DNA from: Eonycteris spelaea
Taxonomy: Eukaryota; Chordata; Mammalia; Chiroptera; Pteropodidae
Length of the DNA: 64,000 nt
Reading direction: 5' to 3'
NCBI GenBank assembly: GCA_003508835.1
Contig: PUFA01000021.1
Span: forward strand, 6,736,501 to 6,800,500
This document shows, one piece after another, positions 1 to 64,000 of the stretch. The position numbers were made by a program, and so were the translations under genes. The notes under the pieces were generated by a model, which made no database searches, was not told where the DNA came from, and saw nothing but the letters and a program-made list of their open reading frames with translations. How positions within the stretch are numbered: the stretch's first letter is position 1; every line of letters begins with the position of its first letter.

Positions 1-780
1 CACTGTTTAAATGCTCAAAACCATCCAGGCTAAGTAGTGTTTCTATCAAACAAGCTAACACATTGTTAAATAAATGAGAAAAAAAAACTAGAGTGAAAAT
101 GTACTGGAAGAAAAAAAAACTTGCCTGTGTATTATGCTCAAATTTTAAAATATATGAGAAATTCTCATTGTGCAATATCTCATAACTGAAGTTAACTAAA
201 TTTTGGTGGCAAAATGATTTCAACTATACTAATATTAATTTTTTTAAGCTCCATGATAACTTTAAAGAACATCACAGTCAGGTAAAAATATCCCACGTCA
301 CAGTGAATGTAGGTGCTGTGAATATAGTTTTAGTGAATAAATATTTGGCAGTGGTCATTTTTCAAATGAAAAGTAACTCACATTTAATGTTCTATAATTC
401 TATGAGGAGATACTACTGTGTCATCAGTAGAAAAAGTAAAGTGAGGCAGAGGGAGTTTTGGTGATTTACAAGATACATTCTTCTAATAACTTGAATGTAG
501 GCAAGAACATCTGATGGTTCCTGATAGATTTTTACTGAATTGTATGTTGCTGAGAGATGTTTACTAAATTGACTCTGACACTTTTTTTTACACAATTGAT
601 CAATTCACTAACTAACTTTTATCAAATTGATTTCAGGAAACATTCCCCACATTTTTGGACCCTGTAAGGAACATAATGCACTTTCACAATTAATAAAAGT
701 GGAAAATGGCATGTTGTTTTCAACCTTTTAAATGATCTGTGTATGTCTTTATCTACCCTTTATCTCTCATCTGTCAGTAA
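1..780. other. Unassigned AT-rich DNA
   Basis: I see no gene, recognisable repeat or RNA here. Short open frames on both strands lack codon structure or splice context and look like chance. Confidence 0.6.
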
Positions 781-821
781 TCATCATAATCATCATCATC
801 AATATCATCATCATCATCATC
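781..821. repeat. (CAT)n simple repeat
   Basis: An imperfect trinucleotide run of CAT/ATC units about 41 bp long, interrupted by AAT units. It is an ordinary microsatellite with no gene context. Confidence 0.9.
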
Positions 822-1138
822 CATCTAGCATTCACTAAAGTTAAATAAAGCTGAGACAGAAATTTCTAGTATCAGAGTTGGGTAGAGGCTCCCCAGGTAT
901 ATCCAGTGAGGCAGGTGCTAGAATTAGAATTACTGCAATTCAAGGTTCATTAACCGTTTATAATTATAGATAATGTGAATATGTAAACAAACAGGTCGAC
1001 ATTTGCTTTTTATGCCAATTTTCAATGTATTAATTGTCAACGAAGAAATGTTTTTTTCCAAAGACTTGCAAGCGTATCTACAGTTGGAGGCACCATTTTC
1101 TTGATTTTAAATGAGTGGAAAAAGAAAATAATTTCCTT
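822..1138. other. Unassigned DNA
   Basis: Nothing recognisable between the CAT repeat and the L1 fragment. Confidence 0.5.
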
Positions 1139-1358
1139 TTTGCTGGGAATGTAAATTGGTAAAGCCGCTATGGAAAACAGCATGGAAGTTCCTCAGGAAA
1201 TTTTTAAAAATGAAATTATCATATGACCCAACAATCCCACCTCTGGGTAAATATCCAAATAAATTAAAATCAGAATCTTGAAGAGATAGCTGCACCTCCC
1301 CCCTCACCACTCCCCCCCCCCCCCGCTGTTCATTATAGTGTTGTTCACAAAAGCCAAG
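1139..1358 (+). mobile_element. L1 LINE fragment, end of ORF2
   Basis: The strand reads like the distal end of mammalian L1 ORF2. It has a 'GGGAATGTAAATTGGTA' stretch, then 'TATGGAAAACAGCATGG', 'ATATGACCCAACAATCCCAC' and 'TTCATTATAGTGTTGTTCAC', in the order found in L1. Homology stops abruptly after 'AGCCAAG'. A C13 run at about 1312-1324 interrupts it. The fragment is 5' and 3' truncated and cannot encode a reverse transcriptase. Its divergence suggests an old L1M-type copy. Confidence 0.8.
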
Positions 1359-1990
1359 TGTGTTCTGGCATTTTAATTAAGGTTTTGTAAATTTCGCCTG
1401 GCAGGTCTGTTTCTCTGGGTCTGAATTTTGACTGATCTACCTGACAGCCTACTCTATGGATCTTGGGTTTCCTTAGATGAGTTTTCAGTTTCTTGCTCAG
1501 CTCATTTTTTTTTTTTTTAAATAAGCCCCGGTTATAGGAAAGTGCTGAAGAACAGGGTTTCCACCAATGATGAGAAAAATGTGTTCTTTCTTTATACAGC
1601 AATGAGCTATAAAGTGTGGTAGGCCAGGTGACCAAGTCTGATGGTTCTCTTCCAGCTCCAAAGGCAGAAAGACTTAGCCTGAGTCTTATCCCATTCTTAG
1701 CCTTTCCTGGGTCAGAAATCCATAGGACACCAAAGAATGAGATGTTATCCATAAACTTTGGATCTTCAATCTCTTCCCAGAGCCCACCCTTGCTGACCCT
1801 GTATCCGGAATTTCTTCAGCCCATGAGGTAGAAATTATGGACAAATCCCCCTCACTAGGACGCAGAGAAGGCCATAGCTTCGTTTACATACAGGTGCCTG
1901 GGTTTCAGGAGCCACTTGGCTCTTAGGCATTCAACATCGTGGAGATGGCAGGAAGGAGAATGGAGCCAGAAATGGTGCTTTAAATGTTCT
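1345..1990 (-). pseudogene. Unexplained protein-like block, possible processed pseudogene or retroelement interior
   Basis: This GC-richer block stands out from its AT-rich surroundings. On the minus strand one frame is open for about 157 codons, from a stop at 1816-1818 down to 1345. It includes a stretch reading LWEEIEDPKFMDNISFFG. The same frame is open upstream except for two adjacent stops at 1852-1857. A run of 14 A (minus strand) at 1507-1520 could be a degraded poly(A) tail or a slippage tract. Two points weaken a coding reading: a second frame is also locally open, and the frame runs about 14 bp into the neighbouring L1 fragment. I do not recognise the product. It may be a dead processed pseudogene, the interior of an endogenous retroelement, or GC-rich noncoding DNA. 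Confidence 0.3.
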
Positions 1991-2547
1991 CTGTCCCCAT
2001 CACCCTCACTCCTGACCTTTACGTACCTTCTTACTTTAATTTGAGATATGTCCTGTAAGGATTATTGAAAGACTCATATTTTAAGAACAGGCTTTAATAG
2101 TTTAATGCTAAGAATTTCAGCTTACCCTAGGTGTATGTAAAAGGAACAAAACAAAGCAAAACAGGTTTGATAAAAATAAAAATACTGTTCTTAAATTAAT
2201 ATTTTCTTTTAAAATTTTTCATGTTAGCCCTTTTAATTTTTCAGATGCAGAACTTCTAGATAGAAAACAAATGCAAAGTACTCAGTATTTTATAATATGA
2301 AAAGCTCACTATTATCTTTATATGAACTGAGGAAGAGAGAATTCACAGTTAATTCTTTTAAAGTTCACTTATTATCATTTGCTTTCAACCTTTAGAAGAC
2401 AAGGATTAATTATCTAATTATGGAATGACAGTACAATCTAAATACCTTTGTGTTTTCCCTTAATATAGGATATTTTAAAGTACCTATCTTTTTCAGTGTG
2501 GACTCAGTAGAGATGTAGTCCTTAAAATTGTGGTCCTTATACTATGT

Positions 2548-2554
<7 letters not shown>
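1991..2554. other. Unassigned AT-rich DNA
   Basis: No gene or recognisable repeat seen. Confidence 0.5.
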
Positions 2555-2585
<31 letters not shown>

Positions 2586-2603
2586 CGCGCGCGCGCGCGT
2601 GCG
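2555..2603. repeat. (CA)n followed by (GC)n microsatellite
   Basis: About 30 bp of CA dinucleotides passes directly into about 15 bp of GC dinucleotides, ending GTGCG. The alternating purine-pyrimidine phase breaks once at the CA/GC junction. CpG-dense alternating DNA is unusual in this AT-rich setting, and such sequences are classic Z-DNA formers. Confidence 0.92.
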
Positions 2604-4869
2604 GTGGGAAGCATATTTTAGGAAGCATACTTTTAATCATTTCACATTGGACACATGCTCATTTTACATATTTACCGATATTTGAAAGATAAATTCAAGA
2701 TCTAAAACCAATTTATGTTTTTATCGTATTTATAGTTCTTTAAACTTTTGATTGAATTTATTTATAAATTGTTGAATTAATCCATTTAAATCTTATCCTT
2801 CAACCCCTAGAGTTTTACCACCTATGCATACTCTGATCTCTCTACTGTTCTAAAAAAATCGAGCTGTTAAAAGAGAAAACCTTGTTGTTTATACTTCTCA
2901 GTCTCTTTTTTATGTAAAATAAGTAAAAATTACTATGTTTATAAATAATATGCTTTAGTAAAAGATGAATACATGAACATAATTATTTAGAAAAGGTAAA
3001 CACAGTTTTACCTGTTTTATAAAACTTTATTTTATTGTGTTCCTGTTCTTTTAAGAGTTTGGGGAAAATGTATACCCCCTTCCCCCCACACACACATATA
3101 CATAATAAAATTTAAATTAAAATTCATATTGCTTTATTTTAAGAGTTATTACAACATAGGAGAAGAATAAGAGTAAGATTCACTTTTCCATTAGGACTAG
3201 ACCATACTTAACTAAATTTGGCAGTATCTAATTTGAAATTTATACTTGTAAAAGATAGTCCAAATGGCAGATCGAATAGTGATGTGCTCAATCTATGTTT
3301 CTGCCAGTAAATGTAGGTGGATCTGATGACTGCTTCCTTGATGTGATTATGGAAATGTGTATAATAATAATGTATAAGTATATAAGCCTTGTAGTCAGAG
3401 ACTGTGTCATATGGAGATTTCAGTAATTTTCTATTTATTGAGACTTGTTTATAGCAGTTAGTAAGATATGTTTTATATTTAGAAATAGGATATATTTTTC
3501 TTCAAAAGCAGGTTTTATACATTGTTTTGAATTTTTCTTAATCAATTTAGTACTATTGTTCAAACTGACTTTTTTAGATTTGAAGGTTGGGGAATTTATT
3601 TTTGGTTTAAGTAATACCATCAAAACAAAATGCCAGATGCAATTTAGGACATGAAATTTTAAAAATGCAATCGAAAGGCAGAAAAGGATATTGCCATGAA
3701 AGGCTTCAGCGGTAACATCACAGCTGAAACTAGCAGCAATTTTGGCTCTAGTCAAGCTGGATGTGTCATCCCATAAAAAAAATTATTTTGTGAAAATCTA
3801 CACTCTAAGAGCCCAAAAATAAGCCTGGGTAAAAATATGTTTCAGTGTACAACTCTTACTGTAAAGATGACCTTTCTGAAAATAAGTTGAACTAGCCTGC
3901 TCAATGGAAGTCCTAAAACTCTATTTCTTTATTATGTGCAAAATCTTCAATCATCCTATTCAGGAACTTGTAATGGAAAATGCCACAGTGTATTGAATAA
4001 ATATTAATTTCCCAAATTTTCTGAGACTATCTGCTGCCCGGCTCTTCATAACATTGCTTGATTTGGTCTTAAAATGTAATCTCTTTTTAACCTCTATAGA
4101 ATAACATGTCACTTTGAGCTACAGTTGGTAGGCTCCATAAATGGAATTAAAGCAATATCAAGAAATGTTTCCTAATAAGACAGAACTTCCATAAAGACAA
4201 TTTTAAGTGTGTAACATGAGCTGTCTTTTCAGGAGTCCATATATCAAATTCATGTTTGTGCTCTTAGCCTGTTTACAGAGCGTTCCTCACGAAATAAAAC
4301 ATAGAGCAGGGGGCCATTCCATGGATACCAAGACAGCCTCTCCTAGACATGTCTGCGTGAACACACACTAAACTGATATAAAATCAACTTGAAGAGGAAT
4401 TTTTTCCATCTACAGAAATTATCTATTTCTTGCTTTTTTGGTTTGCCTTCCTCCTCTGTAAATGAAGACACTTCTCCATTAAAAGAAAGTCAGAAGACAG
4501 AATTATACTTTCTTAGGAAGTGAATATGTTCTTAAACAGAAATTGGAACAAAATGAAAATGCTTTGGGGCATGATGATAGTTTATTTTCTGACATATATA
4601 CGAGAAGATTTTGTTGCATGCTACAAAATAAACAACAGGAAGTGTACTTTCATCTGATGCTCTCAAAGATACTTGTCCCCACCACTGATATCTTGCTTGA
4701 TCGTGTGGCTTCCTTTGGCCAATGGAATGGTATTGCATATGTCAACCAAGGTTCTAAATGAACTCTCGTGGTTTGGCTCATCTCTTGCCCTCTGGTGAAT
4801 CTTCCATAAAGTTGAGTTTCTAGGAAGCCTGTTCTTCTCCTGTTGGAAGGCATTATAACGGTGCTGCAA
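2604..4869. other. Unassigned AT-rich DNA
   Basis: I see no supported gene. A 106-codon minus-strand open frame at 3435-3755 overlaps an open plus-strand frame and has no recognisable family or splice context. Short CA/TA runs occur near 3087-3105. Any repeats here are too decayed for me to name. Confidence 0.5.
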
Positions 4870-4949
4870 AGACTTCTATACCCTAACCCACAGAATGTGT
4901 GAATGTTACCTTAAGTGACAAAAGAGACTTCCCGAATGTGATTAAGTGG
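4870..4949 (+). mobile_element. MLT1 (ERVL-MaLR) LTR fragment, left part
   Basis: The order 'CCCTAACCC', 'GTGTGAATGTTACCTTA', then 'GTGATTAAG' matches the first third of MLT1-type solitary LTRs. The match breaks at 4950, where a Tigger-like sequence begins, and appears to resume at 5170. Confidence 0.6.
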
Positions 4950-4950
4950 A

Positions 4951-5160
4951 GTAGTCCCCCTTCGCTACAAATTTGCTTACCCGTGGTCAACCACAGTCCA
5001 AAAATTCTAGGATTTAATGGAAAATTCCAGCATAAATAATTCATAAGTTTTAAATTGCATGCTGTTCTGAGTGATGAAATCTCGAGCCATTTCCCTCTGC
5101 CCTCCTCAGGACACAAATCATCCCTTTGTCCAGCATTTCCATGCGATATGTCATGCTGCC
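4951..5160 (-). mobile_element. Tigger-type (TcMar) nonautonomous DNA transposon, partial
   Basis: It begins GTAGTCCCCCTTCGC, resembling the terminal repeat of a pogo/Tigger MITE. It carries 'TAAATAATTCATAAGTTTTA', which the complete copy at 42453-42937 also has on its minus strand in near-identical form. The two therefore belong to the same family in opposite orientations. Only one terminal region and the adjacent half are present. It sits inside an MLT1 LTR. Confidence 0.75.
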
Positions 5161-5169
5161 TCATAATAT

Positions 5170-5212
5170 ATTAAGTTAAAAAGGCTTGAAATTTTAGAAC
5201 TTGGATTACGGT
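5170..5212 (+). mobile_element. MLT1 LTR fragment, right part (possible continuation)
   Basis: 'TTAAGTTAAAAAGGCTTGAA' followed by 'CTTGGATTA' fits the MLT1 section that follows the point where the left fragment at 4870-4949 stops. This suggests one LTR split by the MITE. The match is short. Confidence 0.4.
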
Positions 5213-5639
5213 TCTTTTTTGAAAATCAATATAGATTATATATCACATACATTTAGTTAATAAAGAGATTGTAGGTGAATTAATATAAAAACAAATAATT
5301 ACTCGTTAATTGGAGATTGCAATTAGTCTTTCAAATTATCAGTTATGTTTTTTTGCCCAAATCATAAAAAAATAGATGAGCAAGCATTTAAAAATCAAAA
5401 CTTCACCCATTTTTTTCGTTAATCAGGTAATATTCTAATTTTGAGGTGCATAGAAAAATACTAGAGACCTTGTTATATTATGCCACTAAAAGTAGAATGT
5501 AGGGCTTTAATTTCATAGATTAGCAGCAATAACCCTAAATCGAGGATGTTTGCATATTTTAATTATCTTCCGAAGAAAATGAATGTGTATGGGTCTGTGT
5601 ATTTGTCTGTCTGTCTTCTATCAACTGTCTATAAAATTG
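5213..5639. other. Unassigned AT-rich DNA
   Basis: Nothing recognisable. There is a short (TCTG)-like run near 5605-5615. Confidence 0.5.
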
Positions 5640-6115
5640 TTAGGGAAATTGAAAGCTAGGATTGATATACAGGCCTAAGAATGAAAGTAAAAGACAGATT
5701 AGTAATAAATCGTGCAAGGTGCTGTGGCAATGTGGAGTCTCCGTACAGGTGTTTCTCCACAGCGGGTTCATGACATTCTGGTGGAGGGAAGAGTTCGTGG
5801 GCCAGCCCGTTTTTGGATAATGGTGATGTAACTTTCTCCCTTCACAGCACTCAGTTCTCAAGGTTGTTCTGTCCGTAGCTCCAGTTCGTAGGGCTTCCCA
5901 CAGCCACATCGCCAGATGTCCGGGGGTGACCACTTTGGATTAGGGAATAGCCTGGGGGTGACATTCACCCCGACAGTGTGTAAATGCAGAGTGATATTTC
6001 GAGATGTCAAAGAATTTCTGAGTTGCAAGATGTGTGTGAAATCCTGTGAGGTGTTGATGGGGTGGGAGTAGGAACTCACCCTGGACAGGTATAAGTGGCA
6101 GACATCATGCAAATG
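5640..6115 (-). other. Unexplained GC-richer block with two abutting minus-strand open frames
   Basis: Composition is higher in GC than on either side. On the minus strand an 84-codon frame (5858-6112) overlaps a 97-codon frame (5640-5933), as if one older reading frame had shifted. The upstream one has a cysteine-bearing WRCGCGKPYE stretch. The downstream one ends in a hydrophobic segment (LHDLLLICLLLSFLGLYI) that could be membrane-spanning if it were ever translated. I do not recognise a family. Retroelement interior, pseudogene or chance are all possible. Confidence 0.25.
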
Positions 6116-6230
6116 GAGACTGTGTCGTGGGTAGAGTAGGACTCCATGTACCTCTTTACTGCAAGGCGATATTCCTTACATTGGCCCGTTTCTAGGTCCA
6201 CTTATTCTGTCTTCTCAGGCGAAAGCCTCT

Positions 6231-6564
6231 GTCTTAGTCTTGGGCTACTGTGACACCATCACCACAAACTGGGCATGTTATACACAACAGAAATGTATTC
6301 CTCACCGTTCTGGATATTGGGAAGTCCAGGATCGTGAGGACAGCATGGTCACTATCTGGGGATGCCTCTCTCCTGGATTGCGGACTGCTGACTTCTTCAC
6401 ATGGTGGAAGCTGCCAGCAAGCTCTCTGGGCCTCTTTTATAGGGCACTGATCTCATTCTTGAGGGCTCTCGCTCTGTGATTTATGTACCACATAACGGCC
6501 CCAGCTCATCTTGGGGTTAGGATTTCAACATTTGAATTTTGGAAGAATATAAATATTCAGACCA
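6231..6564 (-). mobile_element. MaLR LTR (MST/MLT1A-like), solitary
   Basis: The plus strand shows the antisense of a MaLR LTR. It opens 'GTCTTAGTCTTGGGCT', then 'ACAACAGAAATGTATTCCTC', a 'TTCTGGATATTGGGAAGTCC' block, 'CACATGGTGGAAG', and closes 'AGGATTTCAACATTTGAATT' with an ATTCAGACC end. About 330 bp is usual for this LTR class. The copy is worn and no internal region flanks it. Confidence 0.75.
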
Positions 6565-9222
6565 GAGAAGACTCTCCCATTTTGGTGAAGTCTTACAGAA
6601 TGACCTGGGTTTGGGGATCACTATCACTACCTACCACTCTGTCAATTCACTCTCCAGTTCTGTATAACATCAGCTCATTCCCTCTATATCTGTGCCCCAT
6701 TTGCCAACATGATAGCTCTCCTCCTCTTTTCTGGTAAAACTTGATGGGTTATCATACACGATGTTTAATTATTGGTGATTTTTAAACAAATGACTTCATT
6801 TCCTAGAGCGGAAAAGGGCTTACACTATAAACACACTGATATGGTGTAGTGATAATATGAGCTTGTCATTCTACTAATGAAGTAAAGTACAAATGAGAAA
6901 TATCAGCTGATTTAATTTTATGTCACATTTAATTTTAAATGTGAATGACATAGAGGAATATTTTCCAACAACTTTCTGAGTTGCTATCATTCGCTATTTA
7001 TAAAATGAAATTTGGTGGATAGAAATTAGCATTTTACCAGTTCAGTCTTGACAAGGAAACCATCCACCAAACAAAAATTTCGAAGTTCCATCACAAATTG
7101 GCATAGTCAGAAAGCTGAAATTTTCCTAGTTTAAATGAAGAACATTTGTGATTTGTCTCGATTATGTGTATTTATCACTGCCTTTGTTTTCTTTCCTTAT
7201 AGATTATTCATACCCTTATTATTACAGACATGTTTACATAATACCCAATGTATTATCCTACATCGGTGACTCTTAAGGTGTAGACTCTTATGAATGGAGG
7301 CAACTAAAATAACAACTTGCTATGAATACAGCTATAGTAAAATATTTTGGTAAGATTTAGGAACATTAGACATTGTTTTAAATAGATTTTCTTTATATTA
7401 CTTAATATTAACTTAAATCATTAACTAATTGAAATTATTATGATTTTAATCATTTTTAATAAAGTCATTAACTAGGAATTTATATAATCTCGAACACCAC
7501 CTCTACTGAAACCTTTTCTCCAGTTCTCTGTTTTTGTTTAATCCTTTTGCCCTGGGAAGTGGAAATTGATCCCCATGTTTTTTGCTTTCCAAAAATGTCA
7601 CAAAGTTTGACAGCTCTACAATGAAGATGAAATTAGGATAACACAGCTCACAAAAAGAAAGACCCAGCTATATGCACACAGTTGTTCCTTAGCACTGAGA
7701 ACTCGAGAGACGAAGTGCTGTTTCCTAGGCAATGATGTCACCGCCTAGGGCAGCAGATGTCACCATTCAGGCATCATCAAAGAGCAAAGGGCGATGTGAG
7801 GATCTGAATTCTGGGACGTTCGTAATATCCACCAAAATCCTCACCCACCCCTCAGTATTCTGTCTGTGAATTACTGAAATAGTCCAAAACAGCTAAAAAT
7901 GGCTGCCTATCAGTGGAAATCTAGTGAAAAAGATATCTCCGCCAACTTGCTAGTTTTATATTTTGTCTGTATGTTTTAACCTATTGTGTCCACTGCTGTT
8001 TATGGAATTTTAGTAGAGTGTCTGGCAAATGATAAACTGAATCTATGAAATAGTTTGGTTCTGGTTCATCTGGAAGATACATAACTATCTGTGATTATTT
8101 GTAGTAGTAACAATAACTGCAATAATTTTAAATAAACGTAATTTTTAGGCATTTATATTTGTGTACTACTAGGATTCTATCTTTCTGCTACATTTTGATT
8201 ACCAGAGTAACTGTAAGAAATAATTACACAAAGTTGAGTCAACCCCTAAACCATTATTAGAGTTACTTCTCTTCAATACAGTGAGCTCATTGATATTTAA
8301 CTTAAAAAAGGAAGCAATATGTATAATGTATAAAAGAAAATGATATATGCATGCATTTTTTACAGCACTTTCAAGCATTTTTCATAAAATGTAGGTTAAG
8401 CAAACATAAACATTCTATTACACCACAATTATTGATACATAAGCAGGAAATGAGCCAAATGATGGTGATGATAAAACATGTAATGCTCTACAAATTCAGG
8501 ATGATTTCTATAGATTTTGCTATTCGATAGTCCATATTTGAGTGCTTTTCATTAGCAGGTAGAAAGCTTATATGATTATAGGAAAAAGGCAAGCTCATTA
8601 GCCTCCTTAGGGAATTACGTGCTTTATAGGGATAAGTACATTAACCCGCTTAATTTCAGGATAGCAAAGAAATATGGAACTTCAGTGAATGATACTAGGG
8701 ATTGTGATGTATAACTCATAAAAGAGTGCACTCTAAATTAGTATTTTATTTAATAACATGTTACCATACTAATAGTGATAAATTGATATATCTTTTTAAA
8801 ATTGAAAATGCATATGTAGTTTATTTGAAAAGACCAAAAAAAAAAAAAAAAAGAAGTTTGTAAGGTATTAATAAATTCAAAAAGTCTTCTGGATTCCTGA
8901 TTCATACACAGTCTCAGTGGAGACTTTGGCTTCAAATAAATTAATAATGAGCTTTTCGGATATTGCTTCGATAAACTCCTTGGGTTTCCCAATACTACTA
9001 AATACTTAATTCCTTATAATATTAAATTTATTTTTATTTAGTCAACAGTAATACATACAGAATACTATACATAATACTACATATAGTGTAATGTTTATGA
9101 TGTAATACACACACACATACTTAGATATATATTTAATTTTAGAATATTAAGTTGTCATCTAACCAATCCATATCTGTCAGTATCAGGCTTTGTTGATTTA
9201 ATTTTTAATTTTTAATGTAAAC
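6565..9222. other. Unassigned AT-rich DNA
   Basis: I see no supported gene. A bulged inverted repeat lies at 6919-6952. A GC-richer patch at about 7660-7900 holds two GATGTCACC motifs. An A18 run lies near 8835-8852. The rest is featureless to me. Confidence 0.5.
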
Positions 9223-9432
9223 CAGTATCTCCATTAGGGGCAACTTTACTACCCAGGGATGTTAAGAAAAATCCAGAGACATTTTTGATTGTCACAAGCG
9301 GAGAGGTAGGCTGCTACTGGCATCTAGTGAGTAGAGGCTGAGATGATGCTAAACTTCATACAACGCACCGACAGCTCCCACAACCAAGAATTATATGAAT
9401 CCAAATTTCAACAACAATAAGGTAGAGAAACT
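9223..9432 (+). mobile_element. MER5A-like hAT-Charlie MITE
   Basis: It contains 'CCAGAGACATTTTTGATTGT', 'TGCTACTGGCATCTAGTGAG', 'TAGAGGCTGAGATGATGCTA' and 'GACAGCTCCCACAACCAAGA', in the order of the MER5A consensus. It ends near 'GGTAGAGAAAC', where the terminal inverted repeat is expected. The length of about 200 bp fits. Such elements are nonautonomous and long inactive. Confidence 0.85.
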
Positions 9433-9974
9433 TATATAAATGGTAAATGGATGAAAAGTAATAATTATTTTAAGATAATAAAATAAGGTCATAGCTACAT
9501 TAATTTATTGAACTAAAATCCAACAAACAACAGCAGGTAAAGACACCATTATAACACATGTTATAATGGTCCTGAAGTCCAAATTATTATGTTCGGAAGA
9601 CATAATGCTACTTATTTCTGGAAAAGCAACATGTTAAGATCTCAAGTTTATTAATGACTAGATTATCTTCTAACTTTGTGTTTATTTTTAGATCTTTAGG
9701 GCTTACATTTGAAAGTGTTTTTAAATCCTGAGTAAAATTGTTTTTGCCATATAGAAAAATATATCTCTATTACTAATGTCTTTCATTTTAAAAACTAAAT
9801 ATTATTTTAATTTTCTTAAAGTTCACTCTTCAGATAACTATTTTGGTAAATCGAAAAGAGCTACGAATTAAACTTTAGAAATTTGCATAGTACCTTAGCT
9901 AATTAAAAAAGCAGCATTAATTTGATGACAAGAAACTTCATCTCTATGGTCTTCCTCCCCAAAAAAGTATTAAC
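9433..9974. other. Unassigned AT-rich DNA with a palindrome
   Basis: No gene seen. It contains the 26-bp palindrome listed separately. Confidence 0.5.
9545..9570. repeat. Perfect inverted repeat, 12-bp arms, 2-nt spacer
   Basis: ACCATTATAACA, then CA, then TGTTATAATGGT. Both arms match perfectly and pairing stops immediately outside. It could form a hairpin or small cruciform. No terminator or gene context is present. Confidence 0.9.
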
Positions 9975-10405
9975 CAAAGTCTAATCACGAGACAAACATC
10001 AGACAAACCCAAACTGAGGGACATCCCATAAGATGCCAGACCACTATCTCTCAAAATTGTTAAGATTATAGAGGGTAAGGAAAATCTGAGGCGGTGGGGG
10101 GGAGGGGGCGGAAAAAAACAGACCAGAGGAGGCTAAGAAGACATGACGCCTAAATGTAAAGTGTTATTCTGAATGGAATCCTGAAACAGAAAAAGGACAT
10201 CAGGGAAGGCGAAATGAAATGTGAATCAACTGTGGAGGGTAGTTTACAAGAATGTGCTAGTTATTTCCTCAGTTCTGACAAATGTATCGTCGTGACCTAA
10301 GAAGTTAGCAACAGAAGCAAGGTGTGGTATATACGGGAATTCTCTTACTCTGTTTGCAATTTCTCTGTAAATCTAAAATTATTTTTAAGTAATGTTTATT
10401 TACAA
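9975..10405 (+). mobile_element. L1M 3' untranslated region fragment
   Basis: The segments 'ACAAACATCAGACAAACCCA', 'AACTGAGGGACAT', 'GAAACAGAAAAAGGACATCA' and 'CTCTGTAAATCTAAAATTAT' follow the order of the 3' UTR of old L1M subfamilies and end near the expected poly(A) site. A G-rich polypurine stretch (about 10090-10112) sits within it. No ORF2 is attached. Confidence 0.75.
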
Positions 10406-11089
10406 AAAATATCCAGATAAAGGTCAACAGATTATACAAATGAAGTCATAAACGAAACAGCTATTTCAAATTATTTTTTTTATGTTTTTATCATTTGGTA
10501 GGATAAAATTTAGAGCATGGTGACATTTATGAGAAAGGATGAAAAAAAAATCTTTTCTAAGTAGAATTGAGAGAGGGCCATAGGGAGACACGTGATTCAC
10601 AATTACAATTTAGAACTTGGGAAAGTACAGCTGTATCTGTGATACTAAGAGTCTTCTGTATCTCCTTTTAGAGATGCTACAAATTAAATGAAACCAATGA
10701 CCGCAAGACAATATGAATATCTGCTCTAAATTTCATTTTCAAGTAATATACTTTGTCCAGATTCCTAGAGAAAGTTATACGACTCCAACTATTTTAATTA
10801 GACACTGTGAAATCCAATCAGTACGACACTAAGATGACGGTTCTAAAAGATGAAGTCATCTTTAACTGTTTTATGAGTCTCATCAATTCTCTGTGTCCAT
10901 TCCTGGTGAAAAAATCATGGGATCCATCAGGCTGTCATCATTTGGAGAAACAGATAACATTGCATACAACTACAATAACCTAGTTCATGTTTTTTAAAGG
11001 ATAATGTAACACAGGTGCACATATACATTCTAACTTTACCTGAAAAATAAGGTTCTTACTTGGAACATTCTGATGAAATAGATAGTAGC
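10406..11089. other. Unassigned DNA
   Basis: No gene or clear repeat seen. Confidence 0.5.
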
Positions 11090-11544
11090 AGTTGCCTCAG
11101 AAGAAAAGATATTTCCTACCCAGGGGAAAAATATGGGGAAAGAACAGAGGCATCTTTCTCACATTTGGAAAGAAGCAACAAATACATGACAAGGGCAAGG
11201 TTTGCACCCAGTTTGTCATAACTGGGCAGCCATGGCAACCACTCCTGATGACAAAATTCAGGGAGGAGAGAAGGAGGATAAATAATCTTGACTAGTGGTC
11301 CCAATTTATTTTTGTCCAACCCTATAGCTTTAGAGAAGGTAGAAACACAGTGACATTTCTTTCCTCCCGCCAATTTGTGCAAACGAACTCCGATTTTCCA
11401 TAGATCCTTCACTCGGTCCCCTGCAGGGATCTTCCAGGCTTCAGGAAAGAATGTCGGCGTAAATTAGTTCAAAATGACTCCGCCCCTGTGTACTTTAGAA
11501 CAAGTAAACGATTTCTCTCTCAGTTGGAAGTCCCTTGTAAAAGG
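11090..11544. other. Unassigned moderate-GC DNA
   Basis: A 98-codon minus-strand frame (11116-11412) and a 67-codon plus-strand frame overlap here. Neither is recognisable. Composition resembles that of the protein-like block to the right, so they may share an origin. Confidence 0.35.
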
Positions 11545-12115
11545 TTATGGATTAAACCTAAGAAGCAAGAGGAAACACAGCTGTGATAAATGGTGCTCCA
11601 GAAGGGCCGCACTAACCCAAGCAGAGTGGGCAGGAGCTGGAACCTCGTTGGACCTAGGCGATGGGTTACCTGGTGATACCACTACCGTCTTTAATGCGGA
11701 AGAATATGGCAAGGAGTTGGTATCGGATACAGCATTGTCATTTGAGTGAGGGAAATAAACACCCCCTCCATACAGCATCACACACACAGGTGAGATACGA
11801 TGAATGATGCCCTGTGATTTATAATGCTTCCCACAGCTCTAACTTCCTGAACAGTCCACCCAGGGACGTAATATTTTAGATGGATCTTTTCTTCTTGAAC
11901 TGTGCTAAATTCCCTTGGAAAACCACTGGGAGTACCATGGATGATCTCCTGTACACAGCCTGCAAAGCTCAGGTGGTCTGATGTGCAAAATGGCAGTGAA
12001 AACCTACTCTCTATTCTGTATGCAGTTGGCATATACGTGAACAAGGTAGCAAAGTCACCTGTGTAGTACTGACTGGGCAGAATTTCAATTCCAAGATTTT
12101 CACACCATGCTTGGA
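11545..12115 (-). pseudogene. Unidentified protein-like remnant with a frameshift
   Basis: On the minus strand a frame is open from about 12111 to 11778. It reads as ordinary protein, for example GDFATLFTYMPTAYRIESRF, HLSFAGCVQEIIHGTPSGFP and IHLKYYVPGWTVQEVRAVGS. As it stops at 11778 an overlapping frame continues to 11545 (MLYGGGVYFPHSNDNAV...), consistent with a single older reading frame broken by a frameshift. Aromatic-rich, balanced composition in AT-rich DNA argues against pure chance. There is no promoter, splice structure or poly(A) tail that I can tie to it. I do not recognise the family. A processed pseudogene, the interior of an endogenous retroelement or another integrated sequence are all possible. 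Confidence 0.35.
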
Positions 12116-13488
12116 TTTAAGTTTTGAAAACCATTCTGAAACAGATGGCTATCAAAACCTGACAAAAAATCATTTGGAAATTTAAATTCAGTAAAATAAG
12201 AAACACAAGCTCACGAGGCTATAAACCTCAGAGTGGTAAAAAAAAAATCTATTATTCTATAACAAAGAAAGAAAAAGTGGGAACTTGGAAAATTATTTAT
12301 ATAGCAAATAAATATAACTTTTTGAAACCATTATTCCAAGTAAAAAAGAGAGAAAATAAAAGAAAAAGGAATAAAGGACAAAAAAATGAATGCAAACAAG
12401 CATGACACTTCTGTCTTCAGTTTTCAAACTATCATATTTGAAGACTCTCAAACCCTGCAAAATTATCACTTAACAAAAAACAAAAATAGTAACTTACAAT
12501 GATTAAACCAAAATCTCGTATTGATTATCAGACTTTTGAGCATTACAATTATGCACATATGAGAATGCTGTTCAATTTTATCCAGTACCTGTTTTACATT
12601 TAGGCAATATTGAGCCTGAATTAGGGGATCTTGAAACCACAAAGAATTGTATCTGGAATTGAGAGCATCTTTCTTTTGAAAAAAAGTTGCACACTTAATA
12701 TTTGATGTTTAATTTTTAAAACCCCCTCTAGGTAGATTTTCTAGAAATAGGATGCATAGGACACTTCAATTCTGCCTACATTCTGTTTATAAACCAGTCA
12801 CTTACTAGTCCGACGTATCACAACGTTCAACATACTGTAATTTAGGTGAACTATTTAAAAATCATATTGCACTGTTTTCAGAAGGAAGAGGGACTTAGAG
12901 AATATGCTCAACACTTCACAGAATAAACTTACAGTAGCTGATTTTATTGTTAATAGAGGAAATGTCCTTTTGTGTTTTAAATGAACAGAAGTAGTATGGA
13001 AGGGAGTGGAAAAGTTTTTCTGATTGTGTTGATACTTTACTGGATCACTATGTAATATTATTGGGCCTAATTCTTTTGGTGCCATTTTTTCCTTTTGAAA
13101 GATGTGGAAGAATCCTTACACTCCTAATCATTTCCTTAGAATATGTACATCTTAAGCATGTGTGAAGCACAATTTTCTGTAATCTGCCACTTCAAACAAT
13201 TTTTAGACTTTTTAGGTTGTTTGAAATTTTATCCAGTATATTGGACACCTTCTCTTAAGTTTATTTTTTGATAAGCATGACCATTATTTTTTATATTGTG
13301 AAATGTTACCCAGATATAAAAATGCTCATAAGAGGAGTCACAGTAGAGGATTATTATAAAGTAAAAACTGACAGAATCACCAACCGAAGAAAGAATAAAA
13401 AGTTGTCAGAACCTTCCTTGAACATTGTAGCTTTTAGCTTCATTCTTTCCCAAGAACTTGATGATATTTATTCACTGTATTATTTTCC
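12116..13488. other. Unassigned AT-rich DNA
   Basis: I see no gene or nameable repeat. The stretch is A-rich at 12240-12480. Confidence 0.5.
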
Positions 13489-13505
13489 TTTTTTTTTTTT
13501 TTTTT
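13489..13505. repeat. T17 homopolymer
   Basis: A run of 17 T. It could be the poly(A) tail of a minus-strand retrocopy, but no clear element body adjoins it. Confidence 0.85.
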
Positions 13506-13544
13506 GTAGTACCACCTCAGGATGCATTCCTTAATATCTCTAAA

Positions 13545-13800
13545 CTCTATGGTTTGGTTTCATTTACTTAAGAAACCTATAATTAGTGGAACCATGTATA
13601 TGCTTACTTTGTTTCTGGTTTCTTTTTCTAAACGTCGTGTTTTTGAGTTTGTGCTTTATTTTATACATTCTTTTGTAGCACTACATTGCAGGACCATATG
13701 ACAATTTATTTATACATTCTACAGTGATGGACATTTGGGTTGTTTTCTGTTTTTGACAATTAGAAATAATCTGCTATTAACGCATTATGATATTACCTTA
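13545..13800 (-). mobile_element. L1M ORF2 fragment (minus strand)
   Basis: The plus strand shows the antisense of the distal ORF2 region. It has 'TTTGTTTCTGGTTTC', a degraded 'CATTCTTTTGTAGC' block, 'CATATGACAATTTATTTATA', 'GATGGACATTTGGGTTGTTT' and 'AATAATCTGCTATTAACGCA'. It is strongly diverged and has no coding capacity. Confidence 0.75.
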
Positions 13801-16419
13801 AGAATCTTGAATAACTTAGTATCCTATTAACCCAAGTACTGTTTGAATCGTGTGATAGATCAAGAGCAACTGACATTTTTCTATGTATTCAAATGTGTTT
13901 CAAAATTAAGAGTTCTAATAATCTAATTTGTAATATTTACTAACTCTAAATGAAAAAGAGATACTTGATGATCTCAATATATTTTAAACTGACATTAATA
14001 AAAATCAAGGTAGATCCAATTAAAAATAAATTTTTAATAAACCAGAAAATAGATTTTCTGCTATTAATATATTTTGAAAGTCTGGACTATTTTATGATAA
14101 AATAGAAGAAATGTTCACATTATAGATAATAATAAAAAATGACTCCTATTTTACATAATTATTTATTTTCTTATGTAAAAATTAACCAATCTATTTAAAG
14201 AAACAGACATACATGATATGTAAATTGGCAAGAAAGAAACACTATCAATTATAATTACTTGCTGTTAATGATTTATCTATTCATAGGAAACACAAGAGAA
14301 TTAAGTAATGAAGTTAGAAAAATAATAGGAAATAAATAATAAGTATTCAGAAAGCTCTCTGTTAGATTCAAACTCTCTTCCTGTTTCCATTTATAAACAA
14401 TTAAAAATAGTTAAAACAGCATTTTAAAAGCAAAACTACAGAGCAGGACATTAGAACTATATATTATGTATTTACAACGTCATAAAAATCTATTTAGCAA
14501 TGTATAGACGTCTGGATCAGACTGAGATATTTAAAATGTTGTGTCCTAAACCATTTAAAATTGGGAGTTATCTCTAAAGTAATATATAATTAATCGTCTC
14601 TGAATACAATGGCAATTATAAGGCTGGCAGAGATACAGATAGATATCTAACCAGGCAGTTATTTGAAAAGGGAGCATCTAACATAATTTTAGAGAAGAAG
14701 CAAGTCTATTTAAATATAAGTCACTTCACAGAATATTCCTTTCTTTAATAGTATATAATTTAGTACTCCTCAAAATTTCTTAAAATTCAAAAGATCAAAA
14801 GTGATGTAATTTGTTGATAAACTCTAGGCAACATTATACAATAAATAAATTAATTATAAAAGCTTTCACAAATGTAATTCTTGGCAAATCACTATCATAC
14901 TTTCACTAGGGCTAGCAAATCCTATGAGCAAATGACAGCTGCTAAAGTTAATTTCAATCATGTTCTAGATGTTTTTCACTGGGATTTCAAGATAATTTCA
15001 TTCTTTCCTCACCTTCTTCAATTGATAGGTATATCTTAATTCACGTGAACTGAAGGGGCTTCCCACATTCACTTTGCATTCACAAAAGTTGAATTTCTAA
15101 ACTACCTATACATGACTTTCATTTTTGGCTCCAATTTCTACTATCCCACTGCTTGTATTACATTGTTTTTCAATCAAGTGTATTATTTTGCTTTTACACA
15201 TTCACGAATTGCAGTGCACGGCAGGATAAAAGATGATTTGTTGGTTAGAGTGAGGAAAACTCACAACACTTCCTTCACAGATACTTCATATTGTGCGTGG
15301 GCCTCTGCAGTACGAATAAATCTCTGATTATCCATCAGTATTTAGCTAATTGAAAATACAGGTCAACCCAGGTTCCCACATCCAGACTTCCATAGTCGTA
15401 GGTTTGATAAGTTCTTGCATCCAGCAAGAAAATTCCTCCCAATATTCTTTTCCAGCAGCTGTTTATACAACCTTGGAAATTTGAGGAAGAAATAATAGTT
15501 TTCAACCAACAAAGAAGAAAAATATATATTGTTGTATAGCCATTTGCTACCTATATGAATCCTTTTCTTTTTCTTGAATAACAAAGTAAATAAAAGCCTT
15601 GTACTTTATATATATGTCACTCTTCAGTTTTCAACCATTGTTTCTCTAGAAAAAAGAAACCTTCATTAATATAAATCATTAAGTTTCAGACCCATTATAT
15701 TTGCTAATGCATTAGCATATAAACATGGAAGTATAGAAAGTTTCTACTTAGGAAACATCAGTAGTGAGCATTGAAACTTACTGTTAAGTGTAAAATTATT
15801 TTTCCTTCATAATGAAGCCACGGGGGAGACAGAATTTAAATTAATTAAAATGATTACATAAATCCATGTTTATGTGAAATGTTAGACTACTAATTGTGCA
15901 GATGCAAAAGGAAATTATTCTTAATTTATTGTCACATAATTAAGCTCAAAATATATTTACTGCTGCTGTTTCTCTGGATTCATAATAATATGATTTTCTC
16001 TGTTGTTATGGAGAATTTTAATATGACATATCTTGATTTTGTGATAACAAGGGGCTTAGATCGGAGAGGACTATGCCTCAGGGATAAATGGCAGATTCTT
16101 TGACTCGGTCCTAGTAATAATTGTGCTCTACAGCTCATAGTTATTGAATTTTTTGAGAATAGTCTATACCTTGTAAACTTGGATTATAATACAATTATTT
16201 CGCAGTGTTGGGTGGACGGTTCAGAGAAGAAAACACTGTCATTAAACAAAGGACCAAAGATTGAAAGGAAGCTTTGAGTGCTAGCTAAGCAGAGAAGTGA
16301 CCAAAACTGGTTGTGAGGAAGCAGAGAGAAACAGTTTCACTTTGGAATTCCCCAGACTCAAATTCAGTGGTCCTCCCTTTACACCTCAGGAAGGAGATGT
16401 AAAGGGAGTGGCTAGAATA
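13801..16419. other. Unassigned AT-rich DNA
   Basis: No supported gene. Short open frames at 15112-15327 (+) and 15363-15584 (-) have no recognisable product. I cannot name any repeat in this stretch. Confidence 0.5.
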
Positions 16420-16426
16420 AGGAGAC
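16420..16426. repeat. Left target-site duplication of the 5S SINE
   Basis: AGGAGAC, repeated exactly at 16637-16643. It flanks the retroposed element at its tail end. Confidence 0.85.
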
Positions 16427-16636
16427 TTTTATTTTATTTTTTATTTTATTTTATTTTATTTTATTTTTTAGGCGAGGCAACCCTTGGTTGACCTCACAGA
16501 TTGCAGGACCTTGTCAGCTTACAATCTCTTATTTTTTTTATTTTTTACACCTAAAGTACCTGGTCTTTCTAGGTGGTCTCCCATCCAAGTACTAACCAGA
16601 CCCCACCCTGCTTAGCTTCCGAGATCAGACGTAGAC
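16427..16636 (-). mobile_element. 5S rRNA-derived SINE (MEG-R-like, fruit-bat type)
   Basis: Read on the minus strand, the element starts GTCTAC, the first six bases of 5S rRNA. It then jumps to GTCTGATCTCGGAAGC and follows 5S rRNA closely to about its last bases (plus-strand 16549-16636). The internal RNA polymerase III promoter region is preserved: box A near AAGCTAAGCAGGG, box C near TAGTACTTGGATGGGAGACC. A unique 3' body follows, containing 'AGCTGACAAGGTCCTGCAAT' and 'CCAAGGGTTGCCTCGCC', then a (TAAAA)n tail. Exact 7-bp AGGAGAC duplications flank it, as for L1-type retroposition. 5S-derived SINEs MEG-RS and MEG-RL are described from megabats. Assignment to either is my inference. Confidence 0.9.
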
Positions 16637-16643
16637 AGGAGAC
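16637..16643. repeat. Right target-site duplication of the 5S SINE
   Basis: AGGAGAC, identical to 16420-16426. It directly abuts the 5S 5' end of the element. Confidence 0.85.
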
Positions 16644-17764
16644 ACTTTAAAATCAGGAAATCACCAGGTTGCATCGCCATCTCTGCTGCACCCCTTCCTC
16701 AATAGAACAAAAGACAGAAGGTTTAACTTAGGGGAAAACAGATGCTCTCTGAACTAAGCGATACTGGGCAAAGTTGAGAATGAGGGCATCCAACACAAAA
16801 CACAGAGAGGAAGCCAACTCTTGTATACCAAAGGTTGGATTTCCCAGTCCACTTCTCCAGTGGAACCCTCAGAATGCAGTGAGGAGCTCTGTAACCGAAT
16901 GATCCAGCCGATCACTAAACTGTTAAAACAAATATCACCAGTTGGTTGAAATATGCAAAGGAAAAATTTAAAGCCCAATTTTAAATATGAACAGCACATT
17001 ATGTGTCAGCATACATCTGAGAAAACCTGACAATATAAAAGAGAGAATAAAACAGAAAGAAAAATAAATATACTGAAAAAAAAGACAAGATTCCTGTTTT
17101 CAGAAGTGTAAAAGAAGTTAGAAGGAATGAGATAGAGCTTTTGAAAAATGCAAACACATGCACATCATATGTACATATACATATATATAATTCTATAGAA
17201 ACATTTTTTTGCATTCAGCCTGTTGTAATACATTGTTTTTTAAAGTATGTGAATATAATTTGACCTCACAGATATTTCGTTGGAAAAAGGGAAGGATTTT
17301 AATTTACTTTTCAGATAATAATGGATATTTTTCTGTGACATTACACCAGAACTCAAAGGTGACAATTTCTTAATAGTCAGTTGGACTGTGAAATTGGAAG
17401 CCATATCCATAAACATTTTACACTCTCTTACATTAAAATCCATTGATCTGTCTTGCATTTTAAATGGATCGCCTGCTAATGCATGATTTTGTAACATCAT
17501 TCGTTGCTAATTTGGAATACACTGGCTCACTGAGTAATTCAGTTATTGCATACGTTGATGCATTCCATGAAAAACAAGCTTTTAAAATCACATTTATTAA
17601 TATCACCACAATCTTATCAGAAAAGTCAAGTATTGAGAATCAGTCAAGCTTATGGTGGCTAATACAAGTTTCCCAAAATTCAATTATTTTTCCTTTAAAT
17701 GTTCAAGTTTTCTCTGTCTTTTTCTTTTCTCATTTATTTTCCCGCTGGTGTAGAGTCCTTTTTT
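16644..17764. other. Unassigned AT-rich DNA
   Basis: No gene supported. A 100-codon plus-strand frame (17464-17766) is opposed in part by an 86-codon minus-strand frame. It has no recognisable domain, so I treat it as chance. Confidence 0.5.
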
Positions 17765-17868
17765 AATTTTTATTTTCCAATTACAGTTGACATTCAATAT
17801 TATATTAGTTTTAGTTATACAGCATAGCAGTTAGACATTTACATAATTTGCAAAGTGATTTGACAACA
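17765..17868 (-). mobile_element. L1 3' end (5'-truncated, minus strand)
   Basis: The plus strand carries 'CAATTACAGTTGACATTCAA', 'TATATTAGTTTTAGTTATAC' and 'AGCATAGCAGTTAGACATTT'. This is the antisense of the L1 3' UTR end common in bats, carnivores and ungulates. Only about 100 bp is retained. It is mutated but less so than the L1M fragments. Confidence 0.8.
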
Positions 17869-19164
17869 TTAAATACTGAATTTTTCTTCTTCCTCAGTGT
17901 CATCATTTCTTTTTTAGTTAAGGGACAGGCTCATATTATTATTTCAGAGACAGTATCAGCCAAATACCCAATTCTGTAAACCTTCCAGATATTCATTAGG
18001 CCTGACTCTCAGCTTTTTCTGCCTTCTTGAAATAGGAGAAAAGGGATTCCTTCAAGGCAAAGTCAGCACACACACTTTTTCTAAAATAGTAAATATTCTA
18101 GGCCTTGTACTATTCTCTTTGTCATTGTAGCATAAAACAACCATAGATATCACCTAAACCAATGAGCCCAACCCTGTTCCTATTAAAAAAATGTATAATG
18201 GCCATAGACATTAAAATTTCATGTATCTTTATGTCAGAAAATATTTTTCTTTTGATTTTTAAAATATATTTTTAAAAAATCTTAGCTTGCAGGGCATGTA
18301 CGAACATGTGACATCTCTGTTCAGCTTTGACTCAAAAGTAATAGTTTACCTTGCATTAGAAAAGAGAGAGGAGAAGGGAGGCCTCGATGGTTCTCTTCCT
18401 GTTCCTGGAACTGAGAATTTATGCTTAAATTTGCACTTTACATTTCATATGCTCCTTGGAGGCATCAAATGAAGCCAACACTTCCAATACTCTTTGAAGT
18501 CACTGCTGTCATAGATACTATGTGCTGTGGCCACTTGATCGCTCAGTGTTTTTCCTTTATTCCATTTCATGCTGGAGGACCATTTGCATACTCTGGCTCC
18601 TCACTGTCCAGTGTCTCATTCATCTGATAAGGAGGGTATCTAAGTCTCACTCATCAGGACAGACGGTCAACTTAATTTAAAAATCCATTGTGAGATTTCA
18701 TTCCTGGAATCTGCATGAATGGCATTATCAGTCAGGGTCTCAGAAAGAAACACATGGCAGAATTACAGGAAGTTGTTGCAGATATCCGAATGAAAGAGCT
18801 ACTTAGAGAAGCATGAACATACCTGAGGGAACCAAGTAGGAATGGCGATGAGAAGAGGCCCACCAGAACCTTCTGAGATCGGTAACCATTGGAGAGGAGG
18901 AGGCCTCAAAGGAGGAATTCTCATCATAGATCGGGGAATTTGCCACTGTAGGAACTGTGGCCCGCTAGGGAGGAAGTAAGTAAGGAGCAAATGTCCTAAA
19001 CTGTGTCTGTTCCCCACCTCAGTGTCCTGCTGGTCGTCCTCATTAGTCAAACCCAATGGATGCCCCAGAGGGCAATGAACCCGTGTAATGAAGGTCATAG
19101 ATATCAAACTCCTCGACACAGAGTAAAGCAGAAAATGTTAGAAAAAAAAGATACTGTTAAAGAA
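17869..19164. other. Unassigned DNA
   Basis: No gene supported. A GC-richer segment at about 18720-19115, opening 'GTCAGGGTCTCAGAAAGAAA', looks like the start of an old interspersed repeat, but I could not assign it. Confidence 0.4.
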
Positions 19165-19700
19165 CAAAATTAAACTGAGTAAATTTGAAGATCAAGTTGG
19201 CTTTATTATGTCATTCATTAATCAGGCAGCATCCCTCTAGAAACTAGATGAGGTTGTACAAAATGGAAGATTTAAATAGGAAGAAAGGTCAGGCAAGGGA
19301 AATATTAACAAAAGAAATGACAGGGTTATATTTAGACCAGGACATCTTTGGGGGCGGCGGGGAAGGAAACTGTAGGTTTTCTATTACACAGATTGACTCT
19401 TTTTTCAGTGGGGTGGGAGCAGGCAATGGAGAGGGTCCATGTGACGGGCGACTTCACTGATGTCAAACAGAAAATGCCAGACTGGTTATGATTATATATC
19501 TGCAAGAGGCCGAAACAGCAGTTAGGTCAGGTATTAAATCTAGGTTTGGTATCGTGGACTTTAGCACAAGTGATGCCATTTGGGGCCTGTAGTTGTCCCA
19601 GCAATAGTGGGGATCAACCAGAAAGTAAACAGCTAAGCTATGACCCTGGCTGCGAGCCATTTGGGGATAGCCTGGTGAGGTGCTATGCTTAGTGATTCCG
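19165..19700 (-). mobile_element. Possible ERV LTR remnant (minus strand)
   Basis: On the minus strand an AATAAA (complement at 19202-19207) is followed by 'GCCAACTTGATCTTCAAATT' and 'TACTCAGTTTAATTTTGTTC'. This resembles the R/U5 end of class I ERV LTRs. The GC-rich body to its right in plus coordinates would be U3. Edges are uncertain, and no tRNA-primer site or internal region was identified. Confidence 0.4.
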
Positions 19701-19796
19701 TTAGCTCATCTGCCACTGTTCTCATTTAGAATTGCAGTAAAAGTGTACTTTCCAGAAAACTTTAATTATTTGTGAAATGTGGGCTGTGCGTACTTG

Positions 19797-19982
19797 AGAG
19801 ATGGAGACCAGTTGGAGAGAAGAGAAACAGAGATGAGAAAATGAAAGAGAAAAGAAGAAAAAAGAAGAGGAGGGAGAAGAAGAAGGGAGGAAAAGAGAGA
19901 AGAGAAAATACAGGGAGAAAACGGGCATGAGAAAGAAAAGGCAAAGAAAAAAGGAAAGTGCAAGGTGGGAAAGAAACAGCTG
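19797..19982. repeat. Purine-rich (GA/GGA/GAAA) tract, 186 bp
   Basis: This is almost uninterrupted A/G on the plus strand with irregular GAGA, AAGAAG and GGGAGG units. It is low complexity. The long minus-strand reading frames rich in Phe, Ser and Leu across it are compositional artefacts. Confidence 0.9.
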
Positions 19983-22900
19983 AAGTACCAGCAAAGAAAA
20001 AATTAAACATCTTCGCGTAATCTCTCCTTCAGTGAGCCCGAAACCATTTAATTTTTAGAGACTATATTTGGTTCTTTTTCTATGATAAACTTTATTTTTC
20101 TTGACTTTGATACAAAGCCTCATTCAAAATAGAACACTGATGTGTGGCAGATAATTTAGTAGAGAAGTACAACTCTACATTAAAAAAACAAAAAATAAAC
20201 AAACAGACTCTTCACTCTCCAAACACCAGCATCCTTTTGATGATAAAGAAAAATTATAAATCAAAATCATCTTTCAGTAAACACCTTAAAACACAATTTA
20301 ACAATAATCCAACAAACTCACAGTTCATAAGTTTCTCACCTTTCTTGTTGGATGATCTGTGATTCTCTGGCCTCACTCCTGTCTCATCTCTGCCCCTCTA
20401 GCTTTTCCCAGGGCCTGACTTCGGTTCGTTCACTGATGGAGTGGAAAAGGCATAGTGTGGTACTTTCAGAGTCCTCACCTAAGCGTGTGTAATTCCTGTA
20501 GAAAGGACATTCTTTCATCCATGTGGTGAAAGAGGGATGCCACTCAGGGAGGGGTTGCCTCAGTATTGTCAAGCTCTTTTGGCTAGAGATTTTTCACACT
20601 CTCCCATCACGACACGTTCCTACTGGCCAACGTAGTGATCGATATCAGACTATTTCTTGTGACTTATTTTTCGATAGATTATAAACTTAGAAGGGTTTGT
20701 TTTTATCTTTTGTTTGACTGTTTATTCAATTTTGCCATCCAAGATGGAGAGTCAAAAATATTAGTCATTACATTCATGTTTCCACCCAAAAATTCAATAG
20801 TGGAGAATAATATTTAGCATTTTATCGATGACTTTACCATATTCACGTAGGGATAGAAATTTATTTCTTAAACTGAATCCATCAAATAATTATCCCCCAA
20901 ACAAGTCATCACAGTAATTTTCAATTTATAGTGGTTAAAATGACTACAGATTTAAAAATTATATAATTATACTTTTAAGTCTTAAGTTTTAATTAAGGCA
21001 TTCATGTTGGTTGAAGTTTAATGAGTATAACTGCAACACTTATAGGGGATTTTGTGTGAACAAAAGCATTTTACAAATCCTACTAAATTAATCTCTATGA
21101 TTAAGACCAAATAATATCTTGAATTAATGATCATGATTTTAATATTTAAATGTTGAAAAGCCATTTAAATAAGTATGTTAGTTTAAACAATGGCCAATAT
21201 TAAGTTACTTTCTCGTTTTTGTCAAGTTATCTATTTTGAATGATGAATTATTTTTAATTATGTTGGTGGTTTTATATTATCACAGGCCAGTGGGCATCTC
21301 ATGATTTTTGTACAGCTAATAAGAATTTAACTGTTCTTCCAAATAATTGAAAGAAAAATTATTTTTCTTGCATTCAATTAATCAAGAAAATATTTTTTCT
21401 TTTTTATCTATTTTGTAAATTTTTTTCTTGATTTAGTTTTCTGTGATCTTTCGTTTTAGTGCCTTGTTTATAATTTCTCAGTTACCAGATTTTGAGTGGT
21501 TGAAGTAGTTTTGTTTCCTCCGATTTCTAAAAGTGACCTAATGGGTAATCAGTAGCTTTTTATAGCTACCTACACTTACATTTAAAATTAAACTAATATA
21601 AAATATAAAAAATCAAATTTTTAGTTGCCCTAGTCCTAGTTCAAGTGTTTAATAGCTGCCCATGACTACTACTACTCTTTCAGGAAGCAGTGATTTATAA
21701 ATATTTATAAACATTTCCATAATTGCAGAAAGTCTTACAGGACAAGATTGTTCTAGAAAATGTCTTTTTTCTTCATACAGACAATTTTTTTATTTTGTGA
21801 TTGAAAAGTTTGGAGCCTTTGACATAGCACTACACTATAGCATATCTAATAATATTTTTACATTATTGTAGCATATATAATAGAATAGTTTAAATAGTAT
21901 GTTATAAAATGAGTCATTATATCTCTATATATAATGGTATAATTATATACTGTAAAATAATATGTAATTAAAAGCAATGGGCAAGTTAAAATATGTTAAT
22001 ATAATTATTTGTAGATACTCTGATTTGAATATTATTTGGAATTTTATTTAGGTAAAAAATACAAAATGTTTATGTATATGTATATTTGCCCCAAGTAAAA
22101 GCTACTCCTGTATCAAGTTATTCATAATCCAGTTAATTATTTTTGCTAATACGTGTTTAGTAGTGTCCAAGTGTCAGGTACAGGGAACTCAGAGATAAAT
22201 AAATGAGGAGGCATTTTGTGGGGAGGGGGCTCTGTGATACAATGTAGAGACGGTGTGAATTTGTGGTGGACTGGGGCGGGTGATTGGCGTGGGAAAGGGC
22301 CATATCTGAACTGGTCCAGACAGGCAGATCTAGCTGCACGTGGGGAGGCAGAAGCAAACTTGACACAGAGCTCTATTAATACCTTTATATATTAGATTGT
22401 TCCTTTTAAACTGTATTTCAGATATGTGTCTAAATGACAAGGCTAAGGGCCAGAAACACGTCCCTGAACAGCAAACTCAAACCAGTGATAATCTCACGTG
22501 ATCTTGAAAAATGGGGCACTAGATAAGTATTTGTTCACTGTAGTGGATGGAAAGTGGGCACTTTACATCGTTTGCTTGGCAGAAGATCCTAATGTCAGTT
22601 TTCAAGGCAGTCTGCATGGCCGGAAACTTCCAGTTCTTAAGTTCCATTTTAAGGCTGGATGAGCAGTGCTGTTCTTATGCATCCAGCTTTATTGACCATG
22701 AATAGCACTTGTGGTTGACTATTAATGACTCTTTAAAGAAAGGATGCAGGTGAACAGTAACACAGCTGACAGAGTGTGAACTGTCAGTAAGTGGTGGCAG
22801 ACGTCCAAAGAAGAGAGAATACTGTCAGACAGAAGTTTAGACTAAAACAGCAATAATGTGTGCACATCGGTGTATTATTTTGAATCTAAAGACAGTGCTT

Positions 22901-24449
22901 ATGAGTGTTCTCTGCTATTTCTATTTTATGTGTCTGGAATAGATCCTTAGAAGAATGTATTGCTTCCAGTTAACTAGAAATTATTCTGTCAAGTACACCC
23001 ATTGCTGTCCATCATAATGATAGAAATAAATATTTCATCCAGAAAATTCTTATATAATGAATTGGCTGCGTTTGATAGCCTTTCATTCAGATGTCTGCTA
23101 GCTAGAGTCGTGTTGGATTTATACTCTCTAGTAGAAGTTAAGATTAATAATTTCTTTCCCTAAATAAAATATAAAAATTAGATAGGAAATTGTTAGCAAA
23201 ATATTGGATTACTGTTTAGCATCACAATTGCGTAGCATCGTGAACTATTTATACAATAGAAAGTGATAGCTTTGTTATTAAAATATATATTTTAAAACTC
23301 AAATAATACTTATGAGTGTAAACAATGAAACCTTTCAATGCAATAATATAGTGTCTTACTGAAATAAATCCAGACCACTATACATTTATTAAATCATATT
23401 TTATACTTAAACATTTTATGATTTTGTTAGTCTTTTATATATGAAATAAATTAGCTGACAATTCATTGTATATTTTTTGAAAGGAAAAATACCTTTCTGG
23501 CAGTTTACCTGCAATTAAAAAAAAGTTTATCGTAAAAGTGCTTTTCAACAGGTCGCCGAGTCCAAAATTCTCTATATTTTTCAAGCAAAGCTTCACCCTA
23601 TAATCCCTTTAAATTTTATCACTTCATACTTCAATATTCACCAACGGAATGAAATAGGATTTTTTCTAAAATAAGGTTGTGACTCATAATCCTGAGATCT
23701 CACCACATGGACCCTGGAAAAGCCATGAATATAGATGAGGAAGAAGTGCTGAGTTAAGCAAGACATCTGCAAACAGCCTTTTGCTTTTGAAGAAGCCGTT
23801 TAATGCAAAAGGGTGGCTGAAAATAATGAACTAATTTTGCATAATGGAACTATTTAATTGATTACTATTAGTTATTTGCATTGATATTTCTTAATAATTG
23901 TTAGCAAGGCACTTCGAAAATATGAATTAATGAATTGTAGTGCTAAGTGACACACTGGCATAATAAAGCTTATATTCTATAAAATCATGGGACTCAATAC
24001 ATAAGGAATTAGGAAAAAAATGTATATAACATACTAATAGCTCATGTGTGAGAAACATATTCCTTACAGCTTTCTTGTGTTTTCTTAGTCGAATAATAGT
24101 TACGTGAATTTAATTAAGCAAAGATAAAATGAGAACCCAACAGAAATAAAATAAAAGCACGATTGTGAATGAAAAGAAAAAATAAAATGGTTCAATAGAA
24201 AAAATAAATGCTTTATCTGATAATGGTAAAACCGAAGTCTTGAAACTTGCGCAGCGTTTTATGAATGATAACTAAAATTTACTCCGAACCTCCCAGATAT
24301 TTCACAAAGCTATATTTTGCCTTCAAACAGTCTGAGCTCTATTTTGTTATTTGCTACCTGAAAAACTCTAACCAAATTCAATCATATTTTTGTCCTTTCT
24401 TTGTTTCCTACTTTATTCCTGTGATAGATGATGTTATGGCAACTTAGTT
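19983..24449. other. Unassigned AT-rich DNA
   Basis: No gene supported in this 4.5 kb. A perfect 18-bp AT palindrome lies at 21694-21711. A weak L2-like stretch lies near 22150-22230. Otherwise I see nothing. Confidence 0.5.
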
Positions 24450-25025
24450 GAGTCTGGAAAATACGTTTCCCAAATTCCTCTTCCTTGTGTGGTAACAGTG
24501 AGAGCTGGCAACAAGCAAATGTGCATGATACTCGGAATGAGGGAAGGAGAACCAGTAACACTCAGAAGGTTGCTGCAGTCAATCATGTTGATGACAGATA
24601 ATCATGTGCCTGATGGGCTGCACGTCCTGTCCAGCTCAACTTTTCTACTATTGATGCTGGAGACCAACAGCAGCCCGAGGTCGACCATTAGGAGCCCTGT
24701 GTAGTCCTAGACAGGGAGAAGTTACACGCAGACAACAGCTTCCCCGGAGGAGAGAGTTCCCACAGACCTTTCCACAAAGGACCATTCTGTGGTCCTTCTT
24801 AGATGGCCAAATGCACTTGGTCAAGGTTACGTGATAGAACTTGCAATGTGTGAGCCAAGGAAGCAAAGGCCTTCACAGAAAGCCTCCATGTGCCCACCTG
24901 AGATGTCATTTACAACAGAAAGCTGGAAAATGCTTCATTGTTCGTGTCCAACCAGTTTAAAAACACCTAGTGTGTTTTCAAAGCAGGTTAAAGTTCATAG
25001 AAGTCTGCTCGCTTATGCCTAAGTG
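24450..25025. other. Unassigned GC-richer block
   Basis: Composition rises to nearly half G+C between AT-rich flanks. Several short frames are open on both strands. The general look is of an old LTR or MER-type repeat, but I could not match a family or define ends. Confidence 0.35.
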
Positions 25026-25533
25026 TGACAATGCACTAGGAAGGAGAGAACAATTCTACACATGTTTAACAGTAGAGAACCTTTAACATAAGAGTGAGTC
25101 AAATTTTTCTTCAGGACATGTGGATGGATGACCCAAGTTTAGTGAGAGCATAGGATATATGGCTATTTACACTAAATTACTCCTGTAAATTTCAGACTTT
25201 ATAGAAGATTTCTAGGAATCATTTACTCCTTCAGCCTTCTTAATAGTCTTTTCTAATTTGTGTATCTCAGAAATACAAAATTGGAATCTGATCGTGAGCA
25301 AAAGACAACCGACAGGGTTTGTAGACTAGAGAGGCAGCCTTCTCTCTCAATCAGAAGTAAACTTGATCTTAGTAATTTTGAGCCCAAAATGTTTATGCAC
25401 CACCCCCCAGTCATCCAAGATCTACAGATTTTCTCTGAACTCTACTTGACCTACTGCCCCCAATACTAGAGGATACTCAGCTATGATTTAAGAGATACAG
25501 TGTATGGAGTTCCAGGTTCTTTGATGGGAGTAT
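25026..25533. other. Unassigned DNA
   Basis: Nothing recognisable. Confidence 0.5.
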
Positions 25534-25600
25534 AAAAACAAAACAAAACAAAACAAAACAAAACAAAACAAAACAAAACAAAACAAAACAAAACAAAAAC
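25534..25600. repeat. (CAAAA)n pentanucleotide microsatellite
   Basis: About 13 near-perfect AAAAC units. On the minus strand it reads (GTTTT)n and produces a repeated Phe-Val-Leu-Phe-Cys frame that is purely compositional. No SINE or L1 body obviously precedes it, so it may have grown from an A-rich tail. Confidence 0.95.
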
Positions 25601-27942
25601 CTCTGTGTATCCCTCCAGGCGGTAGGGCACAGTCACAAAGCAATATTTACAAGTGAGACTTTTAAAGCACTGCTCTGCCTCTCTCCAAGAGAAATGAAGA
25701 TGTGGTTGAGCTTGAGTTGGAGGAAGACAGAAGTACAGCCAACAACCTGAAATGTGGCACTCAACATCTCTTAATTTAACTATGGTTCTTTTCAGCCACA
25801 ACACCCGGAGCAGAAAACGAACTAGAGATCAAACTTTTGGAAAGAAGGAGGATTAGTGCTGAGAAAGATGCTGTCTCTGAGGGATACTAACAGCAGCAAT
25901 TCTAGGTGAAGAGAATAAGCAGTTTCTCACGTACTGGGTTTATTTACATTGCGTTTAAGATGCAAAATAAGCTGCATAAGGAAGGACTGTGTAGCATGTG
26001 GTGTCCTTACCCTCAGGACAGCCTGGACAAAGTCCCTGGTGTTTAAAATACGTTTTTTATATTTTGTCCTCCCCCGTAAGGCGCACAGAGAGAATTTGGA
26101 GGACAGATGCTGCTTTTAGGAATTGCAAATACTTCCCTAGAGAGAAAGTGAAATGAGTGGACAAAATAATTATAACAACATTTTGCCCATAAGTCTTGTG
26201 AAAGAGTGAAACTCTCTGTTTGGTAAACTTATGGAATTCCCTTAGTTGGGAGTTGAGACATCTTTATCAGTAAAGGGCTACAGTCTTGTCATCTATATAG
26301 TCTCTGTTGTAACTACTCACTCTAGATTTTTAAAACAAAAGTAGCCGAGATCTCTATATAAATGTATGTGGTTATTTTCCAATAAACTTCATTTAAAAAC
26401 CAGCAAACAAATAGATGCTGAGACATTTGTGGCCCATGGTCTGCTGTTTACCCATTTTTGGTTTCCAAAAGAGGTCATAAGGGCAAGTGTTATAAGACTA
26501 TGAAACAGAAGTCAAGGTTAATTATTATATACGTAACATCAGAACTTTGTGGGTGTCACAGGGAGGGGAGGAAGTGGTGACAGAGGCAGCCATCTCAGGT
26601 AATGAGGCAAGAGGCTTGGGCTGAGGCAAAAGACGATGGAAAGGGATTCCTGCTGATACGTTGACCATAGTGTCCTACTGCCAGCTGTATGATCTCAGAA
26701 CAATGACACTGTAAGCCCTTCCACCCTTGAACCTTCAGTAAAATTTACAGACTAACACACTATAAAATAAAAATGTGGTTAACCTATATTGACTTGCTTA
26801 TACTGAGGAATAACGTTTGATTTTTATCTGTACTTGGCATGTATCAAAGAGATAACTGTACCGACACGTGGTAAGAATGATATTCTGATTTCCATGGTCA
26901 CTGAGAGACCGTGACCTTGAGATCGTAAGCCCTTAATAATGTGCAGAAATCCTGGGGACAGGCACAGATTGTTGGTGTGAGCTGAGTGTAAGAGAATCTT
27001 AAGCATCATCAGACCATTGCAATAACTATGCGTATATTAAATCATTTTTAAAAATGTGCACATGCCTGCCCACTTAGTCTTGCAATCTGAAATCCAATTT
27101 TGCTGAATCTGGTGCAAAAATTGGGGCAGTTTATTAATATTGTGTGTGTATGTTTATCAAAATATTATTAAGCATCACTATTGAGATTCTGATTTAGTGG
27201 GTATAGGTGGGTCTTTGGAGTGTTATTTATATAAATCATCTCAGAGCTTTTCTCATATGCTACCAATTTTGGAAATCACTAGATGAGTCTGAAAATAATT
27301 TGAATAAAAAAGAAGTGACCTACTACTTCCGGAGAAATATTTTTGACCTTTAAGTGTCTTATTCACAGAAAATGGGCCAATTTCTTGTCTGGTTGGACTC
27401 TAGGTAGGAAATGATCTACTTCAAGGGTTTTGAACATCATTTGTTTCACAATAGCATACAACACTGATTGGGACAGAGAAAATGCAGCTCTCGAAGAGAG
27501 TACCAATTCATATCAGAAAGAAAACTAAAAAGTCACTAATTAGAAAGTCAAAGTTTTCTATAATACTGAGAGGTGTATGGGATAATCAAATTGAGTAATT
27601 TTTATACTTTGTTACAACTGCTTTCACCGATCATAGCAAAAGACCAGTGGGAGAGACTCGAATGAGCTGTTATAGCCCTACCCAAACCAATTAAAGCCAA
27701 GACAGACTCGATGGCACACTTTTTATTGTTGGAGAAATTAACCGTGGAAAGACCCACCTATCCACCATGCCTGATAACTGTATAGCTTCGTAGAGTAAAA
27801 GGAACTATTAGAGTAAAATCTATGTGAGTATAATTTTCTAGAACTGGAAGGAGATGTTTTACCAAAATCTTCTTCATAAAAAGCATCTACCTCGCATCCT
27901 AATTGCTGTAATACTGCCATCAGTATCGGATCATCATAATGC
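25601..27942. other. Unassigned DNA
   Basis: No gene or clear repeat. Slightly GC-richer patches near 25600-25900 and 26560-26720 are unassigned. Confidence 0.5.
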
Positions 27943-28985
27943 ATTCGACAAGTCTTTATCGAACATTCAGTATGTTGAAAACCTACCTACAGCACTGAAG
28001 ATGAATCAGGGAGCAAAATAGACAAAATTCCTTATCTCCCAGAGCATATATTTTGGAGGGGAAGATTAACAACATGCTTTCTCAAATAAATATATTATAC
28101 AATGTCAGATGTTGAAAACTCCTACAAAGAAAAATATTGCCATGATAAGCCATAAACCATAGAGTAGGAAGATGTTCTTTTCACTTTGGGAGAGGATGGG
28201 AGGAAGACAGAGATGGTCTCCATGATAAGGTGACAGTTGAGCAGAAATGAATGGAGAGAGGGAAGGGTCCATGGAAATCTCTATAGGCAGGTGAAACAGC
28301 CCTGGGACAAAGATGTGTTTGGTGAGTCTGAGGAGCAGTAAGGAAGCCAGGAAGCTAGATAGTTCCATAAATTATTCCTAAATAAATGAATAAATGAGTG
28401 AGGAGAGAGGATTTTCTTTTTATAAGATAATAGGCTAGAAGAAATTTCAAAGAGCAGGAAATGCATAAACAAAGATTCAGTGGAACAACATCTTGTTCAG
28501 GTCTCTTTGAACTATTAGAACAAACATATGGCTTGGGCCCTGTGTTCTACAGAACTGCTGAAGGCTTTTGAGCAAGCATGGAAATGGGATAGAAAAATGA
28601 GTATCTAAAGACTATTTTTCAGTGCTATAAACGTAAACTAAAATACATAGAACATGAAGAAAAGGGAATTAGTAACTAATGGAGTAATTTCACATAATAG
28701 GTAAGAAAAATAGGTATGGAAATAAAATTAAGAATAAAAACACTAAAGGAAAGCTTGATAGTACATGTTAAGTAATTCAAATTTGGTGCAAGAAAGAAGA
28801 AATAAAATAGACCTTTAAGATTTTGGGAATGAATAACTGATGATACAGTGGTACTAGGGAAGGCAGAAGATGAAATTTGTATTATATGCCGGATCTAGGG
28901 GTAGGTTAATTTTTGAAGTTATGGTTTCATTTGTAAATACTCAACATATTATCAGATAATTGTATCTCCAATAGGACTGCAGAAA
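27943..28985 (-). mobile_element. L2 LINE, long decayed 3' part (minus strand)
   Basis: The plus strand shows antisense L2 in order. First comes the 3' end ('TTCGACAAGTCTTTATCGAA'). Then follow 'CAGGGAGCAAAATAGACAAA', 'GAGCAGAAATGAATGGAGAG', 'CCTGGGACAAAGATGTGTTT', 'GGCTTTTGAGCAAGCATGGA', and further ORF-derived stretches to about 28985. Old indels and gaps separate the blocks. L2 has been inactive since before the placental radiation. Confidence 0.7.
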
Positions 28986-29520
28986 GTTAGGGTGTCATAT
29001 GCTTGGTTTGTTAGTTAAAGTTATAAAAGTTGTAAGCTCCAAAATAAAAGGCTCTAAATTCAGAATGTCAGAATATAAAGGATGGTTTATTGGAGAAATC
29101 CCAACTTTAGGAAATATGTAAATGAAATTTGTAATTAACTTTAAATGTTAGATTATTTGAAATTTGAAGTAAAATATTTAGATGATAGCCTTAAAACATG
29201 CAAATATAGTCATTGACATGCATGTCTGAAGCTGTTCTAATTTAAATTTATTTTAATTGCTGGTTATGCTGTCATGAAGGATCCTTATGTTTTTTAACAA
29301 AGTTTTTATAATCAAAAATGACTTTTTTTCTTGTGCTTTATTTCTTAAAATATATTTGTTTCTTAAATTTATATTTAATAAACTTGTTTTAAAATGTGAT
29401 GTGTAGAAAGCACTTTGCAACATGTTAAAAACAAAAAATATGGTAATATAAGATTATATTTAGACTTTATCATCTACATAATGATGTCATTAATTATTGT
29501 GATTATAAAATCACAAATAT
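28986..29520. other. Unassigned AT-rich DNA
   Basis: Nothing recognisable. Confidence 0.5.
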
Positions 29521-29722
29521 CACGATGCCTACCATTTTTCAGGCATTTTTCAAATCAGGTTAACTGTACTAAGTAGTTTAAGTAACATAACACTCTATTA
29601 AATTTGTACTGGTATTTTTAATAGTTTACAGATGAGGAAACAAATGTTAGTGACTTGCTCAAGGTCACACAACTAGCATCTGGCAGCAGCAGATGCAAAG
29701 ATCTCTGTCCTCTAACTGTTAA
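29521..29722 (+). mobile_element. MIR SINE
   Basis: It contains the MIR core 'TTTACAGATGAGGAAACAAA' followed by 'GTGACTTGCTCAAGGTCACA' and 'CAACTAGCATCTGGCAGCAG'. The expected 5' tRNA-derived portion is recognisable but worn ('GTACTAAGTAGTTTAAGTAA'). Confidence 0.9.
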
Positions 29723-31696
29723 TATTTCTTAAAATTCCATTATAGAAAGAGATGGTAGGGATCATGCATATTCAATAATAGTACAATTCAATGCGAAGCA
29801 CATATTTGATGAAAGCAGCCTGGTGAAATATATTTTTGGAAATATTGATCTTTGGATAGATTTCTGTAGAGTGTAGAGGTGGTAAACTGGCTGTAGAGCT
29901 GTTCAGGTCATTCAGGTGCAACGCAGTTAACTCCTGGATGAAGTAAGTTTTGCCTATTTTATTGTGAGAAGTCAGCTTCTCTGGATTTTTACAAAATTTT
30001 ATCTAGTACCCTTCAAACAAGTGTTTATTTTATCTTAACCACCGAGATCACAATATCACAAACTTATATATGCTCTTGAAGCTTTTATCAATTAAACACA
30101 CAATGATCTACCAGAAATTATATCATATTCAAATTAAAGCCCTCTGTGTCTCCAAAGAGATAATACAATGTTGTTTACATGCGTTGCATGTCTACATAGG
30201 TTTATTTCCATAACTCAGCTGTAACATTTTTCCTCCTTGGTTTGTCATGATTACTAAGCATTCTAGTTAGTGAGTATACAAATAGGGCTATATTCTTCAT
30301 GGTGTTCTTTACCCTGAGAAGAAACGATTAAACTAATTGTCAGAATTAATTCTATTTCAAAAGTATAGCCTTAATATCAGGCAACAAAATCTTAATTGGA
30401 AATGCCTTTTTAAAGCATGAAACTAAAATTTGTAATCCGACTCCTGATACCATTAATGGAAGGCACATGAAACAATATATCTGTTGGGAATCTAGAAAAT
30501 TTACAGCTGATGTTGTAAAGTCCCTCTCTGAATTAGAGGCTCTATAACAATTTCTTCACTTGTAGAATGATACATTTAATTTGCATAAGAGCAACTCAAG
30601 TATCATTAATTTTCCTTAATATATAACCTGTAGAGGGACATCTATGTGAATAAAGAGATCAGGATACATTACTTAAGCTTCTCTTAACAGCCACAGATAA
30701 AAGTCCTTTTCTTTGTGGATATTTTACAACTTGCAATAGATAACAAAGCAGTACTCTAAATGAAAATAATTCTTTCAAACACTATAATTTTAGAACGTGT
30801 AAAGAAAATAGGTGATTTTCCATGATAGTAATTTAAACTAGATACATTAGTAGTAATTTCTTTATAGTTCATCTTCACATTGTTCTTCTTTTAGACACAT
30901 TACATAATTTATCATATCCTTCCCAAAATTAATCATGGGAGTTTTTGTATTAATAAATATATGTGTTTAAATTTTAATTTACACAAATATTTGGAATATT
31001 AATAAATATATGTGTGTTTAAATTTTAATACATATTTTATCTGCAAAGTGGGTTTAATTCAGCCCTAGTTTTTAAGTTCTCTTCCAATTCTTTACATTTT
31101 CATTTTATTTGGTTTTTAAACTTCTTTAGTGGTTGTTTTCTTTTGCATCTTCAGGGTAAAAAGTATACTTCTTGAACATTTATTTATTTTTGTTGCTCTA
31201 GTCCGAGATCTTAGACCATCCATTGCCTTTCTGCGGCCCCCTGCGCCTTCAGAACGTGCTTGCATATTCCTGGGTCTTCGGTCTGTTCCTCGTATTTTCC
31301 ATGTTGGTGGTTTCATTACTTCATCCCACAACTTCAGTAGAGTAATTTCCAGCAGATGAGGGAGAAGAGGTTTATTCACCCTCTCTTCTGTTTTGACTAT
31401 ATTCCTATCATATTCTCAGATCTATACCTGAGCGACAGATTGAATTATGCAAATCTGAGCAATGTCCCCATCATTGGTCTGATTTCCATCTACTGCAGGT
31501 ATGTGGAACAGAGAATTGTTTAAACCCCACCTAACACATCTGATTTTCTGGCATTTCAATAATTCATTACGCAAGAGGAACTGCATTCTTCAGGATGAAT
31601 TTCTAGTAAGACTCTTATTCATTCTCTGTTCCTGCAAATAAAGCTTTAATTCATGGGCATACATTTCCATAATTTAATAAAAATGTGTTAATAGTT
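29723..31696. other. Unassigned AT-rich DNA
   Basis: No gene supported. A short direct duplication lies at 30948-31029. A small GC-richer patch at about 31195-31300 has opposed open frames on both strands but no recognised product. Confidence 0.5.
30948..31029. repeat. Spaced direct repeat, 31/33-bp copies
   Basis: TATTAATAAATATATGTG, then (TG)TTTAAATTTTAAT. The first copy is at 30948-30978 and the second at 30997-31029, offset by 49 bp. The second has one extra TG. It is a local duplication. Confidence 0.85.
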
Positions 31697-32275
31697 TGTC
31701 ACTATGATAGGTAAAATGGCGCCCCCTACCTGAGGATGTATACATTCTAATCTCCAGAGCTGGTGAATATACTACTTTGCAGGATATAGGGAATTTTTCA
31801 GATGTGATCAAGTATATGGTCTTTAAGAAGGTAAAATTATTCTGGATTATCCAAGTGGACTTAGGTAGTCATGTAATTCCTTACAAAGCAAAGAACGTTT
31901 CTTGGTTAGTTTGGAGAAATATGATGTAAGGACAAAAATTGCTTTTGCTGCCTTTGAAGATGGAGGAAAAAAACCCATTAGGCAAGAGATGCATCAAATT
32001 ATAGATGCAGATGTCCTCAGCTGACAGCCAGAACTGACGTAGGGACATAGTGTTACAATTCCAAGGAACTAAATGCTACCAACAATCCAAATAAGCAGGA
32101 AATTGGTCCTGCCCTCAAGCCTTCAGGAAACAAACAAACAAAAACAAGATTGCTGAAACCTTGATTTTAGATCAGTGAGATTTTTCCTAGGTATCAGACT
32201 TGAAGAATTCTAGGGATGAATTTTTGTTGTATGAAGGCATTGAATTTGTGGTGAGATGTTAAGAGTAGAAATAAA
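31697..32275 (+). mobile_element. MLT1-like (ERVL-MaLR) LTR
   Basis: The order is typical of this LTR group. 'TTTCAGATGTGATCAAGTAT' comes first, then 'ATTCTGGATTATCCAAGTGG', 'CTTTGAAGATGGAGGA', 'CTGAAACCTTGATTTTAGAT' with 'CAGTGAGA', and a degraded 3' end carrying AATAAAAAT. About 580 bp includes small insertions such as an A-rich (CAAA)n stretch. Confidence 0.7.
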
Positions 32276-32370
32276 AATTAAATTAATACAGTACCCAGAA
32301 TCTTCATGCCTCTCCCCTACCTTGTTAAATTCTTTCTTAGGAGCTAAACACTATGGAAACAAAGAAATAA
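32276..32370. other. Short unassigned stretch
   Basis: Nothing recognisable. Confidence 0.4.
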
Positions 32371-32475
32371 GAAGAGATAGAAGTAGATAGATAATGGATA
32401 GATAGATGATAGATGACAGATATAGATAGATGATAGATAGATAGATAAATAGATAATAAAGATACAGAGATAGAG
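32371..32475. repeat. (GATA)n microsatellite, imperfect
   Basis: About 105 bp of GATA/TAGA units with GATG and AAT interruptions. Confidence 0.9.
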
Positions 32476-33014
32476 AATATTATATCTCATATTATCTCAT
32501 AAGACATCCACACAGAAGATAAATGATGCCAGGTTATCTGATAGATATAAACTTGAACAGCCAAGGGCCAAGGAACATTGACATGGTAGGTGATCAGTAT
32601 ATAATTAAAGTGGTCCTATAATTTTTTGTCTTAGGAAAAAAATCTTCCATATTTTTATGTTGTCAGAGAAATAAATTTATAAAAGGGAATGTTGAGACTT
32701 AATGTCTAGTGAAAACCCTTAGTCTAAAACATTAGAGTTTATTTCAGTCTTCTTTGTAGTTAAAAAATATATATATATTCAGTCTTTTAAGGATATAATA
32801 TGAGTTAATTTGGTATGATTGGGAAAATTTAAAATTTAGCTTAAATTCAAAGCAAATAATTCGGTTATACATCATTTTCAATAAGATAATATCAACCAAT
32901 TCTCTGTTAACTTACTAATCAATACAGAAGTTTTGCATTTAAGCACTGCTTCAACAGTTTTAAATTTGGTTCTACCCAATACCTAAAGATTTTCTTATTT
33001 TATTAATATTTTAA
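32476..33014. other. Unassigned AT-rich DNA
   Basis: Nothing recognisable. A short (TA)n lies near 32765-32780. Confidence 0.5.
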
Positions 33015-33240
33015 TTTACATATAGTGAGATGCCACTAGTGGGAATGATAGAGTGTGAGATCTGCTCCTCCATAAATGCCATGAAAATACAGAAAAAAAA
33101 TGCTTCCATATCTCGGCTACTGTGAATAAAGCTGCAACGAACATAGGGGTGCATATAGCTGTTCGAATTAGTGTTTTGGAATTCTTCAGATAAATACCCA
33201 GAATTGGAATTGCTGAGTCATAAGATAGTTCTAGTTTTAA
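33015..33240 (-). mobile_element. L1 ORF2 fragment (minus strand), left part
   Basis: The plus strand shows antisense distal ORF2: 'CCATATCTCGGCTACTGTGA', 'AAGCTGCAACGAACATAGGG', 'GATAAATACCCAGAATTGGA' and 'TTGCTGAGTCATAAGATAGT'. The fragment is interrupted at about 33240 by another L1 end and resumes at about 33372. Confidence 0.85.
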
Positions 33241-33371
33241 TTTTTTTTTATTAGTTTCAAGTATACAGTACATTGGTTAGCATTTATATAGTTTATGCAA
33301 CAATCCCCCTGATTGCTCTTTCCCTCTCTCCTTAGCTATTACATTAATGTTCACTGCATTCCCTATTCATG
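33241..33371 (-). mobile_element. L1 3' end inserted in an older L1 (minus strand)
   Basis: A T-rich start (its A tail on the minus strand) precedes 'TTAGTTTCAAGTATACAGTA', 'GGTTAGCATTTATATAGTTT' and 'CATTCCCTAT'. This is the same 3' UTR end as at 17765-17868 but slightly longer. It splits the ORF2 fragment around it, so it is the younger insertion. Confidence 0.75.
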
Positions 33372-33393
33372 CCGTCTTCCATAGTGCCACACC
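33372..33393 (-). mobile_element. L1 ORF2 fragment (minus strand), right part
   Basis: 'CCGTCTTCCATAGTGCCACA' continues the ORF2 antisense that was broken at 33240. A plus-strand L1 follows directly. Confidence 0.6.
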
Positions 33394-34000
33394 AGATGCT
33401 AGTGAGGATGCAGAGAAGGGAACTCTTTTTCATGCTGGTGGAAATGGAAAAATGCTGCAGCAATCTTAAAGACTGCTTGACAGTTTTTTTACAAAACTAA
33501 ATAGAGGCTTACCATATGATCAAGCAATCACACCACTAGATATTGATCCTATAAGTTGGAAAACAAACCCACAAAAATCTGCATGCAAATGCTAATAGAA
33601 GCTTTATTCATAATCTGTAAAAACTTGAAGCAATGACCCAGTCCTTCACAGGAGAACAGAGAAATAGATAGTGGTAAATCCATAAAATGATATAGTATAT
33701 CATTCAAAAACATGTACGAATCCTAAATTCTTATGGCTACATGATGAAAACCAATCTGAAAGGCCATGTACAGTGTGCATCTATGTAGCTGACCATCTTC
33801 AAAAGGTGAAACCATAGAGATTATAAAAAATTCAATATTTGTGTGGAGGTTGGGTGTTATGGGAAGAGGTTAACTAGATGAAGAATGGGAATGTGTTACA
33901 GTGATAAAACTATGCTGTGTGATGGTTTAGTGGCAGTTACAAGACACTTGACTATACATTTGACAAAATCCACAGAAGTTTGCATTTCTAAGAATATATA
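33394..34000 (+). mobile_element. L1M fragment, ORF2 end and 3' UTR (plus strand)
   Basis: 'GCTAGTGAGGATGCAGAGAA' begins distal ORF2 in sense. It is followed by 'CATGCTGGTGGAAATGG', 'ACCATATGATCAAGCAATCA' and 'AAGCTTTATTCATAATCTGT', then UTR-like 'GGTTTAGTGGCAGTTACAAG' and 'TGACTATACATTTGACAAAA'. It covers the same ORF2 region as the neighbouring minus-strand fragment, so it is a separate insertion and not an inversion of that copy. Confidence 0.8.
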
Positions 34001-34473
34001 GATTCATGGAATGGAATGCAGAATGTATATAGGAAATAAACAAGTAAATGTGATGCAAATGATGAAATGATGCGAATCAGTTTTCCCACTGTGGGATGGG
34101 ATTACAGATATGTAATAGAAAAGGCAAAGATCATCATAGAGTAAAGGATTATGATTGGATTATACTCATAGACATAAGTATGAAGTATAGTTTATCCTAA
34201 TATTGACACATGTAGATACATACATAGATATTGTAGATACGTATCTATATACAGGTTGTATGCACATATATGTTTTGCTTTGTCAGCTGGTAGGACCTAT
34301 AATAACAATACCTCAGTAAGCAAGCACATCAGTTCTCAAACCTTGTTTTTAATACTGTTATCCAATAAAAAGAACCAGGTGTCCTTAGTAAAATGGCTGA
34401 TACTAGGATTGAGCAGGAGATACAGAAGATGAGTTTGGAGCATCTTATAACACCAAAAAGTAAAACTGCCCCC

Positions 34474-34475
<2 letters not shown>
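34001..34475. other. Unassigned AT-rich DNA
   Basis: Nothing recognisable. Possible L1 3' UTR remnants are too degraded to call. Confidence 0.4.

Positions 34476-34529
<54 letters not shown>
34476..34529. repeat. (CA)n microsatellite, about 27 uninterrupted units
   Basis: A perfect CA dinucleotide run of 54 bp, the longest in the window. Its length and purity suggest it is polymorphic. Confidence 0.97.
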
Positions 34530-34530
<1 letters not shown>

Positions 34531-34689
34531 AATGACATATATCAACAGGAATCAACAGAAGGCATTTCTGGTGGTCAAAACTGGAACAACTAAATAACAA
34601 GTATTGGAAATTTTATATTATAGCAAACTACCACACTGAAGTTGATCAAAGTTAAAATCAACAGTGATGATAGTTTGTACCCTTGACAT

Positions 34690-35081
34690 GATATGAGAAT
34701 GACATTTTTACCTCATTATTCTCAAAATCTCCGAATACCATCTAATCACGAGAAAAAATATCACACAAAAAATACCTGATACTCCACAAAACTGTCAAGG
34801 TTACAAAAATTAAGGAAATTCTAGAAGACTAAATGTAATGTATATACTGGATAGGATTTCACAACAGAAAAAGGACACTTCGTAGAAACAAAGGAAACGT
34901 GAATAAAGAATAGATTTTAGTTACAAAATAATGTATCAGTATTGGTTCGCTGTGACAAATTCACCATATTAATGCAAGATGTTAGCAAGAAAAACTGGGT
35001 GCGTGGCATAGAGCTACTCTTGGTACCATCTTTGCAATTTTTCTATACACCTAAGACTATTCTTTAAAAAGTATTTAAAAA
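34690..35081 (+). mobile_element. L1M 3' untranslated region fragment
   Basis: 'GATATGAGAATGACATTTTT', 'CTAATCACGAGAAAA', 'CAACAGAAAAAGGACA', 'TGTATCAGTATTGGTTCGCT' and 'ATTTTTCTATACACCTAAGA' match the ordered blocks of L1M 3' UTRs. It is the same region as 9975-10405. It ends at a T-to-A-rich tail near 35081. Confidence 0.75.
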
Positions 35082-37899
35082 CTCTTATTGGCTGAATATT
35101 CCTTTACCGAAAGAAGAAATGTCTTTCATATTCTGGCAATAGATTGACTTGTCTAAATCAAGTTTTAATACATAAGTGAGTTGTTCCTTTGATGAGTTAT
35201 TAATATCTTGGGAGGATATTTCTAGTCAGCCTATTTACATAGATAATCTACACCTTTTTATTGATATTTCAAAGCAAAAAAATTTTATTGGAAATATAGT
35301 GCAACTCAAAAATTTCATTGTGCCTACTTTGCCCTCATTTTAAATAGTGAAATATTTCAATATTGAAAACATTTCACTTTTCTGTTACTTTTTAAAATTC
35401 TAAATGTTAATGCTCATTCGTGTTATATCTCTTTTCTTATTTTGCATATTTACTTTAGAACCACCAGTATGGATAGCTCATGGTAATTTATAATTTATGA
35501 CAATATTTAAGTGTACATTATAGTCTGTTGGAATTGGATATGTCATGACTGAACATAACATAAACTACATATAAACAGAAACATAGGTAATTTATGGGGA
35601 TACAGTGTTTTCATTTAATATCAACTTATTGCTTTCAATCATTGTACACAGGGACATTTCAATAACTGAAAATTAGTAAGAATCCTCTAATTTTGGAGAA
35701 AGAAAAAGGTACTCTACTATAAGTAGAACTTTTACAAAGTACATTTTAAACTAGAATTTTAAACTGGAACTAAGTTTGAAAATCTCTGGTATGTTTCATA
35801 AAAAGGTAGCAACTTTTCTGTAATTTCATTATAATGAGCATCTTCCAGGAATATATCATATTCTTTTCTATGGTAAAATAACAAGCACAGTCTTTAAAAT
35901 AAGCCGTAAGGCATAGCGAGAGAAAGGACATGCAATTAAAGTTAAATAAACTGCTAATACAATATTGCTTTTATAAATGGCTTTATTGTCTCTATTGTTA
36001 ATTAAAATACCAGGCTATGTACAGCTCAGAGCTAATTTCAAATTCTCTTTTACAAAGTACAAAATATGCTTACTTACCACTATAGTTTTCATGACAAACA
36101 CTTATAATTATGATTTCATGCCATTAGGATGCAGTGACATTCTATTCCTGTCATCATATTGTAAATTATTAAGCGTTTTTCATGAGCTCAGGGCAAAGAA
36201 AAAGAAGGATTCATAAAAGCTCAATAAAGTTTTTGGAATATGAACATAGCATGATTTGAAAGGGTGGAAAATGTGAGATAAGACAAATTTGTGGTATTTC
36301 AGTTTTCTAAGTTTTGGGGGTGGGGCAAGGTACATACCAATAGAAAATATTAAAATCCAAGTCATTTCTATGAGTTTGTGGCAAATAAATGAATAGTCTA
36401 AAGGGTATATATGTGAAAATTGGACAGTAGATATGAAAAAATTTTATCCAGTTTATGGTTTTTTTTTAAATGTACATCCCTGAGAAGCTTAGGTCAACAC
36501 AGGGTATCCTAGGCAAAATATGTACAGAGAAGAATTTTCAAAAAACCTGACTTTCAAATAAGCTTACATTCATTTATTCCTGAATTTTTTTAGCTACAGA
36601 AATTTTATCAAAAAGTGAATAATTAATTAATTACTATATATCTAACATGGCAGACTTTGGGTCAGACACAGACTCTACGGAAGTGGAGCTAACAGTGTAG
36701 TTAAGATCAGCTAGACACAGTTCTCCATTTTGATGGTTCACGCAATCAGGAAAAATTTTGTGGATGAGTTCTTAATATGTACATAGATTTTATATTTATA
36801 TGCCATATTACCAACATAGTTTATTTTTAAAACCAAATAAAATATGATGAGAAAAATAGTTAAAATTTATGTTATTTCCTTTTTATACACAAATGAAAAA
36901 TCGTGTGCTCCTCATAGGGTAAATCACTTCCATTTGAAGGCAGTTTCATAGGGAATTTCTGGTAATAGAATCTTCTTGCATTTCCCATATTGATTCATTT
37001 CCTAATGTCTATCAAATTTTGGGAAACCCTATGTCTAGTCTTACCTTTTTACTCAAAGTTATAGGAGGCATTCAAATTAGGGTGATCTGAAAAGTAGGTT
37101 TGTTTGCATTTATGTTTGAAATAAATGTTTATTATTGAATTTTAATTTAGAATAAGTTTTGAAGCATTAAAGGAACACAAAATTTATATAACAGAGCCAG
37201 TTTAATCAATAAAATTTCAGATTAAAATCAAACTTGATCAGCAAGATGTGGGGATAAAATGAGATACACGAGAGTCATGCATCTATATACTATCGTTATT
37301 GAAATAAAATGTAGAAGAAAGGATAATGCAGACAAAGTCAACAGCTATATATTTTAATGTGCCACTAATTACTGACTTTTGATACACTTATTTTAAAGAG
37401 ATTTTATAATTTAAAGAGCACATGAACTAAAATAAAATAATTACTTTGATAGAAAAAATATAATATTTAAGCAAATTTTAAAAATTATAATCTAGATTAT
37501 TTTTAGGAGCTGTGCCATATCTGGTAATATGACATGAATTTGATATACAACTCATTTGGGGCTAAAAAAAATCTGATGAATTATTAAAATTATTCATAAG
37601 AATTATATTATTGTGTAGCATAATCTTTTCTTAAGTATGAAACATAACAAATACTAAAAAGCCATGGTTTTTTTTGCCGTTTGATACGAAACATAATTTT
37701 ATTGTTTGTAACACAATTGTTAAGTAACAAGTCCTCAGTACTTCTATGCTGCAGACATGCCAGTTTCAGGATACACAAAGATAAAAAATAAAATGTCATG
37801 TAACTTTAAGGAAACTTGGAACCTTTAGATGGAGAAGAGAAAACTTGAACAGAACAAGAAACAATACTGTAAAAAAAAAAAAACTTTAAGAAACAATGT
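35082..37899. other. Unassigned AT-rich DNA
   Basis: No gene supported in 2.8 kb, and no nameable repeat. Confidence 0.5.
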
Positions 37900-38665
37900 G
37901 TCGAGAATACAGAATGCTGCTTTGGAATGCAATCTGACAGTTCAAAAAAAACATACACTTCTCATAGGATCCAGCAATCTACTCCTTGGTGTTTACACAG
38001 AGGAATTGAAAACATGTTTACACGAAACCTGCACACAGATATTTATAGCAGCTTTATTCATAATTGACAAAACTTGGAAGCAACCAAGATGCCCTTCATT
38101 GGATGAATGAAAAAAATTTTGCAGTGCATGCAGACAACGGAATATTATTCAGCACTAAAAAGAAATAAGCAATGAAGCCATGAAAAAACATAGAGAAACT
38201 TTAAATTTGCATTGCTAAGTGAAAGAAACCAATCTGGAAAGGTTCAATACTGTATTGTTTCAACTATATGACATTCGGGAAAAGGCAAAACTATGGAGAT
38301 TGTAGAAGTCTCAGTAGTTGTTAAGGGTTAGGGAGAAGGAGAGATGAGTAGGCAGAGTAAAGGGGATTTTATAAGGCAGTGAAACTACTCTGTACGATGC
38401 TATAAGAGTGGATTATGTCATACATTTGTTCTGCCCTTTTACAACTGGGAGAGTGAACTCTAAACTATGGACTTTGGATAATAATGATGAGTCAATATAG
38501 GTTCATTGACTGTAGCAAATGTACCTCTCTGATGAGGGATTTTAATAGTGGAGAAGGCCATTTATATTTGGGGTCAGGGAGTGAGTATCTGGGAACTCTG
38601 TACCTTCTCTTCAAGTTTGCTATGAATCTAAACTGCTCTAAAAAATAAAGCTATTTTAAAAAAGC
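37900..38665 (+). mobile_element. L1M fragment, ORF2 end through poly(A) site
   Basis: Distal ORF2 is followed by the complete 3' UTR. Blocks in order are 'TTATAGCAGCTTTATTCATA', 'AACGGAATATTATTCAGCAC', 'AACTATATGACATTC', 'GTCAATATAGGTTCATTGAC', and the end 'CTAAACTGCTCTAAAAAATA' with an AATAAAG signal. No frame is open over the ORF2 part for any useful length. It is the best-preserved L1M tail in the window. Confidence 0.85.
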
Positions 38666-39009
38666 AAAGTAGAAACACACACTGGGAATTATTTCCCTGG
38701 TAGCTGCTGAAAAGCATTGAGAATGCATGACAATTGAGGAGCTTTTTGTAGCATTCAGCTTGTAGACTTGTGTAGCATTCACTTGTGTACAACGGGCACA
38801 AGTGGAAAGATTTTCCTAGAAAATGTGTTGTCAGAGGTTTAAACAGAGATCCCCAGTTGCAAAGCTCCCATGCCTCCCTGTAACTCAGAATATTGTTGAG
38901 GATGGGAGGGGCTGGAAGTTGTACTTATCAATGATTGATAGCTCCAGGCAATGTTTTTGTTTGTTTTTTTTTGTGTTTTGTTTTCAATTTTCATACAGAA
39001 GAAAAAAGA

Positions 39010-39014
<5 letters not shown>
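38666..39014. other. Unassigned DNA
   Basis: A short local direct repeat (TGTAGCATTCA at about 38748 and again about 25 bp on) is the only structure seen. Confidence 0.4.

Positions 39015-39050
<36 letters not shown>
39015..39050. repeat. (AC)n microsatellite
   Basis: A perfect 36-bp AC run. Confidence 0.95.
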
Positions 39051-39052
<2 letters not shown>

Positions 39053-41035
39053 CTGGAGAAAGTATGAACACCTTTAAGAGTTGGGGAAAGGGAAAAAAAG
39101 CAATAGCAATAGTACGATCAAGATGCTTATAGTGACATTTCTTTCCCTATTCTGAAATAGGGAGACGACAGGCCGGCCCCTCTGTCACTGATGGCAAGCA
39201 CCTGGCAAAGACCTAGAGACTGAGGACTTCAGCCAGAAAGGTGCCTCTCTTTCGGCCACATCAGCAGTGGCAACTATGAGCATGAGAAAAGTGAGATTAG
39301 CCTTGTAATATTGTCCACAGATCATAGGCATTCTCTATAAACGATGTCTTCTTAGGCTCCCATATTTTTCCCCTAGGAATTTTTTTTTTTTTTTAAACGG
39401 AAGAGAAAAGAATCAGAGATATTTCCGATTTTCCTAAACCATGATAAGGTCGATGTAGTCTTAAACTGGTCTGAATTCTAACAGCAAAAACCTCTTTCCC
39501 ACACATTTTCTAGACTAGTTTGTAAAGTAAAATTCCAATAGTGCAAAATGTGTGGCAACCACTTAATCTTAGCATGATCATGATAGACACAATGGATTGA
39601 TGACATGAACAATTTCAAAAATGTGTGAGTCGAACTGCTATTTGTTTCTCTTACAGCATACAAATTGCCCAAGAAAGTGAAAAAGATATTCATGTTATTT
39701 TAAGGTATTTGAACAAGCCAAATTTTTCAGGTCTCAGGAACATTGCACATTAGTTTTGTTTTATAAGCCAGTGAAGAACCAATTCCGCAATATGACTGAT
39801 ATGTACATTTTCTTTTTCAATTCTATTCATGCTAATTTACAACTGCTGATAGTGCATTATCTTTCAGAAATTCATGCAAATGACTTTCTGAAATGCCTCA
39901 TTAAATATTTGCCTTTATCAGAATACATTTAATTTACCCACTTATACTATACCATTCAGCAAGAGAAGAATATAAAAGTGAGAAATCAGTTTTTTTAAAT
40001 GAGAGAAATAGCCAGGAACCTCTTCCCATTTTATAGACCAAATAGCATTTGGTAATATACAAAAAGCTTGTTTTTAAAACCAGGAAATATCACTGTTCTT
40101 TCACTGTGTCAACTACATTTAATCAACATGGCAAGATAAGAAACTTTCTACTGTAGGCCTATTTAATGATTTATTTTTTCATCCCTTTAACTTTGCTACA
40201 TCAGATGTCCTTTTTAGCTCTATAATGAATTGCAGCATGTACACAAGAGAGCGTACAAATTCAAGAGTGCGTCTTGATGAAGTCACACCAAGTGATGACA
40301 ATGAGTGACCAGTAGCAGATTATCACCAGTACCTGGAGGCCTCCCCAAGTCTCTTATTATTATATTACTATCCCGATTGCAAACAATACATTGTTCCAAC
40401 TCCATAGGTTTATTTTGCCTGTGGGTGTAAATGGAGACTTATAGAATATTATAGGCTCATTTCACCTTTTCTGAAAAAATAGTTGGTGAGCTTCACCTTT
40501 ATATCTGTTATTATAGCCCATTGATCTGATTGCTCTTTCAGAATCATTGTGTGAATATACCCAAATTTCTTTACTCATGTCACTGTTGGTGGGACAATTT
40601 TGTGTAATGCTGCTTGAACATCCTTGTATTTGACTCTTTTAAGCATGTATATGCAGTTCTCTTGAAAATTGCAGGGAGTGTCCTTGGGTCCTAGATTATA
40701 AATAATTCAGTTTTATTAGAAACTGATGAGCAGTTTTCAAAAGAGATTTTAGCAATTTCTATCCTTACTAGCTGAGCATATGAATTCTGGTGGCTTGTCT
40801 TGCACTAAAATACCTGGTATTATATACTGTAATATTGTGATTTATAATAAATATATATATATTTGGTCTTTGTCCTAGTTTCTAGCACAGACTAGCACAG
40901 AGTTCTTAAAACCCTTGGAATTTAAATGATGAGAATGATAAAGTACCTCTTGTTGTGTTAATGAGGTGACTTTTGCAATGCTCTTAAATCACCTAAGGAT
41001 AGGGACTTGTCACCAGGAAGACCAGCCATATGACT
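39051..41035. other. Unassigned AT-rich DNA
   Basis: No gene supported. A T16 run lies near 39380-39395. The octamer-centred inverted repeat at 39862-39893 is listed separately. Confidence 0.5.
39862..39893. promoter_or_regulatory. Octamer motif inside a 9-bp inverted repeat (candidate)
   Basis: TTTCAGAAA (39862-39870) and TTTCTGAAA (39885-39893) are perfect inverted arms. The 14-nt spacer holds a consensus octamer ATGCAAAT (39874-39881), the POU-factor binding site. A related ATGCTAATTT lies about 45 bp upstream. A regulatory role is inference from motif architecture alone. Confidence 0.3.
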
Positions 41036-41640
41036 AGAGGGGTTGAAACCTTCAGTCCCAAGGCCTTGACCTCCTGGGGTGGGAGAAGGGCTGGAGGGTG
41101 ATTCTGTCACCAATGGCTAATGAGTTAATCAGCATGCCTATGTAAGGGGCCTCCATAAAACCCCAAAATGACTGGATTTGAAGAGCTTCCAGGTTGAGGA
41201 ACACATGAACATTTGGGGGACATTAGTGCCCCTGGAGAGGGCATGGGAGCTCCATGATCTTTCCCCACACCTCTCCCAATGCATCTCTTCCATCCAGCTG
41301 TCCCTGAGTTATATCCGTTGATAATAAACTGGTGATCTAGTAAGTAAAGTGTTTCTTTGAGTTCTGTGAGCCACTCTAGCAAATTAATCAAACCCAGGGA
41401 GGGGTCGTGGAAACCTCTGATTTATAACCAATGGGTCAGAAGCATAAGTAACAACCCGGACTTGCAACTGACATCAGAATTAAGTGCAAAGGTGGAGTTC
41501 TTGGAACCTCCAATCTGTAGGCAATTGGTCAGAAGCTCAGGTGACAACCTAGGCTTGCAACTGGCATCTGAAGTTATAAGGAGGGTGGGGGGTGGGGTGA
41601 ACCTTTCTAGTGTCCAGGGGTTGCCTGGTGTTTTAGCATG
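41036..41640 (+). mobile_element. Endogenous retrovirus LTR with an internal tandem duplication
   Basis: Ordered landmarks are 'ATGCCTATGTAAGGGGCCTC', a TATA-like CATAAAACCCC, 'AGAGGGCATGGGAGCTCC', 'TGAGTTATATCCGTTGATAA' with an AATAAA signal, 'GTTCTGTGAGCCACTCTAGC' and 'AAATTAATCAAACCCAGGGA'. These match a well-known mammalian ERV LTR family whose exact name I cannot give. The 3' half is duplicated in tandem (41409-41480 and 41503-41574). No internal retroviral region adjoins it. Confidence 0.75.
41409..41574 (+). repeat. Tandem duplication within the LTR, period about 93 bp
   Basis: Copy 1 reads GGAAACCTCTGATTTATAAC... to ACTTGCAACTGACATC. Copy 2 reads GGAACCTCCAATCTGTAG... to GCTTGCAACTGGCATC. 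Corresponding bases are offset by 93-94 bp. The copies have diverged, so the duplication is old. Confidence 0.85.
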
Positions 41641-42025
41641 AGGAACCAATCCCCATTAGGTAGCTAGTCAGACACGAGCAACAGGGGAACAAAGGAATAG
41701 GGGCCTAGCCCAGAGACTATCCAAAGAACTCCCTATTGGTAGTTAGAGAATTTCTCCTGCATCCCCAGAAACACAGGATGGGCGGGTCATAGTCTTATCT
41801 GGCCTAATTCGTCTACAGACACTTGTGCAGAACGTACTACCTAACTTACCCACAACTTATGCTTCATTATAATACTGTGTTTAAGCCTGGAAGTTCATGA
41901 ATCTCACTCTAACAGACTGAATTCTGGGTAAGCACGTGAGCACTGGACAAAGGGTTATATACTAGCTAGGTGTCCATCAAAATAACCTCACTTGCCAATC
42001 ACTTAAGAATGCCTTTTTAACCACC
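41641..42025. other. Unassigned moderate-GC DNA
   Basis: It lies between two LTR-like segments and may be retroviral, but I found no motif to support that. Confidence 0.4.
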
Positions 42026-42292
42026 TGTCATGGCCCAAACATAACACAGACTCCTCTTTCCCCCAGGGATACAGCGCTCCCTCTTCCCTGGCTGTAACCC
42101 GTGCCCCCCATAGAGATACGTGACCTCGTTTCCATGTGGTCAGCCATTTTTAGGCCTGACCCTTCTACTTCATACTGTGCTTTTAATAAATGAATAGTTA
42201 TCACATTCACTGTGTTGAAATTCATTTCCTCACCAGTGATAAGGACCTAGAGGTGTGTGTGTTACCGGAACTCTGATGGCTCCCACGCTAAC
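42026..42292 (+). mobile_element. Possible short ERV LTR
   Basis: The segment begins TGTCATGG and ends ...GCTAACA. It carries an AATAAA (in TTTTAATAAATGAAT) about 100 bp before the end, and is GC-richer upstream of that signal, as U3/R/U5 would be. No convincing target duplication was found, and the family is unrecognised. Confidence 0.35.
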
Positions 42293-42324
42293 ACCCCCAC
42301 ATCAGAAATAGTGTCAGAACACCA

Positions 42325-42450
42325 AAAAGATGTATCTTTTTCACTTTAGTTACTCTGATGTCTGCATAGCTTATTTTTATCGTGTTTTAATTTGCATTTC
42401 CATGATAATTAATAAAGTACCTTTTCATATAGTTATTAGCTATTATAATA
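42325..42450 (-). mobile_element. L1 ORF2 fragment (minus strand), left of MITE
   Basis: 'TTTTAATTTGCATTTCCATG' followed by 'ATAATTAATAAAGTACCTTT' is the antisense of a conserved ORF2 stretch. It is interrupted exactly at a TA dinucleotide (42451-42452) by a Tigger-type MITE. Confidence 0.7.
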
Positions 42451-42452
42451 TA

Positions 42453-42937
42453 CAGTAATCCATCCTTACCTGGGGGCAATATATTCCAAGACCCGAGTGG
42501 ATGCTGAGACTGAACCCTATGTGTACTATTTTTTTCCTACACGTACACACCTATGATAAAGATTAATTTATACATTGAGCACATTAAGAGATTAACAACA
42601 ATGACTAATAATAAAGAGAACAATTATAACAATGTACTGTAATAAAATGTACATTGAATTTGGTCTTTCTCTCTGATTACTGATCTGATAACCCAGAGCA
42701 CTACTGAGGGCTAACGTGCAGGCAGTGTTTATAGTGTGGATACGTCGGACAACTGGATGATTCTTTCATGTCCTGAGAAGGGCAAAGAGGAACAGCACAA
42801 ACGTCATCACACTGCTCAGAATGGGGTGCAATTTAAAACTTATAAATTGTTTATTTCTGGAATTTTCCATTTACTATTTTTAGACCATAGCTGACAGTGA
42901 GTAACTGAAACCACAGAAATAAAAAGAAGGGCTACTG
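42453..42937 (+). mobile_element. Complete Tigger-type (TcMar) MITE, 485 bp, with TA duplication
   Basis: It begins CAGTAATCC and ends GGGCTACTG, imperfect terminal inverted repeats. TA flanks both sides (42451-42452 and 42938-42939), the tc1/mariner target duplication. Internal landmarks are 'TCCAAGACCCGAGTGGATGC', 'ACACCTATGATAAAGATTAA', 'ACAATTATAACAATGTACTG' and, near the end, 'TGGAATTTTCCATTTACTAT'. It has no transposase and is nonautonomous. It is inserted into an L1. Confidence 0.9.
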
Positions 42938-42939
42938 TA

Positions 42940-43095
42940 CTTTTTTGTGGATTGCCTTATTAAGACTTTTGCCCATTTTTCTACAGGTTTTTCTAATTTT
43001 TTTTTCTCATTGATTTGTTGTGTTTTAATTATCTGAGTACAAGTTCTTAGTTAGGGATCCAAGCTGCAAATATCTTCTTTTGCTGTGAGTGTTTT
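42940..43095 (-). mobile_element. L1 ORF2 fragment (minus strand), right of MITE
   Basis: 'TTTTTGTGGATTGCCTTATT', 'GACTTTTGCCCATTTTTCTA' and 'CAAGCTGCAAATATCTTCTT' continue the ORF2 antisense interrupted at 42450. Confidence 0.7.
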
Positions 43096-43371
43096 TTTTT
43101 CTTAATAACTTTTTTAATTAAAGAAACAATTCTTTATCTTAATATAATCCAAGAGTTAAAGATTAGAAAATGTAACCTTCCCCCCTCCCCAAGGCAATGA
43201 AATGTTCTTCTATATACTCTTCTAGAATCATTATTGTTTTACACTTTATATTTAGCTATATGATTTATCTAAGATTGACTGTTTTGCATAATGTGAAGTA
43301 AAGATTGATTCATTTTAGATACCTAAATAATTGATTAGAAAGAGAATATGTTTTTCTACACTTGATATTAG
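43096..43371. other. Unassigned AT-rich DNA
   Basis: Nothing recognisable. Confidence 0.4.
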
Positions 43372-43555
43372 CTAAGAGTCTCAAATGTTCTCACCACAAA
43401 AAAAAAAATCATGACTATGGGAGGTGATAGATATGTGAATTAGTTTGATTGTCATAATTTCATAATGCATTAATATTAACATCGCATTGTACCTTTAATA
43501 CATATAATTATTGTCAATTATACTTCAATAAAACAGAGGGTAAAAAGAAAAGACA
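43372..43555 (+). mobile_element. L1M 3' end (plus strand)
   Basis: 'GAGTCTCAAATGTTCTCACC', 'GGGAGGTGATAGATATGTGA' and 'TGTCAATTATACTTCAATAA' are the terminal L1MA/MB-type 3' UTR blocks, ending in an AATAAA signal and an A-rich tail. Confidence 0.8.
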
Positions 43556-43589
43556 ATATATTACCATTTCAAATTTAACTTTGCCCTGT

Positions 43590-43935
43590 GTCTTAGTTCT
43601 GGCTAACATCACAAACTACTGTATAAGGCAGATTTATAAACAATAAAAATTTATTTATTACAGTTCTGGCAGCCAGAAGTTAGAGGTCAGGGGCCAGCAT
43701 GGTCAGGCCCTAGTGAGAGCCTTCTTTTCTGGTTCAGTCAGAAGACTTATTTCCTGTATCCTCATATGGCAGAAAGTGAGTAAGAGAGTCTCTAATAAGG
43801 GTACTAATCCCATTAACGAAAGCTTCCTGCTCATGACATAAATTACCTCCCAAAACTATACCTCTGAGACATCACAGTGGGAGTTAGGATTTCAACATTT
43901 GAATTTGGGGAGACACATTATCAAATATATGGACA
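43590..43935 (-). mobile_element. MaLR LTR (MST/MLT1A-like)
   Basis: This is the antisense of the same LTR class as 6231-6564. It starts 'TGTCTTAGTTCTGGCTAACA', then 'TTTATTTATTACAGTTCTGG', 'TCCTCATATGGCAGAAAGTG', 'GGGTACTAATCCCATTAACG' and 'GGATTTCAACATTTGAATTT', ending with an ACACATTATCAAATAT tail. It is a solitary LTR. Confidence 0.8.
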
Positions 43936-44582
43936 TCTTTCTATATTTTCCACTCATTTATTACCATTTTATTTAATATATTTTTTAGCTTCCACACAAA
44001 TTAAAGAAAGTAGAATTCAGTATTGCAATTGACAGAAAAACGTATAGAAGTTTTCGTTTGATTTCTGTGTTGGAAATTCCCTACATATAAAGCAAAGGAC
44101 ATAAAATCTAAATCCAACAAAATACTGTAAAAAATCACAAAAGCAGTCATAGAGAAATGTAATAATTTAAGGTGACAGTCTTTCAGAAAGAACATAGATA
44201 AAAATATATCATTTTTATTATAATATTGATAATCTTCCATATTACAGGGATACCATTTTTACCTAGAAATTTTGCTATGCGTTAATATTTTTAAATAATC
44301 TTAATGATTATTATCATGATCGTTGTAACAGCTACAATATATTTGGATAACACTTAAAGTACTTACTGTAAGATAGCCACTAGGCAAGTTGCTCTTTCAA
44401 CTTGCAAGTAAATTTAAACCTGTATAAACTCATTTATAAACCAAAATGATCCACTAAAATAAATCTTGTGAGATGTATATTTGCACATAATATATTTTAC
44501 ATAACATTATTTTCTATGCGGATCAAAATATACATAGGTAGATGTAGATACAAATGTAAAGGTCATATGCATATGTGTGTAT
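43936..44582. other. Unassigned AT-rich DNA
   Basis: Nothing recognisable beyond a 79-codon chance frame. Confidence 0.5.
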
Positions 44583-44670
44583 AGAGAGGGAGGGAGGAAG
44601 AGAGGGAAGGAAGAAGAAAAGAAGGAAAAGAGGGAGGAAGAAAGGAAAAAGGAAGGAAGGAAGAAAAAAG
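44583..44670. repeat. Purine-rich (GGAA/GAAGAG) tract
   Basis: 88 bp of almost pure A/G on the plus strand in irregular units. Confidence 0.9.
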
Positions 44671-44964
44671 TGAACTGTATATAGATACACTCGGGGTTAT
44701 CTGTAAGGTACTGTAGCTGTATATTCTTATTATGATTAAATGCAAGTTACCTTTATTATTTGTTTATATTTGAATATATTTGTCACATTTATAGATGATA
44801 TTTTAAATTAGGACATAGCATTTTTTAAAAATACATGATGCATTCGATAACATTTGGAGTTGTCCGTAGTCTATAAAGACCAAAATGATCTGAATCTCAA
44901 AATCATCAAAAATGGTACAATAAAAATACATCGGGCATGTTTTAGACACATTATATTGGTGTAT
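44671..44964. other. Unassigned AT-rich DNA
   Basis: Nothing recognisable. Confidence 0.4.
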
Positions 44965-45105
44965 AACATTCCATTATTAATAAGAACTGGTGTCTACTAT
45001 GCACTGTTCCCACAATGCCTCTGTTTTCTATGGGAGAAAACTGAGGATCGTAGAGGTTTAGATGATACCGTTCATAATTGGCCCCAGGTCATTGTGATCC
45101 TACAC
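44965..45105 (+). mobile_element. Probable MIR SINE, degraded
   Basis: 'CTATGGGAGAAAACTGAGGA' followed by 'CCAGGTCATTGTGATCCTAC' fits the MIR core order (gaggaaactgagg..., then aaggtca...). The match is weaker than at 29521-29722. Confidence 0.4.
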
Positions 45106-45129
45106 TAGACATTTACATTTGGAAAGGGT

Positions 45130-45440
45130 TAATGGTGGAAAATTTTAAGGAAGCCTCAATGAGAGAACTGAGTCTCAAAGGATGTATAGAGGGTCATCAT
45201 CACTTTTGAGATGTTCAGGGTTGGTCCTGAAGAATGGCCCTCTTTGCAGGAAGTTGTTCCCAGGATGACAGAGTTGAGCGTGAGAAGCGATGTCGTCCAG
45301 TGGTTGGAGAGGAGTCAGGGTCAAACAGGAGTGCGGAGAGGCTGGAAAGATAAGCACGTGACACATCGTGCAGAGCCTAAGCTGAAAGAAAGGGGGATTG
45401 CACAGGGATTTGAACAGTTGTCAGACGATAAGATAAATTC
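45130..45440 (-). mobile_element. L2 LINE fragment (minus strand)
   Basis: The plus strand runs like antisense L2: an 'AAGCCTCAATGAGAGAACTG' block, 'CTCTTTGCAGGAAGTTGTTC', 'GAGAGGAGTCAGGGTCAAAC', 'CATCGTGCAGAGCCTAAG' and 'GGGATTTGAACAGTTGTCAG'. These correspond in order to the 3' L2 region also seen at 27943-28985. The copy is strongly diverged. Confidence 0.55.
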
Positions 45441-46584
45441 GTAGATTTGTAATTCAGTACATATGTACATCAACATGTGACCAACATTCCTGTTTCCAAA
45501 CTATGCAGCGAATGCTGTAAAAACTCAGAAATTTTTAAATTTATCTAACGATTTGAATATAACATAAAGGTAATAATAGCAGACATTCTACTGAAAACTG
45601 ACTCGTGGCTTTTAGGACATGTTGTATTCCCACCCATGAATTTGTTTAAAAGATAATTGTCATGTTTTCAAAAGATGTGTAAAACATTAATGGGTCTGAC
45701 ACTTGATGTAGCTGTGGAAGATTTTTGGATAAATGGTTCCACATTTATTGTGGTATGAGAGTCTGCATATTACTGTTTCCTAAATTTCTCATAGAAAAAA
45801 GTTACAAAATGTTGACTCCAAAATTGAGAGAAATAACTTGTTTAATATTGTCAGAGATATACACCTCTCCATTTCTTCTTACAGAAACCCTCATAAGCCA
45901 AGGGATTTTACTTTTGTCTTGGTAGTCTTTTTTCCTTGATAGCTGAGTCCAAATTCTTCTATTAAATGCTATATTTTAAAGTTAATTTAAGTAAGGATAT
46001 AATTAATCTTTGTATTTGTTAAATTTAGGAATTTGTGTCACTATTTTCTCTTGAATTTTATTTTTGATTTTCTAATGATATTTTATGAACCACAATTTAT
46101 AATGCTCACTTGGTTTATTAGCCAGAAAGTGGCAGTTAAACTGATTTCATCTTTTATCTACTCAAGTACCAAATTATTAACCAGCCGAACTCTCCCTAAA
46201 GACATTCTAAGTGAACAGCTGTAAATTCCGTAGACCTTACGAGGTGAATAATGTAGACAGAGGGAGGCTTCCTTAGTCTTAATCTTGTTACTCTTATAGT
46301 CATACTCTTCTATTTATGGCGAAGGTCAAAATCGGGGACAGGGAAACATGGATGGTCGCAATGCTACATCTACAATGTTTCTAATATATGGAGAGACAGA
46401 CAGAATAAATGAGCGGAGGCTGCACTTTCTATAAAATAAGGCCCCACTTGTGGAAAAACACATCAATAAAAAAGACGTTATTTTAGTTCAGGGAGAGGAG
46501 GTTAGACGAACTGAAAGAAAGAAAGACAAATCCATATGCAGAGCAGCTATGTTTTCCTATGAAAATAAATCGCTGCCCTTCCTA
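45441..46584. other. Unassigned AT-rich DNA
   Basis: No gene or clear repeat. It could include further ERVL interior beyond recognition at its right end. Confidence 0.45.
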
Positions 46585-47165
46585 TATGAAGGGGCCGCTG
46601 TAATCAGTCTGCCACCAGGAGAATGGCCAGTTCTCTCATGCATGATGCCCTGTTAGCCGCTCAGTGTCAGTCTCTGCAATGGCGGGGCATATCAGACATG
46701 GCTGACACATTGTACAACCTCCATACCTGCCCTCACAGCCACCTCATTCATATGATCATCAGGCGACAAAAAAGAGAGGCTGTGGGAAGAAGCTGCCTTA
46801 CATTCACAGATAGGTCCTCTCGAACCAACTGTGAACATTTACTGAAATCAATGCCTTGAGTGAGTTTCACACAGGACCAAAAGAGCCTCTTACCCTCATT
46901 CATTCTGAGAGGGTCATCCGTAAACTTTATTCCTAGGACTCCAAGTTACTGATTTTCTTTCCTTGTACTTTCTACAAGTTTGCCTGGTTATTCAGCCAAA
47001 TGTCTAGTGACTGCCAGAAATAACTGTCGCCGTCTTTCCTGTAAGGCAAAGTGACTAATAGAAGCATCACTCGTAACTAGGTCTGTAGAGGTAATTTCCC
47101 TTCCTCACTGCCCTTCAGGAAAATTTTGAGTGACACGCCCAAAAGGTCTGCTAAAAAAATTACGA
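46585..47165 (-). pseudogene. ERVL-type endogenous retroviral pol remnant (RNase H to integrase start)
   Basis: Read on the minus strand this aligns in order with the ERVL pol segment spanning the end of RNase H and the N-terminal zinc-binding region of integrase. Visible landmarks are a CLICP cysteine pair, likely the CxxC half of the integrase HHCC finger, and WWQTDYSGP, the start of the integrase core. Several in-frame stops and frameshifts interrupt it, so no protein can be made. No LTRs could be paired with it. The family is an ancient placental-wide ERV class without an envelope gene. Confidence 0.65.
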
Positions 47166-47567
47166 CTGGGTTCTAACCTTCTCTTCCTGCCTTCTTGGTC
47201 ACTAAAGAAGCAGTTCTTTTATTTTCTAGATAGCAAGGGAATTCATCTCTCATAAGGTAGCAGAACAAGTATTCAGGGCCTCTTCGTTCTCATAAGTCAT
47301 TTTGATATTTTCTTTCCAGCATATGACTTGGTTTGTTGAGCTAAACCACCTCAAACCAGTTGGTAAATCTAGGCTCTCTTAGAGAACTCCATCTCTGCTG
47401 TTCTAGGATTCTGTCTCACTGAGCTCAGATGGTAGACATGACCACGGGAAAGGAATTCTGATTTGATGTATGCAGGCACAGAAGAGATTTTGTAGCTTTT
47501 TTCCCCCCTTAAAAAAAGTCGGTTACATTCATCTCTTTTATAACACATATGCCCATTAGTTATCACT
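47166..47567. other. Unassigned DNA, possibly more ERVL interior
   Basis: The stretch continues the mixed composition of the pol remnant to its left, but I could not identify motifs. Confidence 0.35.
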
Positions 47568-47666
47568 CTTTTTTCCTCTCTTTTTCTCTATTTCTTTTTC
47601 TTTTATCTTTCTCTCCCTCCCTGCCTCCCTTCCTTTGTTCCTTCCTTCTTTCTTTTCTTTCTTTTA
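47568..47666. repeat. Pyrimidine-rich (CTTT/CCTT) tract
   Basis: About 100 bp of nearly pure C/T with TTTC, CTCC and CCTT units. It is the opposite strand sense of the purine tracts elsewhere. Confidence 0.9.
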
Positions 47667-49042
47667 CAATTTGTCTTCATTATTTTTCATTACGTGTACA
47701 AATTTCTGATTTTAAACTGCATTTTCATTAGAGCTTGAGAAATTAAATATCCAAGTACGCCATTATCTAAAAGATATTTAACAGGGACTTCACCCAAATT
47801 TTCTACAAGCTTAGCTGTAAAATTGGGGGTAATTCAACTTTTTCAGGCAGTTCTCTTTTTCTCACATTTTAAATCAAGAAGATAAAATGCATTGGTTTAT
47901 CATGAGTTCTAGTTGTAAAGTTATATAATTTTAGTTGATTTTTAAAAAATAGATCTTTAAAGGTGATACTTTATCTGTGGCAATATCCCTACAAATTGTC
48001 ATTTTTTAAAAAGCATTTATTCCTTTAGTGATTGGATTCTTTGTAATTTAAAAGTATTTTTATAAGCCTTTTAAATTAAAGGAATTATTCATATCTTTGG
48101 AGCATGTAGTTAGAATGGATAGAAGTAACATCTTAGTTATTCTCATAGAGTGTATTCTCTTGTTCTTTCCCTAATTTTGGACCTCTTTTATTAAAGTTGT
48201 GACGGTAACAAATAACCATAGTATTTCCAATGGCTCTTGCTGCTTTACTCCTGAAAATTGGGACATTTAATTTGGTTTGGCTTTTCTGATTTACCTTGCT
48301 CTAAATGTATAGATTCTCCCCTCTCCGTCCCCCCCCACCCCGAAAGAATCCTCTTTTTCCCATCCTAGTCTATTGTCATAAAGTTATTTCCTGTTTATTT
48401 TCCTGGAGGAAATAGCTGTCCTTCGCTGGAGACCAGCTCACAGTGTGCTTTTTCTCTGGATTTTCTTCTTTCTGCCCAGGTTTTCTTCTGTTCCTTGGGC
48501 TAAGTTCACTAAGGCACGAACGGCTGAAACCAAGTTCAGTTCAAGTGGAAATGCACAGAAGTTCATTTTCATTTCTTGTACAAACAATATTTTCTTGTCA
48601 GCTGTGCTGGTAATAAAGGTACTGTTTTGTTCAATATCTTCTTATGTGCTCTATTTCACAATTGATTCAAAATCTGGATGGAAAAAGAATATGATACGGT
48701 CTCTTCTTCAAGTCACAACAGATCTCAACACAGGACCTAATCTTTTTGTGACCCAAGAGCTTTTTCAAAGGATTTAGGGTCTCAGAGGATCTTCTGAAAT
48801 TTCTTGAGAGTACAAGCTACCTAAATAAGCCACTTTTGTTAAAATGTCTTTCTAAGCCCAGAGCGATCCTTTCAGTGCCTCATCCATAGTAAGTGTTCTA
48901 AGCACATGGTGAAGTGATTAAATGAAGAGAGATAATAAAAAGCTTCTTGATGTAAGTACAATGTCTTCTGTAATTTACTTGGCAAAAGAAAGCTAACAGA
49001 TGGTGTGTTTGTTTCTGCAATGACCTACGATATACGATATTG
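47667..49042. other. Unassigned AT-rich DNA
   Basis: No gene supported. A C-rich stretch at about 48318-48343 is notable only for composition. A 110-codon plus-strand frame (48445-48777) has no recognised domain or context. Confidence 0.45.
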
Positions 49043-49083
49043 TGATATATATATATATGTCTGTGTGTGATATATATATATCA
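49043..49083. repeat. AT-rich inverted repeat around a TG core
   Basis: GATATATATATATAT, then a GTCTGTGTGT core, then GATATATATATATC. The TA-rich arms are self-complementary and could extrude as a hairpin. Confidence 0.85.
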
Positions 49084-50695
49084 TAATTTAACTGAGCTTG
49101 TCTAGGTTAATATGGCATAAAGGCTTTAGTTTAGAATACACGTGTTGTAGTCATCTCAGCATTTCCCCACCATGTAGCACAGTACACTGAGTACAATAGG
49201 AACTTAGCAAATAATTGCCGAAATAGAGCTATCTTTATTTAAAAGGGGACTGTGCAAAGTAAACTCTGCATTGGATGTACAGTAATTTCCTTAGGTAGTT
49301 CACTAAAAATCTATGGGTGCAATGCAGACCTCACTTAACCTTAAAGGACACTGGCTAGGAGCAAAGTTTATTTATCTCGGTTAACAAAACTCCACAAAGG
49401 AAATAAGATTATTCAATATTTAGATATTCTTGTGTTTGTGTTATACAGACAAAGGACCAACAGGTGTTTATAAATCTCTTTAGCATTACATCCTGGCTTA
49501 GGAGAATCCAATTTTTAACATAGAGAATGTACTCAGCCTTAGGAGACAACTTAATCCAATAGCAATTTGGCAGCGGCAACCGGCTTGGACTTAGTTCCCA
49601 GCATGTGATCATGGATCCTGGAAAATGTGATAAGCACGTGGTTTAGGAGACATGCAATAAATAGGAATCTATCCCATGAACGATTAGAACAGAATATTTA
49701 ATAGAATCTTGATGTGATTCCCCTCCTGTTATATAAAATAGGAGGAACACATCCTTTCATAATTGTTACATATTAGGTTTTTATTTTCCTGTTTTTCTGA
49801 AATGTTACCAAATGTCATTTACTTCTATTTGAAAGAGTCATCAGAGCTGTCTATCATCCAGTGCTACACAGACCACTTAAATCAGCTCCCCAGCCCCATC
49901 TTTGTGCAGCTCATCATTCATCATCACCCGTCCTCTGGGTAACACTCATGTTTACTGTTCGGGTATTTACTTATTCAATGAGATTTCCCTCATTTAACAG
50001 GCAATTATGACTTTACCCAGATCGCATGTGCCAATCAATCAGAGCTACCAGACTGCAAGCAAAATTAAATGCACAACTGGATATTGATCTCTAAATAGTT
50101 TCCCAGCTCTACACACCTAGGTTTAGTGTTTATTCTTATTTTCTAGACTACATCAAGGGGAGACAAAATAACATGCCCCCAAAACATTCAGTTCCATTTT
50201 TTGAAATTATTCTGCTTTAGCAATTCTAATAACTCAATAAATTTATCCCATTCACATTTACTTTTTCAAGAAAACATTTATAAGAAGCCTATGCCAGGAA
50301 AGGATATAAAAAGTAGTCTGTGTTTATGATAAATTGAAGACATTATTTACTTGTCTTTTTGTTATGTGGAAAAAAGGAAAAAATGTGTTAAGACAACAAA
50401 ATGAATAATGTAATATGTTTCTATGACTACGAGAACAGACATATCAAACAGGTCCTGTTGTTAAGACATTTGACGAAGTAATAGGCAAAGAAGGAAAATT
50501 CACATCTTAGGTATAAAAAAGTTTGTGTAAATTATATTAACATCTTAGTGCACCTTGCAAATACTTATGATTCCATTTTAAATAAGGTAACATTTTAATG
50601 TAAGTACTGGTAGCAACTACATACATATAAATATTTTTTCATTTGATTTCATTTTTATATGATGTATAAAAAGGGTTTTAAAATGAATATTACAG
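49084..50695. other. Unassigned AT-rich DNA
   Basis: No gene or nameable repeat seen. Confidence 0.5.
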
Positions 50696-50736
50696 AAAAA
50701 ATTCTCCTCATGGAACATAAAAAATTCTCATGGAAC
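50696..50736. repeat. Short tandem duplication, about 20 bp
   Basis: AAAAAATTCTCCTCATGGAAC is followed after AT by AAAAAATTCTCATGGAAC. The second copy lacks three bases. Confidence 0.85.
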
Positions 50737-50936
50737 CTATGTTAGTGATATTTATATGACCACTAAGAGTACTATTATTGTTATAACGTACTTCCTTAGG
50801 ATGAAAAGGAATAAAAGATAGTTTTCCTTTGTCATGATTCATGTAAAAAACTAAAATACTTCACTTGGAAGTAATTTTTTTCTTGAGATAATCAGAAGTG
50901 TGAGGGCAGGATTGTGAAGTGGGAAATAAAAAGCAA

Positions 50937-51045
50937 TGTGTTTGGAATGAAAAGATCAGGGTTTGAATTTTGGATCTTACCATCTTTCTGGATCCATTTG
51001 CTTGTCTGTGAAATGAATGAGTTGGTCTGAAAGGAACATTTCTCT
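50937..51045 (+). mobile_element. MIR3/THER-type SINE, partial
   Basis: 'CAGGGTTTGAATTTTGGATC' is followed by 'CATTTGCTTGTCTGTGAAAT' and 'GAATGAGTTGGTCTGAAAGG', the order seen in MIR3-class SINEs. The middle section is shortened. Confidence 0.5.
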
Positions 51046-51339
51046 TCAGACATTGAGTGAATATGTTTTGGACACCAGTCTAAGTATCCATCTCTAAAGA
51101 TGGTCAGACTTCATGGAAATGATCCACAGCCAAAACAGTGTTTCTCAAATTCCCAAGAAGGACCTAGTAAACCCATATTATCCAGCCCTGATTTTATCAC
51201 CCTCTGGACACAATATTAGAGCAAAATGTAGTTAATCACTTGTGTTCAGAGAGCCTTTTAAGTGCTAGGACTATGACAGATCACAAAGCCTTTTTAGCCT
51301 ATTATGCTAAGCTCCCCTGCCATGATCACACATAACAGC
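51046..51339. other. Unassigned DNA
   Basis: Nothing recognisable. Confidence 0.4.
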
Positions 51340-51480
51340 CCATCATACTGTTTGATGATGTTGCATTTACTAGTCTGTGTCTCATAACTAGACTGTAAAC
51401 ATTGTGAAAATGTCATGAAAGAAACAAAGGGTGTCTTTTTCTCCATCGAATCCCTGGTGTCGCATGCCAGGAGTGGTGTT
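51340..51480 (+). mobile_element. L2 LINE 3' end
   Basis: 'ACTAGACTGTAAACATTGTG' is the L2 3' UTR motif. A degraded 'GGTGTCTTTTTCTCCATCGA' and 'ATCCCTGGTGTCGCATGCCA' follow in the order of the L2 end. Confidence 0.55.
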
Positions 51481-53149
51481 AAAGTCTCTGTCTTGAAGCA
51501 TTGAACAGAACAGGGCTCAAAGTGCAAGGAAATAACAAAGGTTTACGCAGTCTCGTGAATCATGAGTCAACATTTGGTTTTGGTTCTTCATGGTTCTACA
51601 AAGTATATTATGCACATTAAGTTTTATTTTTCTTAGTATTGTCTCTACTGAAATTTTTAGGTATTTATACAAAATATAAATTTTCTCAAAATCAAATATT
51701 TTCCTCATTAAAATAATCTCTCTACAATGTCTTGAGACTCTCCACATCATTAAAGTTGCTCAACCAAGAATAAAGGATAAAAATATCTTCTATTAGAATT
51801 TAACCATGGCCACTGAACAGGTATCCTCTGTCGGTTCTTCTTTAGAAAAAAGTGATTAATATTAGCTTATTTGAAATATAATTTCAGGACAAATTTTCTG
51901 CAGTTCTTTTCAAGCTGAACAAAAGAAACTTTAAATAGCACTTCAAACTTAACACAAGCACATTTGTCATATACGAATTAGAAATATATTTTATTAAACA
52001 GTCATTTGGTTGTTGTCTTCACAATAATTTTTAATTGGCAAATAAAAATTTGTCACACATGATAATATTTAAGAACTTTAATAAAATGTAATTTAATTAG
52101 AAATAGCTGCTATTAAATTGACAGTCTTAGCCTTGTAATTTGATAACCTGGCTAAGTTATCTATGTCTTACTTTGCTTATTGATTTCTGAATAAATTGCA
52201 TAAGGTTTAGATGCTTTCATTCCTAAATCATATAATCTCTATGCACCTGGGCCAAGCAAATCCCAGTCCTCTAGGGTAATTAGAGTTAGCAAAACACCTG
52301 CTATGTAACACCTACTTGATGGCAGTAAAACATAAATGCAGATTGGACTCTCAGAAATTAGTAAAGTCTTTAGGATAGTGAGGATTTCGGCAATACTAAA
52401 GTAACTACAAAGTAACACAAAGAAATCACATTATACAGATAGCTAATTTTGCTTCAATAGAGCCACTGAAAATATACATATAAAAATTAGTATAATTTAG
52501 ATCTACCTCTTTCTGGTTTCCCTGTTACCCTCCTCAATTTTGCTTAAGTGAGCCAAAACAGGGTGAGCAAATTGCCATAATCAAATGTAAGATGTATATC
52601 CCTCTTTTAATTGTGAGATAAGCAAATGCATCTTGATATATCAGCTTCTGGAGGTAGAGTAGATTATGTAAAGAACATCATCAAAATTCCCAAAGCCTAA
52701 CTCCAGAAGGATCTCGAAGCAAAAAGAAACCAATTTAGTCCTAACTTAATTGGATGAAATCTAAGAGTAATCTATTTCAGACTGTGTTGAAATTACCCTG
52801 GTGTTCCGCATTTACAACATATGTACTCAAGTTTCTCAGAAGGCTGATTGTTTCAAGTATTTCGTATGCAAATTTTCCATAAATAGGGATGTTTATGCAA
52901 TATCAAATGGAGATTGTTGAACCTATTCTCAGTATGCCCCTGCTGAACATCAGCCCTTTGAACAATTGCCATATCAACTGTTTACACTTATAAATATAGA
53001 GAGTACCTATATTTTCAAGAATCATTCGATTTCTTTGGAGAATAGTTCTGTCCCACTTTCAGCTTTCATTAAGGTCATAGTCCTAGGCAGTAGATTCTCC
53101 TAATCCTTCCTTCCTTCAAATCCTGACTTCTGCCTCTTACTTCCTCAGA
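51481..53149. other. Unassigned AT-rich DNA
   Basis: No gene supported. The stretch at about 51960-52340 is rich in TAATTA/ATTTAATT homeodomain-like cores and has no repeat look, so it is a candidate for conserved noncoding DNA. Confidence 0.4.
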
Positions 53150-53779
53150 AGTTATTCTAACAAATTCAGCAATGACCACCATATTGCCACATTTTGAAAC
53201 TACTTACTCCGCTTTGGAGTTTACTCATTTGACTTCTGTGACACCTGGTCCTTTGCTCATCTTCTCTCTCTTCCCCAAGGCTCCCCTTCTATTGTAATTC
53301 TTTAAACGCCATTCTCCTCCATGCCCTTTTTGGGTCATTATTAACTACCGTCTTTAGCGATTACTCCCAAACATACAGTTGTCTTCCATAATGTCTTTGA
53401 ACTTTAAATTTCAGTATCCAACTGCCTGAAGGACATTTCTATATCAATACATATAAATTTGAAGTCATTATCTTCTACCTGAAATTTGTTCCTCTGTCTT
53501 TATTCCAGTTTTTCAGGACGTGGACGAAAAATTCACACATAAAATCGAGAAGCTTTGAAGTTATCCTGGATCACTCTGTCATCCATGTTTCTAACCAACC
53601 CAAATTCCATTTTCTGACATCTTCTAATTCTCAATCTCTCCTATCACTTCTGTATCAGGCTCTTTTCCCGTCTCTCTTGAATTATCATGATTGAGTTTGC
53701 CACCCTCTCCCTTCTCTATTTCATATCCATATTTTGCAGAATTACCAGAGTGAGCTACTGGAATGAAAAATTTGAAAAG
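53150..53779 (+). mobile_element. L2 LINE fragment (plus strand), left of MITE
   Basis: Ordered L2 ORF2-end blocks: 'ACCTGGTCCTTTGCTCATCT', 'GATTACTCCCAAACATACAG', 'AGTATCCAACTGCCTGAAGG', 'TATCCTGGATCACTCTGTCA' and 'GAATTACCAGAGTGAGCTAC'. Coding frames are ruined by indels. It is interrupted at 53780 by a hAT MITE. Confidence 0.75.
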
Positions 53780-53951
53780 TAATGGTTCTCAAAGTAAAAT
53801 TCATAGACCAGAAGGGGCAGAATTAACTGGGAAATCGTTTGAGGTTAAAATCTCAAGCCTCATTCCAGAACCACCAAATCAGAAGCTCAAAGGATTTTTG
53901 TCATGCGAGCCCTCCATGTGATTTGGAAGTATGTTCAGGTTTGAACCGTTA
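53780..53951 (+). mobile_element. hAT-Charlie MITE (MER20-like), 172 bp
   Basis: It starts TAATGGTTCTCAAAG and ends GGTTTGAACCGTTA, imperfect terminal inverted repeats. The interior contains 'CATAGACCAGAAGGGGCAGA', 'AACCACCAAATCAGAAGCTC' and 'GAGCCCTCCATGTGATTTGG', typical of this MITE group. An 8-bp target duplication is not convincingly preserved. It is nested in an L2. Confidence 0.8.
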
Positions 53952-54230
53952 CTCTACAGCATGAAATCTCAGATACGTGTGCATAGCATGGAGACTTGCT
54001 TTCTGAACCCGCCTATTGTTTCCTACCTGAATGGTAGCCTGTGCCACTTTTGCTCAGAATTTCTGAATGCGCTCATTTAGACTGATCAGAAGTCCTCACT
54101 TACACAATTTCTTTCTCAATCCATCTTCATCTTCCCGCCTCCTCTAGTTTTTTTGTACATAGCGCTGTAATGTCTTGGCCCACAGATTTCATTAGCCAAA
54201 GTTTCTCCAGTCTAAATTGCATTATCCGTG
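53952..54230 (+). mobile_element. L2 LINE fragment, possible continuation right of MITE
   Basis: 'TTGTTTCCTACCTGAATGGT', 'CACTTTTGCTCAGAATTTCT' and 'GTACATAGCGCTGTAATG' fit later L2 blocks, but the match is patchy. Confidence 0.4.
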
Positions 54231-54325
54231 GGCTGAATGGTGATGTAGAATTTATTTTTGCATTCTTAAAGTTCAAGCATTCTGTTTACACATGATTTAA
54301 ACCAATAACAATTTTTCTAATACAC
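54231..54325. other. Short unassigned stretch
   Basis: Nothing recognisable. Confidence 0.4.
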
Positions 54326-54536
54326 AGAAAGGAAGGAAGGAAGGAAGGAAGAAAGAAGGAAGGAAGGAAGGAAGGAAGGAAGGAAGGAAGGAAGGAGGAA
54401 GGAAGGAAGGAAGGAGGAAGGAAGGAAGAAGGAAGGAAGGAAGGAAGGAAGGAAGGAAGGAAGGAAAGAAAGAAAGAAAGAAAGAAAGAAAGAAGAAAGA
54501 AAGAGAAAGAAAGAAAGAGAAAGAAAGAAAGAAAGA
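54326..54536. repeat. (GGAA)n then (GAAA)n microsatellite, 211 bp
   Basis: An uninterrupted purine strand. The left two thirds is mainly GGAA units with a few GAA/GGA slips, and it passes into GAAA units. It is the longest simple repeat in the window. Arrays of GGAA are recognised binding substrates for ETS-family factors, and homopurine mirror tracts can form triplexes. Neither is demonstrated here. Confidence 0.97.
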
Positions 54537-55089
54537 TTGATCTTACATCCCGAGACTTTGCATTTTTACCCCAAAACCAATGTATAGGTATGTACTTCTA
54601 ATATAGGTGTACCACTTTTTTATGAAATTCAGTGTTTTTAGTTTCTCATAACAACATGAAACTTTTAGATTTTATGTATTCAAGTTCTCGGGTTTAAACC
54701 AATGACAAAATTACGAATAATATCTAAGTAGTTGAGAGAGGGGGAACATCACATGGGCACTGTACCCACAATCTGACCATAAATGACAGAAACCATTTCA
54801 AAAGCAATATGGCCCATTTCTACTCTGTTCGATAGCAGAAAGGATCTCGGGACTAAAGCACATTGGAAAACTAAAGAAAAGATTTAGGAAAAAGGAAGGG
54901 AATGAATGTGCATGAGAAAATGGCTAACTTAAGAAGAACAGTTTAGTGCGTCGATCAGAACGGTGAGGATGCAGAGTCTCAGTGGCTGTTGAGACTGAAA
55001 TGAGCATCGCTCACATCCGGAGACTAGAGGAAGCTCAACGAGGGAAAGAAAAGCCCAAGAAGTTAGGAAATTTACACGAATACTGCTTA
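54537..55089. other. Unassigned DNA
   Basis: Nothing recognisable. Confidence 0.45.
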
Positions 55090-55560
55090 CAGGACAATCA
55101 GAGACAAAATAGGTGGATTTTTACAATTCAGTATGAAGAAGAAACCTAAAAAAAACCAAGACATCTAAATAGGCACTTTACATAGAGGAACAGGCAAGTT
55201 GCCTAAGAATGAATGAAAAAGTGCGTCTCATTATAAATAAGAAAATATAAATTGAAATATCAGCAAAACGATGAGGATACAGAGCAACTGAACCTCTCCT
55301 CCATTCATTGTGTGTGCGTTTGGAGCAGAGTGGACATGATTACATGCTTAGAACCAGTTGAGAAAGAATCCGGCCCTTTCTATTGCAGCTGCAAATATGA
55401 ATATTGATAATAATAACCCAACAATTGCACCTTTGCATACACACCAAAAAAATCTCACACATGTCTGCAAGAAACATTCACAGCAACTGTATTTATAGTA
55501 GTCCGAAGTGGGAAAACAGTTGATCATCAACAATGGATAAATAATTTTTAATATAATGTT
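55090..55560 (+). mobile_element. L1M ORF2 fragment, highly degraded
   Basis: The order of 'CATCTAAATAGGCACTTTAC', 'ATAAGAAAATATAAATTGAA', 'AATAACCCAACAATTGCACC', 'ACATTCACAGCAACTGTATT' and 'TGATCATCAACAATGGATAA' follows distal L1 ORF2. Identity is low and no frame is open. Confidence 0.55.
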
Positions 55561-56616
55561 CTTTCCAAAGTGGAGAAAAAAGATGCAAAGACCTCCCTGA
55601 TTGGTTAAGTAATTAAAATATAAAGAAAGATGAAGAGAAGGGAGAGGTTTATGATAAATTCAATTATTTGGCCACTCCAGTTGGTGGTATGATTAGTTAA
55701 ACTGAACTATGAGGCCTCTCCAATACTAAGGAAGGTGAATGTCACAGAGGGTTGTGACACAGGACAAAGTACTGCCTGACCAAAGCTGAAAAGGGAATTT
55801 GGTGTTTTTCCTTCCTCTCGTATACCTAAAAGAAAACTGATGGTATCTAGTTTCTGCCCTCCCTGCCTCCATTCTACCAATAAGTGGAATGCAGAACAAA
55901 ATATTACTAAAATGTGATTTTCCCTATTTTATGGTAAGCCCATAAGATAGTTATGTTCTCATCACACACACAGAGTCACAATGCAAACACGAAAAATGCA
56001 TTCTGTGGGAGTGGGCAGGAAGAATATTTTCTAATTAAACGTTAAGTAGAACCAGTTTTGTATCTGATCCTGGTCCTGGTTTGTATTTAAATGGGCATAT
56101 CACATAGTTCTTATATTAGCCAGGAGATAATCTATATTGGCAAAAGGCCACTATTTCTAATACATAGTATATTTTAGAATCACACTTCTTTCTTGTATGG
56201 ATTATTCAGGATTGATATATGGCAAAAAGAAAGAAAAAAAGGAAGAGAATAGCAATTTCTTCTCAATTGTTCTTAGCAGGAAGCAATTAAAGATTTTTAA
56301 ATCAATACACATAAGAGCCACAAAGTAAAACCTCATTAATTGTGCAAAGATGGGGTAGTAATCATTATGAAGGAAGAAGAAAAAAACATTTCACTCCAGA
56401 AAAAATAAATGCTGGTTTCATTTAACATTTAAAGTTTAATGATCCAAAAATGAGTTTAGTTCTTTAATATACTATAGCAGCAGTTTACAAGGGAAAAGCT
56501 ATGTTTTTTTACTACTGCTTTTCGTAGTGTTTATAAGTTAACAGTTCTATCAGAGACACTTAACAGCTTGAAATGCTAATAGAAAAAGAATACAATTGAA
56601 GTAAATAAAATTAATT
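55561..56616. other. Unassigned AT-rich DNA
   Basis: No gene or nameable repeat. Confidence 0.5.
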
Positions 56617-57117
56617 TTACATCACAGATTTTATAGGGAAAGGTGCTTCACAAACTATTATGATTGCAGTATTTAAATAACAATAATGCAAAGTGGCAGG
56701 CAGAGCACCTGTGAAAGCTGTAAAGTCAAGATAAACTTTAGTGCCATGAAAACAAGGACCTGAAAAGATTATCAATACCATTAAGATGGCAGACGCTCTA
56801 GCTGGCCATTTACATATTAAGCTTTTGTGTGTGTGTTTGTGTACACGGGCGGGAGCACATTTCCCTCTGAAATATTTATGGACACACAAAAGAGCATCCC
56901 AGTCATCTTGAATGATGTATTTCTGCATTTCTACTTTAAATAAACAGACATCAACTAGCATCCTTTCCCTTTGGAACAAAAACGTGTCATATCCAGAATT
57001 AGTTATGGAATACCAGGCGTATATTTTCCAAGTCTCCCTCAGACAAACAGAAGTGTTTTTGACAAGAGGATTAGCACCAACCTGCGTATATCGAACTCTT
57101 CCATGTGTGAAACACAC
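56617..57117 (-). other. Longest open frame (166 codons), probably not a gene
   Basis: An ATG-to-stop frame of 166 codons on the minus strand, the longest in the window. The translation has no domain I recognise. It includes a His/Lys/Thr stretch (VHKHTHKS) from a local GT-rich run and two moderately hydrophobic segments. A 73-codon plus-strand frame overlaps its start. No promoter, splice or poly(A) context is visible. The underlying DNA looks single-copy rather than repetitive, so conservation may reflect noncoding function if present. Confidence 0.2.
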
Positions 57118-57568
57118 GTGGTCCAGGGATTAGCCCAGGGAATGCACCGTTAGAATTCGATATGCATTGTTTCTCCGTGTCCCTTACTTGGCTCAGAGGG
57201 AGCATTGTGACTTGGCAAAGCTCCACCATGAGGAAGTTAAAACTCATCCAGTGATTGCCTGGGTCATGCTGTCCATCTTTTCAAATATTTGGAATGCATG
57301 TGAATTAAGACAAAACGCACAAGGTAAGAAACGTAAATGGTATGCCTGCATGTTTACCAGAGACGAGGTGCTCATGGAAAAATTTTGATTCAAAATAATG
57401 AGAATCTGGACTCATAGTAATGATGAGAATAATTACAGGAGTGAAAATTCATATAGATAAAGTGAGTATAGCTTTCCTTATTTATAAAAATGCTTATATT
57501 TTTATACAGTGCCATGTAAATTTCATAAGTAAACCAAAATGCTTTTTTGTACAAGTTATATATACAAA
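57118..57568. other. Unassigned DNA
   Basis: Nothing recognisable. Confidence 0.45.
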
Positions 57569-57631
57569 TGTGTGTGTGTGTGTGTGTGTATACACACACA
57601 CATATATATATGTACATATATATATATATGT
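57569..57631. repeat. (TG)n-TATA-(CA)n-(TA)n compound microsatellite, partly palindromic
   Basis: About 20 bp of TG, then TATA, then about 12 bp of CA, then about 30 bp of TA/TGTA. The TG and CA arms are complementary around the TATA centre, so the left half can fold on itself. Confidence 0.93.
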
Positions 57632-58040
57632 GAGTCCATATGCTTGTATTTGAATGATTCGGCGTGGTTTTTATTTTGATATTCTTTGCTTGGAGGTGAT
57701 TGTTACAGTTTTTGCCCATTTTATTACTTGCCCTACTGTCTTTTTTTTTACTCTATTATAGAAATTTCAAAATATATTTAAGAAACTATGGTCAGAAGTT
57801 ATGCATGGGTTCTTAGGACACCAGTAATAAAAAATGGAATTGAATACTGCATAAATGACCTCATAGTGCTGACTGAGGGTGAACACAGATATAGCTCGCC
57901 AGTGAGAGAAAGTGTATGTGATGAAGTGCGCTGATGATTTAATTAAATTGCTGGTGGTATTGTCCATCTTCCAGTTATTAATGTGATGTAATGTACAGAC
58001 GACTAAGCCCTAACACTGCTTCGCGTGGCAACATGTATAA
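57632..58040. other. Unassigned AT-rich DNA
   Basis: Nothing recognisable. Confidence 0.45.
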
Positions 58041-58041
58041 C

Positions 58042-58504
58042 TGTATGTCATTGATTGAATTATATCCCCTAAAAAGATGTGTTCAGATCCTTACCTATAT
58101 ATTGGTGAGTGTGAGCCTACTTGGAAACGGGGTCTTGGCAGGTGTAACGAAGATGTGAATTATGACGATGTCATACTGCAGGAAGGGCGGCACTTATTTC
58201 AATGTGGCTCTGTCCTTATAAGAAGAGGAGAAGAGGCATTGAGGGACACACAGAGGGAAGACAGCGTGAACACATGGGTGACCAGAGGCAGAGACTGGAG
58301 TGGCGTGTCCACAGGCAGTGTTTGACAGCGGTGCTGGAAGCCGAGAGAGAGGCATAAAGCAGATTCTCTTTTGGAGACTTTAGTGAGTGAACAATACCTG
58401 GCTATCATGATATCAGAAATGTGAAAGAATACATTGATTTTTCTTTAAGCCATCCAGTTAGTGGTGATTTGTTATAACTGCCATACAAAATGAATGTGAT
58501 AACA
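58042..58504 (+). mobile_element. MLT1 (ERVL-MaLR) solitary LTR, near full length
   Basis: It begins TGTATGTCATTGATTGAATT and carries 'CTTGGAAACGGGGTCTTGGC', 'GGCTCTGTCCTTATAAGAAG' (TATA region), 'GAGGGACACACAGAGGGAAG', 'GAGAGAGGCATAAAGCAGAT' and 'AAGCCATCCAGTTAGTGGTG', ending near GTGATAACA. The usual TG...CA structure is recognisable. No internal region is present. Confidence 0.85.
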
Positions 58505-59289
58505 ACAAATTGTGATATGTTAATTCAACTCAAATATCTTTTTATGTACCCTCAAAAACTCATCTGCTTAACCAATTTTTCTATTTAAACCTCATATATT
58601 ATTAATCACTTAATTTTTTGAACAGATAGTTGCTGAAAGCCTGATGAGATTTTGCTTGATAAGCAAATACACTTTTGGGGTAGTGACAATAAAAACAAGG
58701 TTGCTTTGTCCATAGTAGTCATGGAAACAGCCTTTTGGGACAAATACAGAGGAAGAGTGACGAGATAATGTCAGAACAGGGCATGAGGAAAGCTCTCTTT
58801 TGGTATGTCAAACCTATAGGACTTTCATGACTTTATACACCTTGCACATTGTGTAGAGAGCCATCCAGGAGAAATTTTGCAGAATTAAAGGATCTAGAGG
58901 ACATAAGTCCCTGAGTTAGGGAACTCAGTGCCTTCTCTGCCCCAAACTTTTAGAAAAAATTTTCAAAAGTTTTTATGGCAAATACAGAAGCAAATATGTA
59001 GAAAAATGTGACTTGCATTTTTCTCTTGTCTTAACCTCTATGGTCTATTTCCCTGAATCAGTCTGAATCTTATAGCAGTACCCGCCCTGTCCCTGTTTGC
59101 TTCGTGTTGTAGACTCTGGTGAATGACCTCTGTTCTCCCTTTCTCAATAGAAGGCTAAACTGAGGGAACTGTTCCTTTCACTGTTGCTATATTGCCAACC
59201 ATCTCCAATTCAGTCGGGTTACTAATGGCTGTAATGAATCACAAAAACATCCTAAAACAACTAGCTTACCTTTCTCATAATTTTGTAGG
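58505..59289. other. Unassigned DNA
   Basis: Nothing recognisable. Confidence 0.45.
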
Positions 59290-59675
59290 CCAGTCGGCGT
59301 GTTCATTTTTTATTGCTGGGCAATTCCCAGAAACTAAGGAACTTAAAACAACACCATTTATGATCTCAAAGTCCTCATGGGTCAAGAGTCTTGGCAAAAA
59401 ATAGCTAGGCTCTCTGCTCAGGGTCACTCAAGGCAGATTCCATCTTCCAAGACAGTAGGCAAATTCTCTTTCTCCATTTTTCTACCCCAGAATCCTATAG
59501 AATGTAGCATAATCATAGGAGTGACGATCTTATTACCTTTGTCTTATAGAACATGGCATAATCAAGGGAGTGAATGTCCTATCGTATTCACAATTGTTGC
59601 CCACACTCAAAGGATGGGATTCTAGCATGGGTATACTTGGAGTCATCTTAGAATTCTTCCTCCAGGAGTCAGGAT
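59290..59675 (-). mobile_element. MLT1-type LTR (minus strand)
   Basis: The plus strand shows the antisense order 'AAACTAAGGAACTTAAAACA', 'CATTTATGATCTCAAAGTCC', 'CTGCTCAGGGTCACTCAAGG', 'GGGAGTGAATGTCCTATCGT', 'CACACTCAAAGGATGGGATT' and 'GTCATCTTAGAATTCTTCCT', as in older MLT1 subfamilies. Confidence 0.65.
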
Positions 59676-59960
59676 TTAGGGAAGAACTTGTCTGGGCAGG
59701 GCCCATTTGTCTGAGTGTCTCGTGTGGTGCAGTCAGGTGTCAGCTGCCTGCAGTTATCTGCAGGTTAGGCTGGCCTCAAACCCCAGGATGAATGAGTTAC
59801 ATGGCAGCACTGATGATGCTGGCTGTCATCTAGGAGATGTCATCAGAGAGGTTACACATGAGCTCTCAAGCACAGAGAGTCGGGTTTCCAACATGGCAAT
59901 TGTCTTCTTCTGGATCATATAGCCAAGGAACCTAGGCTGAAATAGCAGTCTCCTCTGTCC
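59676..59960. other. Unassigned GC-richer segment, possibly another LTR
   Basis: It contains 'CTGCAGTTATCTGCAGGTTA' and 'GGCTGGCCTCAAACC', and resembles the body of another old LTR, but I could not define ends or family. Confidence 0.35.
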
Positions 59961-62869
59961 TGGCCTTAGATATCTCAATGTGTTATTGTCCCTATACTCT
60001 ACTGGTTATACAGGTTCCGAATGCATCAGGAATTTAGGGTAAGGGATTCTCAGTGACAGGAGTGTCGATTAATTTGCAGGCATGTTTTAAAACTATCATG
60101 TGACCCTAGAATATAAGGACAGTCAGCCAAATTACCGATCTCTACAGGGCTTTGTATAAAAATGAGCATTTTTAATAAAACTCTTGCAATAAGAAAACAT
60201 GGCACAATCATTTACAATAAGTAATAAGCTGGGCCTGTACCTGTACTATTTTGTTTTGTTCTGATTTTCCCAACATTTGTACTTCCTAGCTTTTATACTT
60301 TGCCAGTTGTTTCATTAAGGATCTTATCCTGATTTTATATCAAAAGAGAGCACAACTGATTCTTTCTCAGAAGGACAGTTTGTGTAATATGTTGGCAAAC
60401 GTTCATTGATTAAAAAGTCTGAGTTTTCAGATAATTCACAGGCATTTTAACTTGGTAAATTCGATCAGTCTACATGAAAAAAGATATGTGAACCCTCCAT
60501 AATCTTTACAGATAAATCTTCCCATCTTCCTCATTTTACCCAGAACTCAATCAGGAAGAGACTCCATCTTCATCTTCTCCCTTGCAAGTTGAAACATCTC
60601 TTTCAATGTGACTTCAAATAGAACAATGATTCTCAACACTCCTTTAGTATTCATAATAAAGTCATTAAGTATGATGTCTTTCAGTCTGTATTTGGTACAA
60701 CTCACATATTTAATTACATACACAAAGAAGTTACAAATTTGAAGTTATCTCTGGGGTTTTTTTGGCCATTTTTTTTTACTCAAATGTGTACTTGCTAAAT
60801 GGTTCCTTTCTTATTTTTTATTCTAATGATTTAAACAATATTTACCTAATTAAAGTGTCTTAAATGAATGACTATTAGCCAATTAGTTAAATGACCCCTT
60901 AACTTCTTTGATTTAAAGTCATCTCTTCATTCTAACAACTGGGGAACTTCTTCAGTTAGTGTTGTTGTTAGCACTTACACTCAGAGAAGTGCAGTAGCAA
61001 GTGGAGTTAATCATTAATGAGTATACAACCAAAATGTTAATATGAAATAGTGTGAAAATTATAGTTCTGGACATTTAAACTAAAGTACATTCATAAAATA
61101 TTTCACATATATTTTAATATAAAGTTAAGATTTATTATCTATTGGTAGTCTCTGAGAGGTTGATATTTAACTATAAATGTACATAAATTAGAAATCTTAA
61201 CCTAAAAAAAATTTTGCCCTTTTTTTTTTTTGCTTGGCAAGTGAGCAAGCATACAAGTTCAATACTTTTTACACATCATGACACAATTTCAAAAATGTAT
61301 AATTTAACGCTTCCTGCACAAGTGATTTTGATACTGTGAGTAGCTTGGACTTCATGTTGGGATTAAAAGTGCTCTTTTTCCTTACTTCTTTACAGCTCTG
61401 TGGTTTCCCCTTGAAGCCTTGCAGGTTTTATAAAGCTGTGACTGATATACTCCTGGGGTAGGTCACCAGAGGAGATTCATTTAACCTTCCCACAGTTCTT
61501 GGGATGTTTATTTTAAATGTTTTCCCCATAAGCACTTTATGTGTTAGAACAGATCCCAAGGCTCTAATAACTCAAAAAAGCTTACATTTGACTTTCAGCC
61601 AAACCCTTTACAAGCATATGTTTTCCCAAAGTGACAACTTTAGAATTGTCACTACACAAATTCATTGTGAAACTTCAATTTATTATTCAGAATGGAAAAT
61701 GGGAGTAGACCTATTAATCTATCAAAATGGCAAGGAAAGGTTTAGTTATAATGTTTTTCTGGTAGGCCCAGCTTATTACTTATTGTAAATCTCCCCCTAT
61801 GCCCTAATATTATTTAAACTCTTTATTCTGAATATTAATAAGAAAAACAAAACAAAATGCATCACTTCCATTTATTGTCAGATAACTGCCGGGAAGATGA
61901 GAAATACTTAGAAATAGTATTCACAAGCAATTAAATGAAATGGCTTAAGGGAGACACCTCATAGCAAACTGAATATATTAAGCTTTTGTATTTCTCACAT
62001 ATACTCATGCGTATTTATCCTAACGGGCAAGAACCACATACAGGAAAGGACCTCTGACTTGCTTGAGAAAGTCACTGAGAGCAGCTTCTTCACTCATTGC
62101 ATGTTGGAAGTCAACACGATAAAGCGGTTACTTCTTGGTCTAACTGTGCTAACCATTGATTGCAACACTGAGACACTGCAATTAATTTGCAGAAAAAGAT
62201 ACCATCGCAAAACCTTAAATAGCCCCAAACCTTTATTATTACTAATTGCATATACAACTCCCAATTCATTCATGTTGCACCAGCTTTCTAATCCTGCTCC
62301 ATCTCTCTCCAAACTACATTACATAACTTGCTTTCATGTCGCATTGAACACATTATCTCATTATACACAAACGTCCTAAAACCTCTTAAAATGTTTTACC
62401 CTTGCATACGGTCCCTCATGTGGACCTATGAATGGCTTATGCTAACTCAACTTACAAACACCCAGATCACCGAGGAGATAATTTTTCTAGATCTATTTGC
62501 TTTACTTTCAGTTTTTCTATCTTAATTTAAGTTTCTTTAGGATAGGGACTGATCTCTTTTAAAATCAGCACTTTTTGGTCTTGGCAAATAACAGGCTCAA
62601 TAAAATTAGCTGGGTGCTTCTCAGCTGGATCATTAATGGCTCAAGTTTAGGGTCCACTGTTGGCTATGCACTATAGATTACTGGTAGACTAGCAGACATT
62701 CTGCAATTTATGTGGTAGTTCAATTCCTATGTAGTTCACAAATTTGAAATGAAAGATTAATTATACATTACTTTCTTCAATTTTGCAAAAGCTCTGGAAG
62801 AACCGTGTTTTTCAGTTACTCTCCATGGATTTATTTAATGAGGGTTTCTTTCTTAGTTATTTCAAACTA
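59961..62869. other. Unassigned AT-rich DNA
   Basis: No gene supported in 2.9 kb. Two plus-strand frames of about 100 codons (61504-61788, 62059-62379) have no recognised domain. A possible L2 end near 62530-62610 is too weak to call. Confidence 0.45.
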
Positions 62870-63698
62870 TACTTGACCCTTGAACAACACAGACGTTAGG
62901 GGCATGGACCACCACACTGTTGGAAGTCTCATATAAATTTAGACTCCCCTAAATTTAACTACTAATGACTTACTGTTGACTGGAAGCCCTACCAATAACA
63001 TGCATAGTTGATTAACACATATTGTATATGTTATATGCATTTTATACTGTATTCTTACAATAAAGTAAGCTAGAGAAAAGGAAGTGTTATTAAGAAAATT
63101 ATGAGGAAGAGAATATAGTATTGTATTGTATTTATCGATACCATAATTATACATTGTCTGTTTAGAAGATTGTTTCTGTCAGTATCCACATCAGTCTTTT
63201 CTTATATGATACAAAACACTGTAGACATTATATGTATTACTAACACTAGATATCACAAATAAAAAGAAAATGGGCAAAATAAATTTATATTTATTTACAG
63301 GTGTAATCATTCATACATTGATGATGAAGCAGCAGTGATAGGATTGCTTTATAGTGTAATCGATATAATTACTTCATGGTAGCCTAACCTATACACTAAT
63401 GATTGAATCATTATAAAATGTTTGTGGCAATACAGTGTTACAGTCATATTCATAATACAGCATTAGAAATATTGTTACATTAAAAAAAACCTATGAAGGT
63501 AGGCTGATACACTATTTCTTCTCTGATTATGAGATAGAGAGGCTTACTGTGAAGTAATGTAAGTCTTTGAAATCAAATTTATGAAAGAGTAAGAAAACTA
63601 ACACATTATTAATTTTATATTAAATATAAAATTATGCCTATGTAAGAATAGGCTACAGCCACTTCCACACAAGTCTTTCACACAATGCTCCACTTATG

Positions 63699-63699
<1 letters not shown>

Positions 63700-63744
<45 letters not shown>

Positions 63745-63752
63745 AATGATGA
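63700..63752. repeat. (GAT)n microsatellite inside the Tigger 3' region
   Basis: About 17 GAT units with one GATAAT interruption. A plus-strand frame through it encodes an Asp run, which is antisense to the transposon and not a gene. Family copies have a short GAT run here, so this looks like expansion after insertion. Confidence 0.92.
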
Positions 63753-63858
63753 CACAAAACATCTCATTAAGTTTTCCTGTATGGTTATTAGGTTATTACA
63801 GGAAGAGTCACACACACTACAGATAAGTTTGTTATCTGTACAACATGATAATTATTTA

Positions 63859-64000
63859 CTATTTATTAACCGGAAGTGAGTCATCATAAAGGTCTTCATC
63901 CTCATTTTCATGTTGAGTAGGCTGAGAAGGAGGAAGAAAGAAGGAGGCTGATCTTGCAAACTCAGGGGGGACAGGGTTCAAAGAGGCGAGGTTGGTGGAA
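63859..64000 (-). pseudogene. Tigger transposase, C-terminal end (partial at window edge)
   Basis: On the minus strand the last 46 codons of a transposase reading frame are open from the window edge to a TAG at 63859-63861. They end with a proline-rich stretch (FLPPSQPTQ), then an acidic tail ENEDEDLYDDS and SLPVNK. An acidic C-terminus next to the 3' region is expected for pogo/Tigger transposases. The DDD catalytic core, CENP-B-like DNA-binding domain and start all lie beyond the window. Whether the rest is intact cannot be seen, but the family has long been inactive in mammals, so I call it a pseudogene fragment. Confidence 0.6.

What the first reader, a model, noticed from the sequence alone, without database searches (positions are those of the whole stretch)
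16420..16643. Well-bounded 5S rRNA-derived SINE
Most mammalian SINEs descend from tRNA or 7SL RNA. This one has a 5S rRNA head with box A and box C retained, a separate 3' body, a (TAAAA)n tail and exact 7-bp AGGAGAC target duplications. It is much less decayed than the neighbouring L1/L2 copies. 5S-derived SINEs in mammals are rare (MEG-RS/MEG-RL in fruit bats, one in springhare), so it is also a strong clue to the source organism.
Basis: partly seen in the sequence, partly recalled or inferred. Interest (0 to 1): 0.75.

Follow-up and report, generated by a model that had tools for sequence, protein, structure and literature searches.

The report
5S-derived SINE, probable fruit-bat MEG family
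This is one copy of a small mobile element made from a ribosomal RNA gene, of a kind already described in fruit bats; it is real and well bounded, has lost a short piece near its start, and is otherwise ordinary.

Summary
Window 16427-16636, minus strand, is a retroposed SINE: 5S rRNA-derived head, A-rich linker, ~60-nt body, (AAAAT)n tail, exact 7-bp duplications. The window's own genome (1.96 Gb) has thousands of relatives: 5,478 body matches at up to 3 mismatches in 46 bases, 0 for the reversed pattern; a Poisson fit suggests ~8,900 long-form copies averaging ~7% divergence. The same genome carries body-less short copies and tRNA+5S hybrids, the set recalled for the megabat MEG families (RS, RL, TR). 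SINE poverty and an alpha-globin closest to PDB 3fh9 (flying fox, recalled) also point to a megabat. The window copy is most likely a MEG-RL copy; the published MEG consensus was not held, so that name is inferred. Boxes A, IE and C remain but start-to-promoter spacing is lost, so it is probably a dead copy. Ordinary member of a known family.

The parts
16420..16426 (.). target-site duplication, copy on the tail side (AGGAGAC)
   Evidence: read; control (score reached by 5 of 197 mismatched-locus pairs)
16427..16469 (-). A-rich 3' tail, (AAAAT)n
   Evidence: period 5, 7.8 copies
16470..16529 (-). SINE body, ~60 nt, two predicted hairpins; lacks one T of the family consensus
   Evidence: 5,478 relatives of its 46-base consensus core at up to 3 mismatches, reversed-pattern control 0; fold z -3.20; alignment
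16530..16547 (-). A-rich linker between head and body, probably the old tail of a short form (inference)
16548..16636 (-). 5S rRNA-derived head with a 30-bp internal deletion
   Evidence: Rfam RF00001, 40.5 bits and 40.3 bits; 79/88 to human 5S
16603..16617 (-). box A (5S positions 50-64, limits recalled), 14/15 as in human 5S
   Evidence: positions from the alignment
16595..16600 (-). intermediate element IE (5S positions 67-72, limits recalled), 5/6
   Evidence: positions from the alignment
16570..16587 (-). box C (5S positions 80-97, limits recalled), 16/18; both changes are shared by the family
   Evidence: alignment; table
16629..16632 (-). junction of the 30-bp deletion (break ambiguous by the shared CG)
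   Evidence: exact junction pattern found once among 57 matches at up to 3 mismatches
16637..16643 (.). target-site duplication, copy on the head side (AGGAGAC); may extend to 16648
   Evidence: extension is inference

Best explanation
It is one copy of a multi-thousand-copy, L1-mobilised, 5S rRNA-derived SINE family of a fruit bat, in its long (head + linker + body) form, most likely MEG-RL. A source copy is transcribed by RNA polymerase III from the internal type 1 promoter (boxes A, IE, C) in the 5S head; the A-rich RNA end primes target-primed reverse transcription by L1 at a TT|AAAA-like nick, leaving a short target duplication. Shown here: multi-copy family, common head signature, shared body, duplications above control, short and tRNA-hybrid relatives in the same genome. 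Inferred: pol III transcription, L1 as the machine, the host and the name MEG-RL. This copy has a 30-bp deletion between its 5' end and box A not found elsewhere in the genome; since a 5S promoter sets the start at a fixed distance upstream of box A (recalled), its own transcript would start in the flank, so it is probably a dead copy.
For: Body pattern 5,478 times at up to 3 mismatches, 0 for the reversed control. 39 of 39 best relatives have head and body. Head changes shared over 57 examined copies: A93 in 56, A106 in 56, G13 in 47 of 50 with a letter there, TAGRAAGA in 45 (counted from the table). Duplication score of 10 or more in 11 of 35 relatives against 2 of 197 pairs from different loci; 7 of the 11 have TT just before the duplication. 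Short and tRNA-hybrid forms. Deletion junction exact only in the window. Host: none of seven recalled lineage SINEs in 264 kb, alpha-globin best single-unit chain 3fh9_A at 293 bits vs 274 next. PMC7547651 (passages): 5S-derived MEG SINEs are the only known active SINEs of megabats.
Against: No published MEG sequence could be aligned. Genome size (1.96 Gb) fits other bats too (2.00-2.08 Gb for Myotis and Rhinolophus in the table seen). The seven lineage SINE consensi are recalled and had no positive control of their own. The beta-type globin that I picked is not informative. The exact 7-bp duplication does not by itself sit at an L1-type site. Transcription and mobilisation were not tested.
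Confidence: 0.88

Rival explanations
1. A one-off 5S retropseudogene or 5S/L1 chimera formed in a single insertion.
For: 5S/L1 chimeric insertions are known in mammals (PMC13174262, passages); no second copy lies in the window.
Against: Thousands of copies of the body; 39 of 39 best relatives share head and body; head changes shared by the family and not by human 5S.
Confidence: 0.01
2. A 5S-derived SINE of another mammal, such as the springhare families, or an undescribed megabat or other bat 5S family, rather than MEG-RL.
For: No MEG or springhare consensus was available for alignment; bats other than megabats have similar genome sizes.
Against: tRNA/5S hybrids beside short and long 5S forms match the recalled MEG set; no B1, B2 or VES hits in 264 kb (recalled consensi); alpha-globin closest to 3fh9.
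Confidence: 0.1
3. The deleted head is a subfamily feature, a separate amplifying lineage with a shortened 5S head.
For: Promoter boxes are kept and the 5' end and duplication are clean; L079 has an odd shortened head of its own.
Against: The exact junction occurs once (57 matches at up to 3 mismatches, 1 exact). Of the 56 others I read 16 in full context and none has this junction; the other 40 were seen only as the printed 31-mers. None of the 39 best relatives has it.
Confidence: 0.02

Closest known systems
MEG-RL, megabat 5S rRNA-derived SINE, long form (Gogolevsky et al. 2009; recalled, paper not held)
   Same: 5S-derived head with internal promoter, separate 3' part, A-rich tail, megabat-like host, thousands of copies
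   Different: Sequence not compared; this copy lacks 30 bp of the head
MEG-RS, the short 5S-derived form (recalled)
   Same: Same head lineage; body-less copies with the same head changes are in this genome
   Different: No body; the window copy has one
MEG-TR, tRNA/5S hybrid SINE (recalled)
   Same: Four tRNA-5S hybrid loci share the 5S head changes
   Different: The window copy has no tRNA part
Springhare 5S-derived SINE (cited in PMC3272025, passage)
   Same: Mammalian SINE with 5S head
   Different: Sequence not compared; host evidence points to a bat
5S/LINE-1 chimeric insertions (PMC13174262, passages)
   Same: 5S sequence inserted with L1 hallmarks
   Different: Single events joined to L1, 5S usually antisense and truncated; not an amplified family

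Membership tests
SINE (general) | dispersed multi-copy element with common structure | tested here: met
   39 of 39 relatives with head and body
SINE (general) | head derived from a pol III-transcribed RNA with internal promoter | tested here: met
   transcription itself not testable here
SINE (general) | A-rich tail and target duplications of LINE-type retrotransposition | tested here: met
   11 of 35 relatives vs 2 of 197 controls; most tails A-rich but L043 and L048 lack one
MEG-RL | sequence match of head and body to the published consensus | not testable with these tools
   paper not held; name search without result
MEG-RL | occurs in a megabat | tested here: inconclusive
   alpha-globin, SINE poverty and family set agree, but no species name was obtained and 3fh9's organism is recalled
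MEG set | short 5S, long 5S and tRNA/5S hybrid SINEs in one genome (recalled) | tested here: met
   of 16 loci brought in by the head pattern: 6 long, 5 short, 4 hybrid, 1 degraded; the seven were picked for odd 5' letters, so proportions are not representative
MEG set | about 22,000-23,000 copies per genome (PMC7547651, passages) | tested here: inconclusive
   ~8,900 long copies by Poisson fit; 2 copies of any form in 200 kb, i.e. ~20,000 with interval 2,400-71,000
MEG set | the fourth family, tRNA-derived MEG-T2 (recalled) | not tested
   no search made

The most novel reading that the evidence does not exclude
Probability: 0.06. Interest if true: 0.55.

Novelty: already known. Interest (0 to 1): 0.15.

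Why it matters
Little by itself: a clear example of a rare SINE class in mammals and a useful clue to the source organism. The family could serve as a clock for asking whether SINE insertion outlived L1 in megabats, since thousands of long-form copies can be dated.

Tried and rejected
Body as a described RNA: Rfam at permissive threshold gave, outside the 5S head, only a weak plant snoRNA match (21.9 bits, gathering score 50) and an Ocean-VII match overlapping the head, both taken as chance. Public collections: three viral-contig scans gave one hit, in a phage-like coding stretch, chance; one genome-contig scan gave none. These were weak tests, since the patterns carry the window's own 1-nt loss and that its own deletion junction. 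No second copy in the window. Subfamily reading of the deletion: not borne out. Age from the 39 best relatives (mean 4.0% non-CpG) is biased towards the query; the pattern counts give about 7%, i.e. 26-33 million years at recalled rates of 2.2-2.7e-9, so no sign of a recent burst. Counts at 0 and 1 mismatch and a search with the family consensus did not complete. The beta-type globin gene that I picked matches best a chain I take to be human epsilon (recalled); 3fh9_B came fifth; only alpha-globin is used. Paper search for 3fh9 gave no confirmation. Pfam on ten window ORFs: no hit.

Full report
What is there. On the minus strand of 16427-16636 the sequence begins at the first base of 5S rRNA, runs through a 5S-derived head (16548-16636), an A-rich linker, a ~60-nt body (16470-16529) and an (AAAAT)n tail, and is flanked by exact 7-bp AGGAGAC repeats. 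Rfam scores the head just above the 5S gathering threshold (40.5 vs 38 bits). Against human 5S (recalled) 79 of 88 aligned bases agree and one 30-bp stretch is missing; boxes A, IE and C have 14/15, 5/6 and 16/18 matches (alignment, box limits recalled). Exact 7-bp repeats at this spacing occur at 7 of 63,500 window positions, this one included. If the duplication is extended to AAAGTGTCTCCT with one GT unit lost in the tail-side copy, the site becomes TTTT|AAAG, L1-like; that extension is inference.

Is it a family? Yes. A search of the window's own genome (1,962,903,590 bases, 3,802 contigs) with the element gave 2,913 candidates, of which 40 were scored and all 40 matched, the window included. 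I fetched the 39 others. All 39 have a 5S-derived head and the body in the same order; most have an A-rich tail, L043 and L048 do not. The 46-base body pattern occurs 5,478 times at up to 3 mismatches and 3,492 times at up to 2, with 0 for the reversed pattern each time. A Poisson fit to these two counts gives 3.1 substitutions per 46 bases (6.8%) and about 8,900 gap-free copies; copies with indels in the pattern, such as the window's own, are not counted. In 20 arbitrary 10-kb pieces from three large contigs (C1, C6, C10) I found 2 copies, one long and one short, i.e. about 20,000 per genome with an interval of 2,400 to 71,000.

Forms. Sixteen further loci brought in by the head pattern were read in context: nine as L050-L058, and seven that I chose for odd 5' letters, so proportions mean little. 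Six are long, five end in an A-rich or other tail soon after the head with no body, four have a tRNA-like unit directly upstream of the 5S head (L051, L056, L084, L085), and one (L050) is degraded. ARAGORN, run on 11 of the loci, calls a tRNA (tRNA-Ala) in L056 alone; my box B pattern flags L051 and L084; L085 is by eye. In L051 AAGTATTTATAGG lies on both sides of the tRNA + 5S unit, so the hybrid moved as one (read). Head changes relative to human 5S are shared over the 57 examined copies: A93 in 56, A106 in 56, G13 in 47 of 50, TAGRAAGA in 45 (counted from the table). They therefore descend from one amplified lineage and not from independent 5S pseudogenes. The A-rich linker of the long form looks like the old tail of a short form to which the body was added (inference).

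Thirty-five of the 39 relatives have a near-complete 5' end and keep all or most of the 5S stretch that the window copy lacks. The deletion junction is exact only at the window among 57 matches at up to 3 mismatches; 16 of the 56 others were read in context and none has it, the other 40 were seen only as printed 31-mers. The break lies at a shared CG. Relative to the family consensus the window copy otherwise has 6 substitutions in 170 aligned bases, one 1-nt loss and one 1-nt gain; three of the six are at positions that vary among copies. Because 5S-type promoters place the start at a fixed distance upstream of box A (recalled), this copy's own RNA would start about 30 bp upstream, in the flank; I read it as a dead copy. 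Whether the deletion happened during reverse transcription or after insertion cannot be told here.

Mobilisation. Comparing head-side with tail-side flanks, 11 of 35 relatives reach a duplication score of 10 or more, against 2 of 197 pairs drawn from different loci; 7 of those 11 have TT just before the duplication. This fits L1 target-primed reverse transcription. The window's own score (9.4) is reached by 5 of 197 controls.

Host. Of eight recalled SINE consensi only the ancient MIR hit; seven lineage SINEs (Alu, B1, B2, SINEC, VES, ERE, Bov-tA) gave no hit in 200 kb of sample plus the window, though these had no positive control of their own. [quoted passage not shown] at that density 0.73 copies are expected per 64 kb, and one is seen. 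Alpha-globin exons from the genome match PDB chain 3fh9_A at 293 bits against 274 for the next single-unit chain; six fused tandem chains score higher by counting twice. That 3fh9 is flying-fox haemoglobin is recalled; a paper search did not confirm it (listing only). The genome size lies between Rousettus aegyptiacus (1.893 Gb) and Pteropus vampyrus (1.996 Gb) in PMC10239488 (passages), but other bats in that table are close too (2.00-2.08 Gb for Myotis and Rhinolophus).

Age. Non-CpG divergence from the consensus is 5/151 (3.3%, Poisson interval 1.1-7.7%) for the window copy and 4.0% on average for the 39 best relatives, range 2.0-6.0%; that set is biased to the query. The pattern counts give about 7%, or 26-33 million years at recalled bat rates. 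L1 is reported extinct in Pteropodidae for at least 24 million years (PMC4072516, passages), so most copies fit L1's lifetime; a late insertion of this copy is not excluded. PMC7547651 calls the MEG SINEs active but at very low level (passages).

Body. It folds into two hairpins better than shuffles (z -3.20, 2 of 200 shuffles as good; stretch 16472-16502 z -4.37, 0 of 200), while the deleted head does not (z -0.32). Only the window's own sequence was folded. No described RNA family explains it. Its origin is unknown.

Verdict. A genuine, well-bounded copy of an already described kind of element, most likely MEG-RL, carrying a private internal deletion near its 5' end. Ordinary for a fruit-bat genome.

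Noticed in passing
25535-25598: Perfect (AAAAC)n array, 12.8 copies at 100%; no recognisable SINE seen just upstream by eye.
   Followed up: partly
29527-29686: Old MIR copy, 66.9% to a recalled consensus.
   Followed up: no
33101-33366 and 37964-38116: L1-like stretches by eye (ORF fragments), repeated in the 264-kb sample at up to 83.6% and 70.1%; Pfam gave no hit.
   Followed up: partly
5016-5131 and 42747-42871: Inverted pair of an unnamed interspersed repeat, 74.6% over 126 bases, found by self-comparison.
   Followed up: no
54326-54536: Long purine-rich AAGG/AGAA array, ~50 copies of a 4-base unit.
   Followed up: no
L056 1363-1600: tRNA-Ala followed by a 5S head whose first ~35 nt appear duplicated in tandem.
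   Followed up: partly
L079 200-290: Long-form copy with an odd shortened head and a repeated box A stretch (AGAAGCTAAGCAG twice), different from the window's deletion.
   Followed up: no
   Followed up: no
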